Source: Acanthochlamys bracteata
Taxonomy: Eukaryota; Streptophyta; Magnoliopsida; Pandanales; Velloziaceae
Length of the DNA stretch: 64,000 nucleotides
Assembly: GCA_019914995.1 (NCBI GenBank)
Contig: CM034130.1
Coordinates: 124,001 to 188,000 of the forward strand
Direction of reading: 5' to 3'
Part shown: positions 1 through 64,000 of the stretch, in pieces
Layout: every line of letters begins with the position of its first letter
Numbering within the stretch: position 1 is the stretch's first letter
The notes under the pieces: generated by a model
Seen by the model: only the letters and a program-made list of their open reading frames with translations
The model's database searches: none
What the model was told of the DNA's origin: nothing
Translations under genes and position numbers: made by a program

Positions 1-900
1 AGTATGTCTTGGCCTTCATTGCTTTGTTCCCCGAGAAATCCCAGTATATAATATGTAGAGTAGAAGATTGATCCAAGTCTAATCCAGGTTCCAAGTTGGA
101 CAAAGCTTCACAATAACTAGATGCTACCAGCTAGATGGTTCCTCCACTAACCCCGGAGAACGATTGTGGGGGCCGGTGAAAGGCGGCCATGGGTGGCAGA
201 CCTTCCTGATCTCGTCTCCAACTCCTCATCCGCCCTTCTCTAACTGTGGTGGTGATGAATGTATGGCAACCTAGTTATTCGATCGACTCATAAAACATCT
301 TCGTCTGGGTCATGCCGGACTTGCTTTCAGCTTTGAAAGAAACAAAACAGGCAAGGAATAAGTGTGTAATGTTGCAATGCGGGTGCGAAGCAGAGCTTGT
401 AACAGGATCGTCTGCAGTAGTAGAGATGATGATGAATCTAATGTTGCTATTGTACTACCGTTATCATCATCAAGCAAGCATAACTGCAGAAGGATGCGAC
501 GAGCTTTGATTGTTAAAAAAGAAGACATGGATAATGGATTGTTCTTCTTGCGATCTGATTACTAATTGACTTATTCCAATGCAGTCAAGGATTAAATGAA
601 CTTAATTGGAGTTATTACTGTGCAGCATATGTTGTGACAGCTGTGTTGACAGGTCTTTGTTATTGGACTAGGATTACAACATCGTCATATCATCAGGTAT
701 AACAAAAAAAAAAAAAAAAAACGACAAGAAAAAATAAATAAATAAACTGCACTTTTCTTTCCAGCCAGCACCTACACCTGCACAGCACAGCACACCACAC
801 CTTAGCTTTTCTCTTCTCTTCGCTCTCTCTCTTCGTTAGTGATTGTGATAGCGTCAGTAAGAACCCCATTGCTTGCTTCTTCACTTCTACTTAGTTCGAA
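1..900. other. Left-edge sequence without a confirmed gene
   Basis: No gene could be supported here. A stop-free stretch on the + strand runs from about 80 to 271 and has a somewhat coding-like composition (Gly/Pro-rich conceptual product ending at a TAG). It could be a terminal exon of a gene starting left of the window, but no family was recognised. A poly-A run lies at about 703-721. The pyrimidine-rich stretch from about 755 onward is probably promoter and 5' UTR of the downstream U-box gene. Confidence 0.3.
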
Positions 901-951
901 GAGAGAGGGAAACAACTGCTTGCTGTGAGCCGTCTTCCTTTTCCAATCACA

Positions 952-3900
952 ATGGACGCAGGTACTTGAAATCTACTCTCTAACTTAATGCCCTTCCTCC
1001 TCCTCCGGCTTCTTCTTCTGCTGTTGTTTATGTTACAAAGAAAACATTCAGGCTTTCTTTCTATATTCTTGTTGGTGAATGTTCTGATTAATTTCGGGTC
1101 TGGGTTTTAACTTTTTAGAAGAAATTCAGATTTGTTGTGCCTGTGGTTGATTATTTTCCTTGCAGTCCAATCTAATCCAATCATTCTTAATCAATATTTA
1201 AAACATCGAGTAGTAGGGGGCTTTAGCTCTCCAGCCGCCGCCTATCTCGATGGCGGCAGAGAGAGATCAAGTGATCAACTGGCGGCGGTCTTGGCCGGAC
1301 CTCCCTGAACCAATACTCGCGGAATCCTCCAGTGGGTATCTTAAAGACTTGCTTGCCTTAACCTGCTCCTGCCGCCTGTTGCGTTCCTTCGCTTCCTCCG
1401 CCCTCTCTGTCGATCTGGTGGAGTACTTGCCGCCAGTGATCCTTCTGGAAGGCGATGAAGAAGATTACGATGATAGTCCCTTCGCCTTGCCCCCTCATGC
1501 TTTGATAGTCTCTCTCTCTCTCTCTCTTTTATCCCCTTAAAAGTAATTATTATTGTGTGTGGAGTCATTAACCCTTCTGCTTCTCTTTTTCTTTCTTTTC
1601 AAAATTATCATCGTTATGTATGGAGTCAATAGCACTGCATAGTTTTTGTGCAGATGGTTGAACCAAGTCTAGCTAGCATTGCTTTTCCTTTACATTATAT
1701 ATTTATTCTCTTCATAAATGATTTATTAGTTGAAAAAGTGTAATGCTAGCACCGGAAACTTTTGTTTACATTAGATTCCGAACACGATATCCTACTTTCT
1801 GTGTCTGTGATGCAATGAACTTTTTGCATGTTAACTATTAAATGAGGGTGTTGACTTTCCCTTCTGCTAAACTGACTGATTTACACCCTTGCTAGGTGAT
1901 TTTTGTCACCAAATCATGCAATCAAATTTTCACTCAATCATCATGAACTGCTGTTACCGTATAGCATTTCATTGGGTCCTTTCTTCACCCTTTCCAGCAT
2001 CTGCAGAGCTCTCTCCTCCTCTCTCACTCAGTGTGTGTGATTGTGATGAGGCCCCAACAATGAGTAGAGTTTATTTCAATACAGAAGAAGAATCCATTGC
2101 TTCTTCTAGATTGCCTGCCCTTTACAATGGACATCCGTACATCATAAGTTTTGTTCTTTAGGTCGGGAGATTGAAGCTTTCATTATATTCTGTTTGTAGT
2201 TGTTTATAATAAGTTCTGGGTTTTCTAGAAATTCCAAAATTTAGCTTCAATCTTAGTCGGTTTTGAAATGAAATTAGTTTATATTTGAATTTGGAGCAAG
2301 GTTACTTGTTTCGAAGGCCTTAACACCAACTCAAGCTCTTTATTGTATCGTGAAAATAGGATTGAAATTTTCTGCTTATCTATGAAGAAGAGCTAGCCTT
2401 TTCTCTAGTCTGTCAATTTGCATCCACTTTCAAGATTCAGATTTTAATTAGATTTAATTTCTGTGCGGCACATCTGTTGATTGGAGTTTACCATCAACTT
2501 GTTTCTTGCAATAGGTACTATGGACAGAGATGTTGTTGGTGGTCTAATCAATAGTATTTCTAGATTCAATCTAGTTGTTGCTTCCCAAAATGTAAAATCT
2601 GCTGTGTTAAAGGACTTCAGCAATATTGTTAGCACATTGAAGCTCTTGAAGCCTGTGCTTGATGAAGCTGTCGCTTTACCCATTTCCTCGGATAAGGAAC
2701 TGACAAGAGCTTCTGAAAAGTTAGATACAGTTATCAATGAGGCTAGAGAAATTCTGGAGAAGCAGCCTCAAAGAATAAGCAAGATATACAATGTGAGCGT
2801 CTCTTGGAATTCCTCTCTCTGTTCTTAGCTGGACATCGGAGCTCACTGAGCTGCCCTGATATGCACGTGGAGAACCTTGTGTCACATCTAATCATTAGTC
2901 CTTCTTCTGCAGGTATTACAAAATGAACCGATTGTTTTGAAGGTCCAAAAGTTTTCTTCGGAGATCTGTGATAGGTTGAATAAATTGCTGCAGTCATCTT
3001 CACTCTGTTGCCAATCAGCTAGCATCCAGGTAAATCAGAAATCAAACTTGTTAATATCTTAGAACGCACTTCAGTTTCAGCAATGAAAATGCTACTTCTT
3101 CGATTATTTCAATCCATGTGCAAATGATATATTCAAGGTCTTCTTGTAGCTAAAGATCATTTGTTTTCCAGCATTGCATGCAGGAGATTCATTTGCCACA
3201 GCAAGTCCTAACATCGCAACTCATCGACAATGCTCTGAAAGATCAAAGGAATAATGTGAAACCAGAATTTGAAGACGTCATGAAGATTGTGGAGTCACTT
3301 GGTATCACATCAAGCCAGAAGCTGTTGCTGGAAAGCATAGCATTAGAGAAGGAAAGAATTAAAGCCGAGCTAAAGAGAAAGACTGAAGATGCAGAGTGCA
3401 TTGAACAGATTATTTCATTAGTGAACCACATCTGTTACTGCATGGCACCACTTGACCAATTTGGTTTTATAAATGGGATCCCTGTTCCTTCATACTTCCG
3501 TTGTCCTCTCTCTTTGGGACTTATGATGGATCCGGTAATTTTAGCCTCAGGACAAACATATGAAAGATCTTACATACAGAATTGGCTGGACAATGGCCTA
3601 AGGGTATGCCCTAAAACCCGTCAACCTCTGGCTCATATCAATCTCGTTCCAAATGATACTGTAAAGTCCCTGATAGCAAATTGGTGTGCTGAAAATAAAG
3701 TCAGACTGTGTGATTCTGCCCAGTCTAAAGGAAATCCAAGTTCTTTCGGGGCAGGCATATCTTTGGATCAGGATAGCAGCTTGCCAGTTTGTCCAAATAA
3801 AGTTTCAGCTTCAAGATTCTCTAGCGAGTATGAAAACGAAATCCAGCTCGAGAAAGCTGAAATATCTCCTACTTGCAATGACGAACAATCTTGCTTCAGC

Positions 3901-5186
3901 AATCACCATCAAGTATCTTATGATGATACTCTTCCATCAGTCGCTACGTCTGAGAGAAGGCAGAGTGACTGTCACAGTCTGACCGAGTCCATTGCAAGCA
4001 CAATCTCGAGTGTAGAGATGCCAAGCAAGTTTGAGGAGAAGTTAAGATTATTAGGTGATAGTACATACTACCCATATTCACCTTCCAACAAAGATATAGC
4101 TTTTCTGCCTTGGTTTTCTCCAGGAAAGCTTCCAGGCACCATGAATGGGTCTCCCAATAAATGCGCCAGGAGTTTTTCTTCCTCCATGACATCAGAATGG
4201 GATGATCTGACGACGGCATCCCACGTGGAGAAACTAGTTGATGATCTTCAGAGTGAGGTTTCTGAAGTGCAAGTCTCTGCTGCATCTGAGTTGAGACTCC
4301 TCACGAAGCATAATATGGAAAACCGCACTCTGGTAGGGAGTTCTGGAGCTATCCCACCACTAATTTCCTTACTATATTCAAAGGTGAAAAGGGTTCAAGA
4401 AACAGCAGTCACAGCTCTATTAAATCTATCTATCAATAACCACAATAAAGTTTTGATAGCAGAAGCAGGTGGTATTGAACCACTAATATATGTACTTGAA
4501 TATGGTAGTCCTGAGGCACAGGAGAACTCAGCTGCAGCTCTGTTTAGCCTTTCTGTCATGGAGGACTACAGAGTTAAGATCGGAAGGTCTGGCGCAATCA
4601 AAGGTCTGGCTAATCTCCTAGCATCTGGAACCCTTAGAGGGAAGAAAGACGCTGCTACTGCATTATTCAATCTGTCAATCTTTCATGAGAACAAGGTGCG
4701 GATTGTCCAAGCTGGTGGTGTTGAGCATCTCATAGAGCTCTTGGAGCCTAGCATGGACATGGTTGATAAATCTTTAGCTCTATTGGCTAATCTATCAACG
4801 ATTCCCGAGGGACGTTTGGCTATCGTGCAGAAGGGTGGCATTCCTTTGCTAGTTGAGATGGTGGAAACTGGGTCTCCAAGGGGAAAGGAAAATGCAGCTT
4901 CTGCTTTACTGCAACTCTGCATAAACAGTCATAAAATTTGTAGTTTGGTCTTGCAAGAAGGAGCTGTACCACCCTTGCTAGCTCTCTCTCAGTTTGGTAC
5001 TCCCAGGGCCAAGGACAAGGTACATTGCAAACTCTATTTTCAGAGTCGTGGTTCTCATGTTTTCATTAGCGAAATTTGAGAAGCCTATCAAGATCATCAT
5101 AAATGGTTTTGTTTGACCAGGCTCAACAGATCCTGAGCCACTTTAGAAGTCAGCGTGACGGTGGCGTCGGAAGAGCAAAATCGTAG
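952..5186 (+). CDS. U-box/ARM-repeat E3 ubiquitin ligase, PUB2/PUB4 type
   Basis: Predicted CDS joins 952-961, 2515-2792, 2913-3029, 3172-5019 and 5121-5186, all with GT-AG borders and continuous frame, giving about 772 residues (Arabidopsis PUB4 is slightly longer). The order is an N-terminal helical UND-type region (to about residue 220), a U-box at about 240-310 (FRCPLSLGLMMDPV, SGQTYER, VCPKTRQPL), a low-complexity Ser-rich linker, and C-terminal ARM repeats with recurring GAIPPLISLL and TALLNLS motifs. The end (SQFGTPRAKDKAQ, SHFRSQRDGG) matches the plant PUB2/PUB4 group. The U-box recruits E2 enzymes and the ARM repeats bind substrates or receptor kinases; this is family knowledge. The tiny first exon is inferred because ATGGACGCAG plus the 2515 exon restores frame. 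An alternative start is the ATG at 2520, only a few residues shorter. Intron 1 (about 1.55 kb) contains an F-box-like relic. Confidence 0.88.
1250..2160 (+). pseudogene. F-box/DUF295-like gene relic inside PUB intron 1
   Basis: An ATG at 1250 opens a 96-codon frame whose start resembles an F-box: WPDLPEPILAE followed by LLALTCSCRLLRSFAS, then EYLPPVILLEGDEED. It runs into a CT microsatellite at about 1510-1530 and stops. Further on, about 2070-2150, a second frame reads SRVYFNTEEESIASSRLPAL, reminiscent of the DUF295 part of plant F-box proteins. The two pieces are in the same orientation and plausible order but are separated by non-coding sequence with stops. The family call rests on motif feel only. 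It could also be a small transcribed gene. Confidence 0.45.
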
Positions 5187-8100
5187 TGCAGGCAATTTTT
5201 TATGAATGAGCTACCTGCAACATTTTATACATTACGTGTACATCCCTGCTTTTGGTTTCACAAGTGCTAGTATGCAAGATGCTGCCGTTGGAGATGCATT
5301 CTATTTCTTCTTTTGGACTGCTCAGAAGGAGCTTTTGCATGTTATGTATCGATCTATCAATGGACTAATCTAGCAACAACAGGAGAGATCGTTGGGGTTT
5401 TCCTTGAGTTTTGGTATCTTGGAATTTGTATGTATTATGTAATATCGTGCACGCAATGTAGGTGCAAGTGAGGGCTGCCGTTGTTGCTGTTCAAGCATAT
5501 GAATAATCAGTATTGGAAGTAGCAAGTCACAACTCTTTGGACGGGACGCCTTAATATCTGAATGAACTTGAGATGATAGCGACGATCGAGTTTGGTTTGT
5601 TTTAGAATCTGTAAATCGTATTTGTAACTAATGTAGCCTTTTGAATTTGGTTGTACATATATGCTCTCCTCTTTCAGTATCCGTTGAATAACACACGTTA
5701 GTCGGAGGTGAATACTATACCTACCCTTAAACTGCTGAGATCTTTAACGAAATTTGTCAAAATTATGACCGAGAATTGCAATGTGTTTCTTTCCATATAT
5801 ACATAACATAAAAAATGTATTGATAAAAAATTTTATCTTTTCAATCAGATGCATAATTGAAGTGAATAGATAATCTGACTAGCTTTATCCTTACATCGCA
5901 GCTGCCCAGAAATTATTTGGTATCAAATCATTCAAGAAAAAAGTTAGAATCTTATTGGGACTGTACGTTTATTTGAGCTGTAATTGCAATGCTCTTAAGT
6001 ACCCTACCAATGAATGTCTCCTTCCTTCATATTATTTATCGAGAGCCACCAAAGTTACACTATATTTTTTTTTTTTGGTCTAAGTACTCCAACTAGCTAG
6101 CTTTTCTCTGCATTGTTTGTTGTATGTATAGCTTCTGCTGCTTCAATAAGAATCAACCGTCAAATCAAAATTAGTGTCTTAGGAATATTCTCCGTGGAGG
6201 AGATAAACCATATACGAATGTATATATAAAACTGTTAGAATTCTAAAATTAATTTTGATGATAACAATAATTAAAAATTATGATTTATGATTTAGGATGA
6301 ACTAAACAGTTAAAATTAAGTCTGCAGAATCTTACGAATAAGATTTATCATACACCCAATTATACTATAAGAATAATTTTCACCTACAGACAATCACGTA
6401 ACAATTAGCTATTAGCTATCTGATAGTTACCTATATGCGAAATTTTTTATGAAGCGCATGAACAAAATCTGCGCATAAATAAAACAGCCAAAAAATAGAG
6501 CACACACAAACAAAGAAGCAGTCAGCTGTTTAGATGCTATATCCATGCTATTAAGCAAGAAATCGAACAAAGGATTATTATTCTCGCCAGCATCACAAAC
6601 TTCAGTCAATAACTCAAGATTCAGAATGTTTACATTGCTGGAGAAGATTATACAAGTCAAACTACGAAAATTAAGATGATTATCTCAATATAAATGGGAA
6701 AATCAATAAAGATTCATTATTCAAATCTAGTCACTGAAGAACACAAGCTTTCAATTATGAAGGTGAACAGCAAGTTCTAGAATTCAAACGAACTCAACAG
6801 CTTTACTAGCCCATGGGAAGAACGTTATCGTGATCAACGAATTTATAGAGAAAATTCACCATCCGACTAAGCTCTAAGTCAGAAAATAAGAAATAAGTTG
6901 CTGGAGTCCGCATCAAATAAAAGAAGCCATATCAGCTAGAGCAAGTAGGCAGCAGATAGACAGGAGTTTTGAATTTTCTCATTGATGCATTTATTGCTGA
7001 TGGAAAAACTTACACTAAACTAACTAAATAAAATCATAGATCAACTGAAAAACTGCTGGATATTTTAGCAACAGCCATCAATGAATGAGAGCCCTAAGGC
7101 TGCAATGGAAACAATCTCAAATTTTGCTATTGATCGGAAAACTCCAACGAAAAGATTTGCAACTTGAATACTTTAAAAAGCTCAGCCCTGCAAGCAGATA
7201 CGATATAAGAAGAAAAAGAATTACAGAACATAAGAGCAAAAAACTTACTGAGAAATTCAAACAAGAACGAACAAGCGTTACACAGGCTTAATCCTTTAAA
7301 CATAGACAATTTTATTGTTTCTAATCAATTTTCTAAACACACTTTCTGGCAGCTTTTTTATCATCTCAATTTGCTTACTTCAAGTTTATTTTTGCTCTGA
7401 GATTTTGATAATGTGCCTAATTTGTGTTATTCAAATTTCTGTAAAATAGAAGCTAAATACTTGGAGCAATTATAGAAGAAGCTCGATAGAAGCTCGGTTG
7501 GTGTTCACTGACTTTAGAACAAAGCTAACTGATCAGCCAGAAAACGTGTGTCTAGTCGGCTGTGAAGAATTGTTTGATGTAAAAAAATCCACAAGAGCAA
7601 GTGTGATTGGTGAAAACTTTGCTCTTTATGTGTAATTTGTTTAAAATTTAGTGAACTTTTGGCTCTTATAATAGAGCATCTGTGGACGAAATAAAAGAGA
7701 TTTGTGAATCAAGTAAATCTTCTAAATTGTTTTAATTTACTTTGAAATTTATTTGCTTAAAATTTGCTATGCTAATAGTTTTCTGAAGAATCTATCATAC
7801 ATATATCCGGCTATTTAACTGCTATTTGTAGAATTTTCGAAAATTTTAATTATCAAGTCAATTTATTTTTCTTTTTTAAGTTTGATTTTGCAGTTGTTAC
7901 TAACAAAAAGAAATAAAGTTTATATAAATTTTGTTCAAATAAAGTTTTTTTAATTAATTTTGCACGGGGACATTTAATGTAGTCATATACGTACATGTCC
8001 TGATTGCCTCGGTGGTCCTAACGAAGCACGATGAGCCAAACCATCTACCATCTTTTTTGTCCTTGTGCATGCACTTTGTTTTGCATCTCCAAATTTTGTT

Positions 8101-8890
8101 AAGACCATTTAGAATAGTCTGAGAGTGCTTGAATAAAAAATTTTCTAAACTAAAATTTGTTTTACAATTTTTTAAAATCTTTAATTATTTTTCTAAAAAT
8201 AAAATTATATATTAAAAAATATTATAACATATAATTTATTTATATTTTTAATAATGTAAATGGTAGAAATTGTCAGGAGCCCTTCTCTATACCAAACCAA
8301 GAAAAAAGAAAAGAAGAAGCAAATCAACATGAATTCTAAATGAACACATCAAGCCAAGGCCAGCATTCTCAATCAGACCTATAAATGGAGTAATGCCACG
8401 ACCGCAAAAAGAAAAAAAAAGTTTCTCCATTTAAGGCATAGCTAGATTGGAACCTTTTCAAACTTCATTTATAAATATCTTAACTAACAGGTCGATCTGT
8501 ATACAAACTTTGAAGAAAGAAGATACTCTTCAAGGTTTAATATCAACTATGAACACACATACGAGGATGAAGATACCCACAATCAAACAGATTGTCTGCA
8601 CTAACAACGATAGCTACAGTAAATCTAGTACCATTCCTAGTTTTCAGCGAAGCAAAGCAAGGATCCATCAACAACATATAATAACGTACAGTAACAGCAA
8701 TAGTAACCTAGCCAGACTATCTAGTGTAAAATCAATCAATTCACCTCCACTGACGAAGAAGTAGCAGTTCAATAATCTTGAAAGCAACATACAGCTATCA
8801 GAGACCAACTATACTACATACCTAGCTAGCTAGCTACAACGTACCTTGACATTGATAACTAACACTCTTACAAAGATTGATGATAGATAC
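5187..8890. other. Intergenic, AT-rich, no gene seen
   Basis: This holds the U-box gene 3' UTR (roughly to 5690), then AT-rich DNA. Open frames at about 6427-6660, 7085-7291 and 8447-8764 are short, of simple composition and lack recognisable domains. An especially AT-rich patch (about 8130-8270) resembles the A/T-only bodies of small non-autonomous elements. The stretch near 8280-8890 is probably 3' flank of the ALOG gene on the minus strand. Confidence 0.5.
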
Positions 8891-8953
8891 TAGAGAAATC
8901 TAACAGCTAGTAGCGAGTAATAAGTAATACCTCCATAATGATACGATCTCGAG

Positions 8954-9514
8954 CTAGTAGCTAGCTGCAGATGAAGAGGAAGAAGCATTGATGTTGTTGA
9001 CAGGATTAACAAGCGTCGACGGTGTCGGGGGCGCTGGTTTCTTTCTCTTTTTCTTCTCATAAGAAATCCCTCGAGCGCTGGCCTGAGTTTCACGAACTTC
9101 ACGGAGATAAAGACGGACAGCGCTTGCGCCAAAGGGATTGGCTTCAGGCTTGCCTCCGTTTTCTTCGAAAGCAGCACGGAGCCGTCCGATGAGGGCATCA
9201 AGAGATCCCCAGGCTTGCTTTAAAGGGCAGGGGCAAGGTTCCGGAGGGTTAGGGTGTCCGAAGAAAGGGCACGCTGGCGTGTGCACTTTGGTCTTGCCGA
9301 ACTGGTCGAGGTAACGGAGGAACTCGAGAACGTCAGCACCGCTGCAGCGGGCGAGGGTTAACGGTGGGCGGTGGTTCTTCAGGTACTGGCCGAACGTGTT
9401 CCAGTCTCGACGCTTCTGCGATTCGTAACGGCTAAGACCTTGCCCGCTGCCGCTGTCTGCTACTGCTGCTTCTGATGTGGATGCTCTCTCCGGGCTTATC
9501 GGCAACAAGTCCAT
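8954..9514 (-). CDS. ALOG-domain protein (LSH family)
   Basis: A single-exon, 186-residue protein. After a short Ser/Gly-rich N-terminus (about residues 1-28) comes the ALOG domain (about 29-155): [38 protein letters not shown], the zinc-ribbon insert with [11 protein letters not shown] and [13 protein letters not shown], then [12 protein letters not shown] and [17 protein letters not shown] basic KKKRKK nuclear localisation signal follows at about 157-162, then a Pro/Ser-rich tail. ALOG proteins (Arabidopsis LSH, rice G1/TAW1) are plant nuclear DNA-binding regulators of light response and organ boundaries. The domain derives from an ancient tyrosine-recombinase DNA-binding region. Length and architecture are complete. 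The upstream region (about 9520-10030) is long and rich in GA/CT, suiting promoter and 5' UTR. Which LSH paralogue this is cannot be decided by eye. Confidence 0.95.
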
Positions 9515-11363
9515 CTACGCTATGAATGCATAGCTACAAGAAAAAAAAAAACAAATAAATGTTTCCATGATCAGTTTGCAGTACTGCAGAAGAAATTGGA
9601 GATCACTGAGTAGTAGCCAGCAGTAATTAAGAACAGTTCGTTAGTAATATATCAGATAGACTATCCATACATGGTGATGCAACAACTACTACTACGGTCA
9701 ACAACTACTCCCTGTAATTTAATTCTGTGAAGGAAGAAGTAGTGATCAGAGAATTAATAATTGGGGAGAAGAAATTAAGAAGGGGGAACGGCAATGATGA
9801 GTGTTAGAAAATACAAACGCACTGTATATAATAATTATTATGCTCACTCGCTCTCACCGGACCCTTTTCTGCTTCTTCTACATGGGTCACTCTCTCGCAG
9901 AGTCAGAATTATACACTATGGAAATATATTAGTTCTAAGTTAAAAGGGATTTGATTTCGATCATGAGGAATTAAGAAGAGCTAGCTCTTGGTGAAAACGT
10001 GATGGTGCAAGGTTTTAATTCTTCAAGCCAGCTGCTGCATAGTTATATATATATATATATATAGTTCTAGAAGCATGCGGCTAGATTGATTGAAATATAT
10101 ATTTGAGCTATAAGCAAGCACGGGGAGTGTTGAAGAGACTCTTTGTTGACTCAAAGAGAAATTTTAGAACATGATCCAATAATTGTTACCCAAACTCTCA
10201 ATTGGATCGGATGGTTGGTATTGGTTGTACCAAATCAACTCGATAGAAACTCCTCTAATACATAATATGCTCTTGAGGGAATTCAATACCTCTACAATAC
10301 ACAGACGCACGAATAAAAAGAGAAAAAAAAAGGGAACTAAAAACCAAGTTAGGCACAGAAATGTCTAACGTTTGTTGCTAAATTGTGTTAATAGTTTCGT
10401 AGTGGTGTTGTGTTGGAAATCAATTGGTTAGCATGATGAGCAGTAGCAAGGCAGGCTGCTACACAATAATTTGCTTTTCTTTCTGGAATGAATAACAAAC
10501 AAACAAACAAAAGCAGCTAAACTTGTGTGCTAAAGATTCATAGCACCAAAAGCACTTGCATAATTTGCACGCATAAAATAAATTCCAAATTCTTAAAAAG
10601 AATTTTCGATGTCTCCGTTGTGGTTACAAGGAGCTCACTACAAAACACAAATACCGTACTCCCGTGATGCATGTGGAGAAAGAAATTTCATTTCCCAACA
10701 ACCGGACTATATTTCCGCTAATGAAATAAAATTTTTCTAAAATAAAAAATATTTTTATTTTTTTAAAAAATAAATTTTATTTTTTTTATTTTTAAAAAAA
10801 TAATAAAAATATATAATAAAAAAATTTTATTACGTAAAATTTTTCTACATTATCTAAATTTTTAAATAATTTTTTTTAAATACTTATAAAATATATATTA
10901 AAAAATATAAAATTAAAAAAATTAAAAAATAATTTTTGATATGCACTACCAAACGCACACAAAGTTAAACCAACATTTCGTCATTCATGACGATGTACCT
11001 TAGGACCAGTTCACAACAATTATCATGCGCATATAGCAAATGATAAGCATAGGCATCACTTAACAAAAAGAACGAATTTTTACTATAAAAGACAAAAAAT
11101 TTGATGCGTGAATTACAATTGTCAATGATCAACATATACTGCTCTCTGATCTCTGTACAATGTCAAATCGTAAAACAAGCTACAATTAAGGGCAATGACA
11201 GCAGTAACCTACTGGTGTGACTGACAATCTTGAAATGAAACAAAAAAAAAAAAAATAGAACTCAGTGATTAATCACGGGATGACCAACGGAGAATTCCGT
11301 ATGGAAAACAAAACAGCTTGGAGCTTACTAGTGTTAGTGCTGATGAGAACCAAGAAAACTTAC
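9515..11363. other. ALOG upstream region and intergenic spacer
   Basis: No gene is supported. The spacer holds the putative ALOG promoter/5' UTR (to about 10030), a TA microsatellite near 10043-10062 and a very A/T-rich block (about 10725-10945) ending next to the phrase ccaaacgcacac, as often seen at the edges of small AT-rich plant elements. About 11100-11360 is probably the 3' UTR of the JMJ gene on the minus strand. Confidence 0.5.
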
Positions 11364-17019
<5,656 letters not shown>

Positions 17020-19957
17020 AATTACTGAGGAACAAAAAAGCATCAATTAACATATGGAATCAACACACAGGGTACTAATATAATCACTGTCTGAAAGCAT
17101 AGCATCGAACTATCTGAATCTGAAAGGCAATTGCAGGAAAGTCTGTCCTGTGATGCATCTGCAACCTTTTCCTAAACATATTCAAGAATGAGTTGCTATG
17201 ACATTGACAGCAGTTGACCTACCGTAGTGAGTTGAAACTTGACTTCACAGTAAAAATGTAATTGTCTCAACAGGAGCGATGAACTTTGTCAGAGATCAAG
17301 TAATGAACACTAAGCACCTCGTTTTACCTAATCAAAACCATAGAAAATATCCCTCCATAGTAGATACATAGTCAATAAGTCATTCGTCATAACAAAAATC
17401 TGAGAAGCACGACACAAACAAAGCTGATCATGTACGACCATCTCAATTTTCAATCCCATTCCATCTACCTAAAACAATGAGGAATTTTCTCATCCATCAG
17501 TCAGCTATGCCACAGGTTACCCCTGCTATCCTTAGTTCACATACACAGATTTGGCTTCCATTGCTAACATTGATAGAAAAGAAGTGTTCTGAATCACAGA
17601 GCTATGCCAGTACAGCAAAAAATTGACAAGGCAGGCTGTTTTTTAAACTAAATCTTCTTGATTCCGTGAATCAGAAGCTTCGGGTACATCTAATCAACAT
17701 TTCTGTGCCACAATTGATCAAAGCTCTTAACAAGGAAGGCGAATATATAAGAAATGAGTGAAAGCAGAGATTCCTAAATGGTTCTAAGAGGTAGCAGAGA
17801 ACCAATGCTGACCTAAATTCCAGCTAAGAACAAGTCCTTAAATCTCTGCAAACCCATCGGAAGCAGTGTCCTTAAATTTCTAAACTATTCCACTACACAA
17901 AATACCAACAAAAACTAACATTATAGCAATTCTACCTCACAGAACTTGTTGCAGTCTGTTGTAAGCCGATTTCTCCACAAAAAGTCCAGATATAACAGGA
18001 ACAAAATTCATGACTACCAACAACAATTCCTCGAGCAAATCGACCACAACATGTTACATGCGAGTGAATGAATAAGTAGGTCTAGAACTTTAAACCGCAT
18101 CTATGGATTGATAATAAATTAATAAAAACATCTTTTAACAGATTTGGTGTTGTCAGTAATAAGCAATATTCACTTACATGTTTTAGCGGAGCCCATATTT
18201 TTTTTTTCGTTTGTGGGGGTTCTGTTGTGCTGCTGATCGAAATTCATTCAATAAAGTCCAGAGAAATCAGTCGATCGATCTCATAAAAAACACACCACTA
18301 AAAAGGGGGAAACTGTAGAAGCATCCCCAATCGAATCTAAATCCAAATAAGAAAGGCGGACGAAATTAAATTTCCGGATTGAAGTGAATTGAACTCAGTC
18401 AATCAAACGAAATTGTTACAAGATCCAAAAAGGTAATAAATTCGTAAAACTTAATCTCGTGTTGATTTGATATGATTGCTCGATTCAGGGGAAGGGTAGT
18501 TGGTTGCTTGATTTTTGAGCCAGTAGATCTATCTATATATTAAAAGCAACAAACAAGCTAAACCTCATGAAAACAAAACAAAACAAAACCAAACCATGGG
18601 TAGGGTTGAGATCGAGAGAAGACCACCATACCATTCAATTCATTACTTTATTATTTTCATTCATTATTATTCCAACTACAGTTTCTAGAAGCAAAGCAAA
18701 TTGAAAGAGGATTAAATTATTGTTAGCTGCTGTGTTGTCTAATAAAATAATCAATAATGATGATCTGAGGCAGGTCGAAAAAATACGGGAGAGATTAATT
18801 CATTAATTAAGAACCCTAATTTATTTGTATGGTTATGATGATGCGTCAATATCAGGCGACCGAATTATTAATGGGCCTAGCCCATCAAATTAAGTTAAGA
18901 GGCATCTATTTTGTTAAGCCTACTTTTTAGCCCATTCAAAGCACTTCCAAGGGATGAGATCCACTATCAGGAATAGGGCTCTTCCAAGAAGTTGATGTAT
19001 TAATGTTGTAATTAGCTAGAAGCAAACATGAGAACTCTATATGTATGTATATGCAGAAAACATATTCCACTTGTACTTAATCAAGAATATTAAGAGAGAA
19101 TAATCAAAACAACAAACTAATAATATATAGTTACAATCAATCAAAAGTTAATGGAGACAAAATTAATATGAAAATCACAGAGCAAATGACAGAATTAAGA
19201 AGAGTAATTATTATTAATTTTAAGTAGATAAAATCCTAATATATATCATCCATCAATAAAAATAATAAAATTTAAATAAAAAAAAAGAAGTAATGAAAGC
19301 CTTGAGCTTTTCTCTAGCTATATATAGCTAGTACAGGAATATTTTCTAATCTCACATCAATTGTTTTTTGTCTTTGGCTTAACTGTGTTCTCGTGTTAAT
19401 TTCCTTGTTTGTTTCATTTGTTTGTTAGCATTGCCTTCTCCATCAGAGAACGATTTTATTCTCAGTCTTTTACTACATAGATACAGGTAATTAAAATGCT
19501 ACATGTATAAAAGCAACGCCACGGTGAGTACTATGTTTAGCTTTGCTTTTTTATTTTTAGATTCAACAAAAAAAAAATTCTACGTTCGTTATTTATTTAA
19601 TTTTTTAATAAAAAATAATTATTCTTCTATATTTTTTTCAAAAATATTTTCAAACGTCACCAAAGAAAGATCAGTATTACAATTGTTACTTGGATTTCAC
19701 CAAAATATATAAAAAATTTGATAGATAAATTGTATAACGTATCATTCGATCACTACTCTTCTTATATAATTACAATATACAAATACAAATTGTATATATA
19801 TATACATGAATCATAGCGTATGTATGATCTCTCCAATGCAAATGAACAAACTAATACTTTCGCAAACACGTACCACACGCTTCTCGCTCTTAATTAATTT
19901 GTACAGAAATTAAAAGAACTTATGAGCAATCACTCAAATCATATATATACGTATACG

Positions 19958-19990
<33 letters not shown>

Positions 19991-20133
19991 GAGAAAGAGA
20001 AATCTTATGATTAAACAATGAAGATCACGACGGAGCCGTTACCGCTTCAATATATATATATACCGTTTAAAAGCAGCTATAGGAAGAGAATGATCGATGT
20101 TTGTCCTTCATTTCCTTCAGAAAATTAAACCTC
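17020..20133. other. JMJ 5' region and spacer to the NAC gene
   Basis: About 17,045-18,660 is probably JMJ 5' UTR exon(s) and intron on the minus strand. It has no competing open frame and ends in AT-rich, pyrimidine-patterned DNA. From 18.7 to 20.1 kb I see only AT-rich spacer, a weak 69-codon frame (19503-19712) of simple composition, and a TA microsatellite at about 19961-19986. The last few hundred bases are probably the NAC gene's 3' UTR. Confidence 0.45.
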
Positions 20134-21819
20134 TCATTCTTGCCGTACCTGAAAATTTTCCTCCCGCCAACAATGATGGACTTGTTGTACTACACTGACG
20201 CGATCATCAACAGAGTCGAGGAAGTGACTGCAATAACCTCCATCGACCCTTGATTCATCAACCGCATCCATCATTACATTCACGTTCACGTTCATGTTCA
20301 TGTGTGTGTTGTCTGTTTCTGGAGGGAAATCAAGATAGTTGTAGTGCAATACAGCCAAATTAAGGAAGGGATTTGTCGAGTCGTCGTCTTCCTCATGTGG
20401 GACAACAGAAGCTAGGGCAGACTGTAAGGCAGAACAACAAGAAGAAGAAGATGTTTTCGTCGCTTCAAACTCAAACTGATCATAGCGTCGTCCTAATTGG
20501 TCATGAGCAGGCAAAGGTTCGTGCGCGTCAATAACCTGAGGAGGCGATGAGGTTGAACCACAAGCCATCTTCATCGCATCTTCTTCATGGATTTCAACGC
20601 CAAAGCTAACCCTTCCAGTTTCAGATTCAGTTCCCTTCCTCTTGTGAAACACTCTGCACAACACCCAATCCTCCTGTAATTGCGAAAGCAAATTAAGAAA
20701 CAGATGAAAGGCAGCAGAGTACAGTACAGTACAGTAGTGACAAACCAAAAGTTGCTTCGTGGACGCCGTACCTTAGGAGGACCATGAAGATCCTCTATCC
20801 GGAACTCATGCATGACCCAGTTTGTCTTGATGCTGTTCGGAGCTCTTCCTCGATAAAATACAAGGGTCTTTCGCATCCCAACAATCGAGTGAGTCGAGGG
20901 ATCATGCACAACTCTATCTTTTCCAGTTGCCTTCCAGTATCCAGACTTGGTTGCCCGATTCGTACGAGAACCGGTGGCATATTTCCGATCACGGAAGCTA
21001 AAGAAGTACCATTGGTTTGCACTGAGCCTAGCCACCTCTGACATGAACACAAACAAAAATCAGACAAGTGGATATACAACTTCTTGAAAGTATGTTTTTC
21101 ATCATTCGATTTTTGACATTAGCTAGAGCTTGCTGTTTATGAGCAACTTGAGGATGTGATTCAACATAAACTAATTAATCTTGCGCTTTTAGAAGACACG
21201 ACAAAAGATCACATGCAAGTCGTACTATTGCATGCGTAGATATACGCAGCACTACTTTCTATCTTACTAATTAACTGTATCTAACTGATCGTCGACAAGT
21301 TTCTGTTATGAACTTAATTGTTATATCTATGTATACAATTAGAGCCAAGAGAATAGTGCAACCAAATAATAATTTATCAAACAAATGAAATCTAATATAT
21401 ATGATGACAGCTTCTTCATTGCCTTTAATCTACATATGCATGAAGCGATTAATCATGGTGATGAGCTGGATGCTCATAATTAATATACAAAAACCTGATT
21501 CAACTTTTCCATTAATTAGAACCTAGCTAGAAAAGCCTCAATTTTCATCAACATGAGTTCCTTACTTAAGAATAACAAGTACGTCATACATATAGCTACG
21601 AGCTAGTTGTTTAATGGATACACGACGCTAACGAGCAGTATAATTATTACCTGGAAGCTCCCATGGTTCTCTAGTATGAAGGTCCACCTCCACCATTGTT
21701 TCCTCAGAGGCTCTCTCATTAATGACCTTTTTGTAGAGATAGTGGCAGACAAGCTCTTCATCACTTGGGTAGAACCTGAACCCTGGAGGGAGAGAAGACT
21801 CTATGTCCCTTAAACCCAT
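20134..21819 (-). CDS. NAC-domain transcription factor, NAC21/22-like
   Basis: Three exons (21819-21651, 21037-20772, 20673-20134) encode about 324 residues. The NAC domain fills residues 1 to about 155 with subdomains A-E in order: [63 protein letters not shown] with [14 protein letters not shown] and [11 protein letters not shown], then [13 protein letters not shown]. The two introns sit at the usual NAC positions. The C-terminal half is acidic and Ser-rich with Met/Asn/Val runs, as expected for an activation region. NAC proteins bind CGT[G/A]-type sites as dimers in the nucleus. The [14 protein letters not shown] start resembles plant proteins labelled NAC21/22, but the paralogue is uncertain. 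A TATA-like tatatat occurs near 21970-21980, about 150 bp upstream of the ATG on the minus strand. Confidence 0.93.
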
Positions 21820-24800
21820 GCCCCTCTACAATAAAAGCTTTTTCAGATCGAAACTGCTCATCAATCAATAAAAGAAAAAGCACACCTAGGTCTCACGTAC
21901 AAGTACTCGAACGCCTTTCCGCGCTGTGAGAATTAAGGCAATTAATACAGAACAACCAGGAAAGCTTGCTTATATATGGAGACAATTTAAGAGATATAGC
22001 TATGGCCTATATATAAAAGATAGTAACAGGATCTAGTAGAAGTTGAGCTCATGAAAGATGTCGTCTATGCATAGGCTAAATAATATCTTAAATTCAATCA
22101 TCTCAGCAATTTAAAGTAGGAAGGAATCCCTGCATGTCCTAATTAATAATTGATGCTGAGATCGATATAGCTGTAGGCTTATTAAGAAGTCCTCACACAA
22201 AAAAAGAAGCCAATTAATTCTTCTACTGCAAGAACCCGTGAAAAACGAATAGACAAACTATAGTCAGAATAAGAAACAACTCAGTAATTATAAATAGCGG
22301 AAAATGGAATTTATGGAATGTAAGTTAAATGAGAGCGGGAGAAAGTAATTAATCGAGAGACTAACTAATGGAAAGACGTCAAGAAGCTGTTAACTATCTA
22401 TACAATACGACATTTTAGGGCGTTACTTTCTGATCCCTAGTTGATCATGACAAATCATTCCTTCTGCAATGAACATATATATATAATTGCGAACAATTAT
22501 TGGTTGGGGTGGTATTTTCAGATCAAGATAGCGCGTGGTCCGCTGCTACATTTCGTTAGTTATAGTGGGTCATGCATATCATATAATCTTCCTGTGCAAC
22601 AAATTAATAATGAAGAAAGAGATATATAAAGAGGAAACATACTTTTTTTTTTTGGCTATATGTGTGGCCGCCGGCGAGAGTGAGCACATACTATATGGAA
22701 ATGGCAATACCAGCACATTAGGCTTATTAAGTAGAGATTTCAACATGCAAAGCTAGGTCTAGAATTCAGTAGTAGTACTGTTGTCCTACCATTAAATATC
22801 CAAGCGAGCAAACAGGGATCAAGAATGAATGAAGTATATTAATTTGTAAATATGCACATTAATTGAATGCTCATCGACAAGGTAGAGAATATGCAGATAA
22901 CGATCTCGATGGTGTTGCCTTGATTGAGACATACCAACAGATAACAATAACAACAATTAGTATTATGGAGGCCTAGCTAGGTTCCCATAGGAAAATAAGA
23001 AATACCAACAACGCTCTTTATACATACATATCAAAAGCTTATATTGTCGGGGAACTTATCCGTTTTGCAGCTGAGCTAAGACCGTATAGTACTTTTAGAT
23101 GGGCATATCAAACTACGATGATGAATCCATCAAGCAATGTCATCCAATCCAGACCAGCTAGTTAGGGCGTACGTGTGGGTCGACGTTAGGCATGCATCTC
23201 AAATTTTTAAATCTAAAACTAGTGAGTGTTCTACTAGCTTTTATATATATAAAAGAAGTTCATTCAGAATACAAATTAGAATTCTATTTAATTAAAGACT
23301 GGAAACTTCTTTCCTACAAGGTCTTGCAAAGCTGGAGAAGAGCTTCCCAGAGCCCCATTCATGAGCTGTTAAATATAGGGGCTCTTATCTCCGTGGAAGC
23401 TATGTATAGGATGTGGGGTTGATTTAATTGAATGGGAAATATATGATTCGATTATCTGGAAAAGAAGAGGAAAACTTTGGTAGTGCATGGATTTCATCAT
23501 GAGAGAAACGTTTACAATCATTAATGCTCTATGATTGGGAACTCGATCTTTTTATAGATTGAAGATTATGATCACCTTAATTAATTTGTCGATAGGGTGA
23601 CGGCTCTTTCCAGCTCCAGCCATATATAAACCCTTCTCATGCATCATCGCTCTCTCCTACATTAATAACAACCAAGTTAATTTGATAAATATTTTGTGAT
23701 GGAATGGAACAAATTAATAATTAACAGTAGGGCCTGGCCGCTAGAATTCCTATTGCATATATATCACAATCTCATGAAAACATTCAATTTCTTAAAAATA
23801 CTGCAGACTTACGTGGCATGGATTGTCTCTCCTTCGATGGATGATGAATGTTGTCCCATGGTGATTGCGATCGCACTGGGGATTTGATCAACAGATCCAT
23901 CAACTCCGATTCCTTTTATTTGTTTCTTCATCACAATAATTCCAATCATACAAGTTCTTTTCACCTGCATAATTAGTTGAGGCAGAAATAATTAAAAATT
24001 AGAATATCGTTTGTTGCATTTGCAATATTGCCGATAAAAATAGTTCGTCACATGCATATACAACAAGTTAATTAATCATTTTAAGCTCGGTCCCCATGCC
24101 CACGTGGGGAACAATATACAGGAAAACAATCTCTAATTGTGAAATTAAACAATGAAAACCCTACTTACTCCTGAAAAATGGAAAGATAATTCCTACAGAT
24201 AATAGCTTTTCCGTTAACTGTCAGGGGACCTGTACGAGTAATATATAGAAGATCCACGCACATTTTGTAGGCAACTAGTTCATGATCGACAAGCAACATA
24301 TATAAAATTAATGGCAGACCCGGCAAAAAGAAAAGCACGAGTGTCGCAAGGCTTCAGGTAACCCGAAGACAAATTGTAAATTCAAATAAGATTTTATCTT
24401 AAATATATATATATAAAGAAGTTTTCTGGAAACTAAATTAGCTCTCAAAATCCAGGTAACATAACTCGCAATGGTCTACAGCACTCATCTTTCAGAATCT
24501 CGCTTGCCAAACTGATAGTAACAAATCAAGCTATTACAGGCACATCAAGGAAAAAATCTTAAGATAATTGCTGACGATAACTAATTCAATTGTATCAGTC
24601 TCTTACAATATTACACGTATATTTTTAATATCTTTATTTGGACATATTCATCCAAAACGGGAATGGACCACTATCTTAGTAGAGAAATGGAACTTCACAA
24701 AAAACTTCTAACGATGACAAAAATAGCACTTTGAAATGAACAGTGCATCCGTCCTTAATTAATTCACCGAGGCCTCACCGAAGAAGAGTTTTATATAAAT

Positions 24801-27440
24801 CACAACCTCAGATCCTATAAATCAAATCAGCAGAAAAAAAGGGTGACGTCAGTTAACAGGCTTCGCCTTACCAAATATAATGACAAGGCTGCAATCTAGC
24901 ACAATTAAGTAGAAGAGGTACACGCACCTGATATTCGTAAACCTAAGAATGAAAGATGGTTATTATCGGCCGTTACCTAATTCTCCCTACACAATGATAC
25001 TCTATAAATTCCAAAGTCTCCAAACACAAGACAATTTGCTAGTTGCTATAGTTGATCACTAGTTTGGGTTTGCATCTAACTTCCAGGATTGCCTTAATGG
25101 CTTGGCAAGGTGGGAAACGGTTGTCTACAAGCATCCTTTAGGATGATTTGAACGGATTCTTGAAAGCGAAATAACTACATAAAAGAATTTATAAGACACA
25201 AGTTTTCAAGTTAAACGATTAAAAGAACAGAACGAATAAAATTATAGGGGTACAGTGCTAAGTACCTCTCTTTAATTATATACGCGTTCTCTTAAGTCAT
25301 TCGTCCATCTTCAATATTTTATTTTGAAAAATGCATCTCATCTCATCCTGTGGAAGAAGGAAAAATGTTAAACAAAGAAGTACTCCCGAAGTACCCGTAG
25401 TACAACCCCAAGAAATTGCATCAACTCGGACTACCAAATAAACTTCACGAGTCTCTCAACTTGGCTACTTACTAATTAGGAGACACGGACCACATCAGTT
25501 GATGTCATGCTTCGGTCCACCGACGCATAGCCAAATGCATTATCAGCATCAAGCCTTCACTGCAGCAGGGATCCCCAAACTTTCGCCTCAAATATTGGAG
25601 CATATTTATTTAAACCGAAAGTAATTTTTATACCAAAACATTATTTTTAATTTTTTTATATAAGTATTTTTATATGAAATTTAAGAAAAGCTAGGATTTC
25701 ATGCTTCAGGGAAAGATACTAGATAAATACGCTAGATTAGAAATTACACGCATACAATACAACGAAAGATGCAATCAGAAGGGCCTAGTATCCAAATAAA
25801 GACGAGATTATAAATTTGCGGTTGAAGTTCCCACCTAAGCGCCTAAAACAGGGTCCTCCTGCTCACGGGGAAGATCTCAACACGCCCACGAACTACAGAA
25901 AATGTATGACCAAACTCAGTTTCGTAAAAGAACGAAACCGACTAAAGCAAATTAGGCGGCAATTACAGCTTCATATGGATAGCTATCAGGAGACGGATGC
26001 CTCAAAACAGTACTAGCGATGGCGAAGTATAATGAAAGAATGTCTACAATCTCACCATAGCATGCACATTCCAACAATCAGGCACATGCACTATCCAGTG
26101 CAACAGTATTGAGCAGGTTGGAAGATGATTCCAGCAACAATGACTTATCAGCCCTGAACTGCTAACGTTACAGTTTCAATCCTATTCCTTGAGCACCAAA
26201 CACGACAAAAATGTATTGCTGCTAATATTTTGTTAGCACTTGTTTAGCTTTGCAAAAGAAGGCCCAGTCATCACCTTTCACAGGTAGAAAGACAAGTTTC
26301 AAACCTTGCCACCATTTTGCTTAGAGTTTGAGCAGAATGGAAGAAAAACTTTCAGAACGATATTACTGGGTCCTAAAACCAAAGAATGTGGGCACTAGTT
26401 TGCCACAAAGTTCATACTTGACACTGAGAATAACATGGCCGAGCAAAGGAAGAAGATATCTGCAGCATAGAAGAAAAATAAGCAAAATAGTTCTTATGAG
26501 AGTTCCAGTATTGTTACTCTCCACCAAAAAAGAGAAAAAAAAGGGAAGATCGTTCTTATGAGAGTTCCAGTATTTGTTATGCAGTGTATGAGAGTTCCTA
26601 AAAAGAAAAAAAAATAAACATGCATGTACGAGATGTTGCCTACAAATAATGACAACTAGATACATCAACTTTGTGAAGTAGCATATCCTAATAGACTATC
26701 AAGCCAAATAGTTTAGACAACATCTCAATAACCATCAGTGCAGTTTCTAATAAGACCTTATTCTTTTGGAAAATAAACTTGCCTTGACTTGTAAGAGAAT
26801 GGATCATGATAGTAATAAAGCAGTATAAAAGAAAGTAAAACCTCAGAGCCAGAACAATTAATAACAGAAAAACATGCTGAATTTTTTTTAAAAAAAAATT
26901 TGAAACTACAATGAATGTATGATTGTAGTAAAAGAGAAAAGGTGATAACAAGCAGGCAATCAACTATCTGTTTGGCTGATCAGAAAGGAGGGGTAAAAAC
27001 AGAAACATGATACATAACCCCGATATCAGAAAAGGAGAACAGAATTTTCATACCACAGAAAAATCTGAAGTAAACAATTTGCTATATAAAATAAAACACT
27101 AAGATAAATAATTTCACAAAAATGAAACTAAATTTTGCACCATGGACTTAGAATGAACAGAAAGTTAGACAAAACAAATAAATGAATCAACATGAAATGT
27201 AACAAGAGAATATAAAATGCAGAATAACGATAAAAACAAAATAAAACAGAAAGGAAAAAACACTAAAGTGGAAACATTTTGGTGCAAATGGAACTAGAAG
27301 AAATTATAACAATAAAAAGACGGCAACTGAAGAGGAAAAAGTTTGAAAGAAAATGATTAAATAGTCAAAACAACATTAGAAATAAAATACTAAACACATT
27401 ATACAAAGAAATTAACAAAACAAAATTTCTTGAACTGCAA
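21820..27440. other. Long intergenic region without a convincing protein gene
   Basis: About 5.6 kb. It holds the NAC promoter side (to about 23.5 kb) and AT-rich DNA rich in short homopolymers and ctagctag-type repeats. Open frames are all under 105 codons with simple composition and no recognised domain (for example 23192-23422 and 25816-26016). I see no tRNA, no rRNA and no clear retroelement protein. It may include introns of a minus-strand transcript starting near 29.9 kb. Confidence 0.4.
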
Positions 27441-27449
27441 CATATGCAT

Positions 27450-27760
27450 ATAGGAGGAGATATAGGCACTCTCCCATTCACACAATCCTAGACTCCTCTT
27501 AGTGATCAGACCAATTATGATTCAACTCATATTTTTAGATAGAAAATAACATGTTGACAATTTTTTTTATCAATTTTTATTTTTTGTGTTATTTTGATCA
27601 AGAGTGACGATTGAGATCGAATCGCATTCCGGTTGGGCTGAACTTTTATCAACATATTTTGAACATGATTCTTCATATCTATCGGTGGATATTACATTTG
27701 GAGATTTTACCGGCCACTTTTGGCCGGCATGTGCACATATGTGCCTATAGCTTATCCCCC

Positions 27761-27800
<40 letters not shown>
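27450..27800. mobile_element. Degenerate foldback-family element C, next to a CT/TA microsatellite
   Basis: Bases about 27590-27755 align by eye with the right arm of the intact foldback at 30181-30600: tttgatcaag, a gatcgaatcg patch, tggatatt..ttggagat, then ccggcca..ttggccgg and gtgcctatag. A weak left end (gatataggcactc) is visible near 27460. The right end runs directly into CT and then TA repeats (about 27760-27800). TA-tract association is shared with the other copies. Confidence 0.5.
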
Positions 27801-27801
<1 letters not shown>

Positions 27802-27829
27802 AGAAATGCCAATAAATAAGGAATAAAGG

Positions 27830-28250
27830 AACAAATTCGGATTGCAACGATAAAGTGTTATTGACGCAAAATTAGTGGTAAGAACAAGAAAAATATTTCA
27901 CGTATCAAAGAGTATCAAACAGACTACAAAAAATTGTTTACATACATTAATTCTCCATATAGCTATGATAAGGGTGTTTCATTTCCTCTTCAAGGAAGTA
28001 CATGTCAAATCTGTAAGTGAATATCATCCATGCTTAGCACAATACTTGCAGGTGCTGTGCTCAAACGTAAGGAACAAAAACGCAGCTTCAACATAAACTG
28101 TGTTGGTAGACATTGACTTCATAAAAACACATAAAAACAAATTGACTCACAAAACCATGCAATCTAAATATATGGCTGAATGAATAGCTAAATTATGCAT
28201 ATCAACCTGTACCTCCAAATCCCCGTCCACATGTGTCCCATCCATTACAC
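27830..28250. repeat. Segment duplicated at 60,360-60,560
   Basis: Shared phrases in the same order with about 60,365-60,545 include gtcaaatctgtaagtgaata, tcatccatgct, ttgactcacaaaa, atggctgaatgaat and cctccaaatcc. Both copies lie immediately right of a foldback-family element and a CT/TA microsatellite, so element and flank were copied together. The copy here is longer. No coding function was recognised. Confidence 0.6.
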
Positions 28251-30146
28251 AGCTCTTGTAAAATGAAAGGTTGCAAAAGAAACCTGAATTCATACATCAG
28301 TGTTACAAAATAATGTGCTTATCACATGACAAGATAATACTGCATCTAAAGTTGATTTTATTTGCTGAAAGTTACATCTCTGCGAGCAGTAAAGGCAAAC
28401 TAATTCAATGCCAGAAGTTTGCTACATTAGAAAAAAAAATCATTATAATGTCAATCAATAGTAAAATAGGGTTTTATGAAAGCTTATCAAGACAGACTTG
28501 CAAAAATCCTCTCATGTTAATAGGTTCTGTCACACATTGAAAAACAAAAGTATGTCACATGATCAAGCATCTCATAGCAGGCTTCAATGTAGTCAAATGA
28601 AAAACTCAACCTCCCTTCCCACAATTTACTCAATCCACAAGTATTTCTTCGGTACCACTTGTATGTGTGTTCTATTTCTTATAGCCTTCTGTCTGTAAAA
28701 TGTATAGATCCCTGTTACTATAAGGTATTCAAAGAACAATATGAATGTTACTTGGAGTATGAAACAATGTGAAAAGCAGATCAGTATGAAGCAGTTAGAA
28801 AAACTGAAGCTCCAAGCAGTCCACTTCTCTACATATTATAAAAGATAAATTTATGATTTAAAATGATAAATACAAACAATGCAAAGATTTAAACTAATAG
28901 CTACCAAAACGAGGTTAATATAACTCAGATTTTCAATTTTTGGAAACTGAGTGTACATCATGCGAAGAGCTGTAAGCTTATTGCTGAAGATGAGAGTATT
29001 TTATGCAATATAATGTTGATATACAAAAGCATAACTACAACTTGCAGGAAGAAAACTTAAGGTCTAGCAGAGAGGTGTCACAAAATATTTGATAACACTG
29101 GAAATATATAAAGCATGCACAAAGTAGAAGGAATAAGTGAGTCTGCACTCTACTAAGGACAATAGCTGAACCCTTTCAGCAAACCTCCGTAAAGATCAGC
29201 CCATATCGAATTCATTCCATAAGCCTACTCAATTTGTCCCTGCAAACTAAAGAAAACATCAACGCAAAATCAACAGAATATTTATTGATAGATGAAGACG
29301 AATTCTGAAATACAATGCAGACTAAGCCATAAAAATCAGTCAGCAGTTAAGATAAGAACCAATCCAAATGCTACAAGAACCTCCCGTAAACTTCTGCCAA
29401 CCAACTCAGGAAAATTGAAAATCAACATACTGAAGCAGCAATAGAAGAAACAACAAAACAGAGAATAGATCGCCGAAAAGGACCTACAGAATGCAAGATC
29501 ATATGTGAATTAAATCTCGTCAAGCAACAAGACACTCATCTTAAGATTTTCGAATAAGAAGAAAACTAAACCATCATGCCAATACAATTCCTATCAAGGA
29601 CAAATCAGAAACCAGAGGGAAAACCTAAATTCGAAGTCAAGTCCAAAGAGCTATGACGATGGAAGAGAAGAAGATAATCGACGAGAAAACCATCACATGC
29701 CTAAATTCGAACCCAATTCCAAAGAGCAATCCATCAACTCGATCTCAAAGCGAATAGAAAAAGTCATACCTAGAGATGGAGTAGAATATCGATCGGAGAT
29801 TTCTTCACTCTCTTCGTGATCCTGTTAATCATCGTCTCTTGCTCGCTTCCTCCCAACAGATCGAGAAGTTTCCGCCATTGCCGTTGCTGCTGGAAGACTC
29901 GAGCAACCAAGCGGGCAAAATGAAAATACAGAGTTCAAGATCGCGGGTAGGAACCAATTTTCTACCCGACAGGGTGTGTTATTTCAGACTAGAAATGATT
30001 TATTAGAAAAAGAATTATTAAAAAATATATAATAATATTTTTAGAAATGAGTTTAATTTTATACTTTTTAAAAAATAATAAATTAAAATTGATATTTTTG
30101 TTATTCCATAGAAATTAAATGTTAAAATCTCGACAAATTTAATATA

Positions 30147-30152
<6 letters not shown>
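28251..30152. other. Spacer with a candidate 5' exon of a minus-strand transcript
   Basis: Mostly AT-rich and without domains. At the right side, on the minus strand, an ATG at 29878 opens MAETSRSVGRKRARDDD and then stops (TAA at 29827-29825). The sequence continues with few features to a good donor, CTCTAG|gtatgac, at 29770. The GC-richer leader looks like the first exon of a real transcript, but no following coding exon was found between 24 and 29.7 kb. It may be a non-coding RNA, a uORF-bearing leader or a broken gene. Confidence 0.25.
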
Positions 30153-30178
<26 letters not shown>

Positions 30179-30180
30179 GG

Positions 30181-30600
30181 GATAGGATATAGGTACTCCA
30201 TGTGTTATATGCACTCAATCGATTTTTCCGGCCATATTTAGCCGGAGAGACTTCCAAATTCGATTTTTACCGTTGGATATGTAGAACTATGAGTTAGAAA
30301 CATACTTACCAAATTTCAGTTCAATCGGACCACGAATCGACCTTCATCCGGCCACTTGATCAAGATGACTCAAAACAAAAAATATATATTTTGTCAACTT
30401 TTACTATTTGAGTCATCTTGATCAAATGGCCGGATGAAGGTCGATTCGTGGTCCGATTGAACGGAAATTTGGTAAGCATGTTTCCGACTCATAGCTCTAC
30501 ATATCCAACAGTGAAGATCGGATTTGGAGATCTCTCCGGCCAAATATGGCCGGAAAAACCGATGGAGTGCATATAGCACATGGAGTGCCTATATCCTATC
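30181..30600. mobile_element. Foldback (hairpin) MITE-like element A inside a TA microsatellite
   Basis: Two long inverted arms, about 195 bp each, flank a short A/T loop near 30390. The left arm starts gataggatataggtactcc; the right arm read backwards starts gataggatataggcactcc. The arms stay collinear through gccgg, a gttggatatgtag patch, aatcggaccacgaatcgacc and ttcatccggcca. TA repeats lie directly on both sides (about 30153-30178 and 30602-30623). No coding capacity. TA-tract insertion recalls the Micron type of plant MITE, but that assignment is by analogy. Transcription through it would give a long hairpin RNA. Confidence 0.8.
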
Positions 30601-30623
30601 ACATATATATATATATATATATA

Positions 30624-30905
30624 CAGATAAAAATACTTTTTTTCTAAATGCACTCTGATGCATTCTATAATTATTTTAGCCATGAAGACCTTAAAATTTA
30701 ATATCTACGATTGAATACGAAAAATTATGAATCAGAAATGTTCAATAAAATTTCAGATCAATCAGATTATGAATCAATTATCCGATCATGACAAAAATAA
30801 AATAATATATGTATTTAAAAACTTTTTTTTTTCTATCATCTTGATCAAATGATCGGATGAAGATTAATTCATGATTTTATTGAGCTGAAATTTTATCACC
30901 ATATT
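30624..30905. mobile_element. Degenerate foldback-family element B, adjacent to A
   Basis: An older relative of element A: atgcactc, a gatgcattct patch, then atgaatcag, aatttcagatcaatcaga, tccgatcatgac, an A/T loop, and the returning arm catcttgatcaaatgatcgg. The right arm breaks off at about 30903, where sequence near the ABCI-derived duplicate begins. The truncation suggests that the duplicate joined into or through this element. Confidence 0.6.
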
Positions 30906-30969
30906 AGTGCCCCTATTTTTTTCTCAAAATTTGTTAGTTTGTAGAACCATTTGACCATTTCTAAGTTTG

Positions 30970-31755
30970 CCCCCAGCTAAACATAATCTGTGAACAAATC
31001 TGGAGATTGGAAGTCACTTTTCGCAGTTAGTATCCAAGCAGTCTTGTCTTTTTTATCATGGTTCTGGATCAAATAACACGACTGAGAGTAGCCTATGTAT
31101 TAAGTGTTGGCATTCTGTTATAGTAGCAGACTGTATAATTGTTTTCTTATTCACTTATCCTGATGCTTTGCATAAAAAACATTAGGTCCTGTTGCTTGAT
31201 GAAATTACTGTTGACCTTGATGTCGTCACAAGAATGGATTTGCTCGACTTTTTCAAAGAGGAATGTGAACAGGTTGTGAACTAAACCCTATATGTATAAC
31301 TTTTCCTGCCACTCGTGGTTTGTGGCTTGTGTTTATCATGCTGTTCTTTGGTTTTTTTACAGAGAGGAGCGACCATTGTCTATGCCACACATATTTTTGA
31401 TGGTTTGGAGACTTGGGCTACAGATATTGCATACATTCAAGATGGAGAGTTGAAAAGGTCCTGTAAACTTGTTGATGTTCAGGAGTTAAAAAGTACAAAC
31501 AACTTGCTGTCGGTAGTTGAATCATGGCTTCGTTCAGAGACCAGAATTCGAAAGAAGGAAACTGTGAAAGCCCAAACTCAACCTATCAAGTCTACTCCTT
31601 CCAATTCATCACCTTTCAGATCATCTAGACATATGGCTTACTATCGGTAGCTTTCATGGACCCATAACTACTTTATACCAATATGATGATAAACCTAGAT
31701 GGATGATGTTGCAAGACAACTGCCAATACGTTACCTGATGATTATACGTTATAGA
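30970..31755 (+). pseudogene. Truncated, inverted duplicate of the ABCI gene (last two exons)
   Basis: Matches the reverse complement of about 60,555-61,335. It holds part of intron 4, exon 5 (31186-31272) and exon 6 (31363-31650) plus 3' flank to the catcaggt/acctgatg sequence near 31740. Exon 5 keeps Walker B ([11 protein letters not shown]); exon 6 keeps the H-loop (YATHIFDG) and the C-terminal SSRHMAYYR. Both exons stay open and differ little from the parent; the tail carries a two-codon insertion (KAQTQP versus KTQP). Exons 1-4, including Walker A and the ABC signature, are absent, so it cannot encode an ATPase. Confidence 0.85.
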
Positions 31756-33317
31756 TTGTCAAAGCATATCTATTCTTCCGTCACGGCATAACAGAATGCT
31801 TAAGGTTTTGCCCTGACTCTTTATGTACAACTTTATAACTGTGCTGGTAACTTTTTCCTACACATTCAAGGTATTTCAAGCGTGAAAAGTTTTAGTTTAA
31901 ACCTGTTTGTCTAGCTGCTTGTTAAGCTAACTTTAAATTCGACAAATTGTCGGCTGCTGACACTGTACCGAAACTTTCGCTTTACTCTATATATTATAGT
32001 TTGGCAGATTAGTTGAATAGCTTATTATTATTGTAGCTGATCTGAAAGGCCTGTGACTAGTTTTGCAATAATAATAATTATTATTATTATAATTACTTAT
32101 ATGCAGCCATGCAGGTTGCATCTGGTCTATTTATCTTGACATTCAGTCAAGCTGCTATTACTTTAATAAAACAAAAGGAAAATAATGTAAAATATACACA
32201 AATTAGGCACTTCTATGCAAAGAGAATAGAGCTGTTTCGTTTATATAACAATTTCCCCCTTGAAATCCGGGTTTTATGTTCCGGTCTGATAATAATTAAA
32301 GTAGTAGTTATAGCCACAGTGTTTTATCCAGACAAACAGAGAAAGCAACCGACCAACGAATAATTCACATTATTACATAAAAACCCCTTAAGTTCTTGCG
32401 CAGTTGCAAATAGCGCCCTGACTACTAGTTTGAAACGGTTGTTGCGGGGTCACAACTCATAATACTATAAATCAGGTGTTCTCGTGAATAATTTGCAATC
32501 CAATTATTCTTATGTAAAATTAATTAGCCATAATCATAAGTAAGGAACTCTAAAACTTGAAAATAGGCAAAAAAAAAAAAAAAAAAAAAAACCTAAAAGA
32601 TTAAAAGGCTCTTGCCAGCTTTTGGTCATTATCTTTCTTCTGTTCTGTTTCTGTTCTGTCTCACGGATTGTTCTCCACCGTTCAACGTCAATTTTCTCCC
32701 CTCGATTCCCGGCTAGAATAGAATAGAGCCTCTTCTAATTCTTTTATTTTTCTTTTTTCTTTTCTTTTCTTTTTTCTTGTGTAATTCTTTTTGTGTTTTG
32801 TTTTATTGAGTGTTTCGGTAAAAACGAAAGCAAAAGCAATTTCGTCGATTTATTTTCCCGGCGAAATAGCGAGTTTGTTCTATTTTACTTTGTTTTGTTT
32901 TGTTATTGTAAAAGTTGATTGATATACCGAATCGCGTTTCGAGAACGGAGGAGACCGGCGGATATCCCATTGAGTTTCTAGGTCTACACGGCTTGGGCTT
33001 TGATTTCTTTAGGATGCTCTTGATTAGATTTAGATTCGATTGCTGGATCGATAGGGTACAGGATCCGCTGTCTTGAATATTGAAATTGGAACAAGTGTTC
33101 AATCTAATGCGGGATGCAGGTTCTGGAGTTTGGATTGATAGGGGAAATCTAGAGAACTAAGAGTTTGGAGAACTTATTCTCTGAGACGATCGATTATTCG
33201 TTGGAGCTGAAATATCTGCTTTTGATTTGCTTTGTTATTGTGAGAGAGAGAGAGAGAGAGAGAGGTTCCTTTTCAATTCGGTAGATTTCGTGTTTGGATT
33301 GAATTGAGATTGCGATA
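31756..33317. other. Spacer plus CK1-like promoter and 5' UTR
   Basis: To about 32.5 kb I see only AT-rich spacer with ATT repeats (about 32070-32095). An A-run lies at about 32568-32591. From about 32.6 kb the sequence is T-rich and pyrimidine-patterned, then GC-richer, as expected for a promoter and long leader. A perfect GA microsatellite (about 33242-33264) lies 55 bp before the kinase ATG and is probably in its 5' UTR. Confidence 0.5.
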
Positions 33318-36915
<3,598 letters not shown>

Positions 36916-37667
36916 AAAGGTGGATAAGGGACTTTGGCGGGTTTGGCACAGAGCACTTCTCATCTGTGTTCATGAATTCGCGCGAGGTTCGTGATAGTTA
37001 TAAGATGTGCTTGCGAGCAAACAATACATCCATTCCGTAGCTATTTATTTGTGAAACTAAATTGGATAGCTACCACTGATATTCTGGTGCTCAGAGCAAC
37101 TTAAAGACGGGCCTGTCGCCACGCATATCATCACCTTTATGACGGAATTGCAATCTGTATAATTTACTGAGGATTGTTCCTACTGTGGAGATATGCTTTT
37201 GTATTACAGCATAAGGAGGATGCCTGTGGGATGATGATTCTAAGTATTATTGCCTCGAGGCATATTTCTCTTTCCATGTTGAACTTTGATTCTGAAAGTT
37301 TTAAGATCTGTGTTTCAGATTATATTGCTCAATGCATATGGATCCTTAGTGACTGAAAAAATACGTATTGCTTAAGCAAAAATATGGTGGTTGTCCATGT
37401 TTTGGTGGTGAATGTAGAAAGCAAAAAGCGTTTTCAGGGGTACCATTTCAATTTCATGTTTGTTTCTTTTTTATTTTTTTATTTTAAAATTTCTTTTGTT
37501 TGCAGTATTTAGAATTTTCGTCTCAAAAGCTATCATCAGAAAAACCTTCTGTTTTTTATTTTTCGAAAGCTCTATTTTATAAAAAAGTTTTATTTTATGA
37601 GCAATTTTAAACATATCATTAGTAGTGCTCTGTAATAGATTACATGCACCGGTTAGCACTTACGGTG
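36916..37667. other. CK1-like 3' UTR and spacer
   Basis: The first few hundred bases are probably the kinase 3' UTR. A 60-codon frame at 37174-37356 lacks features. The remainder is AT-rich spacer leading into the transposon-like element. No gene is supported. Confidence 0.5.
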
Positions 37668-38306
37668 ATAGTTATAAAAATCGGACCGAATATTGAACCG
37701 AAAAATTATTTGAATCAACGGGTTGATCTGTCAGATCAATGGGTTGAATTTTATGTCAAAAATACTAAAGCGTTGACGGTAGTACGAACGCTTATTATTT
37801 TTGAAAAAATAATAAATTTTTTCTTTGTTAGAAGGCATAAAAGAAAAAATAAACTAACAAAAAAGATATAAAAAAATAAAAAAATATTTTAAATAATAAA
37901 TTTCAAAAAAAATTCTTTGTTTTAAAATAATTTTGTTATTTTCTTACAATTTAACAAATTTAGTAATATAAAACTTAAAAATCACTAATAATAAATATTT
38001 ACAAATAAAATATAATAAACTTATTTTTTGTATTATCATATTCAAATACAAAATATAAACTATATATGATATTTCAATATAAGGATACTAATAATTATTT
38101 TTGCATCAATATATCACAAATTTAAATTTTTTAAAATTTAATTTAATCCGGTTCGACCCGGACAAACGGGTCAATCGGTTTGAAACGGGTCAGAACGAGT
38201 TGAAACAGATCAGAACGGATCGATTGTATAAATAATTTTATTATAAATTTAGATCGATTTATACTTCAGGTCGACGGTTTTTAGGGGACTGGATTTTATA
38301 ACTATG
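37668..38306. mobile_element. Non-autonomous Mutator-like or hAT-like DNA element
   Basis: The left end reads atagttataaaaatcgg and the right end, read backwards, catagttataaaatccagt: short terminal inverted repeats. Subterminal regions are rich in gaccgg/cgggt-type words (ggttcgacccgg, aacgggtca) and the centre is AT-rich. Flanking copies cttacggtg (37659-37667) and cttacagtg (38307-38315) look like a 9-bp target-site duplication with one mismatch. No transposase frame is present. Assignment between Mutator (9 bp) and hAT (8 bp) depends on where the last base is placed. Confidence 0.65.
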
Positions 38307-39822
38307 CTTACAGTGCAACAAAGAAAAACCTTATCTATGTTATATACTGCCACTTCTGGGAGCTGAGCTGGACACAGATCATGATTTCCATTTCAATCAA
38401 CAGGGAAAACCTCATACGATGGAAACCAAAAGCTCTCGCTTGTAGAATTGTTGAAAGAGCTACCTATTCTTTATATCGCTTTGCACGAGTTTGAAAGGAT
38501 GCAGCAAAGTAAGCTCTACGGGAACTTCAATAATAACCATTTCAATTGAATTAAGATTAGAGTAGATAACATTGTAACAACTACTTACAACATGAGTCAA
38601 AATAAGTTTCCATTATTTCTGTTTTATCATTTTAATTTAATTGGTTTTTTTTTTTGCTCCACTGAACGCTAATAATTTATGTTTATATGATAAAGTAAAA
38701 TTCTCAGCCAGGAATTAACGCGGTTCTATCTACTATTGACAAACTTAAACTATGCCATATATAATATCTATATTAAATATTTTAACTTAAAATATTAGAA
38801 AGTTTGTTTTCATAATAATTCTTTTTGCTTTTTTTTTTTCCCGTAATACTTTGAAATAGTAAGATCTACTTTGTATAATATTTATAGTTAATTAATAAAT
38901 TATATTTCATCTCTCTCGTACTCAATTGAACGCTGCTTCATTCATTCATTCGATTCAGATCAGCGCGCTCTCTCTCTCTCTCTTAAGATTTCTGTCATCA
39001 GCTAGGGTTTCTCTTTCTTCTGTGTCGCAGAGATCGAGATCCAATCCCCAATCATCACCGTTGTCATCTGCAAGTAAGCAATTAGTAGATCACGAGTCTG
39101 TTGGTGTTACTCTTCGATCCTCGGTAATTTTTTCTTTCTTCGTTCATTTCTGGGACGGTTGGTTCATTAGTTGCTGCTAGATAAGAAGTGAATGAATGCT
39201 TCTTATAATTTTGTCGATGGATGCTAGTTTTGGGATCTTCCACATTGATTTCATGCTTCTGCTTCTTCTCTGTTTCTAGATTGGTCAGTTCGTTGTTTGT
39301 AGATAGATCAATAAATATATTCACTGCTCACATTAATTAGTCATAATTATGACTTGATGTTAATTGTTTTCAGGTAATCAGTCAGTCATTCTAAAGAAAT
39401 GAATGAAATTTTCGTGCAATTCCGTACTAAATCTGCACTGTAGTTCGTATTTGGTTGCCTTATCTAGCTGGAGATCTACAATTGAATGAAAGCGACACCT
39501 TTTATATTGTTTGCTAGATCCATTCTCAGTGTATCATCTCGACTTCTGTGATAGGATCTGGCACTCAGATACTTCAGTGTCCTTTTGAATCTGATTCTAT
39601 TATGCTGTCATTGGTTGAATTTCATGGTTTTTGCAGGTCTTTGGCTCTACTCGCTCAAGAAAAGGATTTCTGATCAGAGGAGAAAGGAAAATTTCGACAA
39701 TTACATTCGTCTGGAGAGAGATTGTAAGTGCAGCTTCTATGTTGCAGATCTGTTATATACTTTTCTAAGTAATCTGCAGCAGGGCATAGGAACCCCTCTA
39801 TCGGAATTTGGTTGTGAGAAGG
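38307..39822. other. Spacer plus promoter and 5' UTR of the PMT-type gene
   Basis: To about 38.9 kb this is AT-rich spacer. About 38.9-39.1 kb is pyrimidine-rich with a CT repeat (38970-38982) and ends at a plausible donor (ctgcaa|gtaagc). A second leader piece near 39640-39822 follows a ttttgcag acceptor. I read these as 5' UTR exons separated by an intron of about 0.55 kb. Small open frames here have no recognisable product. Confidence 0.45.
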
Positions 39823-42658
39823 ATGAGGGGACGTGCAGATGGAGGTCAAAAGAAACACCTGGTTCCTTCATTGTGTGTGATTCTACTATTTCTAGTGTTC
39901 ATTGTCTATTTCTATGGGTCTTCTGGAGGGCACCATTCTAGCTCTGCGTTTGAGGTTAGCACTAGGTTCTCTAGATCGCTTGGTTGGGGTAGTGAAGATG
40001 GTGAGGCCGCCAAATCAGAGGAGTCTATATCTGGGCTGTTTGATGAAGATGATGGTATCATCCCAAAAAGTTTTCCAGTAAGTTCTGTTTCATTAAGCTG
40101 CATCTCTGAAGTTCCATTCTCCGTTAGTCTTTTGTCTGGCACCCTTAATGGTTCTGTTTTTATGTTTGTCAAGATCTGTGATAGCCGTCTTTCAGAGTTG
40201 ATTCCATGCCTAGACAGAAATCTTATTTACCAGCTGAGGCTGAAACTAGACTTGTCATTAATGGAGCACTATGAAAGGCATTGCCCTCCTCCAGAGAGAC
40301 GTTACAATTGCTTGATTCCCCCGCCACCTGGATACAAGGTAGTATAATAACACTGCTCTGAATTCTGCGTTCTAAGATGTTTCCTGGGTTATTTGGAATA
40401 TGTACTAACTCTTTTTATTTTAATCTTGTCTATAAACTTTTTGAAAGTATAGATTCCGATGAAGTGGCCTAGAAGTAGAGATGAAGTGTGGCAAGCAAAT
40501 ATACCTCACTCATTTCTTGCACATGAGAAGTCTGACCAGAATTGGATGGTTGTTAAAGGTGACAAGATTAAGTTTCCTGGTGGTGGCACACATTTTCATT
40601 ATGGAGCTGATAAGTATATAGCACATCTTGCAAACGTAAGTCATTGTTTACTACAGAACTGTTGTATATTGCAGATTACAACATATCTAACAAAGCTATG
40701 CCCTTTTTCTCATTGAAGTTGTTAAATCATCTCTACCTTTAGTTCACTTATTTAGAAGTGTCTATCTAATTGATGTACAAGGATATTGAGTCATTTTTTT
40801 CCCTATCTAAACTACAGATGCTCAACTTCACAGACAACATTTTAAACAATGATGGAAATATCCGGACAGTTCTTGATGTTGGTTGTGGAGTCGCAAGTTT
40901 TGGAGGATATCTTCTTTCATCTGATATAATTGCAATGTCGCTAGCTCCCAATGATGTCCACCAAAACCAGATCCAGTTTGCGCTGGAGAGAGGAATCCCT
41001 GCCTACTTGGGGGTGCTGGGAACAAAGAGACTGCCATACCCAAGTAGATCTTTTGATTTTGCACACTGTTCTCGTTGCAGGATTGATTGGCTGCAAAGAG
41101 ACGGAATCCTCCTTCTTGAATTAGATAGATTGCTTAGACCAGGAGGTTATTTTGCCTATTCATCCCCTGAAGCATATGCACAAGATGAAGAGGATCTTAG
41201 AATCTGGAGGGAGATGAGTGCTCTTGTGGAGAGAATGTGCTGGAAAATTGCAGCAAAAAAGAATCAAACGGTCATTTGGGTTAAACCTTTGAACAACGAT
41301 TGCTATATGGACAGACAGCCAGGTACCAAGCCTCCTCTGTGCAGAACTGATAATGATCCAGATGCAGTATGGAATGTGAAAATGGAAGCCTGCATAACCC
41401 CTTATTCAGACCGTAAGTACTAAAATCTCATCCTGTGGTATGCATTTTCGTTCTTGCTGTATTCACAGTGTAGCATCTATGATCTTCCGCATTAATATTT
41501 TCATCAACATCAGTCAGCTGACATATGTAGCTTTAATTATCAGAGAATGGCTTCACTGAGATTTTAGTTTAGAATTCCTGATTGGGATATCTCGTCTGTG
41601 AACTATATACTTCTATCATATATGTTCTCCCTTTAACCTTTTAGCTGGCGTTTATGCATCCTCTATTGCATTCTGAGTTCTTTGTTTCTTTTTCCAGATG
41701 ATCATAGTGTGAAGGGAAGTGGATTGGCTTCTTGGCCTGCACGGCTAACTACGTCCCCTCCTCGTCTTGCTGACTTTGATATCACCAATGAAATGTTTGA
41801 AAAGGACATGGTAAGATATATAATGGGTAGTTGAATAAGAAAGATATTTTGAGCTTTAAGTAATGGAGGAAGTGGCTGATAGACTCTTCTTATCATGTTG
41901 CAGGAAGTTTGGCAGAAAAGAGTTGGAAATTACTGGACTTTATTAGGCCCAAAAGTAAAGCCGAATACTGTGAGGAACATTATGGATATGAAGGCAAATA
42001 TGGGCTCTTTTGCAGCTGCTTTGAGAGACAAAGATGTCTGGGTAATGAATGTTGTGCCAGCAGAAGGGCCAAATACCCTGAAGCTAATATATGACAGAGG
42101 CCTAATAGGAACAGTACACGATTGGTAAGCTACTGCTGAGAGCTTCTTTTTGGGAATTATTTTGGCATCAACATGTTTGTGCTTAAAACATTTTATTAAA
42201 TTAATGACTCACATTAAGCGCTTCAATATCAATCTCAAAAGACTGCTGTGGCATATCAAGTTATTCTTGTTGCACTAACCATACAACTAACCTTTCAGCT
42301 TGTATTTAACTTTCATTTTAACTTTGCATTTTTTAGGTGCGAGGCCTTTTCGACCTACCCACGAACTTATGATTTGCTCCATGCTTGGACTGTTTTCTCT
42401 GACATTGAGAAGAAGGAATGCAGTGCAGAGGACCTTCTTATAGAGATGGACCGCATACTAAGGCCGGGAGGTTTCATTATGGTACGCGATAGGAAGCCGG
42501 TTATTGAGTTTGTTAAGAAGCATCTGGCAGCGTTGAACTGGGAATCAGTGGTTGTGTCAGATGCTGAGCCTGGCTCAGATCCAGAAGATGGAGACGCGAT
42601 CTTTGTGATCCAAAAGAAGTTGCCGCTTGCAGGCGACAGCCTTAAGGATTCTGCGTAA
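39823..42658 (+). CDS. DUF248 methyltransferase, PMT type (PMT8/PMT3-like)
   Basis: Seven exons (39823-40077, 40174-40338, 40453-40635, 40818-41412, 41698-41810, 41904-42124, 42337-42658) join in frame to about 617 residues, typical of the family. A short cytosolic head (MRGRADGGQKK) precedes one membrane segment (about 13-32), so it is a type II Golgi protein. The DUF248 domain follows: ERHCPPPERRYNCLIP, WMVVKGDKIKFPGGGTHFHY, the SAM-binding motif LDVGCGVASFGGY, LGTKRLPYPSRSFDFAHCSR, LLLELDRLLRPGGYFAYSSP and, in the second half, RNIMDMKANMGSFAAALRD and DLLIEMDRILRPGGF. The family includes QUA2/QUA3 and is thought to methylesterify pectin in the Golgi lumen; QUA3-like assignment is by family, not shown here. 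All motifs are intact. Confidence 0.93.
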
Positions 42659-43805
42659 GGTTGAGTTGACATCCATGAAATCCTGTTAGTCTGAAGGAGC
42701 ATGACCTTAGCAATGTTGAAGCGCAATTTTTTTGACATAGTTCTATTTATGCCTTTTTTGTGTTTACCAAGTCTTCTATATATCTTAGAATTTGTTTAAC
42801 ATAGTAGAGTGTTCATTTTTTCACCCGAAGGGTGCAGCTCTGTTAGTTTCTCAGGAAGAGCAATAAGTCTATTGTGTATTCAGGAACTTAATTCTTGTAA
42901 TGTAACGAGTATTAAGTTCTTCCGCGTCCAATGACTTTTATGTAGTGTTCTTTTTTCCAAGTTTGTCTCTTTTGGGATCAAAGTCCTATATAAGATTAAT
43001 ATGGATTTGTTTTACGCATCTGCTCAGATTTACATGCTGTTGGTGCAGTAATATGTAATGTTGAATCTCCTTTACGTTGGGGAAGAATATTCTATTGGTG
43101 AAACACGGCATTGCCATCAGTGATATTACATGTATCATCGTGCTCTTGAAAGGAAATGGTTTACAGAACATATTAATACACTACAACAAGAATAACTAGA
43201 AAACAACCAGCCAGAAAACAACATTTGCAAAGCACTAACAGTAAGGGTGTAGTAACAACGGCAAAGAACATCCTTATCTCTAAAGGTTGCAGGTAAAAAA
43301 AAAAACAAAAAATTCATGGCCAGAGTACTGGGATGTGCAGTACATGTATACGCCGTCTGTTAACAGAAACTCCACTTTGTACACAAATACAAAAAAACAT
43401 GATAAACAACTTGAACCTCCAAGCATTGTATTTTGGTAATGATATACAACTCAGAATCACCTATTTCAGTTATGATCTATCAATTCCCAACAACTTAAGC
43501 TTAACAAAGTGTCAAAGAGGGCATTCTGCAGAGAGGGAAATCAAATCCAGCTACAGAGAACTTACAAAGATGGCATAAGAGCAATTTCCTAATACCCATA
43601 GTTTTCTTCTGAAACTTCAAGATTTATAGACAGACTTAAGATGATAGAGCGAGAATCTCCTTCCACAATGGAAATCTCTGGAGCAGATAACAATAGTGTA
43701 AACAGTGTAAACATTGGATAGATTAGAGAAGACAAATCCAGTTATGCATGAAATCCAGTGCATTAACACTCACCAAATAACTGGCTGCATTAGCTGGCAG
43801 AAGCA
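42659..43805. other. Convergent 3' flanks of the PMT-type and RBM42-type genes
   Basis: About 1.1 kb between two genes whose 3' ends face each other. The left part is the PMT 3' UTR (to about 42.95 kb). The right part is the RBM42 3' UTR and flank. Open frames (for example 43333-43578) are short and featureless. Confidence 0.55.
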
Positions 43806-45923
43806 CTACTTGTGCAGGATACCCCTCTTTTGAAGTTTAGGTCTCTTGTGGGACTGGTTCTGAGGTAGAAAAGCAAAGACAAACAGCTAGAAAATGTAAA
43901 GCACATAGAGAGTAAATAGGAGTTCAATCAGAACCACACTAGCAAAAAATTCTACCTTGTGCCTTTCCAAGGCCTCTACATCTGTCCTTTCTTTCCAGTT
44001 GCTCTTACGCAATTTTATAGGACGGTTACCGACATACTTTCCTACAACCATGTGTGCAACAAATGTATTTTGGTAAAACATATATAAGAAATACATTACA
44101 CATAGAAACATAGTACCATTCATTTCTTTCATTGCTGCTGCAAGATCTGAAGGGTTCGCAAAACTAACGAAGCCATAGCCCTTGGCCTTTCCAGTCCTCT
44201 TGTCCCGGATCACCTAGATAGCATAGTTCCACATTCTATTAAATAAAACACAATCTAATTTCTAAATTGTAGAAAGATCAACTTCAGTCTGAATTTCTAA
44301 ATTGTAAAAAGATAAATGAAGAGCAAATCAATGAAATAAGCATGCATGACTGTATGCTCTTAAGAGTACAGGGGAGGTGGGGACATGCCTCTATATCATT
44401 ATAGGCACATGTATAATTGCCATTGTCAAATCAAATAAATGGCACAAGCTCTAGAGCATAGGACAATAGAAAGACACTAAAAAACTTACAACTTTGGAAA
44501 GGAAATCACAGCACCAATAGATATCATCATAGACTCATTAGACGAGTAGGACAATACGATCAATAAATAGTTGAATTGACAAGAATAATAAATCCTCCAC
44601 AGAGAACATTCGGATACACAACTAAGAGAACCAAAAACTCGATGGACAACTAAATATGAAGAAAACGGCAATCCATAGGATGTCACTGGCAGATACTCAC
44701 TCTAGCCATGTTGAAGGAAGGATATTTTGAAAATGCTTTAGACAGGACATCATCATTTACTTCGTTACCAAGATCCCCACAGAATAATCGAAAATCATCT
44801 GCAGAAAACAAGTATAGAGTTTATTTCTCCAGGACTTTCTAAACTTAGCTGAAGGCAGTCTTGAGAACAAAGTGCGCAACATAAAAGCAGCATCAGAGAT
44901 TTTCCCTAAAAAGAATGGCAGTTCATATCTAATTTAATGTCCCTCTATCTAGCAACAGGTTTGGTAGAACTTCTCTTCCTTTCCGCATTACACGTAGTTA
45001 GAAATTATTTTCAATTTACAGAGTTGATATCAAAATCCATAAAACATACTTTCCGGCCACTCAGCCAACGTTGAGTCCTCCCAACTTTGTCCTGCTGCCT
45101 TACGTGGTATCGCCTTCTTTTTAGTCTCGGCTTTATGCTCAACTTCGCTGCTTGCAAGAGCTGCTTTTACACTTTCCAGAGCCTCTGGTGTGATGGTTTG
45201 TGCATCTCTTTGAAACAATTGTTGAGCCTATTAAATCATATTACACAAAACAGTTAGGACTTTATAATAGGGAATCGTAACAATCACCGGATTGCGGGAC
45301 AGGCAGTACAATAACATTAATACTATGATGCACCAAGAACAATGATTCTTGTACAAACAACAATGCCACAGGTTTTGAAATCATGATATAAAACTATAAG
45401 TTTGCACGTTAACAAGCGTAACAAAAAGTGCCCCATGGCCCTCAGTGGGTTTTAAATAAATCAAATCAGCATACATGTTTCAGGGCAGGCAAGTTCTACT
45501 GCGAAGGAAATCTTTCAGACAAAGCCTTTTGAGCTATTACATTTCAAATATGAAAAAACCATTTCTAATGAATGGGCTAAGATGAACAACCAAAACTACT
45601 CTAAAGATAGAATTAATCAATAACTAATAGCATGATACATAATTTTCAAAAAAAATTTATCGTAATCACTACAACGATTTAGTGTCTCTCATTCAGGCCA
45701 TTAAAAAAGATTGCAACTTTTTACGGTATATGAGCATGCAATATTCAAAATAAAATTAAATAGAATTAAATCTTTATACCTGGTGGTATTGTGGGAGAGA
45801 GTAGACGGCGGGTGGTGGAGGGATGTTGATTGGAGGGGCGGTGAAAGGGGAAGGAAAGTAACCACCACCGGCGTTATAACGCGGCGCTGATCCTGATCCC
45901 GAGGCAGAGCCGCTAGAAGACAT
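43806..45923 (-). CDS. RNA-binding protein, RBM42-type (single RRM)
   Basis: Six exons (45923-45780, 45227-45050, 44798-44701, 44213-44117, 44041-43956, 43859-43806) join in frame to 218 residues. The N-terminus is Ser/Gly/Pro-rich (GGGYFPSPFTAPP, INIPPPPAVYSLPQYHQ). A linker (AAGQSWEDSTLAEWPEND) leads to one RRM at about 109-190, with RNP2 LFCGDL and RNP1 KGYGFVSF. A basic tail follows (NQSHKRPKLQKRG). Domain order and the WEDSTLAEWPE/DDFRLFCGDLG region match RBM42 homologues, which bind pre-mRNA and take part in splicing. The gene is intact. Exons 3-6 were copied, introns included, into the chimeric pseudogene near 52.1-53.0 kb. Confidence 0.9.
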
Positions 45924-46437
45924 TGCTTGCCGGATCTGATTAGTGTTCCGGCAATCTTGTTGGAGATCGCAGATTGCAAGGCTTCGATTTCGAGCAAGTC
46001 AGAGGAACAATTAAAAAGAAAGGCTAAAAGCCAACTGAGACCAAACCGACTTAAATTACTGAATAAAAGGACCTATCGTGTAAAACCAGCTATTATTAAT
46101 GAACTTATAATGTAAAGTGTAATTGTTAATTGTTTATTGTAGCAATATTAAGAAGGTTAATTCTTAATAATAGTATATTAATGGTAGGAATTGCAACAAT
46201 GAAGTACCGACGCGATATATATGAGGTTGATGTTCTAAACAAATAGTATTAGTGGATCTATTTTGCAAATTTGAGGTAGCTATCTAAACCTCCCCTGCGG
46301 CGCGGTATCGATTGTTTTAACACTTGCTCGGTAGGATTTTCTTCTCCGGCGATCGCGTGATTCAGAACAAGTGAGTGAGATGGCGTACTGGGAAGAGAGA
46401 CTTCATTCAACCATTTTTTTGTTCTTACTAAGTTAAC

Positions 46438-46492
<55 letters not shown>

Positions 46493-48060
46493 TTCAGCAA
46501 TTCATTCAACCATTTTTTGTATTTCTCTTACGCAGACTCGATTCTAGGTTTCTTCTCCGCTCGGCTCCGCCCCACCCCGCCAGCGATTTCTTGTTCCGGC
46601 AAGCGTGCTTCTTCTCCGACGCCGATCTTCGCTTTCTCGTCTCTTCTCTTAACCACAGCGAACTTTGTAGCCGTTGTGCGGCACCAATCAAGCTCGAGAG
46701 CGCGGAGATGACTGCGAAAAGGTGATTAAATTCTTCTTCTTCTTTCAAAATTCAATTGAATAATTTTCTTTTCTTTCTGTTTTGTTTTGAAACGATTGGA
46801 TTGAAGTTGAGTGCTGGAATCTAGAAATTTTTTTTTGCCGTTTAGTGTTTCCGGAAAAAATTGAAAATTTTTTAGTCGGTGGTGGTGGCAGTTTATAGTT
46901 GATAATTATGATATTTTGTTATGATATTTAATGTTTGTAATATTGATTGTCTGTGGCAGTTTGTATATGAAGGATGTTTAGTGCTCGGTTGAATGTCATA
47001 GTTTTGTTTTCTCTGTTTTTCTTCGTGTTCTGTAAATTTGTGTGTTTTGTTAGAATACAATTTCTTTAACTAGATTTGGATGGAAATCATGTCTACACGG
47101 ATCATTACCGGCAAAAAAAAAATTCCTTTGAATTTTTTTTGTCTGTCTTCGTTATGATATTTCTGAATTTTTGTTTTTTTAACCCCATTAAATACGTAAA
47201 GTTGCTGGATCAAGAGAAATTTCTGTGCAGTGTTTAGAGATATAACTTTTTCCAAGTTTTGAACAAAAATGGAGTTCAAATTTATACTTGAATGACTTTG
47301 GGCAGTTGTGCTACTTTTCTTCTGATCTTGCATGATATGAATCATAAAATCTTAAGGTAGATGTTAAACTAATAGATGTCTTTTTTGATTAGTTTAAGTG
47401 TTTTTTTAAGAAAAACACTTTCTGAATATGTATATTAATATTATATCGTAAAAAATATTTTAGTTCTTTATAATTTTTTAACTTTTCAGTTTTTTTTCAA
47501 ACACTTTTCTTCAATTTTTTTAGAAAAAATTAAATTTATTCAAACACATACTTTTTTTTAAAAAAAGTTTTCAATTATTTTTTTAAATATTAAAAAAATA
47601 ATTTTTATCATAAAAATTAAAACTTTTAAATTTATCCAAACGGCACCTCATTCTTCACTGACACCGTTTTTTCTAAGTTTTCTTCTCTCCTCCTCCCCAA
47701 ATCGACCGTGGTACGATCTGTAGATCCGGCGAGGATTTTCTTCTCCGACGCCGATCTTCAGTCCGTGTCTCCCTCCTCTCCTTTTCAGGTGTCGATCTTT
47801 GTATTAATACAAAATTTCACCCGAATGCTTTCATGATTTAATTCAATCATCTTTCTTTGCGGCAGCATACTTGTATTGAGATGCTGATGATTTTTCGCCG
47901 TTTGCCAAGCTGGATTATTTGGTTTTTTTATCATTCTCTGGTCTGGAGTTACCTGACACATACCACAATTACAACAAGCGCGCCATTTGCCTTTTCCCCT
48001 TCATTTTTATTTTATCAGTCATGATGCCATCCGATGGAAGTCATCCTCTTCCAATTAATT
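45924..48060. other. Spacer with possible divergent promoter and leader exons
   Basis: Right of the RBM42 start is its promoter, then on the + strand a GC-richer leader (about 46.51-46.71 kb) with ATGACTGCGAAAAG|gtgatt at 46708, which could be a 5-codon first exon; no continuing exon was found. A second leader-like block (about 47.68-47.79 kb) shares cttctccgacgccgatcttc with the first (near 46609-46629). About 47395-47645 is A/T-only DNA typical of small element bodies. Perfect TA repeats occupy about 46443-46488. Confidence 0.35.
46402..46520. repeat. TA microsatellite bracketed by direct repeats
   Basis: The words ttcattcaaccatttttt occur at about 46402-46419 and again at about 46502-46519. 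Between them is a (TA) tract of roughly 45 bp plus short unique edges. The direct repeats may be a simple duplication or the footprint of an insertion. Confidence 0.6.
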
Positions 48061-48062
48061 TC

Positions 48063-48521
48063 TTGCCTGTTTTGATCGTAATTTAGCCCCATATTTGTTG
48101 AATTGCGGTGTTATAGGCCATTGGTTAAATTGATCTACCCAGTCTATATTAAATCCGTAGATCCCAGTTTATCTTAAATCTGTAGATCTTTGTGTTCTAA
48201 TAACGTAGTATATGCTCTATGGTAAGTAACACGGTAGGTTCACTCATGCTTTAAGGTCTGTGTCAGAATTAGAGATGGATGCCTTACTACTCGTTCATGA
48301 TAAGCTTTTTATTGCCTGATTTGATCGTAATTTAACCCCACATTTGTTGAATTGGGGTGATATAGGCAATTGGTCAAATTGATCCTAGTTTATCTTAGAT
48401 ATTTGTGTTCTGATAAAGTAGTATATGTTCTATGGTAATTAACACATAGAGTCACTCATGCTTTAAGGTCTGTGTCAAAATTAGAGATGGATGCCGTACT
48501 ACTTGCTCTTGATAAGCTTTT
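48063..48521. repeat. Tandem duplication of a unit of about 210-250 bp
   Basis: Unit 1 (about 48063-48310) and unit 2 (about 48312-48521) share ttgcctg, ttgatcgtaattta, atttgttgaattg, gtagtatatg and actcatgctttaaggtctgt, then agagatggatgcc and gataagctttt, in the same order. Unit 1 carries an extra internal part in which aaatc(c/t)gtagatc is itself repeated. It lies directly upstream of the left PPR copy, in what would be its promoter or leader intron. Confidence 0.75.
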
Positions 48522-48617
48522 GTTTGCTATATGATGGCATGCAGGATTCTTTAGAAACTCTCACGATCCTGTTCAGGCAGAAGCATAGAAAAAGGGCGTC
48601 TTTTATACAAACCAGAC

Positions 48618-50971
48618 ATGAAGAAAGCTCTTGATCAGACTGTTCGTGAACTGTAAGTGCTGGGTCCCTTGCAACTAACCCTTTGTTTTTTAAACAAGTA
48701 TTTAGCCATACCTGCTGGTGCAATATCCAATTTGTTCACTCTCAACTGCAGAAAGAGGGAAGTAAACAAGAAAGTCCTAAAGGTTCCAAGTTTTGAACAG
48801 AAGGTATGCAGCATTGCCACCACTGCCGCACCCAATTCCGAACCAGCTCCTTCTTCCCTACATTCCTATCTTTCCGTTGCTGCCAATTCCTCGCAAGGTG
48901 GTGGCAGTCGGCGGCAAACGGAAAAATCGAAGCCTCTGGATGAGACGATCTGTTACATGATGTCTCACAGGCCATGGACGACCCGTTTGCAGAACTCTAT
49001 CCGCAATCTGGTTCCCAACTTCGACAATGTCCTCGTTCTCGCTGTTTTACGGCGATCTGGATCTGAAGGACACCCTGATCGCGCAATCTGATTCTTCCGG
49101 TGGGTTGAGAAGACCGGATTCCGTCATGACTCCGACACCTGCCGCGAAGTCATCTCCATTCTGTCCTCTGCATCCATGCTCAACCATGCCCGCTGCATCC
49201 TTCTCGACGAAATGCCTAAACGATCAATTCAACCTGATGAACCCATGATAGTCTCTCTTTTGCAGGCCTATGGCAGAGCACGAATTCCCCAGGAGGTCGT
49301 CAAGCTCTTCCATCGCATGCCGGAACTTGGCGTCTCTCGTTCCTCTGCATCTTACGACGCCTTCTTCATGGCTATACTCCCTTGTGGCCGCATTGCAATG
49401 GCGAAGCGCGTCTTCAATGCTTTGCTTCGTGATGGGGTTCCTCCCACTCTCTCCACCTACAACACACTCATTTGGGGTTTCTGTGTTTCTGCGAAGATGG
49501 ACACAGCCAACCGCTTCTTTGCAGACATGAAGGAAAGAGGAATTTCGCCTGATGTAATCACTTACAACACTTTGCTTAATGGCTGGGTCAAGGCAAAGAA
49601 ACTGGATGAGGCACAGAGGGTGTTTGCTGAAATAACTGGCGCAGGTTTCTTGCCAAATTGTGTCTCTTACAACATTCTGATCAAAGGATATGTCTCTGAA
49701 GGCAAAATTGATGATGGGTTGTGCATATATGCTGATATGGGCGAGAAGGGCATCTTGCCGAGCCCAAGGACTTACTCTTCTCTGCTTCTGGGTCTATGCG
49801 ATGTGAAGGAGAAGGCTGGGGACGCCCGCAAACTCCTTAACGAGATGGCTGACCGCAAAATGACACCCAAATACCAGTCCTTTTTCTTGAGGCTCATCAA
49901 CTGTTTGTGCAAAGCTGGTGATATGGACGGTGCGTTGGATGTCCACAGGACGATGGACAGGTTCAGTATTGTGCTGGATCCATCCCATTATGGTGTCCTG
50001 ATGCAGAGTTTGTGCAAGGTCGGAAAGCAGATGGCTGCTGTTGAACTGATGGATGAGCTTGTCAAGAACAGGACATTGCTACATCCAAAAAGCTTGGCCA
50101 TGGACGCAGCGGCCTACCAACCTATTATTGAGTACCTTTGTGGTCATGATCACACACAGAAAGCCGAAACATTCTTCAGGCAGTTGCTGAAGAAAGGAGT
50201 TGATGATAAGGTTGCATTCAATCATCTAATACGTGGACATGCAAAGGAGGGGAAACCAGAGTCAGCATTCGAGCTTCTTGGAATCATGAAGCGCTGTCGG
50301 ATAGAGACCGAATCTGAGGCCTATGCCCTGCTTGTTGAGAGCTACTTGAAGAAGGGAGAACCAGCAGATGCACGTACAGTGTTGGATTGTATGATCGAGC
50401 AAGGGCACTTGCCTAGCGCCTCACTCTTCAGGTCAGTGATGGTGGCTCTTCTCAATGACGGAAGGGTTCAGACGGCTAGCAGGGTTATGAAGACAATGAT
50501 TGAGAAGGGGTTGAAAGAAAACATGGATATGGCACATAAGATTCTAGAAGCACTTTTCATGAGGGGGGGCATGTCGAGGAAGCCCTTGGTCGCATCAATC
50601 TTATGTTGATGAATGAATGCTGTCCTCAAGTTGACCGCCTTTTGGTTCACCTCTGTGAGAACGGTGATCCTGTTGCAGTTCACAAACTGGCAGACTTCGG
50701 AGTGGACAGAGACTGTGACATTAGTTTCGGGACATATGACAAAGTGCTGCAGACTCTTGATACTGCTGGGAAAACACTCTCAGCATACTCCATACTCTGC
50801 AAGATCAAGGAGAAGGGCCAAGTCGTGAACAAGAAAGGCTGTGAAGTTCTGATCAAGAGACTGAATGCTGAAGGAAATACAAAGCAAGCAGACATTCTTT
50901 CAAGGTTGCTTTCTGGACAACACTCATTGGGCTCCAAGAAGGGCAAGAGAGCTTCAATGGAAGCATTTTAA
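48618..50971 (+). pseudogene. Left copy of the ENTH-PPR gene, inactivated
   Basis: Nearly identical to the intact gene at 56407-58749, with the same first exon (48618-48652), short intron and second exon (from 48752). Two lesions break it. A CGA codon in the intact copy is TGA here (49089-49091), stopping translation at about residue 125. The run gaGGGGGca of the intact copy has seven G here (50563-50569), a +2 frameshift. Several missense changes also separate the copies (for example DTFF versus DAFF). Homology to the right copy begins only about 10 bases before the ATG, so the upstream region is different and the native promoter may be missing. Internal ATGs could allow a truncated PPR protein, but the frameshift would still alter its C-terminus. 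Confidence 0.9.
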
Positions 50972-51420
50972 GTCAATTTTGTATTGTTTCCAAAATTTTC
51001 TTTTTGTATCTTTCTTTAATGAATGCACTAGGGTGCCAGAAATTAATTATTGAATTTTTGATGTTGATAACTAAATCAAAATCACTCTTTTAGAGACTTT
51101 TGTTTATCATAATCAGTCTCAAAATCGCTCTTTTGGTGTTGTTTTGTTTCTCTGCTAGTTTGTTTGGTTGAAAATTTAAACATATTGTGCAATACTCGGA
51201 ACTGGCGTAAGATATCACTAATGCTCATGTCGTGTTGAGAGTTAGCTTGGAACATGTAACATGTACGCCTCTTCAATCCATCATATCCAATTGGAAACAT
51301 CACTTTGAACAAAGGTATTCATCTAAAACAATGATGCATGCAGCTGCTCTAAATAGTACATTTTCCTGCGTGAATATTAAAGCGATCGTCTCCGTCGTCT
51401 GATATGCCAGACTTTGACAA
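50972..51420. other. 3' flank of the left PPR copy, duplicated at 58,750-59,210
   Basis: Collinear with the right copy through gtcaattttgtattgtttcc, ctagggtgccagaaattaa, taatcagtctcaaaatcgct and catcatatccaattggaaac. It contains the probable 3' UTR and then non-coding DNA. Differences are small substitutions and short indels. Confidence 0.7.
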
Positions 51421-51584
51421 TATGAAAAATGTATACCAAAAAAAAACAAACATTAACAGTGGAGGAAGGGAAAAATAATCTATACAGTCAGATCAATATT
51501 GGACTACCATCCTCCTCTCTCTATGATCCTCATGCATCTCGAGCAAAGCATTCTGTCAAGAAAACCACAAACTTGATTCATGTG

Positions 51585-52122
51585 TCGGCTTTGGTAGAAT
51601 GCCTTGATCAAGGAGTGGAACATACTCAAATGCACAACTAAACCATGTTGCAGCATTTCTTCAAGAAGGCTTTTTGCTTATGCATGCTTCTTACACCTGA
51701 CTAATCCACACGGTAGACATGCAACAATCTATCATAACGCCATATGTTTTCACATTTGGTTCTCTGCAACAATTTGAGTGAACCGTAAGATTTTGATCTT
51801 CTCTGCCATACAAAAATACCACGGCAAGGTTGTAGATGTCACAACATTAGCCAAGTCCTCTGCTTCTGAGAATTCTTCTTGCCAAAGGAAGCCTCCCACC
51901 TTTGCAAAGGCTATGAATCAGGATGCTGCAAGTTGGAGTATTTGAACCCTTGCCCTTCTTAAACAGGTCAGTAAAGAGCTTCAGAACTGACATCCACTTT
52001 CCCTTTCACACAGTCTGCTCATCACGGTGTTGCAGTTCACAACATCATCATCCCATTGCAAATCAGCACTCCTCTCTACCTCGACGTAGGCTGTCGAGGA
52101 GTATATTTAAAAGTTACAGATG
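51585..52122 (-). pseudogene. Left copy of a minus-strand PPR relic
   Basis: Homologous to about 59,340-59,941. On the minus strand it retains pieces such as gggcaagggttcaaatactc and the helix-pair sequence found in the right copy, but lacks about 29 bp present there (agcataaacttggcttgcc and following). It has stops and is non-functional. It ends exactly at the junction with the RBM42 fragment. Confidence 0.65.
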
Positions 52123-53012
52123 ATTTTCGATTGTTCTGTGGGGATCTTGGTAACGAAAGTAAATGATGATGTCTTGTCAAAAGCATTTTCAAAATGTCCG
52201 TCCTTCAACAAGGCTAGAGTGAGTATCTGCCAGTGACATCCTATGGATTGCCGTTTCTTCATATTTAGGTGTCCATCGAGTTTTTGGTTCTCTTAGTTGT
52301 GTATCCGAATGTTCTGCGGAGGATTTATTTTATTCATGCCAATTCAACTATTTATTGATGGTATATATTGTCCTACTCGTATAATGAGTCTATGATGAAA
52401 TTTCTTGGTGCTGTGATTTCCATTCCAAATTTGTAAGTTTTTTAGCGTCTTTGTATTGTCCTATGCTCTACAGTGTGTGGCCATGTATTATATTTAACAA
52501 TGGCAATTATACATGTGCCTATAATGATATAGAGGCCTGTCCCTGCCTCCTTAAGAGCATACAGTCATGCATGCTTATTTCATTGATTTGCTCTTCATTA
52601 ATCTTTTCCCAATTTGCAAATTTCAGACTGAAGTTGATCTTTCTACAATTTAGAAATTAGATTGGGTTTTATTTAATAGAATGTGGAACTATGCTATCTA
52701 GGTGATCTGGAACAAGAGGACTGGAAAGGCCAAGGGATATGCTATCTTGCAGCAGCACTGAAAGAAATGAATGGATTATCTTTATACGTACGTGTGATGT
52801 ATTTCTTATATATGTTTTACCAAAATACATTTCCTGAACATAATGGTCGTAGGAAAGTATGTCGGTAACCGTCCTATAAATTTGCGTACTGGAAAGAAAG
52901 GACAGATGTTGAGGCTTTGGAAAAACAAAAGGTAGAACTGAGCTGTTTGTCTTTGCTTTTCTACCTCAAAACCAGTCCCACAAGAGACCTAAACTTCAAA
53001 AGAGGGTGTCAT
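52117..53012 (+). pseudogene. RBM42-type gene fragment (exons 3-6 with introns), broken
   Basis: Copied from the RBM42-type gene (reverse complement of about 43,830-44,800). Exon 3 starts at the fusion (atgattttcgattg) and has an extra A in gaaagtaaatg, a frameshift. Intron 3 is kept with the same gtgagtatctgcc start. Exon 4 (about 52693-52770) has lost about 30 bp covering RNP1 (aagggatatgctat.. in place of the KGYGFVSF codons). Exon 5 (about 52853-52935) and exon 6 (to about 53009) follow, the intron between them shortened. Retained introns show DNA-level copying, not retroposition. Orientation is opposite to the parent. Confidence 0.88.
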
Positions 53013-53455
53013 TATGATGGACTCATTATGAGTTCAATCTTAATAGGAGTAATTGACTACTGAGATATTTGTCAGGGAGATGTTCCACTACAAAGTGATT
53101 TATCTGCTGAGCACATGATATTTGAAGGTATGTCATATACGTGCTTTCTTCATCTTTGTCGATTATTATTTATGGGTTGTCTTGTTTGTTTGTTTGTTTT
53201 TCTTTTGTTGGGCTTGCATCATTTTGTTTTCATTAGTAAAGTGAAAATTTGGCCTTTCTATTGAGTTGTTAACTTCCTGCCTGAGTTTAATTAATATTCC
53301 TTTTCATTTGTTTAAAACTATACGGTTGTAATAGTCTATTGTACTTGAAAGATTACATACATTTTTAGATGCGCCAGCAAAAAAGAGAAAGGATTGAAGT
53401 CAATGTTGAAATTTGAAAATCTTACTACTGTTATTCTTTTTTATTTTTCTGGAAA
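53010..53455 (+). pseudogene. ABCI gene fragment (exon 3 with flanking introns)
   Basis: Matches the reverse complement of about 61,715-62,160 of the ABCI gene: end of intron 2, exon 3 (about 53070-53121, GDVPLQ then SAEHMIFE) and most of intron 3 (ggcctttctattgagttgtt, ttaattaatattccttttca). It abuts the RBM42 fragment on the left. Exons on either side are missing. It covers a different part of the parent than the fragment at 30.97-31.76 kb. Confidence 0.85.
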
Positions 53456-54480
53456 AAATCTTCTTTATTTATTGATCGATCCATATCGAATCACTGTCGG
53501 AGCTTCGGTGATGCTTCTAAAAAAGTTCCTCCTTGATTGCTAAGCCGAACTCTCACTGCGGTGTCCTCGTTCCCTCACTACTTACGTCGTCGAATCAACA
53601 AGGTCCCAATCTCATCATTGACAAAAAAAAAAAAAAAAGATACAAAATCAATCAAATATAGTCAAAAGAAATGGGTTATCGACTGCCACGATCAATGGCA
53701 GGTCAGTAGCTGTGGTTCCGGAGGATATCCGCTTCTACTTCGTGTCTTCTCGTTCTCTTCTCCCAGCTCGCTCTCGCTTCTATTCCTCGACACTTTCGTC
53801 ACACTCTCATCCCCATGCTCCCTACTTTCGGTGCCCATCTTTATTCTTCGATCTATTTATAGAGATCGATCTATTTGTGATTTGTTTATTTTTTCAGCTG
53901 TGATCCTGCTCATGCCTTTGGCGCTAGCCTATTGATCAGGAGATTGCTCGGAATCTTGCCGCCTGCGCTTGCAGTTGTTGTCTTCAATGTTCTATTCGTT
54001 TGGATAGTTTATGTAGGTTCAGTTAGACAAGATACTTGTTTGGTTTTGTTGTGAACTTGCCAACATTGTTTTATATTTGCTGTAAAGTCGGTAAGTGTTG
54101 CTGTACTTGTTGAATACAATATAATAAATTTACGAATATATTTTTTCAATGATAATTGATTATTACATCTTTTGGTAGATTTCTGATACGTACTCTCTTA
54201 TCAAGATTCGAAGCAGAACATGCTTCCATGAGCACAAAACCATTCAATTGACAATCTCTCTAACTTTGTTTGCAAAAACTGATAAGAAATCCAAGGGAAG
54301 ACTTTCATTCTTTCTAAACATATTTGCTAAAAATCCCATTACACAAATGTAAAAGTTATTACAATAATAGTTGAGGTCTACTTCGATACTACAAAAAGCT
54401 TTGCAAAAATAGTTAAAATGTCTATTTCTGCCATTTTCCTCATTATAAATAGCCTTCCATCAATATTCAAACTCTCAAGG
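53456..54480. pseudogene. Unassigned fragment region, with a possible PLAC8-like piece
   Basis: A leader-like stretch (53.5-53.9 kb, with an A-run at about 53624-53639) is followed by ttttttcag and a short frame at about 53935-54000 reading DQEIARNLAACACSCCLQC, reminiscent of the Cys-rich end of plant PLAC8/MCA-type proteins. The frame is preceded by a stop and quickly degenerates. The family suggestion is weak. After about 54.05 kb the sequence is AT-rich with no gene. Confidence 0.3.
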
Positions 54481-54486
54481 TTCTCT

Positions 54487-54614
54487 GTTTGGTTTTCATT
54501 AGCTGCAGCTTCAAATGTCTCTGCAGGCATGAGCTTTGGGGCATTGTCATCATCCTCAGCCTGGGCAGTGGAACGACATACTGATGCCTGCTTCTGGAAC
54601 TGTTCTGCAAGACC
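54487..54614 (-). pseudogene. BTF3 / NAC-beta C-terminal fragment
   Basis: On the minus strand, directly after the oxidoreductase piece, the frame reads GLAEQFQKQ, then AQAEDDDNAPKLMPAETFEA and AANENQTEN. This corresponds to the C-terminus of the nascent polypeptide-associated complex beta subunit (BTF3 type; typical ...LAEQFQKQ...EDDDDVPELVPGETFE). Only about 40 codons are present, with no start and no upstream BTF3 sequence. Confidence 0.75.
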
Positions 54615-54722
54615 CTTCCCTCCATTTTAGTCGTTACAAGAGCAACAAAATCTTCAGTCTTGTAATTTATGAGTACATCTGCACCAAGATGCTTGCAGGC
54701 AATCGCTTTTTCTTCACTTCAT
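54615..54722 (-). pseudogene. Quinone oxidoreductase (zeta-crystallin-like) fragment
   Basis: The minus-strand frame reads SEEKAIACKHLGADVLINY then KTEDFVALV, matching the NADPH-binding region of plant PIG3/zeta-crystallin-type quinone oxidoreductases (usual pattern GADV.INYKTEDF). About 33 codons are present, fused out of frame to the BTF3 fragment near 54615. No other part of the enzyme was found nearby. Confidence 0.75.
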
Positions 54723-55413
54723 GTTAATAGATATCTTAACTTTCATGAATAGGACATGACAGTCTAAAGTGTTGATATACTAAAGCACGAGTTACTTTTC
54801 CGGCCTAGCCGGTAGGCTTAATTACTTTTCTATAAGCACATTGTTATGCTAATATACAAGTGAATCCTTGGGCAAAACAAATATTTCAAAAACATCTATC
54901 TTCTAATTACCATCAACAAAGACATCAACAAATTTTCTGATGATAGAGACAACTTTGCACATAAGTAAGGTCACAAATCAAGGATCCTAGCTGACAGTAA
55001 CTCACGAGAATGCTCCATGCTTCAGTTAGGAAACCAAAATTTCAAAAATGGAAATTGCTACTTTAGCCATGTCCAGGTTGTGGTGCTCAGCAGGCATTAG
55101 GTGTGCATACATGTACTTGCACCAACTTACTGAGAATACAAACATGGAGCAGTTACGACATGATACCAGCTCCAAACTTGAGATTTCTTCTCCCTTTTTT
55201 ATGACATTTTGAGAAATTAAACTAGCTTCAATTGAGGTAGCAATAAGTAAGTGGTTCGAACTTATACTATAAAGTAACGTAAAGCACCTTTGACAAAGAT
55301 AATAATATCTACTCTAAAGGCTATCAAAAGTAAGAAAAGTCGCAACCTTTTTGTTTTCAGCAATTACGCCAAAGATGAAGGCCAATGCTCCCGATGTTGA
55401 AGTAATAAGAGCA
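54723..55413. other. Spacer between chimeric fragments, with an unidentified piece
   Basis: Mostly AT-rich. At about 55355-55413, minus strand, directly after the RPL13 piece, a frame reads LITSTSGALAFIFGVIAENKK, which looks like a membrane segment (faintly like DUF1218 proteins). Its origin was not settled. Confidence 0.3.
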
Positions 55414-55488
55414 ATTCTGCCAGTGCTTCTTAAAATGCCCATTAGGAATAACATTGTTATGCTTCACACCATCTTGCCCAACTGGAAA
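55414..55488 (-). pseudogene. Ribosomal protein L13 (eL13) 5' fragment
   Basis: On the minus strand, after a tttccag acceptor-like site, the sequence encodes the start of cytosolic ribosomal protein L13: MV, then KHNNVIPNGHFKKHWQN. A 2-base insertion (atggtgtgaagc for atggtgaagc) shifts the frame right after the start codon. After HWQN the match ends abruptly and foreign sequence follows. It is a short captured first-exon piece. Confidence 0.8.
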
Positions 55489-56406
55489 CAAACCAACGAT
55501 ACAAAAATGAGTTATAATAGCATTAAACTCATATACTATGAATGGCCAGACCAACTACAACAAGGAAACACTGCAGAAAATGACGCTTTTATGTGGATCC
55601 TAGACAGCTGTATGACAACAACCGCATAACAAAATTCTAAAGAACAAACCAAATCATCCAATGTTCTAAAAGAAATCTACATAACAATTACAGAAATGCT
55701 ACTAAATCCCAAATTTGTTCTACCACCTTAACCGAGAGCATCTTACCTATTAAATACATAGGGAAAAAAAATTATAACACAAAAATTGAACAATCTTCTA
55801 ACAATATTAACGAAAAAAAGAGTTCAGATTGATATTAATAGGAAAAAAAATTCATAGCACACAAAAGTTGAACAATCCCACAAATTCCTTCTGGCCCATT
55901 ACCTCGAGATGGAATCGACAGCGGCGGGAGGAGCACCAATGAGCGACGGATTAGAGTTCAGATTGATAGAAAGATCTGACGAGCTCGATCTGGCGTCGGG
56001 GAAGATAACGTGAGCAGATCGTGGTCAGGATAACAGGAAGGAGAAGGAAAAGAGAAAGATCGGCGTCGGGCAAGTAAATCGCCGCTTCAGGAGAGCGAGG
56101 CGAGTGGGTGCGTGCGAGAGAGAACGAGAGAAATGAAGAGCTGCTTCGGGTGGGTTGGGCTATATCAACGCTTGTAATTTCGTAAACTTGGATGGACACA
56201 TATGTCATTGGTAAAGCCGCCGCGCAGCTTTATAATTCATTTTTTTTTTCGAAGGATTTACGCAAAATACCTAGGGTTATTCTCCAAATCTCTCCGACGG
56301 CTCTCTCCCTCTGGTTCTTAGTTCTTCCCGCTGTCTTCTCCATCTCTCTCTATTCTCTCGGCAGCAGAAACAACGACAACAACTCTAGAGAAGACAGAAA
56401 CCAGAC
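55489..56406. other. Spacer and promoter/5' UTR of the intact ENTH-PPR gene
   Basis: To about 55.9 kb this is A-rich spacer with a partial local repeat (agttcagattgatattaata). About 55.9-56.16 kb is GC-richer; on the minus strand it could be a leader of the fragment chimera (donor-like ctcgag|gtaatg at about 55904). About 56.2-56.4 kb is pyrimidine-rich with a CT-rich leader ending gacagaaaccagac before the ATG, a typical plant 5' UTR. This leader is not shared with the left copy. Confidence 0.45.
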
Positions 56407-58749
56407 ATGAAGAAAGCTCTCGATCAGACTGTTCGCGAACTGTAAGTGCTAGGTCACATGTCAACTAACCCTTTGTTTTTTTTAGCCATACCTGCTGATG
56501 CAATATCCAATTTGTTCACTCTCAACTGCAGAAAGAGGGAAGTAAACAAGAAAGTCCTAAAGGTTCCAAGTTTTGAACAGAAGGTATGCAGCATTGCCAC
56601 CACTACCGCACCCAATTCCGAATCAGCTCCTTCTTCCCTACATTCCTATCTTTCCGTTGCTGCCAATTCCTCGCAAGGTGGTGGCAGTCGGCGGCAAACG
56701 GAAAAATCGAAGCCTCTGGATGAGACGATCTGTTACATGATGTCTCAGAGGCCATGGACGACCCGTTTGCAGAACTCTATCCGCAATCTGGTTCCCAACT
56801 TCGACAATGTCCTCGTTCTAGCCGTTCTACGGCGATCTGGATCTGAAGGACACCCTGATCGCGCAATCCGATTCTTCCGGTGGGTTGAGAAGACCGGATT
56901 CCGTCATGACTCCGACACCTGCCGCGAAGTCATCTCCATTCTGTCCTCTGCATCCATGCTCAACCATGCCCGCTGCATCCTGCTCGACGAAATGCCTAAA
57001 CGATCAATTCAACCTGATGAACCCATGATAGTCTCTCTTTTGCAGGCCTATGGCAGAGCACGAATTCCCCAGGAGGTCGTCAAGCTCTTCCATCGCATGC
57101 CGGAACTTGGCGTCTCTCGTTCCTCTGCATCTTACGACACCTTCTTCATGGCTATACTCCGTTGTGGCCGCATTGCAATGGCGAAGCGCGTCTTCAATGC
57201 TATGCTTCGTGATGGGGTTCCTCCCACTCTCTCCACCTACAACACACTCATTTGGGGTTTCTGTGTTTCTGCGAAGATGGACACAGCCAACCGCTTCTTT
57301 TCAGACATGAAGGAAAGAGGAATTTCGCCTGATGTAATCACTTACAACACTTTGCTTAATGGCTGGGTCAAGGCAAAGAAACTGGATGAGGCACAGAGGG
57401 TGTTTGCTGAAATAACTGGCGCAGGTTTCTCGCCAAATTGTGTCTCTTACAACATTCTGATCAAAGGATATGTCTCTGAAGGCAAAATTGATGATGGGTT
57501 GCGCTTGTATGCTGATATGGGCGAGAAGGGCATCTTGCCGAGCCCAAGGACTTACACTTCTCTGCTTCTGGGTCTATGCGATGTGAAGGAGAAGGCTGGG
57601 GACGCCTGCAAACTCCTTAATGAGATGGCTGACCGCAAAATCACTCCCAAAGACCAGTCCTTTTTATCGAGGCTCATCAGCTGTTTGTGCGAAGCTGGTG
57701 ATATGGACGGTGCGTTGGATGTCCACAGGACGATGGACAGGTTCAGTATTGTGCTGGATCCATCCCATTATGGTGTCCTGATGCAGAGTTTGTGCAAGGT
57801 CGGAAAGCAGATGGCTGCTGTTGAACTGATGGATGAGCTTATCAAGAACAGGACATTGCTACATCCAAAAAGCTTGGCCATGGACGCAGCGGCCTACCAA
57901 CCTATTATTGAGTACCTTTGTGGTCATGATCAGACACAGAAAGCCGAAACATTCTTCAGGCAGTTGCTGAAGAAAGGAGTTGATGATAAGGTTGCATTCA
58001 ATCATCTAATACGTGGACATGCAAAGGAGGGGAAACCAGAGTCAGCATTCGAGCTTCTTGGAATCATGAAGCGTCGTCGGATAGAGACCGAATCTGAGGC
58101 CTATGCCCTGCTTGTTGAGAGCTACTTGAAGAAGGGAGAACCAGCAGATGCACGTACAGTGTTGGATTGTATGATCGAGCAAGGGCACTTGCCTAGCGCC
58201 TCACTCTTCAGGTCAGTGATGTTGGCTCTTTTCAATGACGGAAGGGTTCAGACAGCTAGCAGGGTTATGAAGACGATGATTGAGAAGGGGTTGAAAGAAA
58301 ACATGGATACGGCACATAAGATTCTAGAAGCACTTTTCATGAGGGGGCATGTCGAGGAAGCCCTTGGTCGCATCAATCTTATGTTGATGAATGAATGCTG
58401 TCCTCAAGTTGACCGCATTTTGGTTCACCTCTGTGAGAACGGTGATCCTGTTGCAGTTCACAAACTGGCAGACTTCGGAGTGGACAGAGACTGTGACATT
58501 AGTTTCGAGACATATGACAAAGTGCTGCAGACTCTTGATACTGCTGGGAAAACACTCTCAGCATACTCCATACTCTGCAAGATCAAGGAGAAGGGCCAAG
58601 TCGTGAACAAGAAAGGCTGTGAAGTTCTGATCAAGAGACTGAATGCTGAAGGAAATACAAAGCAAGCAGACATTCTTTCAAGGTTGCTTTCTGGACAACA
58701 CTCATTGGGCTCCAAGAAGGGCAAGAGAGCTTCAATGGAAGCATTTTAA
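56407..58749 (+). CDS. PPR protein (At2g37230 type) with an epsin ENTH-derived N-terminus
   Basis: Exon 1 56407-56441 and exon 2 56532-58749 join in frame (CT|A) to 750 residues. Residues 1-30 (MKKALDQTVRELKREVNKKV, then LKVPSFEQKV) match the first helix and start of the plant epsin ENTH domain, where the intron also falls in the first exons. After Val30 the protein switches to a Ser-rich segment, then KPLDETICYMM and RPWTTRLQNSIRNLVP, and a long tract of PPR motifs (for example TYNTLIWGFCVSAKMDTANR, SYNILIKGYVSEGKIDDGL), ending near SRLLSGQHSLGSKKGKRASM. The PPR body follows the Arabidopsis At2g37230 order to the end. PPR proteins bind organellar RNA. Here the usual targeting presequence appears replaced by a basic amphipathic helix, so location is uncertain. 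Reading through the 90-bp intron stops at once after REL; an ATG at 56446 inside it opens an alternative start in the PPR frame. Confidence 0.85.
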
Positions 58750-59330
58750 GTCAATTTTGTATTGTTTCCAAATTTTTCTTTTTGTATCTTTATCTAATGA
58801 ATGCACTAGGGTGCCAGAAATTAATTATTGATATTTTGATGTTGATAACTAAATCAAAATCATTCTTGTAGAGATATTTTGTTTATTATAATCAGTCTCA
58901 AAATCGCTCTTTTGATGTTGTTTTGTTTCTCTGCTAGTTTGTTTGGTTGAAATTTTAAACATATTGAATACTCGGAACTGGCGTAAGATATCACTAATGC
59001 TCATGTCGTGTTGAGAGTTAGCTTGGAACATGTAACATGTACGCCTCTTCAATCCATCATATCCAATTGGAAACATCACTTTGAACAAAGGTAGTCATCT
59101 GAAACGATGATGCATGCAGCTGCTCTAAATAAGTATATTTTCCTGCGTGAATATTGAAGTTATCGTCTCCGTCGTCTGATATGCCAGACTTTGACAATAT
59201 GAAAAATGTATACCAAAAAAAAAAACAAACATTAGCAACCTCTTAAAAAGATACACCATTCATATCTAAAGCTTCAGTAAATGAATTCTGCATATTACTG
59301 TCGATGCCAGTTTGCGTTCCTTCACATGGT
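58750..59330. other. 3' flank of the intact PPR copy (shared with the left copy)
   Basis: Probable 3' UTR and downstream DNA, collinear with 50,972-51,420. From about 59,230 the two copies diverge abruptly: this copy continues with PPR-relic sequence on the minus strand where the left copy has unrelated DNA. Confidence 0.6.
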
Positions 59331-60120
59331 AGAAGCCGTCCTTGTAGAATGCCTTGATCAAGGAGTGGAACATGCTCAAATGCACAACTAAACCATGTTG
59401 CAGCATTTCTTCAAGAAGGCTTTTTGCTTATGCATGCTTCTTACACCTGACTAATCCACACGGTAGACATGCAACAAGCTCTGTGGTGAAATGCGTATCT
59501 TATTGACCTTCGGAATAAAATGATTGCTTCTGAAAACTTGCCCTGTGCACACAGACAATCTATCAATTTGAGTGAACCGTAAGATTTTGAACTTCCCTGC
59601 CATACAAAAATACCGCGGCAAGGTTGTAGATGTCACAACATTAGCCAAGTCCTCTGCTTCTGAGAATACTTCTTGCCAAACGAAGCCTCCCACCTTTGGA
59701 AAGGCTATGGATCAGGATGCTGCAAGTTTGGGTATTTAAACCCTTGCCCTTCTTAAACAGGTCAGTAAAGAGCTTCAGAGCTGACATCCACTTTCCCTTT
59801 TCACACAGTCTGCTCATCACGGTGTTGTAGTTCACAACATCAGCATCCCATTGCAAATCAGCACTCCTCTCTAGCATAAACTTGGCTTGCCAAACTTTGG
59901 GTCATCGACGTAGGCAGTCGAGGAGTATATTTAAAAGTTACAGATGTTAGGCACAGGCCATTTTCTAGCAGAACTTCCAGCTGCCGAAGTGCTTCATCCT
60001 GCCCACACTTGCAAAGAGTGTCCAGATAGATGCTGTAAGAAATTGCATTGGGCTCCCTTTCTACAATTGCATTCTGACCTCATCAAAATATTCATGCCTG
60101 CATTTACCCCTATGAGTATA
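59231..60120 (-). pseudogene. Minus-strand PPR relic (right, longer copy)
   Basis: Conceptual minus-strand pieces, in order from 60,120 down: VEREPNAISYSIYLDTLCKC then GQDEALRQLEVLLENGLC; ERSADLQWDADVVNYNTVMS then RLCEKGKWMSALKLFTDLFK; TQTCSILIHSLSKGGRLRLA; and near 59,300 FYHVKERKLASTV. These are typical PPR helix pairs, but frames change and stops intervene. It differs from the neighbouring intact PPR, so it comes from another PPR gene. It was duplicated together with the ENTH-PPR gene. Confidence 0.75.
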
Positions 60121-60127
60121 CTGTATG

Positions 60128-60356
60128 CATTGTCCCTCTATCTAGATATAAATATTTTATTATTATTTTTTTTTTATCTCGATCAAGATTCAGATGGAGA
60201 TCAAGTCGGATTGAGATAAATTTTTTTCACCAGAATTCGGACTCATAGAACTTCAGAGATTAAAATTTGAAGCTAAATAAAGGATGCCCCTATCCCCACC
60301 CTATACATATATGTCTAGGTCTCTCTCTCTCTCTTCTCTCTCTCTCTATATATATA
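60128..60356. mobile_element. Degenerate foldback-family element D with CT/TA tract
   Basis: Words shared with the other copies: tctcgatcaagat, ggagatcaagtcggattgag, ggactcatagaac, and a tail into CT repeats (about 60320-60345) followed by TA. It corresponds to a single arm; the second arm is not recognisable. The flank to the right is the one shared with 27.83-28.25 kb. Confidence 0.5.
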
Positions 60357-60660
60357 ATAAATAAAAGTAACAAGGATTAAGGAAATACAGGTCAAATCTG
60401 TAAGTGAATATCATCCATGCTGCTTCGACATTAACGGGTATACATCATAAAAACACAAAAAAAGAAATTGACTCACAAAAGTATGCAACATAAAGATATG
60501 GCTGAATGAATATGTATAATCAACCTGTTCCTCCAAATCCCTATCTTCATATAGCTAAATTACGTATAATCATCAGGTAACGCATTGGCAGTTGGCTTGC
60601 AACATCATCCATCTAGGTTTATCATCATATTGGTATAAAGTAGTTATGGGTCCATGAAAG

Positions 60661-62992
60661 CTACCGATAGTAAGCCATATGTCTAGATGATCTGAAAGGT
60701 GATGAATTGGAAGGAGTAGACTTGATAGGTTGAGTTTTCACAGTTTCCTTCTTTCGATTTCTGGTCTCTGAACGAAGCCATGATTCAACTACCGACAGCA
60801 AGTTGTTTGTACTTTTTAACTCCTGAACATCAACAAGTTTACAGGACCTTTTCAACTCTCCATCTTGAATGTATGCAATATCTGTAGCCCAAGTCTCCAA
60901 ACCATCAAAAATATGTGTGGCATAGACAATGGTCGCTCCTCTCTGTAAAAAAACCAAAGAACAGCATGAAAAACACATGCCATAAACCACAAGTGGCAGG
61001 AAAAGTTATACATATAGGGTTTAGTTCACAACCTGTTCACATTCCTCTTTGAAAAAGTCGAGCAAATCCATTCTTGTGACGACATCAAGGTCAACAGTAA
61101 TTTCATCAAGCAAGAGGACCTAATGTTTGTTATACAAGGTATCAGGATAAGTGAATAAGAAAACAATTATATAGTCTGCTATTATAACAGAACTCCAACA
61201 CATAACATACAGGCTACTCTTAATTGTGTTATTTGATTCAGAGCCATGATAGAAAAAGGGCAAGGCTGCTAGGATACAAACTGCGAAAAAGTGACTCCCA
61301 ATCTCCAGGTTTTGCTCACAGATTATGTTTAGCTGGGGGCAAAGTTAATGTCCGTTAGGTAAGATGGAATGTTTACAAACTAATTTGCACAAAGTTTGGA
61401 TCGCCTCAGCCCATATTCTTAGTTTTCCTTTTTTGATGAAATCATATATAAAGAATGTAAGTTCACGACAGAAAATTCTTAATACATTCCAAGTTTCCAA
61501 TATTATAACAAAGACATGAATGAAGGAAAGTGAAGATAACCTTGTACGGAGAAAGAAGGCCCATGCAGATTTGCACACGTCGGCGCTGCCCATCAGAAAC
61601 TTTATGCATCCGCCATTGCAGATCAATGTCTAGCAGGTTAATCAGTTTCTCTCTCCTAAGAGGATCAATCCCTTCAACTATAGAAGATTTCATCAAGGAA
61701 AACAGAAAAAAAAAAAAGAGTAACAGTACTAAGATTTTCAAAATTCATAATTGACTTCATCCCTTTCTCCTTTTTGTTGGTGCATCTAACAATGTATGTG
61801 TAATCATTCAAGTACAATAGACTATTACAACCATATAGTATTAAACATATGAAAAGGAATATTAATTAAACTCAAGCAGGAAGTTAACAACTCAATAGAA
61901 AGGCCAAATTTTCACTTTACTGATGAGAATAAAATGATGCAAGCCCAAACGAAAAACAAACAAACAAGATAACCCACAATAATAGTTGACAAAAATGAAG
62001 AAGGTAGGTCGAACTTCCATGTATATGACATACCTCCAAATATCATGTGCTCAGCAGAGAAATCACCTTGCAGTGGAACATCTCCCTGACAAATTACTGT
62101 ATATCTCAGTAGTCAATTACTCCTAATAAGTTTGAACAGTCATAATGAGACGATCATAAATTCATTTCCCAAATTTCGAGTTTGTCAGTTACTAGTTCTT
62201 GCATCTGATGTTATGTGCACGCTCTGCACAATGCTCTAGATGTAACTATATCTAGCTTTATCATTTGTTGATCTGGAATCAGAAGGTTTGATACTAATTA
62301 TTGTAGAACCAGTACTCCAACTTTATGCAAACCGGTAAAACTGTATCACTTGAATGCCACGGCTCTTCATAGTTATTTGACTGTCTATTTGATTTCCCTA
62401 CTATCTGCTTCATTCTGAACTACAGATTGTAAAAACAAACAAAAACAATAAGCTTTCAAATATTAAGTTAATTATAAATTTGAAAATTGGAAAATTAGAA
62501 GAGTAGACTATGTAAACGGAAAAAATAGCTACGACAGAACTGAAATTAACTAGAAAAGAAATAGCGAGAGAATGAATTCAACAATAATGAAATAAAGAGA
62601 GAATGAAAACTGACAGCAGATCCGATGGTTTTGCTCCAAGATCCACCAAGATAAGAGAGATCACCACTGCAGACGAGATGCGTATCATGAAAAGCCGAAG
62701 AATTCAGCACACGGACAACATCCCTCCCACCAACCATGTGCTTCCCTGCTAATATCTTCAGCAACGTTGTCTTGCCTAAAGTAATCAGACAACCTAAACA
62801 AATTAGGCCTGAAGAAAGAAAAACAGAGAAACAAACAAATTTCCAGAGAAATTGAACGAACGAACCTGATCCGTTGGCACCAATGAGAAGACAGCGAGAA
62901 CCTGGAGAGATTTCGAGAGTGAAGTTTGCGAATAACGGTCGGTCGAACTCGTATGCGAAATTCATCAACGAAACTTTGATCCCTCCTTCCAT
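60661..62992 (-). CDS. ABC transporter I family ATPase, ABCI19/20/21 type
   Basis: Six exons (62992-62866, 62775-62615, 62085-62034, 61677-61541, 61119-61033, 60942-60661) join in frame to 281 residues, a single soluble nucleotide-binding domain. Walker A is GANGSGKTT (38-46, split by intron 1). The signature region is [11 protein letters not shown] (140-150), a variant of LSGGQ. Walker B is [11 protein letters not shown] (161-171) with catalytic Glu165. The H-loop is YATHIFDG (His198). The C-terminus is Ser-rich and basic (SSRHMAYYR). No membrane segments are present. Plants have a small ABCI group with this layout; Arabidopsis ABCI19-21 act in a cytoplasmic complex near the ER and affect cytokinin response (literature memory). 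An upstream in-frame ATG (63097) adds a low-complexity stretch and is less likely. Fragments of this gene occur at 30.97-31.76 and 53.01-53.46 kb. Confidence 0.92.
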
Positions 62993-63489
62993 TCTCAGAT
63001 CTCTATCGCGCGCGCGCGTTCTAGAACAAGAAGAAGAAGCGAAGAAAAACAACAGGCCTCCCCGACCCCGTTTGCACTTTGCAGATTGAATTTGCAAATT
63101 ACAAATAAATTTGCATTATCAGGCCAAAGTTTAATTCTTTCACATAAAATGTTCTAACAAGTAATTAAGTAATAATGAATTCTGTTTATGCAGAAGAAGT
63201 TCTCAGAGACAGATCAGAAGAACAATATTTATGCAGCACGATTCACGAGTCCAAGTATTTTGTGCTTTTCCCTTAACTAACAAATTCTGGAGTATATAAA
63301 GGTAGACAACATTGTACAGATACCAGAAAACTGAACAAAAAGAGAGAACGCTTTATCAACCTTTAGGCCAAAGACAGGCCAGTTGAATCAATAGGTACAT
63401 GTCATCAAACTCGTAATCACCTACTCAGATTAGCTCTGTTAGATATTAGCAATACAGACACATGAAAAATTTACATGATAGGATGAAGT
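62993..63489. other. Spacer: ABCI leader and 3' flank of the next minus-strand gene
   Basis: A cgcgcgcg block (about 63008-63019) and GAA repeats lie just upstream of the ABCI start codon, in its leader. The remaining AT-rich part is probably the 3' UTR of the gene whose last exon ends at 63490. No other feature was seen. Confidence 0.5.
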
Positions 63490-63729
63490 TCACACTCTAA
63501 GTCCAGCCAGAAAGCTCACTGTTGGTGATAAACTTTCAGGGAATTTTGAGGCACCAACGACAGGAAGCATGTTTTCTAATGAGCTGAATGGAATGTGTTC
63601 TGGCTTCGAAGCATTCTTTGCTGGGCGCAAGCAGGCAAGGCGACTATTCTGATGGCTGTTGCAGATTGGGAGTTTGCTAACTGGAACGATTGCCTCTTCT
63701 TCCTTTTTAACTGGAGCTCCTAGAGGATC
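63490..63729 (-). CDS. Last coding exon of an unidentified gene (continues past the window)
   Basis: After a gacag acceptor at 63730, minus-strand codons run open for 79 residues to TGA: DPLGAPVKKEEEAIVPVSK, then LPICNSHQNSRLACLRPAK, HIPFSSLENMLPVVGASK and SLSPTVSFLAGLRV. The composition is coding-like, and the acceptor, stop and 3' flank fit a terminal exon. Charged and Ser/Pro-rich, it has no transmembrane segment and no domain I recognise. Upstream exons would lie right of 64,000; 63,730-64,000 appears to be intron. Confidence 0.55.
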   Translation of the reverse strand, partial: DPLGAPVKKEEEAIVPVSKLPICNSHQNSRLACLRPAKNASKPEHIPFSSLENMLPVVGASKFPESLSPTVSFLAGLRV

Positions 63730-64000
63730 CTGTCACAAAGAAAAGCTACATAAGATCTGCAGGCAATAGTCTAAATGCATGATCGTCTTAGTAAAGCAAA
63801 GGCACATCCGATAGTCATAACAAAATAAATTAAATATTCTCAAAAGTAAAGAAAACGTAGCTTATAAGACTCCAAGTTTAGCAAGATGTACGTTTCATGC
63901 CCCAAGATAGTAGAAAAAACTAGCTTAAACACTAGGGTACTTGAAGTTATATTGTTCTACTAAAAGTTAAATTTCATATTGACTAGAGAGCAAAAATAAT

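Follow-up and report, generated by a model that had tools for sequence, protein, structure and literature searches.

An epsin gene start joined in frame to the gene for mitoribosomal protein mL102 near a chromosome end of Acanthochlamys bracteata

Introduction

How did a PPR gene of the plant Acanthochlamys bracteata come to begin with the first codons of an epsin gene, and what would such a beginning do for the protein behind it? The question is raised by positions 56407-58749 of the window, the whole stretch of 64,000 nucleotides analysed here (contig CM034130.1, termed C5, positions 124001-188000), and it was followed through a genome of 195.5 Mb in 557 contigs. According to the original prediction, the promoter-proximal part of an epsin gene, first intron included, had been joined in frame to a gene of At2g37230 type that had lost its presequence. 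The match to epsin DNA on C5 described below bears this out, the intron being the first coding one and the loss being that of the presequence start. The analysis leads further: the PPR body was identified as mitoribosomal protein mL102/rPPR5 and the donor as the epsin gene nearby on C5, and the ancestral site on C5 is one from which the gene has been lost.

Structure of the chimeric gene

Judged by its sequence, the ENTH (epsin)-PPR chimera at 56407-58749 is real. The gene, referred to as copy B, lies on the plus strand and has two exons, which give 750 open codons once joined, with no stop and no frameshift, as had been predicted for one of two tandem copies. Exon 1 (56407-56441) holds the first 11 epsin codons plus two bases of the twelfth, so that the intron follows the second base of codon 12 and not codon 11 as first proposed. 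The intron (56442-56531, 90 nt) has GT-AG ends (GTAAGT...TGCAG) and corresponds by homology to the first intron within the coding region of C5 epsin; its splicing is deduced from the sequence and from conservation with that donor. Exon 2 (56532-58749) starts with an epsin-derived part running from the rest of codon 12 to codon 29 (56532-56583), followed by ten bases, GTATGCAGCA, which are the start of the next epsin intron and are now coding (56584-56593). The remainder (56594-58749) comprises a remnant of the native presequence region, the PPR body and the stop codon. On the alignments the fusion junction lies at or within 56584-56593. An assembly error was rejected, as the second, tandem copy (copy A) has the same junction and yet the two copies have diverged from each other.

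Ahead of the coding region lies a leader (56292-56406, plus strand) that resembles, at 71% and up to about 56398, the leader exon of the donor epsin on C5. The first ATG downstream of 56241 is the epsin ATG at 56407, which opens the chimeric frame, and the spliced frame has its next methionine at residue 81, which already falls within the stretch aligned to mL102. Any product with the whole body is therefore expected to carry the epsin-derived head. From 56446 on, the intron of copy B can itself be read through in the exon 2 frame, and it contains an in-frame ATG at 56458 that neither copy A nor epsin has.

Upstream of the leader, comparison with the epsin gene gave short weak similarities only, the best other match being of 19 bases (E 0.005), and the idea that the epsin promoter was carried into copy B was rejected on this ground. 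A TATA-like word near 56231 came from a sigma-70 scan, the pattern of which is bacterial while the host is a plant. In addition, a dispersed leader-like repeat lies just 5' of copy B at 55871-56208, with pieces of 70-90% similarity on several other contigs; the genome search with 55650-56300 listed 16 matches, the query among them.

The epsin donor

The DNA of the head, intron included (56398-56593), matches the C5 epsin gene at 88-90% (E 4e-72). Since the match spans the intron as well as the exons, the head is not a chance resemblance. A genome search with 56200-56640 found five places: copy B itself, copy A (92%), C5:67431-67633 on the minus strand (88%), C5:68432-68538 on the minus strand (71%), which is the leader of the same C5 gene, and an epsin duplicate on contig C3 (69%). 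The donor is called epsin because the C5 and C3 places are closely followed, on their own strands, by matches to the ENTH family (PF01417); we take it to be of the epsin-2 type. The donor gene is still present at C5:67.6-63 kb and is homologous to the chimera in noncoding DNA, both intron and leader. Its homology covers the leader, the first two coding exons, the intron between them and the ten bases of the next intron. Of the 29 epsin-derived codons, the sole one that encodes a residue differing from the donor is that of I26F.

The remainder of the ENTH domain and the tail of the C5 epsin are both missing in the chimera. The Pfam ENTH model has 124 positions, of which the chimera holds 29 epsin residues, and no Pfam ENTH match was found within the first 147 residues of copy B at E up to 1. 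By this comparison the head of the chimera is not an ENTH domain, and the suggestion of a phosphoinositide-binding-like N-terminus is thus left unsupported. Searched for in the PDB with a limit of E 10, the head of 30 residues gave nine weak unrelated matches and neither epsin nor mL102, the query being too short to inform either way.

Copy B is without about 0.8 kb of the donor between leader exon and coding exon. Loss of the 5'UTR intron through a spliced intermediate was considered and rejected, as the join does not coincide with the probable splice sites of epsin (donor GTAGCT, acceptor ATGCAG, judged by eye) and falls in an AAA overlap. We read the missing stretch as a deletion with its join in this short overlap.

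The mL102 body

The body of copy B matches mL102/rPPR5 of the plant mitochondrial large ribosomal subunit in the PDB (9evs, E 9e-221; 9gyt, E 2e-219), and the natural PPR chains that come next in this search score far lower. Residues 65-734 align with mL102, and 344 of the 670 query residues are identical in the alignment with 9evs, the Arabidopsis protein. Alignment starts no earlier than residue 78 of the Arabidopsis chain and residue 71 of the other PDB chain, and the first 29 residues of copy B come from epsin. The native N-terminal presequence is missing in copy B, with epsin sequence in its stead up to about residue 32. A review equates mL102 with AT2G37230 and describes delayed seedling growth upon its deficiency (PMC6953067). 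As Arabidopsis short of mL102 is, in that account, delayed and not dead, the gene could be lost. In cauliflower, mL102 is described as contacting the 26S rRNA mostly via its N-terminal part (PMC12672651).

With the body as query, a search of the genome (E up to 1e-20) listed 42 matches, with 61 of 748 candidates scored. The mL102-like places among the matches listed are three, namely copy B, copy A (in two pieces) and a relic on C3, and only copy B is open throughout. The other 38 matches listed, at 24-40% identity, appear to be other PPR genes, as expected. Among the matches listed from these 61 scored candidates, no unfused mL102 copy besides the C3 relic was found.

The broken copy and its surroundings

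Copy A (48609-50971, plus strand) is a tandem copy of the chimera with the same junction. The two copies are 97.1% identical over 2855 alignment columns, copy A matching copy B from 48609 onwards. Copy A is broken by a TGA at 49089-49091 and by a 2-nt insertion, which causes a frameshift, at 50563-50564. Upstream of it, at 47806-48608 on the plus strand, leader and part of the epsin 5'UTR intron are kept, partly doubled in tandem; about 0.8 kb of the 5'UTR intron region is retained there, and this is the stretch that copy B is without. The region 47806-48813 contains two overlapping stretches that both align to one part of the donor, a partial tandem duplication of the epsin 5'UTR intron. Further upstream, the end of a high-copy repeat of about 50 bases lies at 47600-47650, and 40 matches were listed for 47600-47830.

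Downstream of each copy lies a piece of a convergent PPR gene on the minus strand (PPR2, the neighbour of mL102 on C3): at 59332-60127 behind copy B and at 51502-52078 behind copy A, the latter a DNA match to C3:11582328-11583014. These pieces indicate that a segment, and not the gene alone, reached the new place.

The region is rich in repeats. Two long inverted-repeat pairs (43823-44801 with 52117-53006, and 53032-53451 with 61703-62137) lie near the chimeric copies; flanking both at 7-9 kb, they are possible substrates of rearrangement. Capture by a transposable element of Pack-MULE or Helitron type may have played a part, although no such element ends flanking the captured segment were seen among the 25 longest of 36 inverted-repeat pairs or at two repeat loci examined. 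C5 starts with telomere-type repeats, with 388 CCCTAAA words in its first 4 kb (C5:1-4000), and no such array was present at three other contig ends inspected (the end of C3, the start of C1 and the end of C5). The array at the start of C5 makes the window subtelomeric and puts all events within 190 kb of the chromosome end.

The relic, the emptied site and the order of events

The C3 relic (C3:11583499-11584233) is 53% identical to the body and has five stops. Before the conserved body it reads ...LARLCSSSTIASTLAPDEELAP..., a presequence-like start. It is without the epsin head, and its alignment with copy B begins about at the junction, where the relic reads RLCSS-STIAS and copy B KVCS-IATT.

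The blocks on C3 and C5 are collinear, with epsin and further matches on one side and a RING/vWA gene on the other (this and other neighbour names were assigned by eye). In the C3 interval 11580704-11586312 lie the relic and PPR2, together with the greater part of a DYW-type PPR gene, while the matching C5 interval is reduced to about 160 bases (84492-84655). At its edge, C5:84235-84469 holds a degenerate scrap of the DYW-type PPR gene, which is open on C3. The scrap beside the shrunken collinear interval implies that C5 formerly held the block, and on this comparison the matching C5 site is one that has lost its mL102 gene. As the C3 duplicate within the collinear block keeps a non-epsin N-terminus, the fusion is derived. 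The view that the epsin start had been captured, and was not ancestral, is thereby upheld.

The donor differs from copy A by a K80 distance of 0.071 over 296 sites and 0.070 over 90 sites, and by 0.14 over 235 sites of a stretch further upstream. Copies A and B differ by 0.046 in the intron (4/89) and 0.040 in the 3' flank (19/484). Between C3 and C5, dS is 0.31 for the RING/vWA gene and 0.61 for the DYW scrap, and it is 0.58 between copy B and the C3 relic. Taken with the shared junction, these divergences give the order of C3/C5 duplication, fusion and A/B duplication. In this order the fusion is younger than the C3/C5 duplication and older than the A/B duplication, the latter as had been concluded before from the junction common to both copies.

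The head as a possible targeting signal

The head forms a basic amphipathic helix. Its residues 1-18 have a helical moment of 0.70, a value reached by 18 of 5000 shuffles, and its net charge is +5 over 30 residues. The relic's own N-terminus, the start codon of which is uncertain, has a moment of just 0.25, and the measure is no validated predictor. Acidic residues are scarce in mitochondrial presequences. The head has four Asp/Glu, two Arg and seven Lys in its 30 residues, a composition that departs from the pattern of few acidic and several arginine residues and speaks against a presequence. So does the description of lysine as unable to replace arginine in plant presequences (PMC7031408). 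As the head is a basic amphipathic helix in the place of the native presequence, we infer that it now acts as a mitochondrial import signal. The old processing region appears to be retained and the part ahead of it exchanged.

Fate of the intact copy

To copy B as the remaining intact nuclear mL102 gene, with the start of the native presequence replaced by 29 epsin codons and with a product that is imported, we give about an even chance. The ground for this reading, namely the fusion, the donor, the junction, the order in time and the gene loss at the matching C5 site, can be followed in the DNA itself. More tentative, at a little short of even, is the fuller proposition that the membrane-inserting helix of an endocytic adaptor became the presequence of mL102 in one rearrangement and that the sole intact mL102 of this plant depends on it.

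Rather unlikely, and the best placed of the alternatives, is that copy B is a young pseudogene or a gene being lost, in which the fusion spoiled targeting, mL102 was dispensable or replaced, and a stop has not yet arisen. The original prediction had taken the open frame as a sign of selection or recency, and only part of the comparison between the copies agrees with selection. In exon 2, 37 of 2218 sites differ between copies A and B, against 23 of 573 in intron and 3' flank (Fisher P 0.0017). Exon 2 has a single indel, where the noncoding rate (6 in 573) would predict 23; when the expectation is scaled by the substitution ratio it becomes 9.7 (P 0.0007), and 8.0 when one poly-A indel is also excluded (P 0.003). 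The 30 codons of the head carry two synonymous and no replacement changes. This depletion of indels, the unchanged head protein and the 750 codons of copy B without stop or frameshift all speak against decay, and retention of the reading frame of copy B is supported by them. Between the copies, however, divergence at synonymous sites is also lower than in noncoding DNA (P 0.047), and some of the low coding divergence may therefore be due to gene conversion.

The substitutions within the body point the other way. Their dN/dS between copies A and B, a check put forward with the original prediction, is 0.82 (9.5 synonymous and 26.5 replacement changes over 718 codons, one stop codon set aside), and changes polarised by the relic are two synonymous and six replacement in copy B, and one and nine in copy A. 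At the 27 codons with a replacement difference, the stop of copy A included, copy B agrees with Arabidopsis at nine and copy A at six; copy B alone departs from copy A, Arabidopsis and the relic at, for example, residues 354 and 391. Decay is further favoured by the state of copy A and the C3 relic, both already broken, and by the survival, with delayed growth, reported for mL102-deficient Arabidopsis (PMC6953067). The dN/dS of 0.24 between copy B and the relic counts against decay, though it mostly reflects time older than the fusion. Hence the depletion of indels favours retention of the frame, the dN/dS of 0.82 gives no sign of recent constraint on the residues of copy B, and copy B may be decaying.

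It is improbable that copy B is expressed and useful elsewhere, the epsin helix sending the PPR protein to membranes, plastids or the cytosol for a new function. The head presumably derives from the lipid-binding region of epsin, and its mixed lysine-rich and acidic helix is unlike a textbook presequence, both of which would suit such a role. Against it stand the lack of a recognisable ENTH domain in the head, the extent of identity with Arabidopsis mL102 along the aligned residues (344/670), and the finding of no second copy serving the mitoribosome among the genome matches listed. Retention of the intron with translation from the ATG at 56458, which would give another N-terminus on the same body and which the open intron frame allows, is very improbable, because that ATG is missing from copy A and epsin, the GT and AG ends are conserved in both copies and the donor, and the first ATG of the leader is the one at 56407.

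Proposed history and comparison with known systems

For copy B as the surviving, imported mL102 gene, the following course can be proposed. Following the C3/C5 duplication, a stretch comprising mL102 and a portion of PPR2 would have been copied or moved from the C5 site to about 172-184 kb and fused there with a duplicate of the 5' part of epsin. At the old C5 site mL102 would have been lost and the C3 copy would have decayed, and the chimera would have been duplicated in tandem before copy A broke. Copy B would now be transcribed through the epsin-derived leader, its 90-nt intron would be spliced, and the basic amphipathic helix of epsin would direct the product into mitochondria. There the head may be cut off close to the former cleavage site region, so that the mature protein of the ribosome would hardly have changed.

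Presequences gained from other genes are on record for rice rps11-1 (from atp2), Arabidopsis sdh3 (from hsp70) and carrot rps10 (from hsp22) (PMC2631504). In these captures, as in copy B, a nuclear gene for a mitochondrial protein takes N-terminal coding sequence from another gene. The donors atp2, hsp70 and hsp22 encode mitochondrial proteins and their presequences are mitochondrial, and the genes that received these had only recently been transferred to the nucleus. In copy B, by contrast, an existing presequence is exchanged and the donor is a protein of membrane traffic. The 5'UTR of rice OsRpl6-1 is described as acquired via a PIF/Harbinger-like element (PMC2631504), and there too a rearrangement gave the gene of a mitoribosomal protein a new leader. 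The part captured by OsRpl6-1 is, however, a noncoding leader derived from a transposon, whereas copy B took over coding sequence from another gene as well, and the repeats inspected around copy B showed no transposon ends. Replacement of an established presequence by the beginning of an endocytic adaptor did not come up in the literature searched, its absence from print being unproven.

Gain or change of organelle targeting is mostly inferred from old events, and copy B offers a young one that can be read base by base, as the donor, the unfused relic, the vacated site and two fused copies, one of them broken, are all still visible. If copy B is not imported, the loss of a mitoribosomal PPR subunit would have been caught in progress. 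If it is imported, the helix of an endocytic protein can serve as a presequence ahead of an old cleavage region, and the locus of A. bracteata would be a natural swap of targeting signals between unrelated routes.
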